A DNA stretch of 43,335 nt from Oscillospiraceae bacterium (GTDB lineage: Bacteria > Bacillota > Clostridia > Oscillospirales > Ruminococcaceae), in assembly GCA_022766825.1 (NCBI GenBank), contig JALEQE010000009.1:1-43335 (forward strand), written 5' to 3'. Numbering within the stretch: the first letter of the stretch is position 1; every line of letters begins with the position of its first letter. The notes below the pieces were generated by a model that did no database searches, was not told the DNA's origin, and saw nothing but the letters and a program-made list of their open reading frames with translations. Made by a program: the position numbers and the translations under genes. Positions 1 through 43,335 of this stretch are shown piece after piece.

Positions 1-53
1 TTTTTTACCGACACATTATTGACAAGTTTACACCAATTTTTTGCTTTACCCAC

Positions 54-82
54 TTGACAAAGCAAAGAAAATGCGGTATGAT
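54..82 (+). promoter_or_regulatory. sigma-A promoter of the TetR gene
   Basis: A perfect -35 box TTGACA lies at 54-59 and a -10 box TATGAT at 77-82, separated by 17 bases. It is placed correctly for the TetR-family gene that starts at 127. A second TTGACA at 19-24 has no matching -10 box. Confidence 0.75.
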
Positions 83-126
83 ATAAATAATCATTTACTT
101 CGACGTAAAAAAAGGGGGAAAATCAA

Positions 127-732
127 TTGCGAACTGTTAATGAAAAATCCCGCAGAGCAAAGCAAATCGATATTATGGAAAAATGCTTTGACTGTTATGC
201 GGAGAACGGGCTTGCCGGCGTTGGCGTAAAGGCCATTTCGGAAGCCTGCGGCTGTAATGTTGCAAGTCTGTATCAGTATTTTGAAAATCTCGACGACCTT
301 ATCGTTAAGTCCACAGAATACTGTATGAGCAAGGTTGAAGATGATTTTATGGCGAAAGCTCCCACAGATGTAGAGGATTTGTGGCGGTTCATCGACGAGA
401 TACCCTACTGGACGGCAGAAAAGCACGGCAAGAAATACCGCCTTATGTATCAGGTGTACACCCACCCGAAATACAGAGAATATGGCAAGAAATTCTTTGC
501 GGGCGTTGATAAGCGTTATACCGAATACGCAAAAAGTCTAGAGACGAAGCTCGGTATTCCCCACGAAAAACTGACGCCGCTGATTTTTATTCTGATAAGA
601 GCCTGCGTGCATTACGCGCTGTTTGAGGACGAGTTCTATCTGAAATCCCAGATATCCGTGCTGAAAGAAGCCCTTGAACTCTTTATTTTGAAATACAACT
701 CGAAAGCAAGGTCGGGCGGTATTACAAAATAA
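127..732 (+). CDS. TetR/AcrR family transcriptional regulator
   Basis: A 201-aa one-domain regulator. The N-terminal 50 residues form the TetR helix-turn-helix: a first helix with the RRAKQIDIMEKCFDCYAENG pattern, then GVKAISEACGCNVASLYQYF, where the recognition helix ends in the family-typical SLYQYF. The rest is an all-helical ligand-binding domain that predicts no ligand by sequence. The start is TTG at 127, because a purine-rich site (AGGGGGAA) sits 7-8 bases upstream while no in-frame ATG occurs before residue 17. The gene is preceded by its own sigma-A promoter and followed after 37 bases by the large surface protein gene, so it may control that gene as well as itself. This link is inferred from position only. 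No clear palindromic operator was recognised around the promoter. Confidence 0.85.
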   Translation: MRTVNEKSRRAKQIDIMEKCFDCYAENGLAGVGVKAISEACGCNVASLYQYFENLDDLIVKSTEYCMSKVEDDFMAKAPTDVEDLWRFIDEIPYWTAEKHGKKYRLMYQVYTHPKYREYGKKFFAGVDKRYTEYAKSLETKLGIPHEKLTPLIFILIRACVHYALFEDEFYLKSQISVLKEALELFILKYNSKARSGGITK

Positions 733-769
733 GGTATATTCATAAATATTTATCAGGGAGGTACATTCC

Positions 770-2704
770 ATGAAAAAACGAATTTTAAGCATTTTGCTTG
801 CGGTATGTATGGCGTTTATGCTTGTGCCAATAACGGCATTTGCGTCAGAAGACGGCGCAACAGACGTCAGCGAAAATGTGGTGTTCAACAAGCAGGACAC
901 CTATCCCTATACCGGCTCGCCTGTGGACTTCAACCCCACCTGCGACGACATAAAAGAGTGGTCGTTCGAGTACTATGACAGCAATGACGCTGTTCTCAAT
1001 GAAGCGCCCTGCGAGCCGGGTCAATACACCGTTATTATAACCGGTTACGGTGCAGACTGTTCCGCACGGATCGAGCACACATACAGCATTGTCAGTGCCC
1101 CCAAAGAGAAGATCGAGTACACCGTCAGCGATTATACCGGCGAATACGACAAACAATCTCACTCCATCATGCTGAACGTGTCCACATCTGACGTCACCAT
1201 CATGTACAGCACATCCGCTGACGGCGAGTACGTTGCGGAAAAACCCACGTTCACCGATGCCGGTACATATACCGTCTACTATTTGATTGAAAAGGAAAAC
1301 TGCGACCCCGTGAGTGGCTCCGCGACCGTCACGATCACGCAGTGCACGCCGCAGCTGTACTTCACGCAGGAATCCGTCGTGTTACAGGATGACCAGGATA
1401 AATGCCAGCTGGAATGGGTATACACGGGCGACGGCATATTGAGATTCGGCTCCTCCGACGATCATGCCGTTTGGGTGGACGACAATGGCGTTGTGTATCG
1501 TAATAGATCGAATTGCGGCACATCCATCTACTGCAAAGCCTCAGAAACCAAGAACTGCAAAAGCGTAACCGCCATGTGCAACGTGGAGCATGGGATCTCG
1601 TATATATATTACGATCCAATGAATCACCAACCAATAATTGAAAATCTCGATATTACGACGAAGGCGAATCTGGAGAAAAAGGTGGAAGTCTTGACATCGG
1701 AATTGATGTTGGAAAAACCTCCTGTCCTGTATATTGACGCCAAGCTCATCGATCCGAGCGATCCGTATAAGAAGAAGGAGCTCCACAATGTCCGGGTGAA
1801 CTTCACCGTCCCCTATGAAGATATCTTCAAGGAAGTCCAGCTCGAAGTGCCCCCCTCCGCCTGCGATTTCACCGTCCTTCACCAGCGGATCGACGACACA
1901 ATCGAGGAAGTGCCCTTCCTCCACGTCGACATGGGTCTGAAGATCTGCGATACGACGCTCAGTCCGTTCGCCATCGTCGCCTACCCGAAGCAGTACTACA
2001 ACCTCTACTACAACGTGAACGGCGGCACGGGCACGCCGATGATCCAGCGCGTGCCGATGGACAGCGAAAGCTACAGCGTCACCCTGTCCTCTGAAAAGCC
2101 CAGCCGCAGCGGCTACAAGTTTGTTGGCTGGAGCACCAGCCGCAACAGCACCGATGTGACATATTATATGCCGGGCGACACTATCACTCTCGACCGCGAT
2201 ATCATACTCTACGCTGTCTGGACTGAGAAAACGAACACCTACACCGTGAAATTCAACACCAACGGCGGAAATACCATACCGGATAAAAATGTAAAGTGGT
2301 CAGACAAGGTGCTTGACGGTATTGCTGCTCCCACAAAGAACGACTGGGAATTTACAGGCTGGAAATGCGGAAATACATCTGTTACAGAAAACACCACATA
2401 CGGCGACTTGGCTGTAAATGATACCACCGCAAGCATTACACTTGTTGCACAATGGAAATATATAACTGCACCGACAGGCGAAAGCGATTACAAACCGACA
2501 ACTCCCACACAACCGACTAAACCCACAGAGCCAACAAAGCCCACCAATCCCACCGACAACGAACCGCAAATCAAAGGCGACGACGGCAAAACGGATAATG
2601 TTTCAACAGATGAACAGAACCCGTCAACAGGCGTCACGATGGTATTCGGCGCGCTGATTGTTCCCGCCGCAGTACTAATGATTTCCCGCAAAAAGAAAAA
2701 GTAA
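770..2704 (+). CDS. Cell-wall anchored surface protein with InlB-type repeats
   Basis: A 644-aa secreted protein. Residues 1-25 are a signal peptide ending AFA|S. Residues 30-400 are beta-rich modules that I do not recognise in detail; two resemble Ig-like or cadherin-like folds. Two Listeria-Bacteroides (InlB B) repeats follow at about 407-487 and 489-563, recognised by the NGG...GY.F.GW...Y..GD......L.A.W pattern. A Pro/Thr linker (PTKPTEPTKPT) spans the wall. The C-terminus has NPSTG at 617-621, an 18-residue hydrophobic segment and a KKKK tail, which is a sortase-type sorting signal. The ribosome binding site is GGGAGG, 8 bases before the ATG. Codons 40-487 are visibly richer in G and C in third positions than the tail, so the gene looks mosaic. 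The last 55 codons are shared with the surface gene at the right end of the window. The role is probably adhesion or matrix binding; the ligand is unknown. Confidence 0.85.
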   Translation: MKKRILSILLAVCMAFMLVPITAFASEDGATDVSENVVFNKQDTYPYTGSPVDFNPTCDDIKEWSFEYYDSNDAVLNEAPCEPGQYTVIITGYGADCSARIEHTYSIVSAPKEKIEYTVSDYTGEYDKQSHSIMLNVSTSDVTIMYSTSADGEYVAEKPTFTDAGTYTVYYLIEKENCDPVSGSATVTITQCTPQLYFTQESVVLQDDQDKCQLEWVYTGDGILRFGSSDDHAVWVDDNGVVYRNRSNCGTSIYCKASETKNCKSVTAMCNVEHGISYIYYDPMNHQPIIENLDITTKANLEKKVEVLTSELMLEKPPVLYIDAKLIDPSDPYKKKELHNVRVNFTVPYEDIFKEVQLEVPPSACDFTVLHQRIDDTIEEVPFLHVDMGLKICDTTLSPFAIVAYPKQYYNLYYNVNGGTGTPMIQRVPMDSESYSVTLSSEKPSRSGYKFVGWSTSRNSTDVTYYMPGDTITLDRDIILYAVWTEKTNTYTVKFNTNGGNTIPDKNVKWSDKVLDGIAAPTKNDWEFTGWKCGNTSVTENTTYGDLAVNDTTASITLVAQWKYITAPTGESDYKPTTPTQPTKPTEPTKPTNPTDNEPQIKGDDGKTDNVSTDEQNPSTGVTMVFGALIVPAAVLMISRKKKK

Positions 2705-2767
2705 GCGGAAAACGTTTGCTTAAACTGAATAGTAAATCCCGTCGGACGATAATCGTTCGGCGGGATT
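2592..2767 (+). repeat. Inverted repeat, left copy (surface gene 3' end plus terminator)
   Basis: The 3' end of the left surface gene, its untranslated region and its terminator reappear in inverted orientation at 41358-41534. The segment 2689-2736 is identical to the reverse complement of 41390-41437 over 48 bases. The flanking parts are similar with scattered changes. Identity reaches into noncoding sequence, so protein-level selection cannot explain it. Confidence 0.85.
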
Positions 2768-2770
2768 TTT
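2734..2770 (+). terminator. Rho-independent terminator of the left surface gene
   Basis: The arms 2735-2749 and 2753-2767 form a 15-bp stem with a few G-U pairs, followed by TTTTT. It ends the TetR/surface protein unit. Confidence 0.8.
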
Positions 2771-2807
2771 CACACTAAAAAGATTGCCGTATCGGTGCAG
2801 TTTCTGC

Positions 2808-2839
2808 ATTCTGTGAAGCAATTTATGTAATCTGTGCAG
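2808..2839 (+). promoter_or_regulatory. Candidate LytTR operator (direct repeats, 21-bp period)
   Basis: Two half-sites, ATTCTGTGAAG at 2808-2818 and AATCTGTGCAG at 2829-2839, match at 9 of 11 positions and are exactly 21 bp apart. They lie just upstream of the -35 box of the LytTR gene. LytTR-domain regulators such as AgrA and ComE are known to bind two roughly 9-bp direct repeats spaced by two helical turns. Spacing and location fit; the half-site sequence is only loosely like known LytTR sites, so binding is inferred. Confidence 0.4.
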
Positions 2840-2845
2840 AATGCC

Positions 2846-2874
2846 TTGAAAAAAAACTATGATTTGTGTATAAT
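2846..2874 (+). promoter_or_regulatory. Sigma-A promoter of the LytTR operon
   Basis: The -35 box TTGAAA at 2846-2851 and the -10 box TATAAT at 2869-2874 are separated by 17 bases. The LytTR gene starts 42 bases downstream. Confidence 0.75.
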
Positions 2875-2915
2875 GAAATCATCAAGCTTGAATTATTACT
2901 GAGAGGAGGAAATTT

Positions 2916-3368
2916 GTGAAAATACGTCTTAACGTAAGTGATGAATGTTATGCGGAGTTAGAAAAGAAGCTGCTGAACGCGGGTTTCGTTATTGACGACG
3001 AAGCAGAGCTGATTATTACCGAAAAAGAACGCTTTTCGTCATATATTGCGGTAAAAAACGAAAAGGGCGAAAAGGTGCGTATTAAATCGGAGGAAATAAT
3101 CTTTATTGAAAGCTTCGGTCACGACGTGGTGGTTCACGGTGCCGATGGCAAAAGCTACTATGCTATAGACAGACTTTATCAGCTTACTGCAAGTCTGGAC
3201 AACACAAAATTTCTCCGCGTCAGCAACTGTGCAATAATTGCAAAAGCGCACGTCAAAAAAATCAAGCCGTCCATCTCAATGAAGTTCATTCTGACAATGT
3301 CCGACGGCTCAGTGGTTGATGTGACCAGAAGTTATTATAACTCTTTCAGAGAATTTTTCGGAATATAA
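2916..3368 (+). CDS. LytTR-domain transcriptional regulator
   Basis: A 150-aa protein. Residues 1-50 are an N-terminal segment typical of short stand-alone LytTR proteins of Firmicutes. Residues 51-150 form a LytTR DNA-binding domain, shown by the run EEIIFIESFGHDVVVHG, then FLRVSNCAIIAKAHVKKI and a C-terminal YYNSFREFFG. No receiver domain or membrane segment is present, so activity must be set by abundance or by a partner. The start is GTG at 2916 with an AGAGGAGG site at a good distance. The next gene begins 14 bases after the stop with its own strong AAGGAGG site, so the two form one operon. Stand-alone LytTR genes are often paired with a small DUF3021 membrane protein; here the partner is different and larger. 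Tandem half-sites before the promoter suggest autoregulation. Confidence 0.85.
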   Translation: MKIRLNVSDECYAELEKKLLNAGFVIDDEAELIITEKERFSSYIAVKNEKGEKVRIKSEEIIFIESFGHDVVVHGADGKSYYAIDRLYQLTASLDNTKFLRVSNCAIIAKAHVKKIKPSISMKFILTMSDGSVVDVTRSYYNSFREFFGI

Positions 3369-3382
3369 GGAGGTTTTACACA

Positions 3383-4369
3383 ATGAAAGTATCGGTATTG
3401 GGGATTGTAATTATCCTGTCAATTATACTCGTAATCATTTTTGGGGTTTATTACATAATATACAAAAAGAAAATTAACAAAAGTCTGCAACTAAACGAAA
3501 GTACCGCTCACATTTCAATGACGCCTGCGGAAAGTGTTGGAAAAATACTGGTGATTATCGGTGCTGTATTGGTTGCAATCTCAATAATATCACAGCTTTC
3601 GGGTATTGCTTCAGATGTTCAGCAGACATATTGCCAGCTGAGAACAGAGATACAAAACCTTAGATGTGAGGTAAGCGACCTTCAGGATCAGATTGAGAAA
3701 CAGAACTCACCTTTGAACTCCTTTGAATACAGCTTCGGCAAGGTGAACAGCAATGACAATACAGTCGAAACAACATTCAGATGTGTTCCGAAGTCGATTC
3801 CTGAAGATACCGTCATAACAATAACTTTGGGTGAACAGGTTATAACTCTTGAAGCAGCGGGAAACGGCGTTTTTACTGCCACAAAACAGCTCCCATTGTT
3901 TGCCGAAATTGGAACGGAAGCAACCGTTGCAATAACTGCGGGGGGAATTACAAACACGTCTATTATCAATGACGCTCCCTGCGATTCACTTTGCACTCAA
4001 TGCCTGCCCCGGCTTGGTGATTATTTGGAATCGCTGACTGATGAATGGGAAAACGGAAAGCTCACTTTCAGCGGAACTTACACTCCCGAAAAAGGTGACG
4101 GAATGAGCGATATAAAGCTTTTCTTTGTTATTGACGACAGCGTTGTAAAAACGTTGGACAATGAAGGTCAGGTGATAAACATAAACGAAACCTTCGAATT
4201 AAGCAACAACAGTATTATTAAACTTGTAGCGGAGGGTACGGACCAATACGGTTATACTCACAAAAAAGTCCTTTATGCCTTTTCCGCAAACATAACTGCA
4301 GATTACGGCTACCTTGACTCTGATACGATAATTGACAAAGACGGCAATGTATTGTATGGCGTTTTATGA
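3383..4369 (+). CDS. Two-TM membrane protein with coiled coil and extracytoplasmic beta domain
   Basis: I do not recognise a family for this 328-aa protein. Residues 1-27 are a first hydrophobic segment followed by a basic KKKINK turn. Residues 51-72 are a second membrane span. A short coiled coil follows at about 78-110 (QLRTEIQNLRCEVSDLQDQI), then a long domain with regular beta-strand patterns and Gly/Asn turns, two or three Ig-like units to the C-terminus. This architecture suggests a dimeric envelope sensor or scaffold. It is co-transcribed with the LytTR regulator 14 bases upstream and takes the place of the membrane partner that LytTR proteins often have, so a regulator/antagonist pair is a reasonable guess. 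No enzymatic motif is visible. The start ATG has an AAGGAGG site 8 bases before it. Confidence 0.7.
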   Translation: MKVSVLGIVIILSIILVIIFGVYYIIYKKKINKSLQLNESTAHISMTPAESVGKILVIIGAVLVAISIISQLSGIASDVQQTYCQLRTEIQNLRCEVSDLQDQIEKQNSPLNSFEYSFGKVNSNDNTVETTFRCVPKSIPEDTVITITLGEQVITLEAAGNGVFTATKQLPLFAEIGTEATVAITAGGITNTSIINDAPCDSLCTQCLPRLGDYLESLTDEWENGKLTFSGTYTPEKGDGMSDIKLFFVIDDSVVKTLDNEGQVININETFELSNNSIIKLVAEGTDQYGYTHKKVLYAFSANITADYGYLDSDTIIDKDGNVLYGVL

Positions 4370-4449
4370 CTTGGAATAACGTTACTGATTGAATAACCCA
4401 TCAAATCAGAGCTGTTTTCCTTTATTGAATCCAAGCAATAAAATTGGGA

Positions 4450-4478
4450 TTGACTTTTCAAGGTCGGTATGGTATAAT
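4450..4478 (+). promoter_or_regulatory. Sigma-A promoter of the 132-aa protein gene
   Basis: TTGACT at 4450-4455 and TATAAT at 4473-4478 with a 17-base spacer, 70 bases before the start codon of the small gene at 4549. The rest of the 4370-4548 gap shows no gene. Confidence 0.7.
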
Positions 4479-4548
4479 TGCCTTAACAGGTAGTCAATCT
4501 GCTCAATAAATCGGAATTGATTAACGAAAAGGAAATGCTGGTGAACTA

Positions 4549-4947
4549 ATGATAAAGGAAAAGAAGAAAGTATTATCTGTTATTGCAGTTTGTATTGTAA
4601 TGGCAATAATTATCTTTATTATAATTCTGAATAATATACCTGTGCGATGTTTAGAAATAAAACCCGACAATGTTCCAATCAAAATATCTGTTTATTCCAA
4701 AGAAAGTGTTTTGAAGAGCTTCTTTTTTTCACCTGTTTGTATGGGACAGTCTTTTGATTATGATATTGTTGTAGAAGAAAATAAATTATTTGGCAAACGA
4801 TTATTAAAACAATCATTTACATTTCGTGATGATGGCGCACCTATCCGCAAATCTTGTATTTCAGTTGAATCCGAAAATACAACTGTAACTATTAGAAATT
4901 GCGGTAGTGAAATGAACGATAAAGTTTTTTTCATTCAATTAGATTAA
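4549..4947 (+). CDS. Small membrane-anchored protein of unknown function
   Basis: A 132-aa protein that I do not recognise. Residues 1-7 are basic (KEKKK), residues 8-29 are a single strongly hydrophobic segment rich in Ile and Val, and the remainder is a roughly 100-residue beta-rich domain, predicted outside the cytoplasm. There is no lipobox and no cleavage motif, so it is probably a type II anchored protein. The gene is more AT-rich than its surroundings by eye. It has its own promoter and is followed by a hairpin at 5009-5034, so it is a single-gene unit. The ribosome binding site is weak (GGTG 6 bases before the ATG). Confidence 0.6.
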   Translation: MIKEKKKVLSVIAVCIVMAIIIFIIILNNIPVRCLEIKPDNVPIKISVYSKESVLKSFFFSPVCMGQSFDYDIVVEENKLFGKRLLKQSFTFRDDGAPIRKSCISVESENTTVTIRNCGSEMNDKVFFIQLD

Positions 4948-5008
4948 ATTCTGATTTATCTCGCTAACAAATTTCCACTTATTGAGCAATTGCAACCGAA
5001 CATTACAA

Positions 5009-5034
5009 AAGAGCCTCTGACACGAGAGGCTCTT
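5009..5034 (+). terminator. Hairpin after the 132-aa protein gene
   Basis: A perfect 10-bp stem (AAGAGCCTCT with AGAGGCTCTT) closes a 6-base loop. The following T-run is weak (TTCATATTT), so termination efficiency is uncertain. The stretch 5035-5180 holds no recognisable gene. Confidence 0.6.
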
Positions 5035-5256
5035 CATATTTCAAAATTTCTGGCGGGAATGTGCAGAATGCTGTGTCACAGTGTCATTGCTTGACAATGA
5101 ATGACGAGACCTATGGACGTGGGAAATATCTTCGCATTTGTTCGGCGCATTCGATTATGTTTTGTGCAACTTTGCAAAGTTTGTTGAGACTAACCTCAAC
5201 TTTATGTTAAATCTTACAAAAAATCAAACACAAACATAAAAAAGTCGCATTTGCTC

Positions 5257-5285
5257 TTGACTAATTGTCAAAAATCGAGTATCAT
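5257..5285 (+). promoter_or_regulatory. Sigma-A promoter of the feo operon
   Basis: TTGACT at 5257-5262 and TATCAT at 5280-5285 are separated by 17 bases. The first metal-operator palindrome begins 2 bases after the -10 box, so a bound repressor would cover the transcription start. Confidence 0.75.
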
Positions 5286-5286
5286 A

Positions 5287-5316
5287 TTAAGCGGTTAGAA
5301 AAAACTAACCGCTTAA
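5287..5316 (+). promoter_or_regulatory. Feo operator 1: GTTAG-N6-CTAAC within a 12-bp inverted repeat
   Basis: The arms 5287-5298 and 5305-5316 are perfect 12-bp inverted repeats around an A6 spacer. The core is GTTAG-N6-CTAAC, the same core and spacing as at 5329-5344 and 5824-5839. The GTTAG/CTAAC halves resemble those of DtxR/IdeR boxes (TTAGGTTAGSCTAACCTAA), although the spacing differs. It could also form an RNA hairpin at the 5' end of the transcript. Confidence 0.75.
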
Positions 5317-5328
5317 TAATACACACAA

Positions 5329-5344
5329 GTTAGTTAAACCTAAC
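5329..5344 (+). promoter_or_regulatory. Feo operator 2: GTTAG-N6-CTAAC
   Basis: The second copy of the 5-6-5 palindrome lies in the feo leader, 20 bases before the first feoA start codon. Its spacer is TTAAAC. Confidence 0.65.
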
Positions 5345-5363
5345 ATTTGCGGAGGGAGGAATA

Positions 5364-5576
5364 ATGATGCCGCTTACATTGGCAAATCCCGGAGAGGAAA
5401 ACATCATCAGAAAAATCGGCGGAAATCCTGACACGCGAAAGTTCCTTGAAAACCTCGGCTTTGTGGCGGGAGGTTCGGTAACGGTAATAAGCGAAATCAG
5501 CGGGAATGTTATCGTGAACGTTAAAAACTCGAGGGTTGCCGTTTCAAAGGAAATGGCACAGAAAATTATGGTTTAG
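5364..5576 (+). CDS. feoA: FeoA-family SH3-like protein
   Basis: A 70-aa protein of the FeoA family, which adopts an SH3-like fold and binds or tunes the FeoB ferrous iron transporter in the cytoplasm. The pattern is typical: MPLTLANPGEE, then a helix RKFLENLGFVAGGSVTVI, then GNVIVNVKNSRVAVSKEMAQKI at the end. It opens the feo operon, 11 bases before a second feoA. The site GGAGGGAGGA precedes tandem ATG codons at 5364 and 5367; either may be used. Expression should be iron-controlled through the palindromes upstream. Confidence 0.9.
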   Translation: MMPLTLANPGEENIIRKIGGNPDTRKFLENLGFVAGGSVTVISEISGNVIVNVKNSRVAVSKEMAQKIMV

Positions 5577-5587
5577 GAGGTAGTTTA

Positions 5588-5809
5588 ATGTCAACATTAA
5601 AAGAAGCGAAAATCGGTCAGACTGTTACGGTGAAAAAGCTGAACGGCGAGGGCGCGGTAAAGCGCAGAATAATGGATATGGGCATAACAAAGGGTACGGA
5701 AATATATATCCGCAAAGTTGCGCCGCTGGGCGACCCTGTTGAAGTCACCGTGCGCGGTTACGAGCTTTCTTTGCGGAAAGCGGACGCCGAAATGATCGAA
5801 ACGGTGTAA
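5588..5809 (+). CDS. feoA: Second FeoA-family protein
   Basis: A 73-aa FeoA paralogue that shares the fold but little sequence with the first one. It shows LKEAKIGQTVTVKKLNGEG, then RRIMDMGITKGTEIYIRKV and GDPVEVTVRGYELSLRKADA, which is closer to the classical FeoA consensus (DMGI.KG....). Two separate FeoA proteins before FeoB is a common Clostridia arrangement. The AGGAGG site overlaps the end of the first feoA. The 49-base gap that follows carries the third GTTAG-N6-CTAAC palindrome, so feoB may also be controlled separately. Confidence 0.92.
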   Translation: MSTLKEAKIGQTVTVKKLNGEGAVKRRIMDMGITKGTEIYIRKVAPLGDPVEVTVRGYELSLRKADAEMIETV

Positions 5810-5823
5810 ATTTTTGTCAATAA

Positions 5824-5839
5824 GTTAGTCTAGTCTAAC
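5824..5839 (+). promoter_or_regulatory. Feo operator 3: GTTAG-N6-CTAAC before feoB
   Basis: The third copy of the 5-6-5 palindrome, spacer TCTAGT, sits between the second feoA and feoB, 19 bases before the feoB start codon. No obvious sigma-A promoter accompanies it, so it may act as a roadblock or regulate a weak internal promoter. Confidence 0.65.
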
Positions 5840-5858
5840 ATGTGAAAGGATTGAAATT

Positions 5859-8258
5859 ATGGAAATTAAAATTGCGCTTGCGGGAAATCCGAACGCAGGC
5901 AAAACAACACTTTTCAACGCTTTAACGGGTTCAAATCAGTTTGTGGGAAACTGGCCCGGAGTTACCGTTGAAAAGAAAGAGGGCAAATTAAAAGGTCACA
6001 AGGACGTAATCATCACCGACCTGCCGGGTATTTATTCGCTCTCCCCCTACACGCTGGAGGAAGTAGTTGCCCGGAATTACCTTATCGGCGAACGCCCGGA
6101 CGCTATATTGAATATCATTGACGGCACCAACCTTGAACGCAACCTGTATCTCACCACACAGCTTGCCGAACTTGGTATTCCGATTGTCTGCGCCGTCAAT
6201 ATGATAGACGTAGTTCGCAAGAACGGCGATAAAATCAATATCGAACAGCTTTCAAAAGAACTCGGCTGTAAAGTGGTTGAGATTTCCGCACTGAAAGGCA
6301 CAGGCATTACGGACGCCGCTAATGCCGCCGTTGAAGCGGCAAAATTCGGGCTGAGAATGATACCTCGCCACAAATTCTGCGACTGCGTTGAGCACGCAAT
6401 TGCTCACATTGAGGAGGATGTTCTCAGAGATATTCCGCAGGACCAAAAGCGTTGGTACGCGATTAAGCTGTTTGAACGTGACGAAAAGGTACAGGAAACG
6501 CTCAAACTATCTGAGGAAATCAAAAACAATGTAGAGCAGAACATTTCAGCAGTCGAAAAAGAACTTGACGACGACAGCGAAAGCATAATCACGAACGAGC
6601 GTTACAATTACATAGGGTCAATTATCAAGGACTGCCTTAAAAAGAAGAAAAAGGGGCTTACAATTTCGGATAAAATCGACAAAATAGTCACGAACCGTAT
6701 TCTCGCTTTGCCGATTTTCGCGGTTATTATGTTCGCCGTGTATTTTGTATCGGTAACGACAGTCGGAACGTGGGTTACGGACTGGACGAACGACGGACTT
6801 TTCGGCGACGGTTTTCATCTGTTCGGGATAGGGACGTCGGCGTACAATGACGCGACGGACGCATTCGCCGAAGAGAACATATTCACCGATGAAGTTGCCG
6901 AAATGGCGCAAGCGGCGACGGACGCGGGCGTTGTCGGCGGCGAGGAGATACTTGCGGCGGTAAGCGACAAGGATTTTGGTGCGTTTGACGAGGCTCTCGG
7001 CTCTTACGGCGACAGCCTTGCGGAAGCCGGCTTTGACGTTGCCGCTTTAGTTGAAGAACCCATGGAGGAGCTTCCCGCACCCGAAGATTACGGCGTGTGG
7101 GTACCCGGTGTGCCTGTGCTTATCACGAACGGACTTAACGCGATAGGCTGCGCCGATTGGCTGGAAAGCCTTATCGTTGACGGTATAGTAGCGGGTGTGG
7201 GAGCGGTTCTCGGATTTGTTCCGCAAATGCTGGTGCTGTTTATCTTCCTCGCGTTCCTCGAAAGTTGCGGATATATGGCAAGAATTGCGTTCGCTATGGA
7301 CAGAATTTTCCGCAAGTTCGGTCTTTCGGGAAAGTCGTTCATTCCTATGCTTATCGGAACGGGCTGCGGCGTTCCGGGAATTATGGCGAGCCGTACAATC
7401 GAAAACGAGCGTGACCGCCGTATGACGATAATGACGACAACGTTTATTCCGTGCGGCGCGAAAATGCCGATAATCGCACTTATCGCGGGCGCACTGTTCA
7501 AAAACGCGTGGTGGGTAGCTCCCAGTGCTTATTTTATCGGCGTTGCGGCGATAATCGTTTCGGGAATTATCTTGAAGAAAACCAAAATGTTTGCAGGCGA
7601 CCCCGCGCCGTTTGTAATGGAACTTCCCGCGTATCATCTTCCCACTCCGAGCAACATTCTCCGTTCAATGTGGGAGCGCGGTTCTTCGTTCATCAAGAAA
7701 GCGGGTACGATTATTCTGCTGTCCTCTGTAATCATTTGGGCGGGTTCGGTGTTCGGAACACTTCCCGACGGCGGATTTGGTTTCAGCACTGAACTTGAAC
7801 TTTCGAACAGCGTTCTCGGAATTGTCGGCGGTGCTATTTGCTGGATATTCGCACCTCTCGGTTTCGGCGAACCGACCGCCGCCGTCGCGACTATTATGGG
7901 ACTTGTCGCGAAAGAAGAAGTTGTCGGCGTGTTCGGTGTTCTGGACTTTATGGGAATGTCCGCGCTTGCTGGTTACTCATTCCTTGTGTTCAACCTGCTG
8001 TGCGCGCCGTGTTTCGCGGCTATCGGAGCAATTAAGCGCGAAATGAACAGCGCAAAGTGGACGGCTTTTGCGATAGGTTATCAATGCTTGTTTGCGTATG
8101 CGGTGTCGCTGATGATATATCAGTTCGGACTGCTTTTCACGGGGGCTGTCAACGTTGTGGGACTTATCTTCGCTGTGCTTGTACTTGCGTTTATGATTTA
8201 TATGCTTGTAAGACCGTATAAGGAAAGCACAAAGCTCACAGAAAAGGTCAAAGTGTAA
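5859..8258 (+). CDS. feoB: Ferrous iron transport protein B
   Basis: A 799-aa polytopic transporter of the cytoplasmic membrane that takes up Fe(II). The N-terminal G domain shows the P-loop GNPNAGKTT (8-16), the G3 motif DLPG (53-56) and the G4 motif NMID (about 112-115). A helical GDI domain and a long acidic insertion rich in Ala, Asp and Glu follow (about 310-420), in the usual place of the first periplasmic loop. The membrane core has the conserved ESCGYMARIAFAMD, GTGCGVPGI, IPCGAKMPI and APCFAAIGAIKRE segments, including the Cys residues that are highly conserved in FeoB. The length is normal. The start ATG has an AAAGG site. It follows two feoA genes and precedes the Cys-rich FeoB-associated peptide, so the operon is complete. 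Confidence 0.97.
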   Translation: MEIKIALAGNPNAGKTTLFNALTGSNQFVGNWPGVTVEKKEGKLKGHKDVIITDLPGIYSLSPYTLEEVVARNYLIGERPDAILNIIDGTNLERNLYLTTQLAELGIPIVCAVNMIDVVRKNGDKINIEQLSKELGCKVVEISALKGTGITDAANAAVEAAKFGLRMIPRHKFCDCVEHAIAHIEEDVLRDIPQDQKRWYAIKLFERDEKVQETLKLSEEIKNNVEQNISAVEKELDDDSESIITNERYNYIGSIIKDCLKKKKKGLTISDKIDKIVTNRILALPIFAVIMFAVYFVSVTTVGTWVTDWTNDGLFGDGFHLFGIGTSAYNDATDAFAEENIFTDEVAEMAQAATDAGVVGGEEILAAVSDKDFGAFDEALGSYGDSLAEAGFDVAALVEEPMEELPAPEDYGVWVPGVPVLITNGLNAIGCADWLESLIVDGIVAGVGAVLGFVPQMLVLFIFLAFLESCGYMARIAFAMDRIFRKFGLSGKSFIPMLIGTGCGVPGIMASRTIENERDRRMTIMTTTFIPCGAKMPIIALIAGALFKNAWWVAPSAYFIGVAAIIVSGIILKKTKMFAGDPAPFVMELPAYHLPTPSNILRSMWERGSSFIKKAGTIILLSSVIIWAGSVFGTLPDGGFGFSTELELSNSVLGIVGGAICWIFAPLGFGEPTAAVATIMGLVAKEEVVGVFGVLDFMGMSALAGYSFLVFNLLCAPCFAAIGAIKREMNSAKWTAFAIGYQCLFAYAVSLMIYQFGLLFTGAVNVVGLIFAVLVLAFMIYMLVRPYKESTKLTEKVKV

Positions 8259-8276
8259 TAGAAAGGCGGAATGATT

Positions 8277-8456
8277 ATGTCAACGATTATTATTGCAGTA
8301 ATTTTAGGAGTTGTATTGTTCCTTGCGGGAAGAAAGCTGTGGAAAGACAAAAAGTCGGGGAAATCTCTCTGCGGCGGCAAATGCGCCAACTGCGCCGGCT
8401 GCGCTAACTGCTGTTCTCGTCATAAAGCGGAAAGCAAGGTTGAAAAGAATGGGTGA
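8277..8456 (+). CDS. FeoB-associated Cys-rich membrane peptide
   Basis: A 59-aa protein with one N-terminal membrane span (STIIIAVILGVVLFLAG), a basic turn and a Cys-rich tail with CGGKCANCAGCANCC, giving six cysteines in 17 residues. This is the FeoB-associated Cys-rich membrane protein family that commonly ends feo operons in Firmicutes; a role in metal handling near FeoB is assumed, not shown. I chose ATG 8277 rather than 8271, because AGGCGG is only one base from the upstream ATG but 7 bases from this one. The last 8 bases overlap the start of the DtxR remnant. Confidence 0.85.
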   Translation: MSTIIIAVILGVVLFLAGRKLWKDKKSGKSLCGGKCANCAGCANCCSRHKAESKVEKNG

Positions 8457-8562
8457 ACTTACCTACTCACAGAAAAAGTATCTTTTCGCGATTTATTTGC
8501 TCGGTCAAAATGGGGGAGAAGTAAAGTCCTCCAACGTTGCGAAAATCGTTGGTGAATTATAG
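8449..8562 (+). pseudogene. Truncated DtxR-family metalloregulator (N-terminal remnant)
   Basis: A 37-codon open frame, MGELTYSQKKYLFAIYLLGQ followed by NGGEVKSSNVAKIVGEL and a TAG stop. This matches the first helices of a DtxR/MntR winged-helix domain (Y-L..IY.L......V....A). It stops before the recognition helix, so it cannot bind DNA as a normal regulator. A functional protein would have about 120-220 residues. The start overlaps the end of the upstream Cys-rich peptide gene by 8 bases, the layout of a live operon member. Reading the other forward frames after 8562 gives no continuation of the family, so a deletion or replacement is more likely than a simple frameshift. The terminase block begins just downstream. 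Confidence 0.65.
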
Positions 8563-8669
8563 CTTATCTGAGATAAAATGCCTTTATGAAGAATGGTTTG
8601 AATAATAGAAATCGGTAAAGCAGAAAAAATATTTGACTGTCGCTGACAGTGCGGTTTGCCAAAAAACGA

Positions 8670-8704
8670 GAAAGGTTGTGTAGCACCTTTCTACACAACC
8701 TTTC
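8670..8704 (-). terminator. Strong terminator of the terminase pair
   Basis: A perfect 14-bp stem (8670-8683 with 8691-8704) with a 7-base loop. On the minus strand it is followed by CGTTTTTT, so it ends the terminase transcript. A smaller perfect inverted repeat ACTGTC-GCT-GACAGT lies beside it at 8636-8650. Confidence 0.8.
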
Positions 8705-8748
8705 GGCACTTGCGATAAAACTTTTTATCGACTGAATATATTATTGTT

Positions 8749-9984
8749 TCAGAAACCGAACAGTTGCCGTTCATAACGCTCAAACGAATATTCAAGCGCG
8801 TCAAGGCTGTCGATGTTGGAAGTGCCGTTGTCAAGGCGAACGTCCTTATGAAGATGGCGTTCGTCCCAAACCGCGCCGCGTATTGCCTCAATGACGTGTG
8901 GACATTCGTTGCAGACGAAAAAGCGTTTTCCCGCGATTAAGCGGTTGAGCATATTTATTCGTGTGTTGACAGGCTTTTTCAGCGCGTTTTTAACGTTGAC
9001 GCCGTATTTCCCGACCGCTTGACGAAAACTCTTTATCAGCAATTGTTCCGCGCTGTCGCAGTAAGCGTTGATAAGTACGGGAAAGCGTTTCTTTTCTCGT
9101 TCGATAAACTCTGCGAAGTTGTCGATAAGACTTTCCGCGGAGCGGTTGCGCTTGTCGTAATACTCCGACAGAACATACACGTTTTTAAATCCCGTATCAA
9201 AAGCGGTCAGCACAAACGCGGAAGCACTCCCGTTTCCACCGTAATCCACGCCGACAGCGGCGGTTATCGGCTTGTTTCCGGAGAATTTTTGAGCCAACTC
9301 TTTTGATGTAAAAATGTTATCGGCGGAGAAGTTTTCGTAAATACGTCCCTCCGCCGCTACCCATTTACCGAGTATGAAACGGTCATAGAAAACACCGCAA
9401 AACTCGTTTTTCAGCGACTGAACATATTGTTTCGGAAGAAAAATGTTATCTTCCAGCGTGAATTTAATCGACAGCAAATCAACGTTCGGATTGTCGAGAT
9501 AATCCCGCTTAACCCAGTGGTTGGGACAGTCGGGATTGGTTGTGGCGAACAGTTTCGCGCCGTTTTCCGATAAACGCGACAGCAGCATAACAAAAAAATC
9601 CTCGCTGAAAAGCGTGAGTTCGTCGCAGTATGCGCCCATAAGCGTCATACCTCGGATTTTGCTTTCCGCTTCGGCGTTTGCCGCGCCTTCGAGGTAAATT
9701 TTCCGTCCGAACAGCTCTCCCTCTTTTTTGATGATATTGTACGAAAAATTGTTGCCAAGAAGCGTTTTAAGCGGTTCGAGAACGTTTCGTTTTAGCGTGG
9801 TGAGTGTTTTTCCGCTCATCAGATACGCACGGTTTTTCGGCGACCCTGCCACCCAGAACGCCCACATTATCATTGAGATGTACGTTTTTCCGCTTCGGAC
9901 GCTGCCCTCAAAAATGTTCAGACGGCGGAGATTTCCGTTTTTCAGCAATTGCATTGCCTGTTCCTGTTTCGGAGAGAATGTCAC
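8749..9984 (-). CDS. PBSX-type phage terminase large subunit, apparently intact
   Basis: A 411-aa DNA-packaging motor protein of the Terminase_3/PBSX type. The N-terminal ATPase has Walker A GSVRSGKT (residues 27-34) and Walker B-like LMGAYCDEL (about 112-120) followed by the coupling motif FATTNPDCP. The C-terminal RNase H-like nuclease has its acidic residues at VGVDYGGNG, NAYCDSAEQ and SNIDSLDALEY. Length and motifs are those of a complete protein, so no decay is visible. The start is GTG at 9984, overlapping the TAG of the upstream 86-aa gene by one base (TAGTG). No portal, capsid, tail, integrase or lysis gene is present nearby, which is unusual for a terminase. A dedicated terminator follows. 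Confidence 0.93.
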   Translation of the reverse strand: MTFSPKQEQAMQLLKNGNLRRLNIFEGSVRSGKTYISMIMWAFWVAGSPKNRAYLMSGKTLTTLKRNVLEPLKTLLGNNFSYNIIKKEGELFGRKIYLEGAANAEAESKIRGMTLMGAYCDELTLFSEDFFVMLLSRLSENGAKLFATTNPDCPNHWVKRDYLDNPNVDLLSIKFTLEDNIFLPKQYVQSLKNEFCGVFYDRFILGKWVAAEGRIYENFSADNIFTSKELAQKFSGNKPITAAVGVDYGGNGSASAFVLTAFDTGFKNVYVLSEYYDKRNRSAESLIDNFAEFIEREKKRFPVLINAYCDSAEQLLIKSFRQAVGKYGVNVKNALKKPVNTRINMLNRLIAGKRFFVCNECPHVIEAIRGAVWDERHLHKDVRLDNGTSNIDSLDALEYSFERYERQLFGF

Positions 9985-10244
9985 TATTCATCACCCTTTC
10001 CAAGTTCCTTGTATGCGCCGATAAGTTCGGCAAGCTTGTCCGCAGGATTTGCGGAAGAGTTTTCGAGCAGCATTTCGATAACCAGTTTCCACACTTTCGT
10101 GAGCTTTTCAAGGTCTTTCTTCGCCAATTCCGCGACAATTTGCTCATCGCACAGAATATCCGCGAATTTTTCCCCGAACGAGATAAACTTCTGCGTATTT
10201 TTCGCGAAATACTCGTCGGGCGTAATTTTCTTTCTTGCAGCCAT
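9984..10244 (-). CDS. Small helical protein, candidate terminase small subunit
   Basis: An 86-aa, almost entirely helical, charged protein. It is coupled to the terminase large subunit by a one-base stop/start overlap, the usual place for a terminase small subunit, which recognises phage DNA. I see no clear helix-turn-helix and it is shorter than typical PBSX small subunits (about 140-270 aa), so only the C-terminal oligomerisation part may be present, or it may be a different partner. The ribosome binding site is GGAGG, 7 bases before the ATG. The 10245-10488 region upstream is AT-rich and holds no gene that I can support. Confidence 0.6.
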   Translation of the reverse strand: MAARKKITPDEYFAKNTQKFISFGEKFADILCDEQIVAELAKKDLEKLTKVWKLVIEMLLENSSANPADKLAELIGAYKELGKGDE

Positions 10245-10509
10245 ATCAATACCTCCATTGGATTTTTTGAAACTTCTTTCAAAGGAGTTTAACGAAATAT
10301 TAACTGAAAATGACTGAAAAAATCCAAATCAGACATTTTGTGCGCTTTTTCAACAAAATATTCCAACTATATATAGTACTTTTCGTCATAATTAAAAATT
10401 AAGTTAAGTGTAAAGTTTACAAAAAGTTAAAATTGAAATGTTAAAATAATATTAGTAGTAGAGAATGGTAAGTTATATTTTTTGAATAATGAAATGTGTG
10501 GTGACTGAA

Positions 10510-11376
10510 ATGAAAACAGGACTTATACTTGAAGGCGGCGCGGTTCGCGGAATATTTACCGCAGGCGTACTTGACAGACTTTTGGAAGACGATGTTTATT
10601 TCCCGTATGTTATTGGCGTTTCCGCAGGTGGCGGCAACGCGATGAGTTATGTTTCTCATCAGAAGGGAAGAACCTGTCAGATGATTAACGTTCCGAGAAA
10701 CGAATCGTATTACGGATTTAAACAGTTCCTCGGTTCTGGTAAGATTATAAATCTAGACAAAATGGCGTTTGAGTATCCGTATAAGCAGTTTCCGTTCGAT
10801 TTTGATACATATTTCAACAGCGGCGTTGATACGGAATATGTCTGCACTTGTATGGAAACGGGCAAGGCGGAATATCTTTCGGAAACAGAGGATTGTCAGC
10901 GTTTGTTGACGATAACAAAAGCAACCTGTTCCGTTCCTATGCTGTGCAGTCCTGTTGTTCTTGACGGAAAGCATTATCTTGACGGTTCAATCGCGGATTC
11001 TATTCCGATTGAACACGCTCTGGAAATGGGCTGTGATAAGCTGGTTATCATTCTCACAAAACCGGGTAAGGCTGTTCCGCCTACGGATTATAAAAAGTTC
11101 CGTATGGTAATACATAGAATGTATAAGCAGTATCCCGAATTTGAAGAGGCTTGTATGACGCGCGTTGCCCGCTATGAAAAGACGATCGCGCTTATGGAAC
11201 AGCTTGAAAGCGAAGGCAGAATTATTACATATCGCCCGACTTTGCCGCCTATCTCAAAGTTTGAGAAAGACAACGAAAAGATTATGGCGTCTTATCGTGA
11301 CGGCTACACGCAGGCGGATCAGAGAATTGACGAGCTTATGGACTTTATGGGAACAGTTCGCGCAGAGGTCGTATAA
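10510..11376 (+). CDS. Patatin-like phospholipase (YjjU/RssA type)
   Basis: A 288-aa cytosolic hydrolase of the patatin family, which cleaves acyl esters with a Ser-Asp dyad. Visible are the oxyanion motif EGGAVRG near the N-terminus, the nucleophile elbow GVSAGGG, and the catalytic Asp in LDGSIADS. The C-terminal third (FEEACMTRVARYEKTIALME) matches the YjjU-like subgroup of about 280-300 residues. I prefer the ATG at 10510, since family members begin with MKTGLILEGG; an upstream in-frame ATG at 10489 would add seven residues. Neither has a strong ribosome binding site. A 53-aa membrane peptide follows after 27 bases. The natural substrate cannot be told from sequence. Confidence 0.88.
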   Translation: MKTGLILEGGAVRGIFTAGVLDRLLEDDVYFPYVIGVSAGGGNAMSYVSHQKGRTCQMINVPRNESYYGFKQFLGSGKIINLDKMAFEYPYKQFPFDFDTYFNSGVDTEYVCTCMETGKAEYLSETEDCQRLLTITKATCSVPMLCSPVVLDGKHYLDGSIADSIPIEHALEMGCDKLVIILTKPGKAVPPTDYKKFRMVIHRMYKQYPEFEEACMTRVARYEKTIALMEQLESEGRIITYRPTLPPISKFEKDNEKIMASYRDGYTQADQRIDELMDFMGTVRAEVV

Positions 11377-11403
11377 AAACGACAAATTCCGGAGTGTGAT
11401 TTT

Positions 11404-11565
11404 ATGCCCGATATTGTAATGACAATAATAGATATAGCCATAATTGTTCTGGCTGTTGTCGGAGCGGTTTTAGGATTTATTCTGAACGCTTTGACTAATA
11501 AAAAAGGTGATCCGGATTCCGAAAATCAAAAGGAAATATTAAATCACGATTCAGATAATAAATAA
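11404..11565 (+). CDS. 53-aa single-pass membrane peptide
   Basis: A short gene with a good GGAGTG site 8 bases before the ATG. The product has one hydrophobic stretch at residues 3-30 (rich in Ile, Val and Leu, with GAVLGF near its end) and a polar, charged tail (KKGDPDSENQKE) that should lie in the cytoplasm. It sits 27 bases after the patatin-like gene and before a shared terminator, so the two are co-transcribed. I know no family for it. A link with membrane lipid turnover is suggested only by its neighbour. Confidence 0.6.
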   Translation: MPDIVMTIIDIAIIVLAVVGAVLGFILNALTNKKGDPDSENQKEILNHDSDNK

Positions 11566-11566
11566 A

Positions 11567-11599
11567 AAAATGCTCTTGTCATTGCGGCAAGAGCATTTT
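11567..11599. terminator. Bidirectional terminator between convergent genes
   Basis: A 12-bp stem (AAAATGCTCTTG with CAAGAGCATTTT) encloses a 9-base loop. T-rich tails follow on both strands, so it serves the membrane peptide operon on the plus strand and the kinase operon on the minus strand. Confidence 0.85.
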
Positions 11600-11602
11600 G
11601 TT

Positions 11603-12508
11603 TTACCCGATAAATTCGCGTATAAGCACGTCTTCTGGAACGTATTTTTTATCAACGGGGGACAAGATTTTCAAGAACTTTTCAATATCGGCATAATCGG
11701 AATAACTCATATATTCCTGCGAGGTTTTTTCAAGCTCGGGCAGAAGAATATCACGGTAAACCAACGCCTCGTATTCGATAAATGTGTCTATATCGAAATT
11801 CGCGCGGTGCTTATACGGCATTATATAAAGATTTTCGCCGCGTTCAACGGATTTGAAAAACTCAAACGTTTCCGAAAGCTCTCTCCCGCGGAACAGCTTG
11901 TCACGTATAAGTCGGCGCATAAGTCGGATTTTGGACGGGTGGAGAAGCTCATTGCCGTTTTGTATACGCGTTCTTACGCTGACGTAAATTCTTTGAGTGT
12001 AACTGTCGCTGTCGCCCGTAACGGCCGGATTAAGCGAGTGAATACCTTCGAGAATAACAAGTTCGCCTTTTTCGCGTTTCAGTTTTGTTCCCTGAACACG
12101 GTCTTGATTTTCAAAATCAAACTGAGGAACATCAATTTCCTCGCCGCGCTGTAATTTTTTCAGATGCTCGTGAAACAAGTCTATATCAAGACGTTCGGGG
12201 CTTTCGTAATCGATGTCCGCACCGTGAAGTTCAATGTCCTTTTTTACCGGAAGAAAATAGTTATCCATTGAAATAACGTGCGCATTGCAGCCTTTTTGTT
12301 TCAAGGCTGCGGCAATACGATTTGCGGACGTGGTTTTTCCCGAACCCGACGGTCCTGAAATAAGAACAATCGGCTTTTCGGAACGCTGTTCAAAAATTTT
12401 CTCCGCCGCGTTCGCCAACTGTTCGCAATAGAGCTTTTCTCCCTCGACAATAAACTTTTCGGGAGTTTTTGCCGCGTTGTTAAGATAATTGACAGAAATA
12501 CAATTCAT
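11603..12508 (-). CDS. Uridine kinase-like P-loop nucleoside kinase
   Basis: A 301-aa enzyme with the phosphoribulokinase/uridine kinase fold. It shows the P-loop GPSGSGKTT, the switch region ISMDNYF, YESPERLDID, and the LVILEGIHSLNP strand that carries the acidic Walker B-like residue. An N-terminal extension of about 45 residues and a helical C-terminus make it longer than classic Udk (about 210 aa), matching the long nucleoside-kinase-like group of Firmicutes. I chose ATG 12508 because AGGAG lies 7 bases upstream; the GTG at 12523 would place that site inside the coding region. It is the last gene of the run after the asparaginase, 15 bases from its stop. It probably phosphorylates uridine/cytidine or a related nucleoside in salvage. 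Confidence 0.85.
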   Translation of the reverse strand: MNCISVNYLNNAAKTPEKFIVEGEKLYCEQLANAAEKIFEQRSEKPIVLISGPSGSGKTTSANRIAAALKQKGCNAHVISMDNYFLPVKKDIELHGADIDYESPERLDIDLFHEHLKKLQRGEEIDVPQFDFENQDRVQGTKLKREKGELVILEGIHSLNPAVTGDSDSYTQRIYVSVRTRIQNGNELLHPSKIRLMRRLIRDKLFRGRELSETFEFFKSVERGENLYIMPYKHRANFDIDTFIEYEALVYRDILLPELEKTSQEYMSYSDYADIEKFLKILSPVDKKYVPEDVLIREFIG

Positions 12509-12523
12509 ATAGAGGCTCCTCAC

Positions 12524-13429
12524 TTAATCAATAAAAAAGAGTTTTCTGAAAGTGTCGTAGTTGTCGGAATACGCCAAAGCCCAGCGCGCTTTCGCAACTG
12601 CATATTCAATCGTCAGCTTACCCGTTTCTATAAGCGGGAAGTTTTCCGATGCGTTCTTTCCGACTTCATATTCGCCGATATTTGTTCCGCCTTTTGCACA
12701 CTGTGTTGCAATAATAACATAAATCCCGCTGTCGGCAAGTGATTTTACGCTGTCAGCAAGATAATCAGGCACACCGCCCGCACCGTAGCTTTCAAGTATG
12801 ACGGCGCGCGTTCCGTTCGGAACAACAAGCGTCTGACCGGGAATAAGTTTTGCCACAAAAACGTTGTCGGACAGGCACTCATAAAACTTTGTTTCGCCGC
12901 TGTATTTCTTTTCGGAAAAAGGAAAGCTGTTCAAGCTGTCGAAAGCGTCTGCTTCGGTCGAATTTTGCTTTGAAACGCTCCGGCCGTCGAACAGTTTCCC
13001 ACCGAACGCAAGTTTAACGCCGAAAACGTGTTCATCTGCAGCATAGGCAACCGCGTCGGCAAGGTTTTTCGGCGCGTCCGAGTTTTCGGCGTTCATCGGT
13101 TTCATACTCCCCGTGAATACTATCGGTTTTCGGGAATTTTGTATAAGGCACGCCAAAGACGCGGCGGCATACGCCATTGTGTCCGTACCGTGCGTTATCA
13201 CAAAACCGTCGAATTTATCGAAACGCGTACGAATAACCCGCGCCAACTGTTCCCAGTGCCGCGGGGTCATATTTGTACTGTCAATATTGCAAAGCTGATC
13301 GGTACATATCTGAACAGGGGCTTTGATGTCTTTTACAAGTTCCTGTACCGAAAGAGCGGGTGATAACCCATTTCCGCTGTTTTTGCAGGAAATTGTTCCG
13401 CCCGTACCAATAACAAGTACTTTCCTCAT
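12524..13429 (-). CDS. ansA: L-asparaginase
   Basis: A 301-aa enzyme that hydrolyses asparagine to aspartate and ammonia. Both catalytic threonine motifs are present: VIGTGGTISC near the N-terminus and VITHGTDTMAYAA at about residue 78. DSTNMTPRHW and VFTGSMKP are further family signatures, and the Lys of the second triad lies in the latter. No signal peptide is present, so it is cytosolic. Its start codon directly follows the stop of spoVS, and the kinase gene follows at 15 bases, so this is a tight operon. The length is slightly below the usual 320-340 aa. Confidence 0.92.
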   Translation of the reverse strand: MRKVLVIGTGGTISCKNSGNGLSPALSVQELVKDIKAPVQICTDQLCNIDSTNMTPRHWEQLARVIRTRFDKFDGFVITHGTDTMAYAAASLACLIQNSRKPIVFTGSMKPMNAENSDAPKNLADAVAYAADEHVFGVKLAFGGKLFDGRSVSKQNSTEADAFDSLNSFPFSEKKYSGETKFYECLSDNVFVAKLIPGQTLVVPNGTRAVILESYGAGGVPDYLADSVKSLADSGIYVIIATQCAKGGTNIGEYEVGKNASENFPLIETGKLTIEYAVAKARWALAYSDNYDTFRKLFFID

Positions 13430-13690
13430 TTATCTCGGTTCAACGATAAATTTCATTGCGGTGCGCTCTTCGCCGTCAATATCAACCGTCGTGAACGCAG
13501 GAATACAAATAAGGTCAACGCCTGTGAGAGCCATATAGCTTCTTGCGATTGCGATTGACTTTACCGCCTGATTTGCCGCGCCTGCGCCGACTGCCTGAAC
13601 TTCAACCTCACCGTTTTCGCGAATTACCGCTGCAATTGCTCCCGCAACCGACTTGGGGACAGAGTGTGCCGATACTTTTACAACTTCCAT
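13430..13690 (-). CDS. spoVS: Stage V sporulation protein S
   Basis: An 86-aa small Alba-fold protein, very highly conserved in sporeformers and some non-sporeformers. The sequence MEVVKVSAHSVPKSVAGAIA, then AVGAGAANQAVKSIAIAR and DLICIPAFTTVDIDGEERTA is unmistakable. It is needed for progress past stage V of spore formation in Bacillus subtilis, and the protein probably binds nucleic acid. It lies downstream of ymdB, as in many Firmicutes, with a 128-base gap (13691-13818) that may hold its own promoter; I could not identify a clear sigma-H site there. Confidence 0.96.
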   Translation of the reverse strand: MEVVKVSAHSVPKSVAGAIAAVIRENGEVEVQAVGAGAANQAVKSIAIARSYMALTGVDLICIPAFTTVDIDGEERTAMKFIVEPR

Positions 13691-13818
13691 TTTTGATTAC
13701 CTTTTTAAACCTTTCTGTTTTGTCTGTAAAATATTAAAGCTGAGATGTGTTCAGCGATTTTGTGAACGCACCATCGCCTAATAAACATAAATGCTTTGTA
13801 TTTTGCCGAATTATAAAG

Positions 13819-14595
13819 TTATTTTGGTGAATGTATTCTGCAAAATCTTTCTATATTCAATGCTTTCCCGCTCTTCTGGTCAATTTCAACGCAAACGCCG
13901 CAAATGTCAACATCACCGCTTGCGTAAACGTGCTTTTTCGGATAGTAGGTGAGGAACTTTTCAATTATTATGTCCTTTTCCACACCCAGAATACTGTTGT
14001 GCGGACCTGTCATTCCGACATCGGTGATATACGCCGTGCCGTCAATTATCTGTTCATCGGCGGTCTGAACGTGGGTGTGCGTACCGAAAACCGCGCTTGC
14101 TTTTCCCGCGAGGAAATATCCCATTGCGCGTTTTTCGCTTGTGGCTTCCGCATGAAAATCCACGATTATAATTTTGGAGTTTATCGTTTTGAGAAGTTCT
14201 TCCGCGCATTTGAACGGATTGTCAACGGGGTTCATAAACGCTGTGCCGATAAGGTTCACAACAGCTACGGAATACGCGCCTAAATCCACTTCGCAAACGC
14301 CTTTTCCGGGAAGATAGTCGCCGAAATTAGCGGGACGGAGCAGCGTGTCAAGCCGTTCGTATTCTTCCTCGATTGAGTGTTTGCGGAACGAATGGTTCCC
14401 CGTGGTGATAACGTTCGCGCCCGCCGAAAAAATCGCCTCTGCCGAACGCGCGTCAATGCCGTTTCCCTCTGCGCTGTTTTCGCCGTTTACTATTGTAAGA
14501 TCCGCGCCATAATCACGCTTTATTTGGGGTAAAACCGCGCTTAACGCTTCACAACCGCCTTTTCCTACGACATCGCCGATAAATATTACTTTCAT
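13819..14595 (-). CDS. ymdB: YmdB-family metallophosphoesterase
   Basis: A 258-aa calcineurin-like phosphodiesterase. YmdB of Bacillus cleaves 2',3'-cyclic nucleotides and influences biofilm and motility choices. Metal-binding motifs are visible: IFIGDVVGKGG, VNGENSAEGNG, TTGNHSF, IVDFHAEATSEK and FGTHTHVQTAD. After GNH the family usually has TWD; here it is SFRKH, a small deviation. The start is ATG 14595, which shares one base with the purA stop codon (TGATG), so translation is coupled to purA. Upstream in-frame starts would lie inside purA and lack a ribosome binding site. The length agrees with the 264-aa Bacillus protein. Confidence 0.93.
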   Translation of the reverse strand: MKVIFIGDVVGKGGCEALSAVLPQIKRDYGADLTIVNGENSAEGNGIDARSAEAIFSAGANVITTGNHSFRKHSIEEEYERLDTLLRPANFGDYLPGKGVCEVDLGAYSVAVVNLIGTAFMNPVDNPFKCAEELLKTINSKIIIVDFHAEATSEKRAMGYFLAGKASAVFGTHTHVQTADEQIIDGTAYITDVGMTGPHNSILGVEKDIIIEKFLTYYPKKHVYASGDVDICGVCVEIDQKSGKALNIERFCRIHSPK

Positions 14596-15878
14596 CAGCG
14601 GAAAATAACTTGGTCGCGTCCCGGACCAACGCCGATTATCGTTATGGGACAGCCGCAAAGCTCTTCAAGGCGCGAAATATATGCCTTGCACTTTTCGGGT
14701 AACTCGTCATAAGTCTTGCATTGTGAAAGGTCGCCGTCGTAACCCTCGATTTCCTCGTAAACGGGCGAGCAGTCAGCCAGCTCTTCCAATGTGACGGGGA
14801 AGTCTTTGAGGATTGTTCCGTCAGACTTTTTGTACGCGGTGCAGACTTTAAGATTACCTATGCCCGCGAGCGTATCGAATTTGTTTATAGCAATTGCGGT
14901 AAGACCGTTCACGCGAACTGCATGGCGCATAATAACTGCGTCAAACCAGCCCGTGCGGCGAGGTCTGCCCGTTGTTACGCCAAATTCGCCGCCGCGGTTG
15001 CGGATAAGGTCGCCGAGTTCGTCGTTAAGCTCCGTCGGGAACGGACCGTTGCCGACGCGCGTTGTGTAGCTCTTGCCCACGCCGATAACCTCGTCAATCA
15101 TTTTCGGACCTACGCCCGTGCCCACGCAAGCTCCGCCCGCAATCGGGTGACTTGAAGTTACGAACGGATATGTTCCGAAATCAATATCGAGCAATGTTGC
15201 CTGCGCGCCCTCGAACAATACGTTCTTGCCTTCTTTGTACATATCAAACGTGATAACTGAGCCGTCAGCAACATATTTAGCGAGTTTTTCGCCGTATGCC
15301 TTGTATTCCTCGTAAATCGCGTCAAGGTCCATAGGCTTGCCGCCATATACTTTTTCGATTATTAGATTTTTCAGTTCGCCCGTATTTTTAACGAGCTTTT
15401 TCAGACATTCGGGGTGAACAAGGTCGTACATACGGATACTGATACGGTCGTCCTTATCCGCATAGCATGGTCCGATACCGCGTCCCGTTGTTCCGACGTT
15501 TATGCCTGTCTGTTTTGCTTTGAACGCCTCCTCGAGCTTATCAAGCTCTCTGTGCCACGGCATTATGATGTCCGCGCGCGCGTCTATACGCAGATTGTCG
15601 CAGGTAACGCCGCGCTTGTTCATTTCTGCGATTTCCTCAAGAAGTACTCCGGGGTCAACGACAACACCGCTTCCGATAAGGCAAATCGTGTCGGGATACA
15701 GTATTCCGGACGGGAGAAGGTGCAGTTTATACACATTTTCACCGTGTACAACCGTATGACCCGCATTGTTTCCTCCGCTTGAACGCACGACAAGATCGGC
15801 TTTCGCCGCCATAATGTCGATGATTTTTCCTTTTCCCTCGTCACCCCACTGGGTTCCGACAATTACACTTGATGACAT
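14595..15878 (-). CDS. purA: Adenylosuccinate synthetase
   Basis: A 427-aa enzyme that condenses IMP and aspartate with GTP to adenylosuccinate, the first committed step to AMP. The sequence shows VGTQWGDEGKGKIID at residues 6-20, SGGNNAGHTVV, the IMP loop QTGINVGTTGRGIGPCY, GAQATLLDIDFGTYPFVTSS and the C-terminal GVGPGRDQVI. Full length, with no irregularity. The ribosome binding site is GAGGAA. It overlaps ymdB by one base and follows the DUF624 gene after 30 bases. Placing purA with L-asparaginase in one run is notable, as asparaginase supplies the aspartate that PurA uses. Confidence 0.98.
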   Translation of the reverse strand: MSSSVIVGTQWGDEGKGKIIDIMAAKADLVVRSSGGNNAGHTVVHGENVYKLHLLPSGILYPDTICLIGSGVVVDPGVLLEEIAEMNKRGVTCDNLRIDARADIIMPWHRELDKLEEAFKAKQTGINVGTTGRGIGPCYADKDDRISIRMYDLVHPECLKKLVKNTGELKNLIIEKVYGGKPMDLDAIYEEYKAYGEKLAKYVADGSVITFDMYKEGKNVLFEGAQATLLDIDFGTYPFVTSSHPIAGGACVGTGVGPKMIDEVIGVGKSYTTRVGNGPFPTELNDELGDLIRNRGGEFGVTTGRPRRTGWFDAVIMRHAVRVNGLTAIAINKFDTLAGIGNLKVCTAYKKSDGTILKDFPVTLEELADCSPVYEEIEGYDGDLSQCKTYDELPEKCKAYISRLEELCGCPITIIGVGPGRDQVIFR

Positions 15879-15908
15879 ATTATATTCCTCATTTCTAAGA
15901 AAAGTCTT

Positions 15909-16730
15909 TTATTTGATTACTTTTCCGTGTTTTTTCTTTTCTTTTTTCAGATGTATCGGTTGTTCCTTGCCGCCCTGATCCTCGAATACCGCGTCTTCAC
16001 TCTCCAGTTCCCAATCGGGAATTTCGGGATTGCGTTCGCCGCTCCGTTCATAGTAGGGATTTATCAGGTGCTTTTGTATCGCGGGATAGCAGCAGAATAC
16101 CGACAGGAACACCAGCCAAGCGCCCGGAATTATCGGGAGCAGGAACACCATGGGAAACGTGAAAAACAGGAAAAGCGCAACAAAACCCAGTGTCAGCGCG
16201 AGAACAATAAGTTCCGCAGGAAGATTTACAAAAACAAGTATCACCGAGTTTTTAATTATACTTCCCAACGGTAAATTCAAAGCCACTATCTGCGGGTAGA
16301 TATAGAAATTCATCATCAGAAAAAGCACCATAACCGCGATTGATAACGTATACATTATCTTCATAGTTGTATCAATGTTGGTTCGGTTTGAAAATTGAAT
16401 AACCATTATCACGGTTAGAGCAACTGCCGCAACATCCAGTATTCCGATAAAGACCGATTGCTTGAAGTTCTTTTTGAAATACTGCACGAAATCGTGCCAT
16501 ATAAACTGCGGACGTTCAAGGTAGATATTCCTCATCATTGCGGTGAGAGCCGCTGTTGCAGGTCCTATTGTCACAACAGGCAGGCAGAACAGCACATAAA
16601 TCAGATTGAGCTTCAAAAGCACTCCGAAATGACTGAAAAACAACTCCCAGAAACGGAAAAACGGTTTTTTCTTCGGTCCGTTTTTGGCAACACCCTTGCC
16701 GGACACATTATTGCTATAAAATAATCCCAT
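15909..16730 (-). CDS. YesL-like DUF624 integral membrane protein
   Basis: A 273-aa membrane protein with five or six predicted spans. The N-terminal region has FFSHFGVLLKLNLIYVLFCL followed by PVVTIGPATAALTAMMRNI, the hallmark of the DUF624/YesL family. Its function is unknown; relatives often sit near carbohydrate transporters. The C-terminus is a long hydrophilic, charged cytosolic tail ending KKEKKKHGKVIK. It follows the 35-aa membrane peptide gene and precedes purA, so it shares their promoter at 16905-16933. A GGAG site lies before the ATG. Confidence 0.88.
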   Translation of the reverse strand: MGLFYSNNVSGKGVAKNGPKKKPFFRFWELFFSHFGVLLKLNLIYVLFCLPVVTIGPATAALTAMMRNIYLERPQFIWHDFVQYFKKNFKQSVFIGILDVAAVALTVIMVIQFSNRTNIDTTMKIMYTLSIAVMVLFLMMNFYIYPQIVALNLPLGSIIKNSVILVFVNLPAELIVLALTLGFVALFLFFTFPMVFLLPIIPGAWLVFLSVFCCYPAIQKHLINPYYERSGERNPEIPDWELESEDAVFEDQGGKEQPIHLKKEKKKHGKVIK

Positions 16731-16752
16731 ATATTAAACTCCAGACAGATTT

Positions 16753-16860
16753 TTACCACATCATCGGGTGAAAAATAACGCCCAGAATCATCAATATTGC
16801 CAGAATCAGTGCCACAATTTTGCAAACCTTAATAACTTTAGCGCGTTTTTTTTCGTCCAC
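16753..16860 (-). CDS. 35-aa single-pass membrane peptide
   Basis: A very short gene starting with GTG at 16860, with an AGAAAGG site 9 bases upstream and an excellent promoter just before it. The predicted peptide has a charged start (DEKKRAKVIKVCK), a 19-residue hydrophobic span and ends HPMMW. An alternative ATG frame from 16869 would stop after about 20 codons and has no membrane pattern, so the GTG frame is preferred. It is the first gene of the transcript that continues into the DUF624 gene 22 bases later. No known family can be assigned; it could be a small accessory subunit of its neighbour. Confidence 0.5.
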   Translation of the reverse strand: MDEKKRAKVIKVCKIVALILAILMILGVIFHPMMW

Positions 16861-16904
16861 GTTATCATACCTTTCTGCGATTGATTAGAAAGCCACCCCG
16901 TTAC

Positions 16905-16933
16905 ATTATACATCAAAGTGCGCCTTCTGTCAA
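16905..16933 (-). promoter_or_regulatory. Consensus sigma-A promoter of the DUF624-purA run
   Basis: On the minus strand TTGACA (16928-16933) and TATAAT (16905-16910) are separated by 17 bases, a perfect consensus. Transcription would begin near 16898, 38 bases before the small peptide gene. Confidence 0.85.
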
Positions 16934-16975
16934 GTGTTTTGTTGCGGAAGTTCGCAGGCACCGTTTGGTGTTGCA

Positions 16976-19549
16976 TTAAAGCTCCTTGATTCCGTTCGAG
17001 CATACTGCGTTTATTTTACCGTTGTTGCTGAACGCGGCTGTAAATCCGGTTTTGTCATCAAAAACCGAAACGGTTTTCGGCTGTTCGCCGTCTGCGAAAA
17101 CGACATATTCGGAAATTACCGAAACTCCGTCGAAATAGCTGTAAGCCGCGCCGCTTTTCGCGCCGTCTATCGTTACGGCTCTCGGATCGCCGAATTTAAT
17201 ACTTTCGGGCTGAGCCCCGGTTAATTCCTTTTTAAACTCGCTTACTTTCACGGAAATACCGTTTTCAAGATTGAAACGTGTAATGCTGATAGTGTTATCG
17301 GTGATTTCGTAAGTCAACGCGGAATTTCCTGAGGTAACGCCATTCGCGTGACTGAGCGACATAGGCACCGGCTGTTTGAAATCGGAACAATCAATTCTCA
17401 GGACGCCGCCTTCATCGCCGTCTATCGACAAAATGTTTTTGTCGAACCACATTCCTTTGATTTTATCGGGTATTCCTGTCAGGATTGAGTTCAGTTCCGA
17501 GTTTTTGTCCAGCAGTCTAACGTTGTTCCCGCTGTTTCCGCTTTCTTCAATTACCGCGCAGCCGCTGTTATTGAATGCCGCAAATGATAATTTGTCGGTT
17601 GCTTTCGCGGTGAGCTTTTCCCCGTTTGTGTTGATGATCAGACCTTTTTCGCCGGTTACGGCAAATCGCCCGTCAGCCGACGCCGCAATGGGATCTCCTA
17701 TGACGGCGCAAGCGGTTTTCAATTCTCCGCTTTCGGCTGAATATCCCGCGGATACACCGTAGGAATAACCGTTTGTATCGCTGATTATAATGTTCTGCGC
17801 GGAAATCGGTTTTGGATCATTCGTTCCCACTTTTGGCAGATACACATCTTCATCGTTTAAATTGAATGTGTGGCTGAATATCGGCGTGTAAACAGTTCCA
17901 AGTCTGATTTCACCATCGGACAGCGAATAATCGGTAAGAATACCGTCCTGGCAAACCGTATATTCTTCTATGCCGTCGGATATTTTCATAAATCCGGATT
18001 GTTCTCCGCTGAAAAGAGCATAAAGTTTTCCATTATCATCAAAAGCCGCGACAAAGTGTGATTTTTCGGGTGGTATCAAATCCTTGAGAGTTGTCGCTGT
18101 GCCGTTTTCAATAATATTTGCCGAGATAGCCTCTTCGGTTACGGAATAAAAGCTGTTTCCTATCGTAAAGCTTCCCAGACTTTTGCTGTCATCATCGCCG
18201 CCTATCAGCAGATCTCCGAATATCGTAAAGTCATCGGCGTTGATTCCGTTATCTGCAGTCCCGCCGGGAGTTGATTCGGCATAAGCGTAGTATATCTTAT
18301 TGAAAATTTCGGAGTTGTCGGCAGCATAATGAAGCGTTTTCGCATCATTTCCGCCGAAATACTGACCGACAAGAACGCTTGCTCCGACTAGTACCGCCGC
18401 ACCGATTGCCGAACCGATAATCGCGCCCTTGAAATATCCAGTATGGGGTTTGTCGTCATTGACGTCATTCTCGGTTTTTTCTTCGTTTTCCGCGTTGTCG
18501 TTCTGCTCGTCACGCTCATCATACTTTTGCGGTTCGGTGTTGACGTTCTCTTCGTTTTCCGTGTCCTGTTCGGACTGTGCATCTTCTGTTCCTTCTGTTT
18601 CGGATTTGTTGTTTGAATTTTCCGCCAGCTTTTCAAAATTACGGCGAAGAACTTCCTCGTCGATTTCTATCAGTGATGTCGTGTCAACGATACCGTCGGA
18701 TTCGTTCTTGTCAGAATTGTTTGTTTCGTCCCCGGAATCCGCGTCGCCGTCGTTTTTAACCGTATCTTCGGACGCGCTGTTGTCTGATTCGGTTGAGACT
18801 GCGGCGATGTCCTTGTTTTTTTCGCTTTTTATCTTATCAAAAGCTTCTGCGAACGATAGCTCTGCTGTTTCCTCGTCGTTATCGTTATTATCATCATTTT
18901 CACCGTAGTCAAAATAAAAGTTTTCTTCATCATCAGTCAAATCGTCGGAATCCGTATTATCTTCGCTGTCATTTTGAGAAGTGCTTGTACCCATTTTGTC
19001 GCTTATTTTGTCGAAAATTGCAGTAAACGACATTTCCTGCATATCTTCATCGTAATCGTCATACTCATCGATAGCAACATTTTCAACAGTATTGTCAGTC
19101 GTTTCTTCGGATTGTTCATCGGGAGTTTTCTGCGTTTCTTCGGCGTAATTTTCGGATTCCTGTTCAATTTCACGGGATATTATCTCCGACTTTTCAAGCC
19201 GCATTGTAAGAGTGCGTTCCCACACCTGACGCGCCACAAGCATCATTCTTGTGTAATCTTCCGATGTGAGTTCGGAATTATCCAACGTCAATATAAGTCC
19301 CTGCAAATTCATCGCGGGATTTTGTCTTATCTTTTCGACAACGCTTTCGGGCGCGCCGCAGCCTTCCAACAGATTAAGGAAGTCCGCGCTTCCTATACCG
19401 AGCGCGCGAAGTCTTGTTAAAAACGTGAAAGCATCGAGCTTTGGCGGCTCGGCGTCCTCGTCAATAAGACAATTTATTATATTCTGCGGAACAACTTCTT
19501 CGGGAACCACCTTTTCCCGCATTTTGTCGCGCATTTCATCAATCGTCAT
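16976..19549 (-). CDS. Large bitopic membrane protein with propeller-like ectodomain
   Basis: An 857-aa protein that I cannot assign to a named family. Residues 1-115 are a helical cytosolic domain. Residues 115-365 are extremely acidic and low complexity (Asp, Glu, Asn, Ser). One membrane span follows at about 372-397 (alternating Gly/Ala/Val), then a roughly 460-residue outer domain with repeated beta-hairpin units such as SFAAFNNSGCAVIEE and KLYALFSGEQSGFMKI, suggesting a beta-propeller. The gene sits 47 bases after a divergent ECF-type sigma gene in the same direction. Inside-helical, one-TM, outside-sensor is the layout of membrane-bound anti-sigma factors, so it may hold that sigma factor at the membrane; no ZAS or RsgI domain was seen. 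I chose ATG 19549, as GGGGTGA is too close to the TTG at 19552. Confidence 0.7.
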   Translation of the reverse strand: MTIDEMRDKMREKVVPEEVVPQNIINCLIDEDAEPPKLDAFTFLTRLRALGIGSADFLNLLEGCGAPESVVEKIRQNPAMNLQGLILTLDNSELTSEDYTRMMLVARQVWERTLTMRLEKSEIISREIEQESENYAEETQKTPDEQSEETTDNTVENVAIDEYDDYDEDMQEMSFTAIFDKISDKMGTSTSQNDSEDNTDSDDLTDDEENFYFDYGENDDNNDNDEETAELSFAEAFDKIKSEKNKDIAAVSTESDNSASEDTVKNDGDADSGDETNNSDKNESDGIVDTTSLIEIDEEVLRRNFEKLAENSNNKSETEGTEDAQSEQDTENEENVNTEPQKYDERDEQNDNAENEEKTENDVNDDKPHTGYFKGAIIGSAIGAAVLVGASVLVGQYFGGNDAKTLHYAADNSEIFNKIYYAYAESTPGGTADNGINADDFTIFGDLLIGGDDDSKSLGSFTIGNSFYSVTEEAISANIIENGTATTLKDLIPPEKSHFVAAFDDNGKLYALFSGEQSGFMKISDGIEEYTVCQDGILTDYSLSDGEIRLGTVYTPIFSHTFNLNDEDVYLPKVGTNDPKPISAQNIIISDTNGYSYGVSAGYSAESGELKTACAVIGDPIAASADGRFAVTGEKGLIINTNGEKLTAKATDKLSFAAFNNSGCAVIEESGNSGNNVRLLDKNSELNSILTGIPDKIKGMWFDKNILSIDGDEGGVLRIDCSDFKQPVPMSLSHANGVTSGNSALTYEITDNTISITRFNLENGISVKVSEFKKELTGAQPESIKFGDPRAVTIDGAKSGAAYSYFDGVSVISEYVVFADGEQPKTVSVFDDKTGFTAAFSNNGKINAVCSNGIKEL

Positions 19550-19599
19550 CAAGTCACCCCATTTGGATAAATGTTATTATGTCTGCTAAAATCAATATT

Positions 19600-20061
19600 T
19601 TATTTCAAGGACGGCAAAGCGTTTGAAAGCCGCTTTTTTACGCTACCTTTCATCATTCCCGTATATGCCGCAATAACCGTCGCGTCAAGCCGTCCGGCAA
19701 TATGCAACACAGCGCAGATCCTGTCCGTGCCGTCAAGAGTGAACAGTTTATGCTTTAGTTCGGGTTGGTCGCTGTCAAGCGTCAAATCATCGCCGTATTC
19801 TTTTAAGCGCATTTTGATACGCGCGCACAGCGTTTTCATCATAAACACTTCAAACGCCTCTTCGGTGTGCAATCTGCCGATAGCGTTGAAACCGTCCCGT
19901 GCCGCGCCTATTACAGCTTCGACTGCGTCCTTGTCGTCCGCCAAAGTGTAAAAGGCGATATAGTACATTTCGCGGTATATCATTTCGTATAACTTTGAAA
20001 ACGCTTTCGCGTCGCCGTCTGCGGCTCTTGTACTTAAATCCTTGTAGTATTCTTTATCCAT
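19600..20061 (-). CDS. Divergent ECF-type sigma-70 family protein
   Basis: A 153-aa protein with two sigma-like parts. Residues 7-85 resemble region 2 (DGDAKAFSKLYEMIYREMYY, then a variable acidic stretch and a long helix with MMKTLCARIKMRLKEY). Residues 105-153 resemble region 4, where AAYTGMMKGSVKKRLSNALP fits the helix-turn-helix that reads the -35 box. The match is weaker than in ordinary ECF sigma factors, notably in the -10 recognition segment. It lies 28 bases after aspS and immediately before the large membrane protein, a typical sigma/anti-sigma order. A GGGG site precedes the ATG. It could instead be a non-sigma relative that keeps only the fold. Confidence 0.65.
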   Translation of the reverse strand: MDKEYYKDLSTRAADGDAKAFSKLYEMIYREMYYIAFYTLADDKDAVEAVIGAARDGFNAIGRLHTEEAFEVFMMKTLCARIKMRLKEYGDDLTLDSDQPELKHKLFTLDGTDRICAVLHIAGRLDATVIAAYTGMMKGSVKKRLSNALPSLK

Positions 20062-20089
20062 AATTTTCCCCTAAGAATTGATTTTGAGG

Positions 20090-21862
20090 TTAATCTTCTG
20101 CTTTAACAATTTTAATTCCGAGTTCGTCAAGCTGTTCTTCCGATACGGTCGAGGGTGCCTCGCTCATAAGCTCGGAGGCGTTCTGAACCTTCGGGAAAGC
20201 GATTACGTCACGCAGACTGTCACAGCCGCACATCAGCATTGAAAGTCTGTCAAGACCGATACCCGCGCCGCCGTGAGGAGGAGCGGCATATTTGTAAGCG
20301 TCAACGAGGAAACCAAATTTCGCGGAAATTTCCTCGTCCGTCATACCGAGCATTTCAAACATATGCTGCTGCAATTCGGGGTCGTTGATGCGCATAGAAC
20401 CCGAAAGCAATTCAACGCCGTTCAGAACAAGGTCATAGCACTTCGCGCGAACTTTTTCCTTGTCGTTGTCGAGATACTTGATGTGTTCGTCAAGCGGCAT
20501 TGTGAACGGGTGGTGCATAGCAACCCATTCGTTGTGTTCATCATCGTATTCAAAGAACGGAAATTCCGTAATCCATACAAAGTTCCAACCCTCGGGGATA
20601 ATGTCGAGATGTTTCGCGACTTTCAGACGGAGCGCGCCCAAAGTCGGGAGCGTAACCTTGTCCTTGTCCGCAACGATAAGCACAACATCGCCTTTTCCCG
20701 TGCCGAGAGCGCCGAGTATTTTTTCGAGTTCGCCCTCTTTCATAAACTTCGCGAAAGAGCAGTTCGGGGTATCTTCAACCCAACGAACATAAGCAAGTCC
20801 CTTTGCGCCTATTCCCTTTGCATATTCGGTCAGCTTGTCTATTTCCTTGCGCGTGAGAGTTGACGCGGCATTCTTCGCGACAATCGCGCGAACCGAACCG
20901 CCGTTTTCGATTGCGCTCTTGAATACGACAAAGTCCGTATCTTTAACGATATCGGAAATGTTCTGAATTTCCATTCCGAAACGTGTGTCAGGCTTGTCCG
21001 AACCGTAGCGGCTCATCGCATCGTCATAAGTAAGACGGGGCAGGGGCGTGGGAATGTCAACGTTCAGAATTTCCTTGTACAGACGTTTTACAAAGCCTTC
21101 GAGCATTTCAAGAATATCATCTGTATCAACGAATGACATTTCAAGGTCGATCTGAGTAAATTCGGGCTGCCTGTCAGCTCTCAGATCCTCGTCACGGAAA
21201 CAGCGAGCCAACTGAATATATCTATCAAAACCCGAAATCATAAGCAGCTGCTTGTACATCTGCGGCGACTGCGGCAGAGCGTAAAACTTGCCGTTGTGTA
21301 TTCTTGACGGCACAAGATAATCGCGCGCGCCTTCGGGCGTTGATTTCATCATCATAGGTGTTTCGATTTCGAGGAAACCGTTTTCATAGAAATATTCGCG
21401 CGCAACTCTCGCGATATTGTGGCGCATTATGATGTTGCGCTGTAAGGGTTCGCGGCGCAGATCGAGGTAACGGTATTTCAGACGGAGTTCCTCGTTTGTC
21501 TTGCTGTCGGAAACTATCTCAAAAGGCGGGGTCTGCGCTTTTGTGAGTATGCGCAAATCGTTTACGACTATTTCGAGGTTTCCCGTTTTGATGTCGTTGT
21601 TTACGCTTTCGCGCGCTCTTACTTCGCCCTTTGCCACGAGAACATCTTCACTGCGGACGGTTTTCACTTTCTCAAAAAGCGATTTTTCGGTGTTTTCGTC
21701 AAACACAAGCTGAACGATACCGCTTCTGTCGCGCAAATCGATAAATACTATTCCGCCCTTGTTGCGGACGCGCGCCGCCCAACCGCATACGGTTGCCTCT
21801 TTCATATCCAAAGTTACTTCGCCGCAGTAACAAGTTCTTTTAAGTCCCTGCATATTATCCAT
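20090..21862 (-). CDS. aspS: Aspartyl-tRNA synthetase (bacterial type)
   Basis: A 590-aa class II synthetase that charges tRNA with aspartate. An OB-fold anticodon-binding domain spans about 1-110 (VCGWAARVRNKGGIVFIDLR). The catalytic core has motif 2 FRDEDLRADRQPEFTQID and motif 3 PPHGGAGIGLDRL near the C-terminus. The long GAD insertion between them makes it the bacterial type rather than the short archaeal type. I chose ATG 21862, since AGAGGT lies about 9 bases upstream; the ATG at 21886 has no such site. A sigma-A promoter at 21927-21955 leaves a leader of only about 58 bases, too short for a T-box. The two genes downstream (sigma-like and membrane protein) may be read from the same promoter. 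Confidence 0.97.
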   Translation of the reverse strand: MDNMQGLKRTCYCGEVTLDMKEATVCGWAARVRNKGGIVFIDLRDRSGIVQLVFDENTEKSLFEKVKTVRSEDVLVAKGEVRARESVNNDIKTGNLEIVVNDLRILTKAQTPPFEIVSDSKTNEELRLKYRYLDLRREPLQRNIIMRHNIARVAREYFYENGFLEIETPMMMKSTPEGARDYLVPSRIHNGKFYALPQSPQMYKQLLMISGFDRYIQLARCFRDEDLRADRQPEFTQIDLEMSFVDTDDILEMLEGFVKRLYKEILNVDIPTPLPRLTYDDAMSRYGSDKPDTRFGMEIQNISDIVKDTDFVVFKSAIENGGSVRAIVAKNAASTLTRKEIDKLTEYAKGIGAKGLAYVRWVEDTPNCSFAKFMKEGELEKILGALGTGKGDVVLIVADKDKVTLPTLGALRLKVAKHLDIIPEGWNFVWITEFPFFEYDDEHNEWVAMHHPFTMPLDEHIKYLDNDKEKVRAKCYDLVLNGVELLSGSMRINDPELQQHMFEMLGMTDEEISAKFGFLVDAYKYAAPPHGGAGIGLDRLSMLMCGCDSLRDVIAFPKVQNASELMSEAPSTVSEEQLDELGIKIVKAED

Positions 21863-21926
21863 TTTATAGTTACCTCTTTTTTTCATATTTCGGCTTTTTC
21901 AGCACAATATTTTAACATACACCATC

Positions 21927-21955
21927 ATTATATCATTATTTTCCCTTTTTTTCAA
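21927..21955 (-). promoter_or_regulatory. Sigma-A promoter of aspS
   Basis: On the minus strand TTGAAA (21950-21955) and TATAAT (21927-21932) are separated by 17 bases. The -35 box is followed by an A-rich run. Confidence 0.75.
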
Positions 21956-22026
21956 GTATTGAAAGGAAAAAAATATTTTTTCAGCAACCGGAATTACGAA
22001 TACAGAATGTGCGTGGCGAAACTTTA

Positions 22027-22368
22027 AGGTAACACCGCACAATTAACGGCTAACGCCTTTGCTCAGACGACGTTGCCGTCGTCTCGCGCTTTGCTAGCAT
22101 ATTTTCCGTCATAGCGTTTTGCGCGAAGCGCATAATGCGTGTACAAATTTCGTTTGATGGGCGTGTCTCCCCCTGCTTGGGGAGGTGGCACGCAGTGCCA
22201 GAGGGGCTGACCGACAGAACAGCCCACCTGCACTCAATTTGTACAATCTGCCGCCGACACGAAGTCGGAAGGCGTTCGCCCAAGCGGCACAGGACGTGCC
22301 GCACAAAAGGCGAACGCACTATAAATCTGACGTCGCAATCGCACGACAATAATTATGCGGTGTAGCCT
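22027..22368. mobile_element. MITE-like palindromic element, 342 bp
   Basis: The ends 22027-22045 and 22350-22368 are 19-base terminal inverted repeats with 16 matches (core ACACCGCA-AATTA). No credible gene lies inside. The interior contains several secondary palindromes: AGACGACG/CGTCGTCT near 22056, TGTACAAATT near 22141 paired with AATTTGTACA near 22236, and GGCAC/GTGCC near 22186. It fills the gap between the aspS promoter and the fliB promoter. I saw no clear target-site duplication, so mobility is inferred from the architecture only. Confidence 0.6.
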
Positions 22369-22383
22369 AAACAAATAACACCA

Positions 22384-22416
22384 AAAGCCGACTTCGCAGT
22401 TTCGCGGGGTCGGCTT
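22384..22416. terminator. GC-rich hairpin before the fliB promoter
   Basis: AAGCCGAC and GTCGGCTT pair around a 17-base loop, with T-rich sequence after the stem on the minus strand. It overlaps the first bases of the fliB -35 box. It may insulate fliB from transcription of the MITE-like element. Confidence 0.45.
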
Positions 22417-22443
22417 GACATTTTACGGTAAAAATGGTATAAT
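22415..22443 (+). promoter_or_regulatory. Consensus sigma-A promoter of fliB
   Basis: TTGACA at 22415-22420 and TATAAT at 22438-22443 with a 17-base spacer, 27 bases before the fliB start. The methylase gene is thus read from a housekeeping promoter, unlike the sigma-28-driven flagellin. Confidence 0.85.
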
Positions 22444-22470
22444 AAACACAGTAAATTTTCGGAGGATATT

Positions 22471-23691
22471 ATGTATTACAAACAGCCACAATATTTCGGT
22501 AAGTTTAGGTGTTCGGGCACAGACTGCACAGCAAACTGCTGCTTTGGGTGGTATATCAATTGGACAAAATCCGAACTTGACAAAATTAAGCTCAATCCGA
22601 ACTGCTCACCCGAGCTTGCCGAATTAATCGAAAAAAGTTTTATTCAGTTCGACGAGAAAAAGCCGAATAATTATATGGTGAAATTTGGCGAGGACGGGCG
22701 GTGTCCGTGTCAGACAGAAGAGGGACTTTGCCGTATTCAAAAAGAACTCGGTGCGGAATATTTATCGAATACCTGCACGGTTTACCCGCGGTACAACTCG
22801 TTTTACGACAAGGAAAACGATATCGTTTACAGGGCGTGTTATTTGTCGTGCCAGGAAATTGTACGTTTGCTGGTAAACGATGAAAAAGCGATGGATTTGG
22901 TCAGCATTCCGATAAAAGAACCCAAAGCACAAACGGTAGTGTATTTGGATTCCGATGAAGACGTTTTGGTAAATCCGATTCTGAAAAAACGGTGCGAGAT
23001 TTTTGATTTTCTTTACGAACTTATCGGTGACAAAAAAATCCCTGTTGAAACCGCGATAATTCTTGGTGCGCTTGTGGCGCAGAAAATAACTCAGCTTTCC
23101 GACAGAAAACAATACGATATGATTTCCGAGGCATTACAAGCGTTTAAGAAACAGATACATAGCGCGTCTGCTTTGCAGTCCATCGAAAAAATCAAACCGA
23201 ATTACAACGTAAAATTCGGCGTTGCAGACAAGATAATCGAAAATGCGCTGGATTTCAGAATGACGGACGTCCTGAAAAGCGAAAACGGCGAGCTTGACAT
23301 CAACCGCTACATTATCGGAGAACAAAAGCTCAACGAGATGATGAAAGATAAACCATTTTGGTTGCGCAATATCGCTTTGAATCTGATTTTGGAGCTATGT
23401 GTACCGTTCAAGTCGAAAAAACACACGATATTTGAAAATTACAGCTTTTTTGTGGCGGCAATTGCTTGCGTAAAACTTAACGCGATTGCGGCGGCGTTTG
23501 CTCCCGAAAAGCTGAATATCCAAACAAAAGGTCAAACTTTGCATTTTGAGGGTATCGAAAAAATATATGGTCTTACGGGAATAATCAGCCGACGGATTTT
23601 CCAAAGTTCCCAAGCGTTTGAAAAAGTAACAAAAGTTCTGAATGAGTTCGATATGGATTCGCCTGCGTATTTGGCATTGTTGGTGAAATAA
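22471..23691 (+). CDS. fliB: FliB-family flagellin lysine N-methylase
   Basis: A 406-aa protein of the YkgJ/FliB-like Cys-rich family. The N-terminus has the pattern C14-X4-C19-X3-C23-C24-X2-W27, followed by CPCQTEEGLCRI, SNTCTVYPR and RACYLSCQEI, so eleven cysteines cluster in the first 135 residues. FliB of Salmonella methylates surface lysines of flagellin, and these cysteines are thought to hold an iron-sulfur cluster needed for methyl transfer. The C-terminal 250 residues are helical and poorly conserved. The start has a GGAGG site. The gene converges on the end of the flagellin modification run and the flagellin gene is 9 kb away, so flagellin is the likely substrate. Some family members act on other proteins. 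Confidence 0.85.
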   Translation: MYYKQPQYFGKFRCSGTDCTANCCFGWYINWTKSELDKIKLNPNCSPELAELIEKSFIQFDEKKPNNYMVKFGEDGRCPCQTEEGLCRIQKELGAEYLSNTCTVYPRYNSFYDKENDIVYRACYLSCQEIVRLLVNDEKAMDLVSIPIKEPKAQTVVYLDSDEDVLVNPILKKRCEIFDFLYELIGDKKIPVETAIILGALVAQKITQLSDRKQYDMISEALQAFKKQIHSASALQSIEKIKPNYNVKFGVADKIIENALDFRMTDVLKSENGELDINRYIIGEQKLNEMMKDKPFWLRNIALNLILELCVPFKSKKHTIFENYSFFVAAIACVKLNAIAAAFAPEKLNIQTKGQTLHFEGIEKIYGLTGIISRRIFQSSQAFEKVTKVLNEFDMDSPAYLALLVK

Positions 23692-23692
23692 T

Positions 23693-23717
23693 AAAAAGCG
23701 GGTAGCGCCCGCTTTTT
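23693..23717. terminator. Bidirectional terminator between fliB and the glycan cluster
   Basis: A perfect 10-bp stem AAAAAGCGGG/CCCGCTTTTT with a 5-base loop sits between convergent stops. Runs of T on either strand make it work in both directions. Confidence 0.88.
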
Positions 23718-23721
23718 TGTT

Positions 23722-25260
23722 TTATTGGTTTTCGAGTTTTGCTTTGATTTCAGTTATTTCATCATTGTCCTCAACGCCCATATCTGCTAAATCGTCAAGC
23801 ACGGCGCGGCATTCTTCCGTTTGTTTTTGGTCGCAATATACTTTCGCAAGTTTAACTTTTCCGAGAATAAATTCATCAACGCTTTCCAGCATAGCCGCAA
23901 GCGTCAGATAAACCTGATAAAAAGTTTCGCTGCTTACTTTTTCATTGAGAATTATTTCGGTCATTTTATCAAGTGCCTGAACGTATTTTTTCTGCCAAAG
24001 CATAAAATAAATTTCGCCGTATTTCCGGATAAATTTTATGTCGGTAATTTCGGTAACAAAACCTTTGTCTGCCGAATATTTCGACAATATCTCAACCAAA
24101 TCATACTGCTTTACAAATTCGCCCTTTGAAATAAGTTCCAGCAGTCGTTTGACTATATCCGCGGGATTGTCATTGAAAAGGGCGTTTTTCAGCACATCGT
24201 CACGGTTATATAAATCAATATCACGAACCGAAATATTTGGTGAACAATTTGGGCAAAGTGATTTCAACGCGGAACGAAAATCATCTGTTTCCTCGGTAAG
24301 TTCTGACGCCGCTTCCAAAAACGCAATGAAAATATTGCTTTTACTGTTTGCCGTATCATCGGATTTTACCTGATACGCGCTTGTTGTTTCCTTACGAGCC
24401 AGTATTTTTTGATATTCCGATATTTTCTCTTGCGGCGGAAGATACGATTTCTTTATGTTTGCAACGGTATCACTTATAGCGTTCGCATACACGCGATACA
24501 AAAATGTCATATTCTCCTCGCTTACAGGACCGTAAGGCGCAAGAAAATCCAGAGCGTCGTTGAATAAATAGATGTCAGAATACGACTGGCGGGGATCGTA
24601 TTTGTGCGATACGGATTTCTGATGTATGCGATAGTGGTGAAGTACGGAGTTGTCAATACAAATGCGGTTAGCTTTTCGGAGCCAGGCGAAACAATTGACA
24701 GTATCGGCACCATATGCAACACCGGTGTATTTTGACTCTTGTATAGGTGTACTTGTTATAATATCTGTACGGAACAGTTTCGCCCAACCTGCCCTGAAAA
24801 AGCAATGATAGTATGAATACGCACTTGCAAAATCCTGCATATCAATAATCAGTTGTTGAGAAACATCTCGGTTTATTATATGTGATGTTTCCTCAAAATG
24901 CATTACAGAACCAGTCGAAACAATATCCGAATTTGTTTCTGACGCTACATTTACCAGATGTTCCAGATAATCGGGTTCAAGCCAGTCATCAGCATCAAGT
25001 TGCGAAAAATATTTGCCTGTTCCTATCTCTTTTAAAGCGTAATACCATCTGGCAGCTACTTCATTTTGTTCATAACGAACACGTTTAATTCTGGAATCAC
25101 TCTCAGCGTATTGCTCGATAATCTTTTCTGTTCCGTCATTGCAGCCGTTATCGACAATAATATATTCAAAATCAGAATAAGTCTGTTCCAAAACACTTTT
25201 AATACATTTTTCAATATAGTTCCTTGCGTTATACGCTTGTGTAACAACAGTAATTTTCAT
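23722..25260 (-). CDS. GT2 glycosyltransferase with long helical C-terminus
   Basis: A 512-aa enzyme. Residues 1-200 are a GT-A family 2 domain with VVTQAYNARNYIEKCI, VDNGCNDGTEKII and the metal/nucleotide motif QLDADDW. Residues 270-512 are helical, with TPR-like patterns toward the end. No membrane span is present, so it should act in the cytoplasm on a protein or lipid-linked acceptor. It is the last gene of the nine-gene minus-strand run that begins with flagellin, and it faces fliB across a shared terminator. Donor and acceptor cannot be read from sequence; a sugar transfer to flagellin is inferred from context. Confidence 0.85.
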   Translation of the reverse strand: MKITVVTQAYNARNYIEKCIKSVLEQTYSDFEYIIVDNGCNDGTEKIIEQYAESDSRIKRVRYEQNEVAARWYYALKEIGTGKYFSQLDADDWLEPDYLEHLVNVASETNSDIVSTGSVMHFEETSHIINRDVSQQLIIDMQDFASAYSYYHCFFRAGWAKLFRTDIITSTPIQESKYTGVAYGADTVNCFAWLRKANRICIDNSVLHHYRIHQKSVSHKYDPRQSYSDIYLFNDALDFLAPYGPVSEENMTFLYRVYANAISDTVANIKKSYLPPQEKISEYQKILARKETTSAYQVKSDDTANSKSNIFIAFLEAASELTEETDDFRSALKSLCPNCSPNISVRDIDLYNRDDVLKNALFNDNPADIVKRLLELISKGEFVKQYDLVEILSKYSADKGFVTEITDIKFIRKYGEIYFMLWQKKYVQALDKMTEIILNEKVSSETFYQVYLTLAAMLESVDEFILGKVKLAKVYCDQKQTEECRAVLDDLADMGVEDNDEITEIKAKLENQ

Positions 25261-25301
25261 GTAAATTCCCCTTTATCAGAAGATGTTTAATATTGATAAG
25301 T

Positions 25302-26210
25302 CTACAGCTTTCTGAAATCACAATTATCGGGATCATATCTCAATCTGCTGTTTATGTTTATTTTTAAAATCTGATTGATTTCATCATTATTCAGTTCAAA
25401 ATCATAAATTTCAGAATTTTCAATAACATGTTTTGAATTTGATGAATTAACAACAGGTATATTGCCGATTTGTTGGTGCCACCTCAATATAATTTGTGCA
25501 ACACTTTTTTTATATTTCTGAGCTATGGAAACCAATACGGTTTTATTTAAGCGTTGATCCATTCTTCCTGTAGGAGTATATGCCATGACCTGAATATCAT
25601 TTTCATTGCAATAATTTCTCAGCTCGTCTTGCGTAAATAGAGGGTGGCATTCAAACTGATTAACCATTGGTTTTATATTGGCAGTCGCACCTATTTCTTT
25701 CAAATGATGTATATTGCAATTGCAAACACCTATAGCTTTGCAAAGTCCCTCATCATAAAGCTGTTCAAGAACCTTCCAGTTCTTAACATACAAATCTGTA
25801 ACAGGCCAATGCATCAGATATAGATCAACATACTCCATTCCAAGTTCTGACAAGCTTTTTTCAAAAGCTTCTCTTATATTTCCTTGAAACTGATCTTTAT
25901 TGCGAAGTTTTGTAATGACGAAAAATTTGTTTCTGTCATATTTTTTTAATACTTTACCAAGAACATATTCCGCTCCGCCATAGGCACGCGAAGTATCAAA
26001 GCAACGAATATCGTTTTCCATGGCTGATTTTATTGCTTTAGGTGCTGAAATATCAAGTTTAATTTGGGGTCTGTTCTTTATACAATTTTTCAGCCAATAG
26101 TTTGCTCTACGGGCAAAATTAGTTTCACCGTATCTATACAAATAAACTATACTCGTTCCATAACACAAATCGGGAATAGAAACGCCATTATAAAGGTTAA
26201 ATTCAGGCAT
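25302..26210 (-). CDS. Aldo/keto reductase
   Basis: A 302-aa NAD(P)H-dependent oxidoreductase with a TIM-barrel fold. The catalytic tetrad is visible: Asp and Tyr in CFDTSRAYGGAE, Lys in FVITKLRN and His in YLMHWPVTD. I chose ATG 26210 because GAGGAAG lies 7 bases upstream and family members begin near this point; the 39 extra residues of the longest frame would overlap the upstream gene. The coding sequence is clearly more AT-rich than the neighbours, a hint of separate origin. In a sugar cluster such an enzyme could reduce a keto or aldehyde group of a nucleotide-sugar precursor, but this is inference. Confidence 0.88.
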   Translation of the reverse strand: MPEFNLYNGVSIPDLCYGTSIVYLYRYGETNFARRANYWLKNCIKNRPQIKLDISAPKAIKSAMENDIRCFDTSRAYGGAEYVLGKVLKKYDRNKFFVITKLRNKDQFQGNIREAFEKSLSELGMEYVDLYLMHWPVTDLYVKNWKVLEQLYDEGLCKAIGVCNCNIHHLKEIGATANIKPMVNQFECHPLFTQDELRNYCNENDIQVMAYTPTGRMDQRLNKTVLVSIAQKYKKSVAQIILRWHQQIGNIPVVNSSNSKHVIENSEIYDFELNNDEINQILKININSRLRYDPDNCDFRKL

Positions 26211-26238
26211 AAAATCTTCCTCAATTCTTATTTTGCAG

Positions 26239-27345
26239 TTATTCCTCTTGTAAAGAATTAAAAAAACCGTCAGAAACAAATAACTTGAAAAAATGATTTC
26301 TTTCTCCGCCCAATACGGCATTATCAATTATACAACGGTTATATGGCACAATATCATAAACATTAGCTTCAACAAAATCAAGATGACATTGAGAATCAAC
26401 AAATGCTTTTTTACCTTTTTCGGAATGTATCATAACAGCGGAAACTCCGTTTTTGGTATCAATATCCGGATATTGTTTTTCAACACCCCAGAAATCCGCA
26501 AGGGTTATATCGGTCGTACGTCCGATGCCTTTAAAGCGGCATTGATAACAGCTGTCACGCATATAAAGTGTTGTCTTCGACTTGATATATCCCAACATAA
26601 ACGGATCGGTTTCACGATCAGCGATATACTCTTGTCCATCTTCAAAAATAATCTTCGTGGCAAAATTATTCCAACCGAAAGTCTTGTTTTTAAACCACAC
26701 CCGCTTTACTTTTGAACCGTAACGTTCTTCAAGCTCTCGCAGATATGACAAATAAACAAGCGGAGAATTTACACCGCGACAGATAAAATCGCATAAAAAC
26801 AAGTTTTCATAATCTTTTCCGAGATACGCTTTGAGTCCTGCGCATTGACACGGAGTTCCCGCAAAAAGTAAGGGCTTGCCGTATTTCAACTCTTGCTTTA
26901 TTTCGCGATACACAAAACCGATTTCACTCTGCACATATTTTGATTGTCTCAGTTGCTCAATGTCTTCGGATTTGCGTATGAGTGCATGCTCGACAAGATG
27001 ATCTTCTCTGTAACGCGCGCCGACTACCGTACCGCCCTGTTCGATTACAGTACTTGCGAGATGAGTAAAAACACCGCCCGATGTACTGTTAAATCTGATA
27101 TCTTCATCTTTTGACCAAGCCGCATAACATTCCGGTTCTTTTCCCGTATCTTTATGCTCTTTCAAAACGGGGCATATTTCGGCACATTTTCCGCAATGAA
27201 CACACTTGGTTTCGTCAATTTCTGGGCAAAGAAAACCTTCCGAATCAGGGAGCATTTTAATAGCGTCAACAGGGCAGCAATTCATACAAGCGGCACAACC
27301 CGTACACATATCATGCGGAGTTTGCCGTATTGATTTTATTTCCAA
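26239..27345 (-). CDS. FrhB/FdhB-like iron-sulfur protein of polysaccharide clusters
   Basis: A 368-aa protein. Two 4Fe-4S ferredoxin motifs come first, [12 protein letters not shown] and [12 protein letters not shown]. The coenzyme F420 hydrogenase beta-subunit N- and C-terminal domains follow ([40 protein letters not shown] and CYQCRFKG). Relatives that stand beside polysaccharide pyruvyl transferases are common in surface glycan loci of gut bacteria; their reaction is not established. The start is TTG at 27345 with an ideal AAGGAGGGAG site 5 bases away, overlapping the acyltransferase gene by 10 bases. No F420 biosynthesis gene is in view, so a flavin or another carrier is likely. Confidence 0.85.
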
Positions 27346-27959
27346 ACTACTCCCTCCTTGATTACTTTTGCCGGAACTCCCGCCACCATACAACCGGCGG
27401 GAACATCGTCTGTAACAACAGCGCCTGCGGCAATTACCGCGCCGTCGCCTATGGTTACGCCTTTAAGAACAACCGCTCCGTATCCGATTAAAACGTGATT
27501 TCCGATAACAACCTTCTTTGGTTCATTAAGTACATCGTCCTTTTCATTTAATATCTTATGATGATCGCTGTCGGTAATGTAGGTATTTCGTCCGATAAAT
27601 ACACCGTCGCCTATGGTTATTGATTTGGCACAGGCAATGTTCCCGCCTGTATTAACATAGCCTTTGCCGAGGTCAAGAACAGCATTTTTCCAGATTTCAA
27701 TGCTTGCTCCGAAAAACAGCTGAAAACGTCCGTGAACGTTCAACTTGCCGCCGTTTCTGATTTTAAGATAACTTTCGGCTTTGCTCCCTTTGCGCAAATT
27801 CGCACCAAGTACCAAATCATCGTTTAAATTTATCTGCGAGTTTTGGGAAATATCGCAAATAACATTACCACAGCAATATATTTTTCCATTTTCAGAAGAC
27901 ACAAACGTCTTTCGATTTAAAATCAAACTTGCAAAAGGACGATAACCTGTTAATTTCAT
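27336..27959 (-). CDS. Left-handed beta-helix (hexapeptide) acyltransferase
   Basis: A 207-aa acyltransferase of the maltose/galactoside O-acetyltransferase type. Hexapeptide repeats run through residues 60-200 (for example [15 protein letters not shown] and [20 protein letters not shown]), with the catalytic-type His in TDSDHHKI. It probably adds an acetyl or similar group from acyl-CoA to a glycan. It overlaps the FrhB-like gene and lies 12 bases after the pyruvyl transferase gene. AAAGGAG precedes the ATG. The first 60 residues form an extra beta-helical or beta-sandwich lead-in. Confidence 0.9.
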
Positions 27960-27971
27960 AAAATTCTCCTT

Positions 27972-29036
27972 TTATAAAATTTTCAACACTTCATCGCTTA
28001 CCGCTCTTTGTTTTGACAGTTTGACTTTTTCCACCAATACGCTCTTAATATCCGCGCCTTGCGAACACATTCTTGAAAACGTTGAACAAAGCTTATCTCC
28101 GTCGAGCGAATCTATATCCAGCACAAAATCACTTTGTCCGAGATCGGCGGATATTCCTCGTGCCTTTGCGCTGTAACCTACCGCGATTGTCGGTACAAAG
28201 CTTGACCAGGCGGCTATTGTTGCGTGAGTTCGTGCGGCAACACAATATTCGGCTTTTGAAATAATATACTTATATTCCGCTGCCGAAAGACCTGTCGGAA
28301 CACGATAAATTCTGCTTTCATCGCCTTTCAGCTGTGATAATGACTCAAAGTCGTTATCAACCGAAACTTCAACGTGCGGTACTAACGCAATATTAAAGTC
28401 TGTTTCAGAAATAATTTCATTGATGAGGCTTTGATAAGCGGTTAATACATCGGGATTTTTTCTTATTACCAAAGGACTTAAATTCAGCGTGATATATTTC
28501 CCTTGCGGAATTCGCGTTTCTCTCGGTTCAAGAGTGAAAGCAATATCAGCCGTTTGAACGACATTATTAAGACCCATTTCTTTCAGCGCGTTAAACGAAA
28601 CACTTTCGCGCGCGCATATAAGAGTGTGGGTTCTGAAAACGTCAAGCATTTCCTCGTCAATCATTGACGGCTCAACGGAGCAGCTCCATAAAATACTTTT
28701 AGCACCTTTGCTTATCGCCGCGTTATGTATCGCGGCATATCTCTGCCAATTCGGATAACAATAACAATCACCGCCGACGCTCAGACAAATTGTTTCCGAG
28801 GTAATACGGTTTATTGTGTCCGCGTACATTTCTTCGTTAGTTATTCCGTTCGGGTTTCTACCGATTATTTCATCGGCGGGAATATTAAACTGTTTGTCTT
28901 GTTCGGGAAAATGAGTGGACAGCGTAATTTTGCAGTCGGGAGAGATTTTGCGCAAAAGTTGAATGTCGCATTTTACCGACGCTTCCGAACCGTGATTAAA
29001 CGCGCCTCCATGAGCGTACAGCAGATAATGTTTCAC
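27972..29036 (-). CDS. Polysaccharide pyruvyl transferase family protein
   Basis: A 354-aa protein of the CsaB/WcaK-like family, which transfers ketal pyruvate from phosphoenolpyruvate to a sugar and gives the glycan a negative charge. Markers are YAHGGAFNHGSEASVK at the N-terminus, CLSVGGDCYCYP, the CARESVSFNAL region and the C-terminal VAARTHATIAAWSSFVPTIA with its conserved His. I prefer GTG 29036, which has AGGTG 6 bases upstream and gives the usual short N-terminus; the GTG at 29045 is possible. It follows the GT2 gene with no gap. Some members of this family are sulfotransferase-like or unassigned, so the pyruvyl activity is inferred. Confidence 0.88.
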   Translation of the reverse strand: MKHYLLYAHGGAFNHGSEASVKCDIQLLRKISPDCKITLSTHFPEQDKQFNIPADEIIGRNPNGITNEEMYADTINRITSETICLSVGGDCYCYPNWQRYAAIHNAAISKGAKSILWSCSVEPSMIDEEMLDVFRTHTLICARESVSFNALKEMGLNNVVQTADIAFTLEPRETRIPQGKYITLNLSPLVIRKNPDVLTAYQSLINEIISETDFNIALVPHVEVSVDNDFESLSQLKGDESRIYRVPTGLSAAEYKYIISKAEYCVAARTHATIAAWSSFVPTIAVGYSAKARGISADLGQSDFVLDIDSLDGDKLCSTFSRMCSQGADIKSVLVEKVKLSKQRAVSDEVLKIL

Positions 29037-29045
29037 CGCTTTCAC

Positions 29046-29948
29046 CTACTTTATGTACTTGGTTACCCAATCCTTTTCAAAATCAAGAATTTCGGGACAA
29101 TTCAGAAAATCGTTTTTATTTGTTGAAAGCACAGATGTCATATGTTCAAGCTGTTCTTGACAATCAATCAAATTAAGCCTGTTAATTTTCTCCACCATAG
29201 AAATCATAAACGACCATTCAAAATATCTGAATGTAGCTGCGCTGCTTGGAAAACGCTCCGAGAGCCACTCTGTCCGCGACCTGTAATTTTTCAGATATTC
29301 GTCTAGAATTTCAGATGTAATCAACTTGTGATTTGTTGTCCACGCGGAATTGTTTGAATTATGCCTGTAAAACGTATATTTTGGCAATCCGTGATAAGCC
29401 ACACAATTTGCGTCAGCAATCATTTTATACATTAAAGCTATATCGTCAAATACTCCATCTTCGGGGAACCGATATTTATCTGCAAATGTTCTCTTAAACA
29501 TTTTGGTCGGAAACGCCACGTTATATTTTTTTCTCCACATCAATTCAATCAATGCTTCTTCGGCGGTCATAATCTTTTTTTCATCTAAGGCTTTATCCGT
29601 TGCCCCGCAAATGGATATGTCGGCATTGTTCTCAACTATAAGATTTCGCAGAAACTCAAGAAAATCTGGGTCCGCCCAATCATCATCATCGATAAATGCT
29701 ACGTAATCGCCTTTTGCCGCGTCAAGAGCGGTATTCCGCCCCGCGCCTATATTCCCGCGTTTGCGGTGGATAACCTTGATACGGCTGTCCTTTTTTGCGT
29801 ATTTCTCGGCGATATCGCCGCTTTTATCTGTCGAACCGTTGTCAACAATAATAAATTCAAAATCCTTATAGGTCTGCACCAGAATACTTTCAATAGCGCG
29901 GCCGACCAGATTTTCGCGGTTGTATGTAAGCATAAGTACGGAAATCAT
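29046..29948 (-). CDS. GT2 glycosyltransferase, short form
   Basis: A 300-aa GT-A family 2 enzyme. It shows VLMLTYNRENLVGRAI, VDNGSTDKSGDIA, GAGRNTALDAAKGDY and the DDDDW metal site at about residue 90. The second half holds the acceptor side with a conserved FPEDGVFDDIALMYK, typical of the WcaA/CpsI-like subgroup that builds surface polysaccharides. There are no membrane spans. The gene has an AGGAGG site, lies 18 bases after the nucleotidyltransferase and abuts the pyruvyl transferase. Donor and linkage are unknown. Confidence 0.9.
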   Translation of the reverse strand: MISVLMLTYNRENLVGRAIESILVQTYKDFEFIIVDNGSTDKSGDIAEKYAKKDSRIKVIHRKRGNIGAGRNTALDAAKGDYVAFIDDDDWADPDFLEFLRNLIVENNADISICGATDKALDEKKIMTAEEALIELMWRKKYNVAFPTKMFKRTFADKYRFPEDGVFDDIALMYKMIADANCVAYHGLPKYTFYRHNSNNSAWTTNHKLITSEILDEYLKNYRSRTEWLSERFPSSAATFRYFEWSFMISMVEKINRLNLIDCQEQLEHMTSVLSTNKNDFLNCPEILDFEKDWVTKYIK

Positions 29949-29966
29949 TTAATTGCCTCCTCGCTA

Positions 29967-30743
29967 TTACCACACTTTCCACGGCGCTTTTCCGCTTTGC
30001 CACAAGCCTTCAAGACGATTTCTCTCGTTTACGTTATCCATGCACTGCCAGAAACCGTGATGTGAATATGATTTCAATTCGCCCCGCTCCGCAAGCGTTC
30101 TCATAGGTTCGTTTTCAAAAACGGTAGCGTCGCCTTCAATCAGATCGATTATCTGGGGTTCAAGCACCATAAAACCCGCGTTGATTTTTGCACCGTCTTC
30201 ATACTTCTTTTCGCGGAACGCGCGTACTGTGTTATCTCCGCCAATATCCAAAACACCCTTTTGCTGTTCAAGAATAACGGAAGTGAGCGTTGCGAGTTTA
30301 CCATGCTCTTTGTGAAATTCAACCAGCTTCGATATATCAATATCACACACGCCATCGCCGTATGTCATCATAAATGTTTCGTTGCCGATATAGTTTGTCA
30401 CGCGCTTTATTCTGCCGCCCGTCATTGTATCCAATCCCGTATCGACAACCGTAACTTTCCACGGCTCGCAATGCTGATCGTGAATAATCATATCGTTTTT
30501 GCCGCCGGTAAAATCAAACGTAATATCGCTGTTATGGAGGAAATAATCGGCAAAATACTTTTTTATCATATCCTGTTTATAACCGGCGCAAATAATGAAA
30601 TCGTTGAAGCCATAATGCGAATAGATCTTCATTATATGCCACAAAATCGGTTTGCCGCCTATTTCAACCATAGGCTTCGGCTTGAACATTGACTCCTCCG
30701 TGATACGAGAGCCGTAACCTCCCGCAAGAATTACAACTTTCAT
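29967..30743 (-). CDS. rfbF: Glucose-1-phosphate cytidylyltransferase
   Basis: A 258-aa nucleotidyltransferase that makes CDP-glucose from CTP and glucose-1-phosphate. The nucleotide-binding signature LAGGYGSRITEES...KPKPM is followed by IGGKPILWHIMKIYSHYG, FIICAGYKQDMIKKYF, VDTGLDTMTGGRIKRV and MTYGDGVCDID, which fit RfbF rather than RmlA or GalU. GAGGTG precedes the ATG. CDP-glucose normally feeds CDP-glucose 4,6-dehydratase (RfbG) and gives 3,6-dideoxyhexoses, tyvelose or related sugars. No rfbG is in this window; either it lies elsewhere or CDP-glucose is used directly here. Confidence 0.93.
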   Translation of the reverse strand: MKVVILAGGYGSRITEESMFKPKPMVEIGGKPILWHIMKIYSHYGFNDFIICAGYKQDMIKKYFADYFLHNSDITFDFTGGKNDMIIHDQHCEPWKVTVVDTGLDTMTGGRIKRVTNYIGNETFMMTYGDGVCDIDISKLVEFHKEHGKLATLTSVILEQQKGVLDIGGDNTVRAFREKKYEDGAKINAGFMVLEPQIIDLIEGDATVFENEPMRTLAERGELKSYSHHGFWQCMDNVNERNRLEGLWQSGKAPWKVW

Positions 30744-30751
30744 ATGTCACC

Positions 30752-32842
30752 TCATTGCAACGTATTGTTGATTTCGTCCTTTAACTTTTCAATATCCTCG
30801 TCATTGGGATTGATACCCTGATATTCTTTCAACAGACTTCGCGCCTCGGAAATGTTCCGCGCGTTTATCAGGTCGCGGATATTCTGCTTAACCTGAACGG
30901 CAAGCCGTTCAAATTCGGGATTTACAGCGTTATTTTTGAATGCGTCCTTGTTCTCCTCTTTGTATGCGTCAACTATCGGCACAAGATCCTCGACAACGCC
31001 TTTAAGTTCGCGGATGTCGCTCATAAACTGCTTGTGATTTCCCGCTTTCTTATCAGAAACAACATTGTTTACCAACAGTGCCGCGCGGATATCTCCGGGC
31101 AAGGAACCGTTGTCATGGTGGGAATTGTACCATTTCAAGCCCAAATCGCCGTACATCTCAAAAATCCGTGATATTTCGTGATTGTTGTCCAATGCTCTCA
31201 GCATTACCCAGCCATAAAGGCTTGTGGCGTTTACCATACCCTCGCTTGAAATATTGCTTGTGTTGTAATTTTGGAACAGTTCAAAACCGTTCGGGAAATA
31301 GTTCATTAAAAGCTGAACCGCTCTGTCGGCGAAAAAGTCATTCGTGAGCAAAAACGGCGTTATGTCCTCTTGCTTTTCAAGCAGAATGTACAGCATATCC
31401 TCGCTGTTTTCCGAACCGTTCTTCTCGAGAAACGTTTTGATAAGCTCAGTGTTTGCACTGTCGTGTTCAAAGTATTCGCGGTAAATCGGCATAAGCTCGG
31501 ACGGTAGACCGCTCAACTGTGCCAGCTGCTTTAGCAGTACGGAATGATTTTCGGGTGATGTCTTGAAAATCTGACGGCGGATAGCGGTAAGAAGATAGTT
31601 TTTCCCGAAATCATCAAGCTGTCTGTATAATTCGTCGAATTTCTTATACCCGACATTCTCCATTATTTCAATGCGAATGTTCAGGTGGTTTATCATAAAG
31701 TCGTGGTCGTCAAAATACTTTTCAAGCGGAATCGCCTTTGTGTAATCGTCCGCGAGAGCAAATTTCTTTTCCTGATAGCAGCAGCGGAACAAAATATCAA
31801 ACGCGGCTTTTACTATTGATAGATTTGACCTAAAGTTATCCATCATTAAGTCAACCGTATTCAACTTGTTTTGCGTGTATTTTTTATATAGATTAGCGAA
31901 CGCAATCAAATCTGAAATAGCATCATTATATTTTGTTTCCCTATAATAAGCATAACCACGTGAAAAGAATATAAAACAGTCAGATGCCAACTCTGAAGTA
32001 TGAGATGGATTTTTGTTGATATCAAAATAATCTTGAGCAGTTTCAATTATTTCTTGATATTTTTCTTGTTTAATTAGCAGTTCGATTTTATGGGAATAAT
32101 ATGTTGTTATACCTATACGTTTGTGATTGAGTTTTTCCAAACCCATATTAACGTATTCAAGAGCTTTTTCGTCTTCATCAATTATTTCGTAACAATCTGC
32201 TATTTCATCGTAAATATTAAAATTTCGTTCAGTAATGTTTTCATCATCAAGTTCTCCAAACAAATACTCCAAATTTCTTTTGTTTTTTTCGCGGGCAAGT
32301 TCGGTAATAGCACCGTTATCCGAATATAAATATCCGAAGTGGTCAGCTATAAGATTAAGGAACTTTATTGGAGCACGAAAAGGTGTAAATGTTTCATGAA
32401 TTCTGCCTTGAAATTTAATTTCGCCATCATTTGAAACAAGTCTTTGAGATCTAATATCAGAAAAATAATTCATATTAGATATATCAGTATATGATCTAAC
32501 AATATATGTTGCCGAATTATATTTCCTATACTCACCCGATTTAAAGAAATGAATTATATCTGAACAATCCTGTAAAATTTCATCCGCGTCAATAAACATA
32601 AACCACTCGCCTTTTGCTCTTTCAAGAGTGGAGTTACGAGCGGCGGCAAAATCGTTTATCCATTCAAAATGAAACACATTATCCGTAAATTTCTTTGCAA
32701 TCTCAACAGTATTATCCGTTGAACCTGTATCAGCAATAATAAGCTCGCTGTCAAGCTCATTAAGTATAGGCTGCAAAGCTGTTAAACACTTCTCCAGATA
32801 CTTTTCCTCATTTTTTACAATCATTCCAATTGACAGTACCAT
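30752..32842 (-). CDS. GT2-TPR glycosyltransferase directly after flagellin
   Basis: A 696-aa protein. Residues 1-200 are a GT2 domain (IGMIVKNEEKYLEKCL, IADTGSTDNTVEIAKKFTD, ARNSTLERAKGEW and the FIDADEI metal motif). Residues 200-690 are helical with TPR-like repeats, which often bind the protein acceptor. This is the architecture of SunS-like and flagellin glycosyltransferases, and a GT2 gene immediately after fliC is also found in Clostridioides difficile, where it starts flagellin glycosylation. Its leader shares the 17 bases TTCAAGGAGGATATTAT with the flagellin leader. The middle of the gene, about 31800-32600, is clearly more AT-rich than its ends. A flagellin terminator separates it from fliC, so some readthrough or a further promoter is needed. 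Confidence 0.88.
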   Translation of the reverse strand: MVLSIGMIVKNEEKYLEKCLTALQPILNELDSELIIADTGSTDNTVEIAKKFTDNVFHFEWINDFAAARNSTLERAKGEWFMFIDADEILQDCSDIIHFFKSGEYRKYNSATYIVRSYTDISNMNYFSDIRSQRLVSNDGEIKFQGRIHETFTPFRAPIKFLNLIADHFGYLYSDNGAITELAREKNKRNLEYLFGELDDENITERNFNIYDEIADCYEIIDEDEKALEYVNMGLEKLNHKRIGITTYYSHKIELLIKQEKYQEIIETAQDYFDINKNPSHTSELASDCFIFFSRGYAYYRETKYNDAISDLIAFANLYKKYTQNKLNTVDLMMDNFRSNLSIVKAAFDILFRCCYQEKKFALADDYTKAIPLEKYFDDHDFMINHLNIRIEIMENVGYKKFDELYRQLDDFGKNYLLTAIRRQIFKTSPENHSVLLKQLAQLSGLPSELMPIYREYFEHDSANTELIKTFLEKNGSENSEDMLYILLEKQEDITPFLLTNDFFADRAVQLLMNYFPNGFELFQNYNTSNISSEGMVNATSLYGWVMLRALDNNHEISRIFEMYGDLGLKWYNSHHDNGSLPGDIRAALLVNNVVSDKKAGNHKQFMSDIRELKGVVEDLVPIVDAYKEENKDAFKNNAVNPEFERLAVQVKQNIRDLINARNISEARSLLKEYQGINPNDEDIEKLKDEINNTLQ

Positions 32843-32873
32843 AATATCCTCCTTGAAAATATGATATTCTCAC

Positions 32874-32902
32874 AAAAACGCCCTCCCCTTGCGGAGAGGG
32901 CG
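32874..32902 (-). terminator. Terminator or attenuator after flagellin
   Basis: On the minus strand CGCCCTCTCC pairs with GGGGAGGGCG around a short GCAA-type loop, followed by TTTTTG. It would stop most transcripts after flagellin and lower expression of the glycosyltransferase genes behind it. Confidence 0.82.
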
Positions 32903-32986
32903 CAATTGTCAAACTATCATGCCGCTAAGCCGCTCTGATTCCCGGGATCAATGCGAAAAGCGGAAATTTTGAAGCTGTGTTGGCAA

Positions 32987-34477
32987 TTAGCCGAGGAGCT
33001 GCAGAATGGACTGCGGCTGCTGATTTGCCTGAGCGAGCATAGACTGAGCTGCCTGCTGCAGAATGTTGTACTTGGTGTAGTTCATCATTTCGTTAGCCAT
33101 ATCGGTATCGCGAATGTTGGACTCAGCTTCAGACAGGTTGGTAGAAGTTGTAGTCAGGTTGTCGATCTTGTGCTCAAGTCTGTTCTGCATAGCACCGAAT
33201 GTAGCACGAACCATAGAGGTCTTGTTGATAGCGTTATCGATGTGGTCGATAGCTTCGTTAGCCTTCTCAGCAGTTACGAGAGAGAGCTGTGCAGTACCAA
33301 GACCGCGAGCGGAGATATCGAGGTCAGCGTTCAGATCGCCGATACCGCTTGTGGTGTAAGAGAACGTAAAGTCAACAGCGTCCTTGGAACGTGCGCCTGT
33401 CTGGAGCGTAATGCTGTTGGAGTATGTAAGATTACGTCTGCCATGCTCAAATGCATCAGAAACAGATACGCCCTTGGAAACCTTAATATTACCAACAGTA
33501 TTGCCAGCTTTATCTGTAACAGCGCCATTTGCTCCTACTTGATATTCTTGTGCAATTTTAACATTACCGGCTTTAGTAGCAGTGGGGTTAGTAATGGTGA
33601 TTGTTGCACCGTTGACACCTGTTACAGTAGTACCCTTGCTGTCAACCAAAGTCCAGTTACCAGTTGCAGGCTTTTTAAATTCAAAAGTCTGACCATAAAT
33701 TGTAATTTTGCTAGTGTCTTCGTTAACTGCAAGATTAGTTTCTGCAGAAATCTTACCAGCACTTACAACACCTTTAGACGTTGAAATACCTGTCGTTGTC
33801 TTATATGCGGTATCGCCAACCTTTAATGTTGCGGTAGCAGAGGCAGCCTCCTTGCCATTATCCAACAATCCACCCTTGAGTTTAATGCTAACGCCGTCAA
33901 CGTTAATCATACCGTTACCGCCTTGATCAACGTAGCCATTTACGCCGCCTTTATAAGTAACAGCAGAAGAAGTGTCGTCAACACTGTTTGTTGCAACAAC
34001 AGGCTTGCCCGCAACAGTTGAATTATTTGTAGCAACAGAACCGTCAGCCATTGTACCGCCGTTCAGAGCAACACGACCGTTGAAGTCGGTGTCTGCGATC
34101 TGGTTCAATTCGTCGTTCAACTGATCGAACTCGAGCTGAATAGCGTCACGGTCTGTGGTGTTGTCGTATGTGCCGTTAGCAGATTCGGAAGCGAGTTCCT
34201 TCATTCTTTGCAGAATGTTGTGAGTTTCCTGAGCAGCACCCTCGTAAGTCTGGATCATATTGATACCGTCCTGAGAGTTACGAACTGCCTGGTTCAGACC
34301 ACGGATCTGGGATCTCATCTTCTCGGAAATTGCCAAACCTGCTGCGTCATCGCCTGCACGGTTGATTCTGTAACCGGAAGCAAGTTTTTCAGAAGACTTT
34401 TTAAGACCTGCAACGTTAGTGTTGAGCTTGTTGTACGCGGTCAACGCGTTTAAGTTATGTTGTACTACCATTCCCAT
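32987..34477 (-). CDS. fliC: Flagellin
   Basis: A 496-aa filament subunit. Residues 1-145 are the conserved D0/D1 start (VVQHNLNALTAYNKLNTN, SGYRINRAGDDAAGLAISEK, NSQDGINMIQTYEGA). Residues 145-370 are a Thr/Val/Gly/Lys-rich variable domain exposed on the filament, with many lysines that FliB could methylate and many Ser/Thr that could be glycosylated. The last 100 residues are the D1/D0 end, closing with NILQQAAQSMLAQANQQP and ILQLLG. I chose ATG 34477 because AAGGAGGA lies just upstream and flagellins start with MxxVxxN. A sigma-28 promoter precedes it. The next gene is a GT2-TPR glycosyltransferase. Confidence 0.97.
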   Translation of the reverse strand: MGMVVQHNLNALTAYNKLNTNVAGLKKSSEKLASGYRINRAGDDAAGLAISEKMRSQIRGLNQAVRNSQDGINMIQTYEGAAQETHNILQRMKELASESANGTYDNTTDRDAIQLEFDQLNDELNQIADTDFNGRVALNGGTMADGSVATNNSTVAGKPVVATNSVDDTSSAVTYKGGVNGYVDQGGNGMINVDGVSIKLKGGLLDNGKEAASATATLKVGDTAYKTTTGISTSKGVVSAGKISAETNLAVNEDTSKITIYGQTFEFKKPATGNWTLVDSKGTTVTGVNGATITITNPTATKAGNVKIAQEYQVGANGAVTDKAGNTVGNIKVSKGVSVSDAFEHGRRNLTYSNSITLQTGARSKDAVDFTFSYTTSGIGDLNADLDISARGLGTAQLSLVTAEKANEAIDHIDNAINKTSMVRATFGAMQNRLEHKIDNLTTTSTNLSEAESNIRDTDMANEMMNYTKYNILQQAAQSMLAQANQQPQSILQLLG

Positions 34478-34502
34478 AATAATATCCTCCTTGAATTTGG
34501 TT

Positions 34503-34533
34503 GCCCCGTTTTTTCGGAATCTTTCCGAGGGGC
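34503..34533 (-). promoter_or_regulatory. Structured flagellin leader hairpin
   Basis: The leader has GCCCC/GGGGC and an inner CGGAA/TTCCG inverted repeat between the sigma-28 start site and the ribosome binding site. GGA motifs in a leader hairpin and in the AAGGAGGA site are the kind of target that CsrA uses in Bacillus hag mRNA. No csrA or fliW gene is in the window, so this is a suggestion only. Confidence 0.4.
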
Positions 34534-34599
34534 TTAAAAGTAATTGGTTTGCCTTGTGTCGACCCAAGGACTTTCAGCTTTTCAGCTGTCACGTATATA

Positions 34600-34626
34600 T
34601 TATCGGACAAGTTTTACAAAACTTTA
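34600..34626 (-). promoter_or_regulatory. Sigma-28 (SigD/FliA) promoter of flagellin
   Basis: On the minus strand TAAA (34623-34626), a 15-base spacer and TCCGATAA (34600-34607) match the flagellar sigma consensus TAAA-N15-GCCGATAA in all but one base. The start codon lies about 120 bases downstream. Confidence 0.88.
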
Positions 34627-34641
34627 GCTTTTTTTGAAAAT

Positions 34642-34673
34642 TTTTTGTAATTTTTTTAAAAAAATTACAAAAA
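34642..34673. repeat. Perfect 32-bp AT palindrome
   Basis: A loopless inverted repeat of T5-GTAA-T7 and its complement, directly between the permease stop (34682) and the flagellin -35 box. It may be a weak terminator for the permease and an AT-rich upstream element for the flagellin promoter. Confidence 0.7.
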
Positions 34674-34681
34674 GCTACGAA

Positions 34682-35818
34682 TTACGGCATAAAAAGCGAT
34701 AACAAAGCCATAAATCCAAGGAACCCAATATTCGCCGCAGTGAAAAAACCGAGATATTTCAGTTTCGCTGATTTGTTTTCACCGCACACATACTTGTACG
34801 AAATAAGGCTTGCCATAGAAGCGATAAGCGTACCCAAACCGCCGATATTCGTGCCTATTATCAGCGCGCGGAGGTTTTCCGTGAAGCCCGACAGCAACAA
34901 AGCCGCAGGGACGTTGCTTATTACTTGACTTGAAATAACAGTCGCTGCGATTTCGTTTCCCGAAATCACGCTTTCGATAAAATCGCGGAAAACGTCTATT
35001 CTGCCCATATTTCCCACGAACACGAAAAATCCCACGAACGTAAACAGCAACGAATAATCGACTTTTTTGAAAACCGCTCTATCGAAAATCAGCAGATACA
35101 GCGCGGTCAGCGCAAGCGTGGCATAATACGGCACAATGTGCGCGACCGTCATCAAACACACCACAAACAATGCTATGTAGCCTATAAGCTTTTTCTTGTC
35201 CGAAAGCGGTTTCCGTTCGCCGAAATCGACAGTCGGCGCGGATTTTTCCTTGCGACAGAGAATGACGTTCCACACGGCGAGCAGGGCGAACGCAAGCACG
35301 GAATATGGGAGCATAATCAACAAAAAATCGCCTATGTCCATATTTGCTTTGCCGTACAAATAGAGGTTCTGCGGGTTGCCGATTGGAGTGAGCATACTCC
35401 CGAGATTGGCGGCGATTGTCTGCATTGTAACTATCGGTATCAGCCACTTGTCACGGACTTTCTCGCCGAGCATGCGCAAAATAACCACGGTTAGCGGCAC
35501 GAAAGTTATCAACGCCACGTCGTTTGTGATGAACATACTGAAAACAAAGCACAGTACCCACAGTATGAATACCACAGCTTTGAACGATTTCACCCGTTCA
35601 AGCAACCGCCTCGCGAACGTATCAAAAACGCCGATTTTCCGCAAACCCGCCATAACCGCCATAAGGCAGAACAAAATCGCAAGCGTTCGGGAATCGATAT
35701 AGCCTATATAATGACTGTCGGGCGGCACGAAAAAGCACGATATCGCCGCCAAAACCAATGCCGCGAACAGAACGGTTTCCTTTTTGATGAAGTTTGATAT
35801 ATAATGTATGACTTTCAT
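34682..35818 (-). CDS. ArsB/NhaD/SLC13-type anion permease
   Basis: A 378-aa membrane transporter with ten or eleven predicted spans. Conserved features are FSMFITNDVALITFVPL, AANLGSMLTPIGNPQNLYLY and FVGFFVFVGNMGRI, typical of the ion transporter superfamily that includes ArsB, NhaD, CitM and SLC13 carriers. The transported ion cannot be told; dicarboxylate, arsenite or sodium are all possible. It is a single-gene unit with its own promoter at 35855-35883, divergent from the amino acid ABC operon. There is no arsenic gene nearby, which speaks against ArsB. Confidence 0.85.
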   Translation of the reverse strand: MKVIHYISNFIKKETVLFAALVLAAISCFFVPPDSHYIGYIDSRTLAILFCLMAVMAGLRKIGVFDTFARRLLERVKSFKAVVFILWVLCFVFSMFITNDVALITFVPLTVVILRMLGEKVRDKWLIPIVTMQTIAANLGSMLTPIGNPQNLYLYGKANMDIGDFLLIMLPYSVLAFALLAVWNVILCRKEKSAPTVDFGERKPLSDKKKLIGYIALFVVCLMTVAHIVPYYATLALTALYLLIFDRAVFKKVDYSLLFTFVGFFVFVGNMGRIDVFRDFIESVISGNEIAATVISSQVISNVPAALLLSGFTENLRALIIGTNIGGLGTLIASMASLISYKYVCGENKSAKLKYLGFFTAANIGFLGFMALLSLFMP

Positions 35819-35854
35819 AATCGCTCCCGATATTTTTTTCTGACAATATTATAC

Positions 35855-35883
35855 ATTATATTACAACAAAAATCAAGCGTCAA
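35855..35883 (-). promoter_or_regulatory. Sigma-A promoter of the permease gene
   Basis: On the minus strand TTGACG (35878-35883) and TATAAT (35855-35860) with a 17-base spacer. A second TATAAT at 35848-35853 overlaps in register. The remaining gap to 36130 is AT-rich, contains a short AACTAC/GTAGTT hairpin near 36015, and holds no gene. Confidence 0.7.
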
Positions 35884-36135
35884 TTACATCAAAAAAATTA
35901 CAGCTTTTTTGCTTTTTGCTATTATAATAATGTAGAAGATAATGCAAAAGTCACAAACTAAATCTCACATGGTATGACGAAATCTGTGGGACATCATTTC
36001 ATAAATATGCAATAACTACTTTTTGTAGTTTTCATATTTTGCACAAAATCAACAGTATTTCCATATTATAGAATGGATTTTTGCAAGAAAACGTAAAAAT
36101 TCTTTCAAAAATTAAAATTATTTGCAATTTTTCTA

Positions 36136-36164
36136 TTGACAGCTTGCAGAAATAGTCGTATAAT
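36136..36164 (+). promoter_or_regulatory. Consensus sigma-A promoter of the amino acid ABC operon
   Basis: TTGACA at 36136-36141 and TATAAT at 36159-36164 are separated by 17 bases; the first gene starts 50 bases downstream. Confidence 0.88.
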
Positions 36165-36214
36165 GTGCTTGTAAAGAGAAAGAAAAACAAGCGTAAAGAT
36201 GGGAGTGGACAGCA

Positions 36215-36940
36215 ATGATACGTTTGGAAGATGTGCATAAGAGCTTTGGAGATCTTGAAGTTCTCAAAGGCATCAACTTGCACGTTAAAGAGGGAGAAAA
36301 ACTTGTAATCATAGGTCCGAGCGGTTCGGGAAAAAGCACGCTTATCCGCTGTATGAATTATCTCGAAGAACCGACTTCGGGCAAAGTATATATACACAAT
36401 CACCTGATGTCGAGAAAACGGAGAGCTTTTATAAACAAAATTCACTCGTCAATGGTTTTCCAGCAGTTCAATCTCTATCCGCATATGACTGTTCTCGACA
36501 ACTTAACGCTCGCTCCGATGAAGCTGAAAAAAGTCCCTCGCAAAGAGGCGGAGGAGCTTGGAATGATGTACCTAAAAAGAGTAGGGCTTGAAGAAAAAGC
36601 GCACGTTTATCCGACAACGCTTTCGGGCGGTCAACAGCAGCGTATCGCAATTGCAAGAGCTTTGACTATGCAAAACCGCGTCATCTTCTTTGACGAACCC
36701 ACATCCGCACTCGACCCCGAAATGGTTCAGGAAGTGCTTGACGTTATGGTGGAGCTTTCTCACGAGAAAAACTTCACAATGGTTATTGTAACTCACGAAA
36801 TGGGCTTCGCACGAGAAGTCGCCGACAGAATTGTTTTCGTTGACGGCGGTCAGATTATTGAAGAGGGAACTCCCGAACATTTCTTCACAAATCCGACCAA
36901 CGAAAGAACGAAAGCGTTCCTCAGCAAAATAATCAGATAA
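36215..36940 (+). CDS. glnQ: Polar amino acid ABC transporter ATP-binding protein (GlnQ-like)
   Basis: A 241-aa ATPase that drives amino acid import at the inner face of the membrane. All motifs are present: Walker [10 protein letters not shown] (about 36-44), Q-loop [16 protein letters not shown], signature LSGGQQQR, Walker [15 protein letters not shown] and the switch His in [14 protein letters not shown]. The C-terminus [21 protein letters not shown] is typical of the GlnQ/ArtP group. It is the first gene of a complete importer operon with a binding lipoprotein and two permeases. The exact amino acid (Gln, Glu, Arg, Cys or His) is not fixed by sequence. GGGAG precedes the ATG. Confidence 0.95.
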
Positions 36941-36999
36941 TCCGCCGTTTTCGGCTGATATATAAAAAGAAATAAAAAAAGAAAGAAAGGGTTAAAACT

Positions 37000-37911
37000 A
37001 TGAAATTAAAAAAACTATTCGCGGCTGCAATGGCGGCTGCAATGTCATTCTCGCTTGTCGCTTGCTCAAGCAACTCAACATCCTCCACGACTGATTCTTC
37101 AAAGTCTTCCGCTCCCGCGTCTTCGGCGGCGTCAACAACAAATACGGCGTCTTCCTCGACAGATACCACTCCTGCGGGCGGCACTTTGAAAGTAGGCGTT
37201 AAGGACGCCGTAATCGGATTCGGTTACAAAGACCCCGCGACAGGCGAATACAGCGGTCTTGAAATCGAACTCGCAAAGAAAATCGCGGACAGCCTCGGTT
37301 ATGAGGACGTTGAGTTCACAACCGTAACCGCCGCTACAAGAACGGAATTGCTTGATTCCGGCGACCTTGACTGTGTAATCGCAACATTCACAATCACCGA
37401 TGAAAGAAAGAAGAGCTGGGACTTCTCAACGCCTTATTACACCGACGCAGTAACCGTTTTGGTTGAAAAGGCTGACGGTATCACGGATTTGAGCGGTCTT
37501 GTAGGCAAGAAAATCGGCGTTTCAACAGGTTCAACGTCCGCGTATGCTTTGGTAAAGACAATGTCCGAAAAAGGCTTGCTCGGTGATTATAAACTTCCTG
37601 AGGATTCCAAGTCGTTCGACATTTCTTCTTTCAACGAAAAAGGCACTACATTTGAACAGTACGGCGATTATCCCGCGATTTCAAACGCTATGACAGCAGG
37701 CACGGTTGACGCATTCTGCGTTGATAAGTCCATTCTCGCGACTTACAAAAGCGATGACCGCGATTATATCACCGACCAGTTCAGCCCGCAGGATTACGGC
37801 GTAGCTACAAAGAAAGATTCTCCGTTGTCCGCAAAGATTGACGAGCTTATCAAGGGTTGGCTCTCTGACGGCACAATCGACGGTCTGAAAGCTCAATTCA
37901 ATCTTGACTGA
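37000..37911 (+). CDS. Amino acid ABC transporter substrate-binding lipoprotein
   Basis: A 303-aa lipoprotein of the SBP_bac_3 family. The signal peptide ends in the lipobox LVAC with the lipidated Cys at residue 22. A 35-residue Ser/Thr/Ala linker follows, then the binding domain from GTLKVGVKDAVIGFGYKDP with LEIELAKKIADSLGYEDVEF, LLDSGDLDCVIATFTITDERK and the C-terminal lobe GKKIGVSTGSTSAYAL. Glutamate/aspartate/arginine-type ligands are usual for this family. The ribosome binding site is AAAGAAAGG. A hairpin follows before the permease genes, which fits the need for more binding protein than permease. Confidence 0.95.
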   Translation: MKLKKLFAAAMAAAMSFSLVACSSNSTSSTTDSSKSSAPASSAASTTNTASSSTDTTPAGGTLKVGVKDAVIGFGYKDPATGEYSGLEIELAKKIADSLGYEDVEFTTVTAATRTELLDSGDLDCVIATFTITDERKKSWDFSTPYYTDAVTVLVEKADGITDLSGLVGKKIGVSTGSTSAYALVKTMSEKGLLGDYKLPEDSKSFDISSFNEKGTTFEQYGDYPAISNAMTAGTVDAFCVDKSILATYKSDDRDYITDQFSPQDYGVATKKDSPLSAKIDELIKGWLSDGTIDGLKAQFNLD

Positions 37912-37930
37912 TTAAACTAAAATATACAAC

Positions 37931-37963
37931 AAATGGCGGCAGCAAAAGCAGCTACCGCCATTT
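37931..37963 (+). terminator. Intra-operon hairpin after the binding protein
   Basis: AAATGGCGG (37931-37939) pairs perfectly with CCGCCATTT (37955-37963) around a 15-base loop, followed by TATTTAAAT. It lies between the binding protein and the first permease, where partial termination or mRNA protection is common in importer operons. Confidence 0.65.
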
Positions 37964-37989
37964 TATTTAAATCTGAGAGGCGGGATTTT

Positions 37990-38754
37990 ATGTTTGACGC
38001 GGAAAAATGGTCTCTTGTCTGGACGCACAGGCAGACTTTCATTGACGGTACAATTTCAACGTTGCTTATGGCACTTTTCGGACTGATACTTGCGCTTGTA
38101 ATCGGAATTGTTATCGGTTTTATGGCAACAAGCCACAAAAAAGCACTTAGAGCGATTGCGCGAGTATATGTGGAAATAATTCAGAACACACCGGTTATGC
38201 TGCAAGCGCTGTTTCTGTTCTACGCTGTGACTTTCGCGGGCGTAAACGGTTTTTCGCCGCTGATGTGCGGTATTATCGCTTTAGGAATTTATCACGGCGC
38301 GTATATTTCGGAAGTTATTCGCATGGGAATACAATCCGTTCCGAAAGGACAATCCGAGGCGGCGTATTCGCAGGGTTTTGGACAAATCGCCACAATGTTC
38401 TACATTGTTCTGCCTCAGACATTTAAAATCATTCTTCCCCCGATGGTAAACCAAGTGGTGAACCTTATCAAAAACACTTCGTGTATGTTTTTGGCGGGCG
38501 GCGCGGTTGATCTGATTTCCCGCACAAATGCTTTCGCAGTAGGCGAAGGCACAGGCTCCGCCGCGGGTCAAGGATACATAATCGGCGGCGTGATATTCTT
38601 TATCATATGTTTCCCGCTTTCTATGATAGCGTCCCATTGGGAGAAAAAGCTAAAACAAAAAGATATTCAGCCCGTTAAAGTCCGTAAAAAGCCCGACGAC
38701 ATCACGGACGCGGAACTTGAAGAGATAATAAGAGAAAAAGGAGGCGAGCACTGA
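37990..38754 (+). CDS. Amino acid ABC transporter permease 1
   Basis: A 254-aa permease of the HisM/GlnP family with five predicted spans. It contains IDGTISTLLMALFGLILALV at the N-terminus, VEIIQNTPVMLQALFLFY, and the EAA loop SEAAYSQGFGQIATMFYIVLP that docks the ATPase. I chose ATG 37990 with the GAGAGGCGGG site upstream; the longer frame from 37933 would begin inside the hairpin. The C-terminus is a hydrophilic, charged tail of about 35 residues. Its stop overlaps the start of permease 2 by one base (TGATG). Confidence 0.93.
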   Translation: MFDAEKWSLVWTHRQTFIDGTISTLLMALFGLILALVIGIVIGFMATSHKKALRAIARVYVEIIQNTPVMLQALFLFYAVTFAGVNGFSPLMCGIIALGIYHGAYISEVIRMGIQSVPKGQSEAAYSQGFGQIATMFYIVLPQTFKIILPPMVNQVVNLIKNTSCMFLAGGAVDLISRTNAFAVGEGTGSAAGQGYIIGGVIFFIICFPLSMIASHWEKKLKQKDIQPVKVRKKPDDITDAELEEIIREKGGEH

Positions 38755-39527
38755 TGGAACAATTTATGGGCAGTCTTAAGATGATAACCAACGGGAACGT
38801 GCTTCTTTACATTCTTAAAGGCGCGGGTTTCACGATTGGTATCGCGTTTTTCGCAGTAGTACTCGGAATTGTTATCGGAACGGTGCTTGCTCTCGCGAGA
38901 AATTACTGCACAAAAGGTCCGCTTAATATTTTCCGTTATATTTCGATAGCGTATATCGAAATTTTCAGAAACACTCCTCTTATGCTGTGGATTTTTATTG
39001 GACTTGTTTTTTTCCCGTCAATCGAATTTCCCGTTAAATTCGCGAAATTTTTCGGGCTGTCTAGAACGGAACTCGCTGTGCTTTTCAAAGCAATTATCGC
39101 TTTGGTATTGTTCACCTCTTCGGTAATTGCCGAAATCGTTCGCGGCGGATTGAATTCAATCGCCAAAGGACAGTTTGAGGCGGCATATTCGCAGGGGTTC
39201 AACTTCATACAAACGCTGAGACTGATTATATTGCCCCAAACTTTCAGAAATATTGTTCCTACCTTGTTGAGCCAAGTTATAACAACGATTAAGGATACTT
39301 CCTACATCGCGAATATAGCGATAGTGGAACTTATGGGACGTACTTTCCAACTTATTCAAAACTCCAAAGTATATACGGGAATGTCCACGCAAAACGTTTC
39401 GGACGTATTCGTTTTGTGCGGGGTTGCCTGCATAATTTATTTCGCAATAAACTTTACCCTTTCTTGTATTGTTCGCCATATGCAGAAACCGAAAAAACGC
39501 CGTGTTCAGGTTGCCGCGGCAAATTAA
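38754..39527 (+). CDS. Amino acid ABC transporter permease 2
   Basis: A 257-aa permease of the same family as its neighbour, so the channel is probably a heterodimer. It has LKGAGFTIGIAFFAVVLGIV, YIEIFRNTPLMLWIFIGLVF and the EAA loop FEAAYSQGFNFIQTLRLIILP. The final part ends with a basic tail (KPKKRRVQ). The ATG overlaps the TGA of permease 1, showing translational coupling. It ends the operon; two hairpins follow in the 39528-39630 gap. Confidence 0.93.
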   Translation: MEQFMGSLKMITNGNVLLYILKGAGFTIGIAFFAVVLGIVIGTVLALARNYCTKGPLNIFRYISIAYIEIFRNTPLMLWIFIGLVFFPSIEFPVKFAKFFGLSRTELAVLFKAIIALVLFTSSVIAEIVRGGLNSIAKGQFEAAYSQGFNFIQTLRLIILPQTFRNIVPTLLSQVITTIKDTSYIANIAIVELMGRTFQLIQNSKVYTGMSTQNVSDVFVLCGVACIIYFAINFTLSCIVRHMQKPKKRRVQVAAAN

Positions 39528-39593
39528 AAAAAGTATTTGGGATTGTGAAATCGTCGTTTTTCGGAGTTGAAAAACAGACGGCGATTTCTCGAC

Positions 39594-39632
39594 AAAAGGG
39601 GATACGTTCGTGTATCCCTTTTGTTGTGTGGG
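39594..39632 (+). terminator. Terminator after the ABC importer operon
   Basis: AAAAGGGGATAC pairs with GTATCCCTTTT around a 6-base loop, followed by GTTGTG. A weaker imperfect hairpin (GAAATCG...CGATTTC) precedes it at 39546-39588. Because it ends 7 bases before the next start codon, it may also affect translation of that gene. Confidence 0.65.
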
Positions 39633-39638
39633 GGTATT

Positions 39639-40583
39639 ATGAAAATTTGGATAAACGCTCCGTTTTCGGTTGAAAACACGGAGTTAATCAAAAAATCCGC
39701 TTTAAACTGCGAAATTTTCACAGATACGGAAAACGTTGACGGCGCGGACATAATAATCGGGCAATTTCCGAAAAAATACGATTGCTCGCATTTGAAACTT
39801 TTGCAGTCAACTAACGCAGGCGTGGAAAAACTGCTGAATACCGTTCCCGAAAACGTTGTTATTACAAACGCGACAGGCGCATTCGGCGAGGTTATAGCCG
39901 AATACACGTTGGCGGGGTTGCTCACTCTGAGCCGCAACCTGTTTCAATATCGCGAAAATCAGAAAAAGCATTTGTGGAAAAGCGTTGACGGCGGATTTTT
40001 GCTGCTCGGCAAAACCGCGATTATTCTCGGCTGCGGCAATATCGGACGTAACATAGCGCTCAGGCTGAACGCGTTCGGAGTGCATACCGTCGGGATAAGG
40101 AAAAATCCCGTTGCGACTGCGGGATTTGACGAGGTTTACGGTTCGGAAAAGCTCGATATTCTTTTGCCGGCAGCAGATTTTATTATTTGCTGTTTGCCCG
40201 CTACTCCTCTTACCGATAAAATGCTCGGTGAAAACCAATTCAAGCTGATCAAACAAGGCGTAGTGCTTGTCAATGTCGGGCGCGGTTCGGTTGTTGACGA
40301 GAAATCGCTTGAAAACGCGCTTTTATGCGGAAAACTTTCGGGCGCGGTGCTCGATGTTTTTGAAAGCGAACCTCTCCCCGAAAACTCTCCGCTGTGGGAT
40401 ATGGAAAACGTTTTGATAACTCCGCACATTTCGGGACCGTCATTCGGGCGGTTCAAGGAAGTTGAGCGTAAAATTGCGGAAATATGCGCCGAAAACGTAA
40501 AGCGTTACTTGAATGGAACACCGCTACTGAACATTGTCATCCGGAAATCGGGTTACGCCGAAAGAGGTGCGGATAATGCCTGA
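39639..40583 (+). CDS. D-isomer-specific 2-hydroxyacid dehydrogenase
   Basis: A 314-aa NAD(P)-dependent dehydrogenase. It shows the nucleotide-binding motif ILGCGNIGRNIALRL in the middle, the catalytic Arg in LVNVGRGSVVDE, the Glu near DVFESEPLPENSPLW and the catalytic His in LITPHISGPS. It resembles the glyoxylate/hydroxypyruvate reductase-like subgroup. I chose ATG 39639, which follows GGGGGT at a good distance; the longer frame runs through the terminator. The coding end overlaps the TSUP permease start by 8 bases, so the two are coupled and may handle one carboxylate, for instance import or export plus reduction. The substrate is not known. Confidence 0.88.
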   Translation: MKIWINAPFSVENTELIKKSALNCEIFTDTENVDGADIIIGQFPKKYDCSHLKLLQSTNAGVEKLLNTVPENVVITNATGAFGEVIAEYTLAGLLTLSRNLFQYRENQKKHLWKSVDGGFLLLGKTAIILGCGNIGRNIALRLNAFGVHTVGIRKNPVATAGFDEVYGSEKLDILLPAADFIICCLPATPLTDKMLGENQFKLIKQGVVLVNVGRGSVVDEKSLENALLCGKLSGAVLDVFESEPLPENSPLWDMENVLITPHISGPSFGRFKEVERKIAEICAENVKRYLNGTPLLNIVIRKSGYAERGADNA

Positions 40584-41352
40584 AATCAACCTTCTGACGT
40601 TTCTTATTGTTTGCCCGCTTGTGGGACTTGCGGGTTTCGTTGACGCGATAGCGGGCGGCGGAGGATTTATTTCACTGCCCGCGTATCTTATTGCGGGTAT
40701 TCCTCCGATAAACGCAATCGGCACAAACAAGGTAAGTTCCGCTATGGGAACAACGATCGCAACAATCCGGTACGGCAAATTGGGCTACATAAACGTTCGC
40801 AGTACCGTCCCCGCGATACTGTTCGCGCTTGCGGGTTCGTGGCTTGGGGCAATGCTCGCTGTGCAGGTTTCCTCCGATATTCTTAAAATCGTGATGTTGG
40901 TTTTATTGCCTGTTATGGCGTTTTTCGTTATGCGCAGTAAACGTCTTACTAATAACTCTCCCGAAAACGAATATCCGCAAAGAAAAACAACGTTAATCAC
41001 TATGGCAATTGCCTTTCCGATCGGAATATACGATGGATTTTACGGTCCGGGTGCAGGAACACTTTTAATGATGTTGCTTATCGGAATTGCCCATTATTCG
41101 CTCAACAAGGCCGCGGGAACAACCAAAGTAATAAACCTTAGCACGAATATCGCGGCGCTTTTCACCTATCTTTTCAGCGGGAAAGTGATTTTGGTTCTTG
41201 GAATAACCGCGGGGTTGTTCAATATCGCGGGAGCGTATCTCGGAACGAAGTTCTTTTCGGAAAAGGGCGCGGCAATCGCCAAACCTATGATAATAACTGT
41301 GCTTTGTATTTTCTTTGTCAAAGTAATCGGGGAACTCATCGGTATTTTATAA
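40576..41352 (+). CDS. TSUP (TauE/SafE) family membrane transporter
   Basis: A 258-aa membrane protein with seven or eight spans. Both family signature repeats are visible: LAGFVDAIAGGGGFISLPAY at the N-terminus and IGIYDGFYGPGAGTLLMM in the second half. TSUP proteins move sulfite, sulfoacetate, taurine-derived anions or other organic anions. I chose ATG 40576 with AGAGGTG upstream, overlapping the dehydrogenase by 8 bases. It is followed by a bidirectional terminator that it shares with the surface protein gene facing it. Confidence 0.9.
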   Translation: MPEINLLTFLIVCPLVGLAGFVDAIAGGGGFISLPAYLIAGIPPINAIGTNKVSSAMGTTIATIRYGKLGYINVRSTVPAILFALAGSWLGAMLAVQVSSDILKIVMLVLLPVMAFFVMRSKRLTNNSPENEYPQRKTTLITMAIAFPIGIYDGFYGPGAGTLLMMLLIGIAHYSLNKAAGTTKVINLSTNIAALFTYLFSGKVILVLGITAGLFNIAGAYLGTKFFSEKGAAIAKPMIITVLCIFFVKVIGELIGIL

Positions 41353-41357
41353 CGAAT

Positions 41358-41390
41358 AATCCCGCCGAACAATTTTTGTCCGACGGGATT
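41358..41390. terminator. Shared terminator of TSUP permease and right surface gene
   Basis: AATCCCGCCGAAC (41358-41370) pairs with GTCCGACGGGATT (41378-41390), with one or two G-U pairs, around AATTTTT. It sits between convergent stops and is the inverted counterpart of the terminator at 2734-2770. Confidence 0.75.
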
Positions 41391-41534
41391 TTACTATTCA
41401 GTTTAAGCAAACGTTTTCCGCTTACTTTTTCTTTTTGTGGGAAATAATCATTGCCGCACCCGAAATCAGTGCCGCGCCAAAAACCATCGTGACGCCCGTT
41501 GACGGATTCTGTTCGTCTGTTGAAACATTATCCG
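41358..41534 (-). repeat. Inverted repeat, right copy (surface gene 3' end plus terminator)
   Basis: This is the mate of 2592-2767 in reverse orientation. The bases 41390-41437 are identical to 2689-2736 over 48 bp, covering the last KKKK codons, the stop and the untranslated region. The remaining coding part differs mostly in the hydrophobic segment. Confidence 0.85.
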
Positions 41535-43335
41535 CCTTTCCGTGGTCGTGGTCGTCGAGGACAATAACGTACTCCGAAGCGTGGGTGAACGTCAAGTCCG
41601 CCGTGCCGTTCGAGCCGATTTTGTCGGAGCAAACAAACTCCGTCTTTTCGCTATCGTCATTGTAGTAGTACAAGTTCGCGAACAAGCCTTGGTTCTTTTC
41701 GCCCATTTCAACTGTGAGTACCGCTGTAAAGCCGAACTCGCCATTGTGAGCAAGCGTAACCGTGATATACTCACACTCGCCCGTAAGCGCGTTGACAACT
41801 TTCACAGGAATTGTTGTATTCCGATTTACGCCCATATCAACGTCTTTCGGGTCTGTTACGGATTTACCGTTGATCGTCCAAACAAAGCCGTTGCCCATAT
41901 CGAGAACAAGGTTAATATCCTTGCCCGCAATGTCGCTTATGATATTTTCGGGAAGTTCGGTCGTGCCGTTCATATCGACTGTTATTGTGTCACCGTCGTG
42001 GGATTTTTCGATTACGTCCTTGATTGCTTCCCAACCTATTTTACCGTTATCGCCTTTGATTTGCGGTTCGTTGCCGGTGGTCGGGGTAAGTTTCGGGGAG
42101 ATTTCATAACCGCAAACCGTGCAGATTTCCGCGTGTTCCGTTGTTGCCGCGCCGCCAGAAACGTGCGCTTTCTTTTCGGAAGTCGCGCCGCAAACCTCGC
42201 ACTCTTGCCAATGTCCGTCCTTGTCGGACTTATACTTTTCAGCCCACTTATGACCTGTTGCGGGAATAGTCTTTTGTGTGCGGGAAATTTCATCCTTGCA
42301 AACCGTGCAGTAAACAACTTCGTCATAAGAGCCGTCATCCGTGCAAGTAGCCGCGACCTCGTTTCCTTTTACAGGCTCGGCGGGTGTATGTGCCGCCAAC
42401 TCGCCGTACTCTTCGCCGCAGTATTCGCAGATTGCCTTGTCCTTGCAGGTAGCAGTTCCACCGCTATGTCCGGAAATTTTGGTTTCACAAATGTCGCAAA
42501 TGTGGTCTTTGTCTGTGTCCTTATGCTCACTGTTTATTGTAACGGTCTTGTTTTCGGCAAATACAAATCCGTCGGCTGTTTGCGCCATTACAACTACTCC
42601 GAAGCCGGTTTCACCTTTTGCATAGGAGTCCGATGACATAGTTCCAACCATTTCGCCGTCTTCTATAGTCGGCTCTATGCCTGAATTGCCAATACGTTCA
42701 AAGTCGTAACCCCATGTAACATTTGTTACGCCCTCGGGAACAGTTATGACAAATCTATAATCCTGTGTTTTGCAAACCACATCCGCACCGCTTATTGTAA
42801 TAGCAGGGATATCCTTTTTAGCGGTTTCATCACCACAGTATTGACACTTCTGCCAGTACTGTCCGTTTTTGCTCTTCCATTCGTAGGTGTGTCCGTTATT
42901 GACTGTTACGAATACCTGTGCGGTGTTGCCCGCATTGTCTGTAGCAACAACAGTTACTGTACCAACCCCTTTTGCAAGGGTATATTTATTGTTAGCATCT
43001 GCTGTTAATTCAACACCGTTTGCCGTTACACTTGTAACACCAACATTATCAGTAACATCAAATTCTACTGTATCGCAATATGTTTTGTTGTTTTCCAGCC
43101 CTGTGATAACAGGCTTTTCAATATCCTTCCACAGGGCGGTCAGGCGGCCAACGCCAGCGGAGACAGTGTCTCCCGGCTCGTAGAAGTTGCCGCTACTGTC
43201 CTGCCACTTGAAGTAGGTGCATTCGTTTCCATCCGGGCGGGTCACGTCCGTGTCGCTGGGGAGGGTAACATTGAAGTCGGACTTCACCGCCAAATTGACC
43301 GTCCCGGTGATGGAGCCGATGGAGCCGCCGTTCAG
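41422..43335 (-). CDS. Wall-anchored surface protein, 5' end beyond the window
   Basis: At least 637 codons; the frame stays open to the window edge (codons for LNGGSIGSITGTVN before the TTG at 43293), so the start lies outside. Read from the N-terminal side it has an InlB-type repeat (LPSDTDV...FKWQDSSG.FYEPGDTV...LTALW), an Ig-like domain (DNVGVTSVTANGVEL), a long set of CxxC repeats (CQYCGDE, CDICETK, CEYCGEE, CTVCKDE, CEVCGAT, CTVCGYE) that may bind metal, a beta domain of about 190 residues, and the sorting signal NPSTG with hydrophobic segment and KKKK. The first 75 codons are clearly richer in G and C than the rest, as in the left surface gene. It is a paralogue of that gene by its C-terminus only. 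Confidence 0.85.
   Translation of the reverse strand: MNGGSIGSITGTVNLAVKSDFNVTLPSDTDVTRPDGNECTYFKWQDSSGNFYEPGDTVSAGVGRLTALWKDIEKPVITGLENNKTYCDTVEFDVTDNVGVTSVTANGVELTADANNKYTLAKGVGTVTVVATDNAGNTAQVFVTVNNGHTYEWKSKNGQYWQKCQYCGDETAKKDIPAITISGADVVCKTQDYRFVITVPEGVTNVTWGYDFERIGNSGIEPTIEDGEMVGTMSSDSYAKGETGFGVVVMAQTADGFVFAENKTVTINSEHKDTDKDHICDICETKISGHSGGTATCKDKAICEYCGEEYGELAAHTPAEPVKGNEVAATCTDDGSYDEVVYCTVCKDEISRTQKTIPATGHKWAEKYKSDKDGHWQECEVCGATSEKKAHVSGGAATTEHAEICTVCGYEISPKLTPTTGNEPQIKGDNGKIGWEAIKDVIEKSHDGDTITVDMNGTTELPENIISDIAGKDINLVLDMGNGFVWTINGKSVTDPKDVDMGVNRNTTIPVKVVNALTGECEYITVTLAHNGEFGFTAVLTVEMGEKNQGLFANLYYYNDDSEKTEFVCSDKIGSNGTADLTFTHASEYVIVLDDHDHGKADNVSTDEQNPSTGVTMVFGAALISGAAMIISHKKKK

Follow-up and report, generated by a model that had tools for sequence, protein, structure and literature searches.

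The window analysed here, a stretch of 43,335 nucleotides of an Oscillospiraceae genome, very probably carries a flagellin glycosylation cassette accompanied by a separately transcribed flagellin methylase. Flagellin is the head of a nine-gene run on the minus strand, a FliB-type lysine methylase converges on the end of the run, and the gene order recurs behind flagellin in relatives. From the recurring gene set one would expect a filament that is decorated and probably acidic, as well as an unusual role for CDP-glucose.

The coordinates and strands that an earlier note on this DNA had given hold for all ten genes (Table 1). Its sigma-28 flagellin gene heading nine genes is borne out by the gene order and by a promoter-like site with one mismatch, and its convergent FliB methylase by the plus-strand location and a family score of 148.3 bits against a cut-off of 85 (NF038110). 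The promoter site is sigma-28-like by what we take to be the consensus; the pattern matches 17 times in the window at up to two mismatches (6.5 expected), hence is weak by itself, and the position of the fliC site weighs more than its score. For flagellin, a 526-residue frame starting at TTG and reaching 34567 was rejected as too long, and the ATG was taken instead; residues 141–405 contain 22.6% Ser plus Thr and 7.5% Lys. The source organism is an uncultured gut-type bacterium, and its assembly (86.75% complete) also encodes flgN, flgK, a flgL-like gene, fliW, csrA and fliD, the second Flagellin_N match in the genome being FlgL-like. From GT2-TPR onward, the intergenic gaps are 0–41 bp with a single 10-bp overlap, assuming the two moved starts of the FrhB-like protein (TTG 27345) and the aldo/keto reductase (ATG 26210). 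The spacing from fliC to GT2-TPR is 144 bp, and the hairpin located there might separate expression of the glycan genes from that of fliC, which counts against a flagellin glycan; terminator-like hairpins in the region overall show no excess (13 found, 13.0 expected). Having its own sigma-70-like promoter, fliB is unlikely to be controlled by sigma-28 and is probably transcribed outside that regulation.

Table 1. Genes and putative regulatory features of the flagellin locus (window positions)
Feature	Position	Strand	Remark
fliB, flagellin lysine N-methylase (by family)	22471..23691	+	CX4CX3CC motif
GT2c, final glycosyltransferase of the run	23722..25260	-	
Aldo/keto reductase	25302..26210	-	ATG 26210 proposed start
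FrhB/FdhB-like iron-sulfur protein	26239..27345	-	TTG 27345 proposed start; longest ORF from 27393
Hexapeptide-repeat acyltransferase (acetyltransferase-like)	27336..27959	-	
Polysaccharide pyruvyl transferase-like protein	27972..29045	-	PF04230; R146, R272-x-H274, K294
GT2b, glycosyltransferase	29046..29948	-	
rfbF, glucose-1-phosphate cytidylyltransferase (CDP-glucose synthesis)	29967..30743	-	TIGR02623 above cut-off
GT2-TPR, GmaR/SunS-like glycosyltransferase	30752..32842	-	
fliC, flagellin	32987..34477	-	496 aa; ATG at 34477
Sigma-28-like promoter of fliC	34600..34626	-	TAAAGTTT-N11-TCCGATAA; 1 mismatch
Terminator-like hairpin, fliC/GT2-TPR gap	32878..32903	-	possible attenuator
Terminator-like hairpin between convergent gene ends	23693..23717		both strands
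Sigma-70-type promoter of fliB	22415..22443	+	TTGACA-17-TATAAT; 12/12 match

The order of flagellin, GT2-TPR, RfbF, GT2, pyruvyl transferase, hexapeptide transferase, FrhB-like protein and last GT2 is found again in a genome of another family (locus L186), where three radical-SAM genes take the place of the aldo/keto reductase and seven of the eight downstream genes are shared. RfbF and GT2b also lie directly behind flagellin and GT2-TPR in L185, L112 (Oscillibacter sp. 1-3), L106, L097 (Flavonifractor sp. An306), L107 and L109, and parts of the gene set are located behind flagellin in Flavonifractor and Oscillibacter. The comparison of downstream gene order that the earlier note proposed thus favours the flagellin reading, and a chance neighbourhood of flagellin and sugar genes was rejected in view of the order shared with L186. 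Three features of a flagellin glycosylation island are present: sugar-transfer and sugar-activation genes beside flagellin, a transferase related to the flagellin-acting GmaR, and an arrangement that recurs in relatives. Gene order and relatives together support the predicted filament with methyl-lysine and a glycan bearing pyruvate and acyl groups.

The link of the run to flagellin begins with GT2-TPR, a label inherited from the earlier note whose GT2 part stands, given a GmaR-type domain, and whose TPR part is less certain, Pfam returning no TPR match in the window protein even at E-values up to 10, whereas a relative (L084) has such matches. The closest solved relative in the PDB is a chain named GmaR (4.3e-27 with the single sequence, 4.1e-48 with the profile); the similarity covers the GT2 domain of about 200 residues, which makes the catalytic domain GmaR-type, and the C-terminal half found no PDB match. 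According to the accessible parts of the sources, Listeria GmaR transfers GlcNAc to flagellin and is also an antirepressor (PMC9638930), and a C. difficile enzyme encoded beside fliC adds GlcNAc (PMC4441256, PMC5207246). By analogy, we infer that GT2-TPR attaches the first sugar to flagellin, probably GlcNAc. Among 197 genomes of the family, a flagellin-type gene is present in all 18 of the strongest GT2-TPR carriers, as defined by a 130-bit line set after the list was seen, compared with 49 of the 179 others; at an E-value of 1e-20, 25 of 45 carriers have a Flagellin_N match (P=0.001). A scan of named genomes left 80 loci for comparison, and in 32 of them the GT2-TPR gene follows flagellin at a distance of at most 418 bp, an adjacency that exceeds chance. 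Evidence on the other side comes from two further genomes of the genus, one (G180) having flagellin without a GT2-TPR match and the other (G094) lacking both.

Of the enzymes that mark a pathway to CDP-6-deoxy- or dideoxyhexoses, the source genome has RfbF (385.7 bits, cut-off 300.25) and, in its 86.75% complete assembly, no RfbG, the CDP-glucose 4,6-dehydratase, above the cut-off (best match 97 bits against 278). GT2b is conserved at 66–69% identity in L186, L185, L112, L106 and L097 and at 51% in L107; in a draw of 394 genomes, its relatives of at least 60% identity besides the window number four, in three genomes that all have flagellin. A GT2b match occurred in nine genomes, weaker and partial in G242, G300, G391 and G464, which were read only around GT2b; BLAST found neither RfbF nor flagellin near GT2b in that piece. 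The ten GT2b genomes taken forward, these four standing outside the count, all carry flagellin; GT2b does not adjoin it in the pieces read of G397, G568 and G313, which counts against a flagellin glycan. RfbG is absent from eight of the ten and is paired with a second RfbF in the remaining two. Because RfbF thus occurs without RfbG in most GT2b genomes, we infer that GT2b uses CDP-glucose as the direct donor. To our knowledge, CDP-glucose is known only as a precursor of CDP-deoxysugars. In a literature search on its use as a donor, none of the matches listed contains CDP-glucose, a result that carries no weight either way. We rejected the idea that the GT2b islands have their own specialised RfbF subfamily: a tree of 18 RfbF proteins mixes GT2b and RfbG rows, and 150 of 500 shuffles gave values as low, a result that speaks against a special RfbF and is consistent with a single product, CDP-glucose, having two fates. 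The full proposal, in which CDP-glucose itself is the glucosyl donor for the flagellin glycan, RfbF and GT2b constitute a glucosylation module that depends on CDP-glucose, and flagellin in its final form bears both a pyruvate ketal and methyl-lysine, is put forward tentatively, as somewhat less likely than not. Alternatively, though we hold it to be unlikely, an unrecognised enzyme might replace RfbG (FrhB-like protein and aldo/keto reductase here, radical-SAM proteins elsewhere), such that CDP-glucose is converted first and a deoxy sugar is transferred. Redox or radical enzymes are indeed encoded mid-run in the window, L186, L097, L112, L106 and L107; however, these genes vary between islands while RfbF–GT2b is constant, and RfbG, where a GT2b genome has it, pairs with another RfbF.

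Assignment of the methylase to flagellin required more than the family name, which was rejected as proof since the FliB family overall is not tied to flagellin (present in 23 of 53 genomes with FliB and 44 of 144 without, P=0.13). The cluster motif CX4CX3CC (residues 14–24), taken from the available part of PMC8598068, is present in all 37 proteins examined and therefore does not discriminate. Only the tree separates the cases: the window protein belongs to a group of 11, all from genomes with a flagellin-type gene and including six flagellin-adjacent copies, and the 15 FliB-like proteins in the tree from genomes without such a gene all fall outside it. The tree covers 34 of the 53 genomes over the cut-off (19 left out), and adjacency was known when its rows were chosen. 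That the protein methylates a target other than flagellin would accord with the 30 genomes having over-cut-off members without a Flagellin_N match, but the restriction of the window protein's group to flagellin-type-gene genomes makes it rather improbable.

The middle genes match known families. The pyruvyl transferase scores 101 bits with PS_pyruv_trans (PF04230; cut-off 25.3), found no match among PDB sequences, and keeps R-x-H and K at a His–Lys spacing of 20 residues, as in CsaB (H308/K328); candidate PEP-binding residues R146, R272, H274 and K294 were assigned from motif and spacing without aligning CsaB, R146 being the weakest. The FrhB-like protein reaches 62.2 bits (FrhB_FdhB_C, cut-off 23.3) and the reductase 166 bits (Aldo_ket_red, cut-off 24). 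A literature search for a pyruvyl transferase together with an F420-type protein found nothing. The earlier note had considered that these genes build a surface polysaccharide and merely neighbour flagellin, and had looked to sugar genes travelling without flagellin beside capsule genes. This was found only for single genes. Two genomes that lack a Flagellin_N match, G014 and G134, have pyruvyl-transferase relatives located among several GT2 genes (L164, L165), and one of these relatives adjoins an ABC ATPase that matches Wzt_C below threshold. FrhB-like relatives show no tie to flagellin: of the 41 genomes that have them, 11 carry a Flagellin_N match and 30 do not. That RfbF to GT2c serve a cell-surface polysaccharide and lie behind flagellin and GT2-TPR by chance is nevertheless very improbable in view of the shared order in L186, the repeated RfbF–GT2b pair behind flagellin, the Flavonifractor and Oscillibacter loci, and, in a scan limited to the run, no match to a flippase, polymerase, initiating transferase or exporter among its nine proteins. 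Also very improbable is that flagellin receives the first sugar alone and the other genes modify another cytoplasmic acceptor, as the simple locus of G118 (L063: flagellin and a GT2-TPR 46% identical, BLAST finding no other run gene in the 20-kb piece) might suggest, for RfbF and GT2b are repeatedly co-located with flagellin across families and every GT2b genome taken forward has it.

The flagellin glycosylation proposed here, with every enzymatic step assigned by protein family, would proceed as follows. Sigma-28 RNA polymerase would yield abundant fliC transcript and some glycan-gene transcript past the attenuator. In the cytoplasm, the GmaR-like enzyme would modify Ser/Thr residues in the middle domain of flagellin with the first sugar, by analogy GlcNAc; from the CDP-glucose supplied by RfbF, GT2b would transfer glucose onto this sugar, and GT2c would add a further sugar. 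With phosphoenolpyruvate as the source, the PF04230 enzyme would introduce a pyruvate ketal; acetylation or another acylation would fall to the hexapeptide enzyme, and the FrhB-like protein with the aldo/keto reductase would effect a reductive change of a sugar or substituent. FliB would methylate lysines of the same flagellin. Since the modified subunit would be exported afterwards, flippase or polymerase would be unnecessary, and the assembled filament would bear methyl-lysine and an oligosaccharide that is both acidic and acylated.

As regards kind, such a system is already known; the newer part is RfbF without RfbG beside GT2b. The earlier statement that the combination is unrecognised must hence be softened: the proposed CDP-glucose use is newer, whereas pyruvyl groups on flagellin glycans were already predicted for Enterobacterales, whose flag-2 loci, in the accessible text, list WcaK-type pyruvyl transferase, acetyltransferases and FliB-type LafV, as in the window (PMC6993521). 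Geobacillus islands (PMC5109656) and flag-2 loci likewise place variable sugar genes beside flagellin; they differ in gene content, and no CDP-glucose route is seen in the available parts of these papers. C. difficile type A and B loci share with the window the glycan genes behind fliC, a first glycosyltransferase adding O-GlcNAc and later genes that extend or decorate it (PMC4441256, PMC5207246, in part). Their extensions are different, phosphorylated N-methylthreonine in type A and rhamnose plus a sulfonated peptidylamido-glycan in type B; the window has RfbF, pyruvyl transferase, hexapeptide enzyme, FrhB-like protein and FliB, and the accessible part of PMC5207246 mentions neither rfbF nor CDP nor pyruvyl. 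Listeria GmaR resembles GT2-TPR in its GT2 domain, long C-terminal part and link to flagellin (PMC9638930, in part), but the window enzyme heads a glycan operon and its C-terminal half lacks a PDB match. Salmonella FliB, like the window protein, exceeds the family cut-off, has the cysteine motif and is encoded near flagellin; Enterobacteriaceae methylation islands are, from the same partial sources, inserts with the methyltransferase and without other glycosylation-island genes, whereas the window has both side by side (PMC8598068, PMC4875605). Flagellin glycosylation in Oscillospiraceae is not mentioned among the matches listed in a literature search.

Lastly, gut Clostridia have flagella that the host senses, and flagellar glycans influence motility and surface charge. 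Because the cassette recurs in several families, a specific acidic glycan is predicted on flagellin, and isolates of the carriers can be searched for it directly. If it is true that GT2b uses CDP-glucose, a nucleotide sugar taken for a mere intermediate would have a function in its own right, and RfbF genes elsewhere that lack an RfbG partner would have to be reinterpreted.

The run of nine minus-strand genes is best read as a cassette for a flagellin glycan, and its kind is a known one. The earlier note had proposed comparing the gene order behind flagellin in relatives, and locus L186, from a genome of a different family in the order (G237, 100% complete), bears that order out: flagellin, the GmaR/SunS-like glycosyltransferase GT2-TPR, RfbF (55% identity to the window), the glycosyltransferase GT2b (67%), the pyruvyl transferase (49%), the hexapeptide enzyme (49%), the FrhB-like protein (48-49%) and the last glycosyltransferase, GT2c (37% over 518 aa), stand as in the window, except that three radical-SAM genes replace the aldo/keto reductase. 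A second flagellin island of G237, L185, has RfbF and GT2b and a different middle; each of the two flagellins has its own RfbF-GT2b glycan island, the middles differ, and the G237 cell possibly bears two differently decorated flagellins. Flavonifractor sp. An306 (L097) has RfbF, GT2b, hexapeptide, FrhB-like, GT2c and pyruvyl genes in common with the window, the pyruvyl gene coming last. In L112 of Oscillibacter sp. 1-3 and in L106 of an uncultured Oscillibacter, a piece that ends inside the pyruvyl gene, the genes in common with the window are RfbF, GT2b, GT2c and the pyruvyl gene. The islands thus open with a constant set (flagellin, GT2-TPR, RfbF, GT2b), continue with a middle whose genes can be exchanged, and have a GT2c towards the end. 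Conservation within the genus of the window fails, with G180 having flagellin without a GT2-TPR match anywhere in its genome and G094 having neither, which appears to agree with a variable character of such islands. In G180 (L064), FliB lies ~14 kb beyond flagellin, convergent, with an FkbM-type methyltransferase between. Several relatives of the four consecutive radical-SAM proteins of L112 occur in L185 and L187. The AMP-binding enzyme (acyl or amino acid activating) of the Oceanirhabdus seepicola flagellin island L107, encoded between radical-SAM and pyruvyl-type genes, may hint at an amide- or ester-linked substituent.

All nine genes read earlier from the sequence, together with the convergent fliB gene for the flagellin lysine N-methylase, were recovered in the window, a 43-kb contig from a draft assembly of 1.83 Mb in 202 contigs (86.75% complete). 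The second match of this genome to Flagellin_N, the profile used for flagellin-type genes (contig C140, 35.5 bits), is FlgL-like by its place beside flgK, flgN, fliW, csrA and fliD, and filament assembly genes are therefore present. A sigma-28-like site lies ~120 bp upstream of the fliC start and a terminator-like hairpin between the flagellin gene and the glycan genes. Given a further such hairpin, on both strands, between GT2c and fliB, and a sigma-70-like promoter of fliB's own (12/12 match), the methylase is probably expressed independently of the flagellin regulon. The flagellin leader is structured, fliW and csrA are adjacent to each other in the same genome, and control of flagellin translation by CsrA/FliW is plausible. 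The aldo/keto reductase gene occupies the position of the radical-SAM genes in L186, and may be a recent insertion.

Coordinates of features in the window and in two related flagellin islands
Feature	Sequence	Position	Strand	Detail
fliC start (ATG)	window	34477	-	product of 496 aa
Flagellin leader	window	34478-34595	-	z-score -2.1; 5/200 shuffles fold as well (34471-34595 folded)
Aldo/keto reductase ORF	window	25302-26210	-	33.0% GC vs 37.9-46.4% for other run genes
Four radical-SAM proteins in a row	L112	13762-18392		
AMP-binding enzyme	L107	7093-8622		

For the N-terminal 200 residues of GT2-TPR, the best solved chain is one named GmaR (4.3e-27), followed by SunS, and a profile built from seven relatives matches the GmaR chain at 4.1e-48; Listeria GmaR moves GlcNAc onto flagellin (PMC9638930). 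Matches at E 1e-20 occur in 45 of the 197 genomes sampled from the family. At 130 bits or more there are 18 carriers. All 18 belong to the 67 genomes that match Flagellin_N, a model that also picks up FlgL, so some of the 67 may be without true flagellin. Adjacency, counted in 12 of these 18 carriers, placed GT2-TPR directly behind flagellin in 7/18 (the window, G118, G157, G005, G147, G018 and G030) and found no flagellin beside it in the pieces read of 5/18 (G077, G136, G021, G122 and G167). In a scan of named genomes, which kept 80 loci of at least 563 confirmed matches, flagellin is directly upstream (up to 418 bp) in 32, elsewhere on the piece in 16 and absent from the piece in 32, the gene lying within 1.5 kb of the piece start in five of the latter. 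The best matches among those listed are mostly Oscillospiraceae MAGs, the lower ones taxonomically wide. The simplest form is L063 (G118), flagellin and then a GT2-TPR 46% identical to that of the window over full length; the remaining run genes of the window gave no BLAST match in this 20-kb piece, and three of the scanned neighbours are not sugar genes by Pfam.

The PF04230 pyruvyl transferase of the window keeps Arg (R146), R272-x-H274 and K294. Residues R148, H308 and K328 of CsaB are reported as critical to PEP binding (PMC10435577), and the His-Lys spacing is 20 in both proteins. The same pattern is seen in L112, L186, L097, L164 and L165, and not in the divergent L107 protein. A 2019 pyruvylation review names polysaccharides, cell-wall polymers and N-glycans as carriers, and one of its two instances of 'flagell' is the name of an alga (PMC6801904). 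That flagellin glycans carry pyruvyl groups has already been predicted from genomes, for the flag-2 loci of Citrobacter (PMC6993521). Within the family, the pyruvyl gene is rare (3/197 genomes), and the other two carriers have it among several GT2 genes and show no Flagellin_N match, one locus including an ABC ATPase with a below-cut-off Wzt_C match. FrhB-like relatives occur in 41/197 genomes; of these, 11 match Flagellin_N and 30 do not.

Double modification as such is not new, since flagellins both glycosylated and methylated are described for Aeromonas and Shewanella (PMC9290775). FliB exceeds the cut-off in 53 of the 197 genomes, of which 23 match Flagellin_N and 30 do not, and the two show no association (P=0.13). 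A tree of 37 FliB proteins (30 loci from the family draw, four more from that draw on flagellin pieces, two from the named-genome scan, and the window) was picked partly for adjacency, omits 19 over-cut-off genomes and has several long end branches; one branch (support 100/98) splits off 11 proteins, namely the six flagellin-adjacent copies, the window's included, and five from genomes with a flagellin-type gene. All 15 proteins from genomes lacking such a gene fall among the other 26. The CX4CX3CC motif is present in 37/37 and is therefore non-discriminating.

The CDP-glucose made by RfbF normally goes to RfbG, the CDP-glucose 4,6-dehydratase. Among 13 flagellin islands with RfbF, several of them on pieces that end within the island (L109 spans only 4.2 kb), RfbG is present in five (L067, L069, L136, L091/L194, L159) and GT2b stands right behind RfbF in eight (window, L186, L185, L112, L106, L097, L107, L109); a GT2 further on in L091, 32% identical, was not counted as GT2b. 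No RfbG above the cut-off occurs in 8 of 10 GT2b genomes searched whole (the window's genome G000, G197, G198, G199, G237, G568, G397, G313), a count in which the GT2b of G313 is only ~40% identical, G000 is incomplete, the completeness of G197-G201 is not given and four genomes with weaker GT2b matches are omitted. The remaining two, G200 and G201, have RfbG adjoining a second RfbF, on a contig other than that of the flagellin island. All four RfbG-type genomes searched (G147, G030, G202, G203) contain RfbG. Of all run proteins, GT2b is conserved best in L186, L185, L112, L106 and L097 (66-69%); L107 is the exception, its RfbF being more alike (66%) than its GT2b (51%). G397, G568 and G313 have flagellin, with GT2b not beside it in the pieces read, and in G568 RfbF and GT2b are on different contigs. 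A tree of 18 RfbF proteins did not separate GT2b-type from RfbG-type islands, which points to one and the same enzyme in both sorts, and so presumably to one product, with two fates. From this, and from RfbG being mostly missing where GT2b occurs, we infer that GT2b takes its glucose from CDP-glucose. The window's combination of parts was not found described for Clostridia in searches of the open-access literature, and the cassette yields a testable biochemical prediction concerning CDP-glucose.
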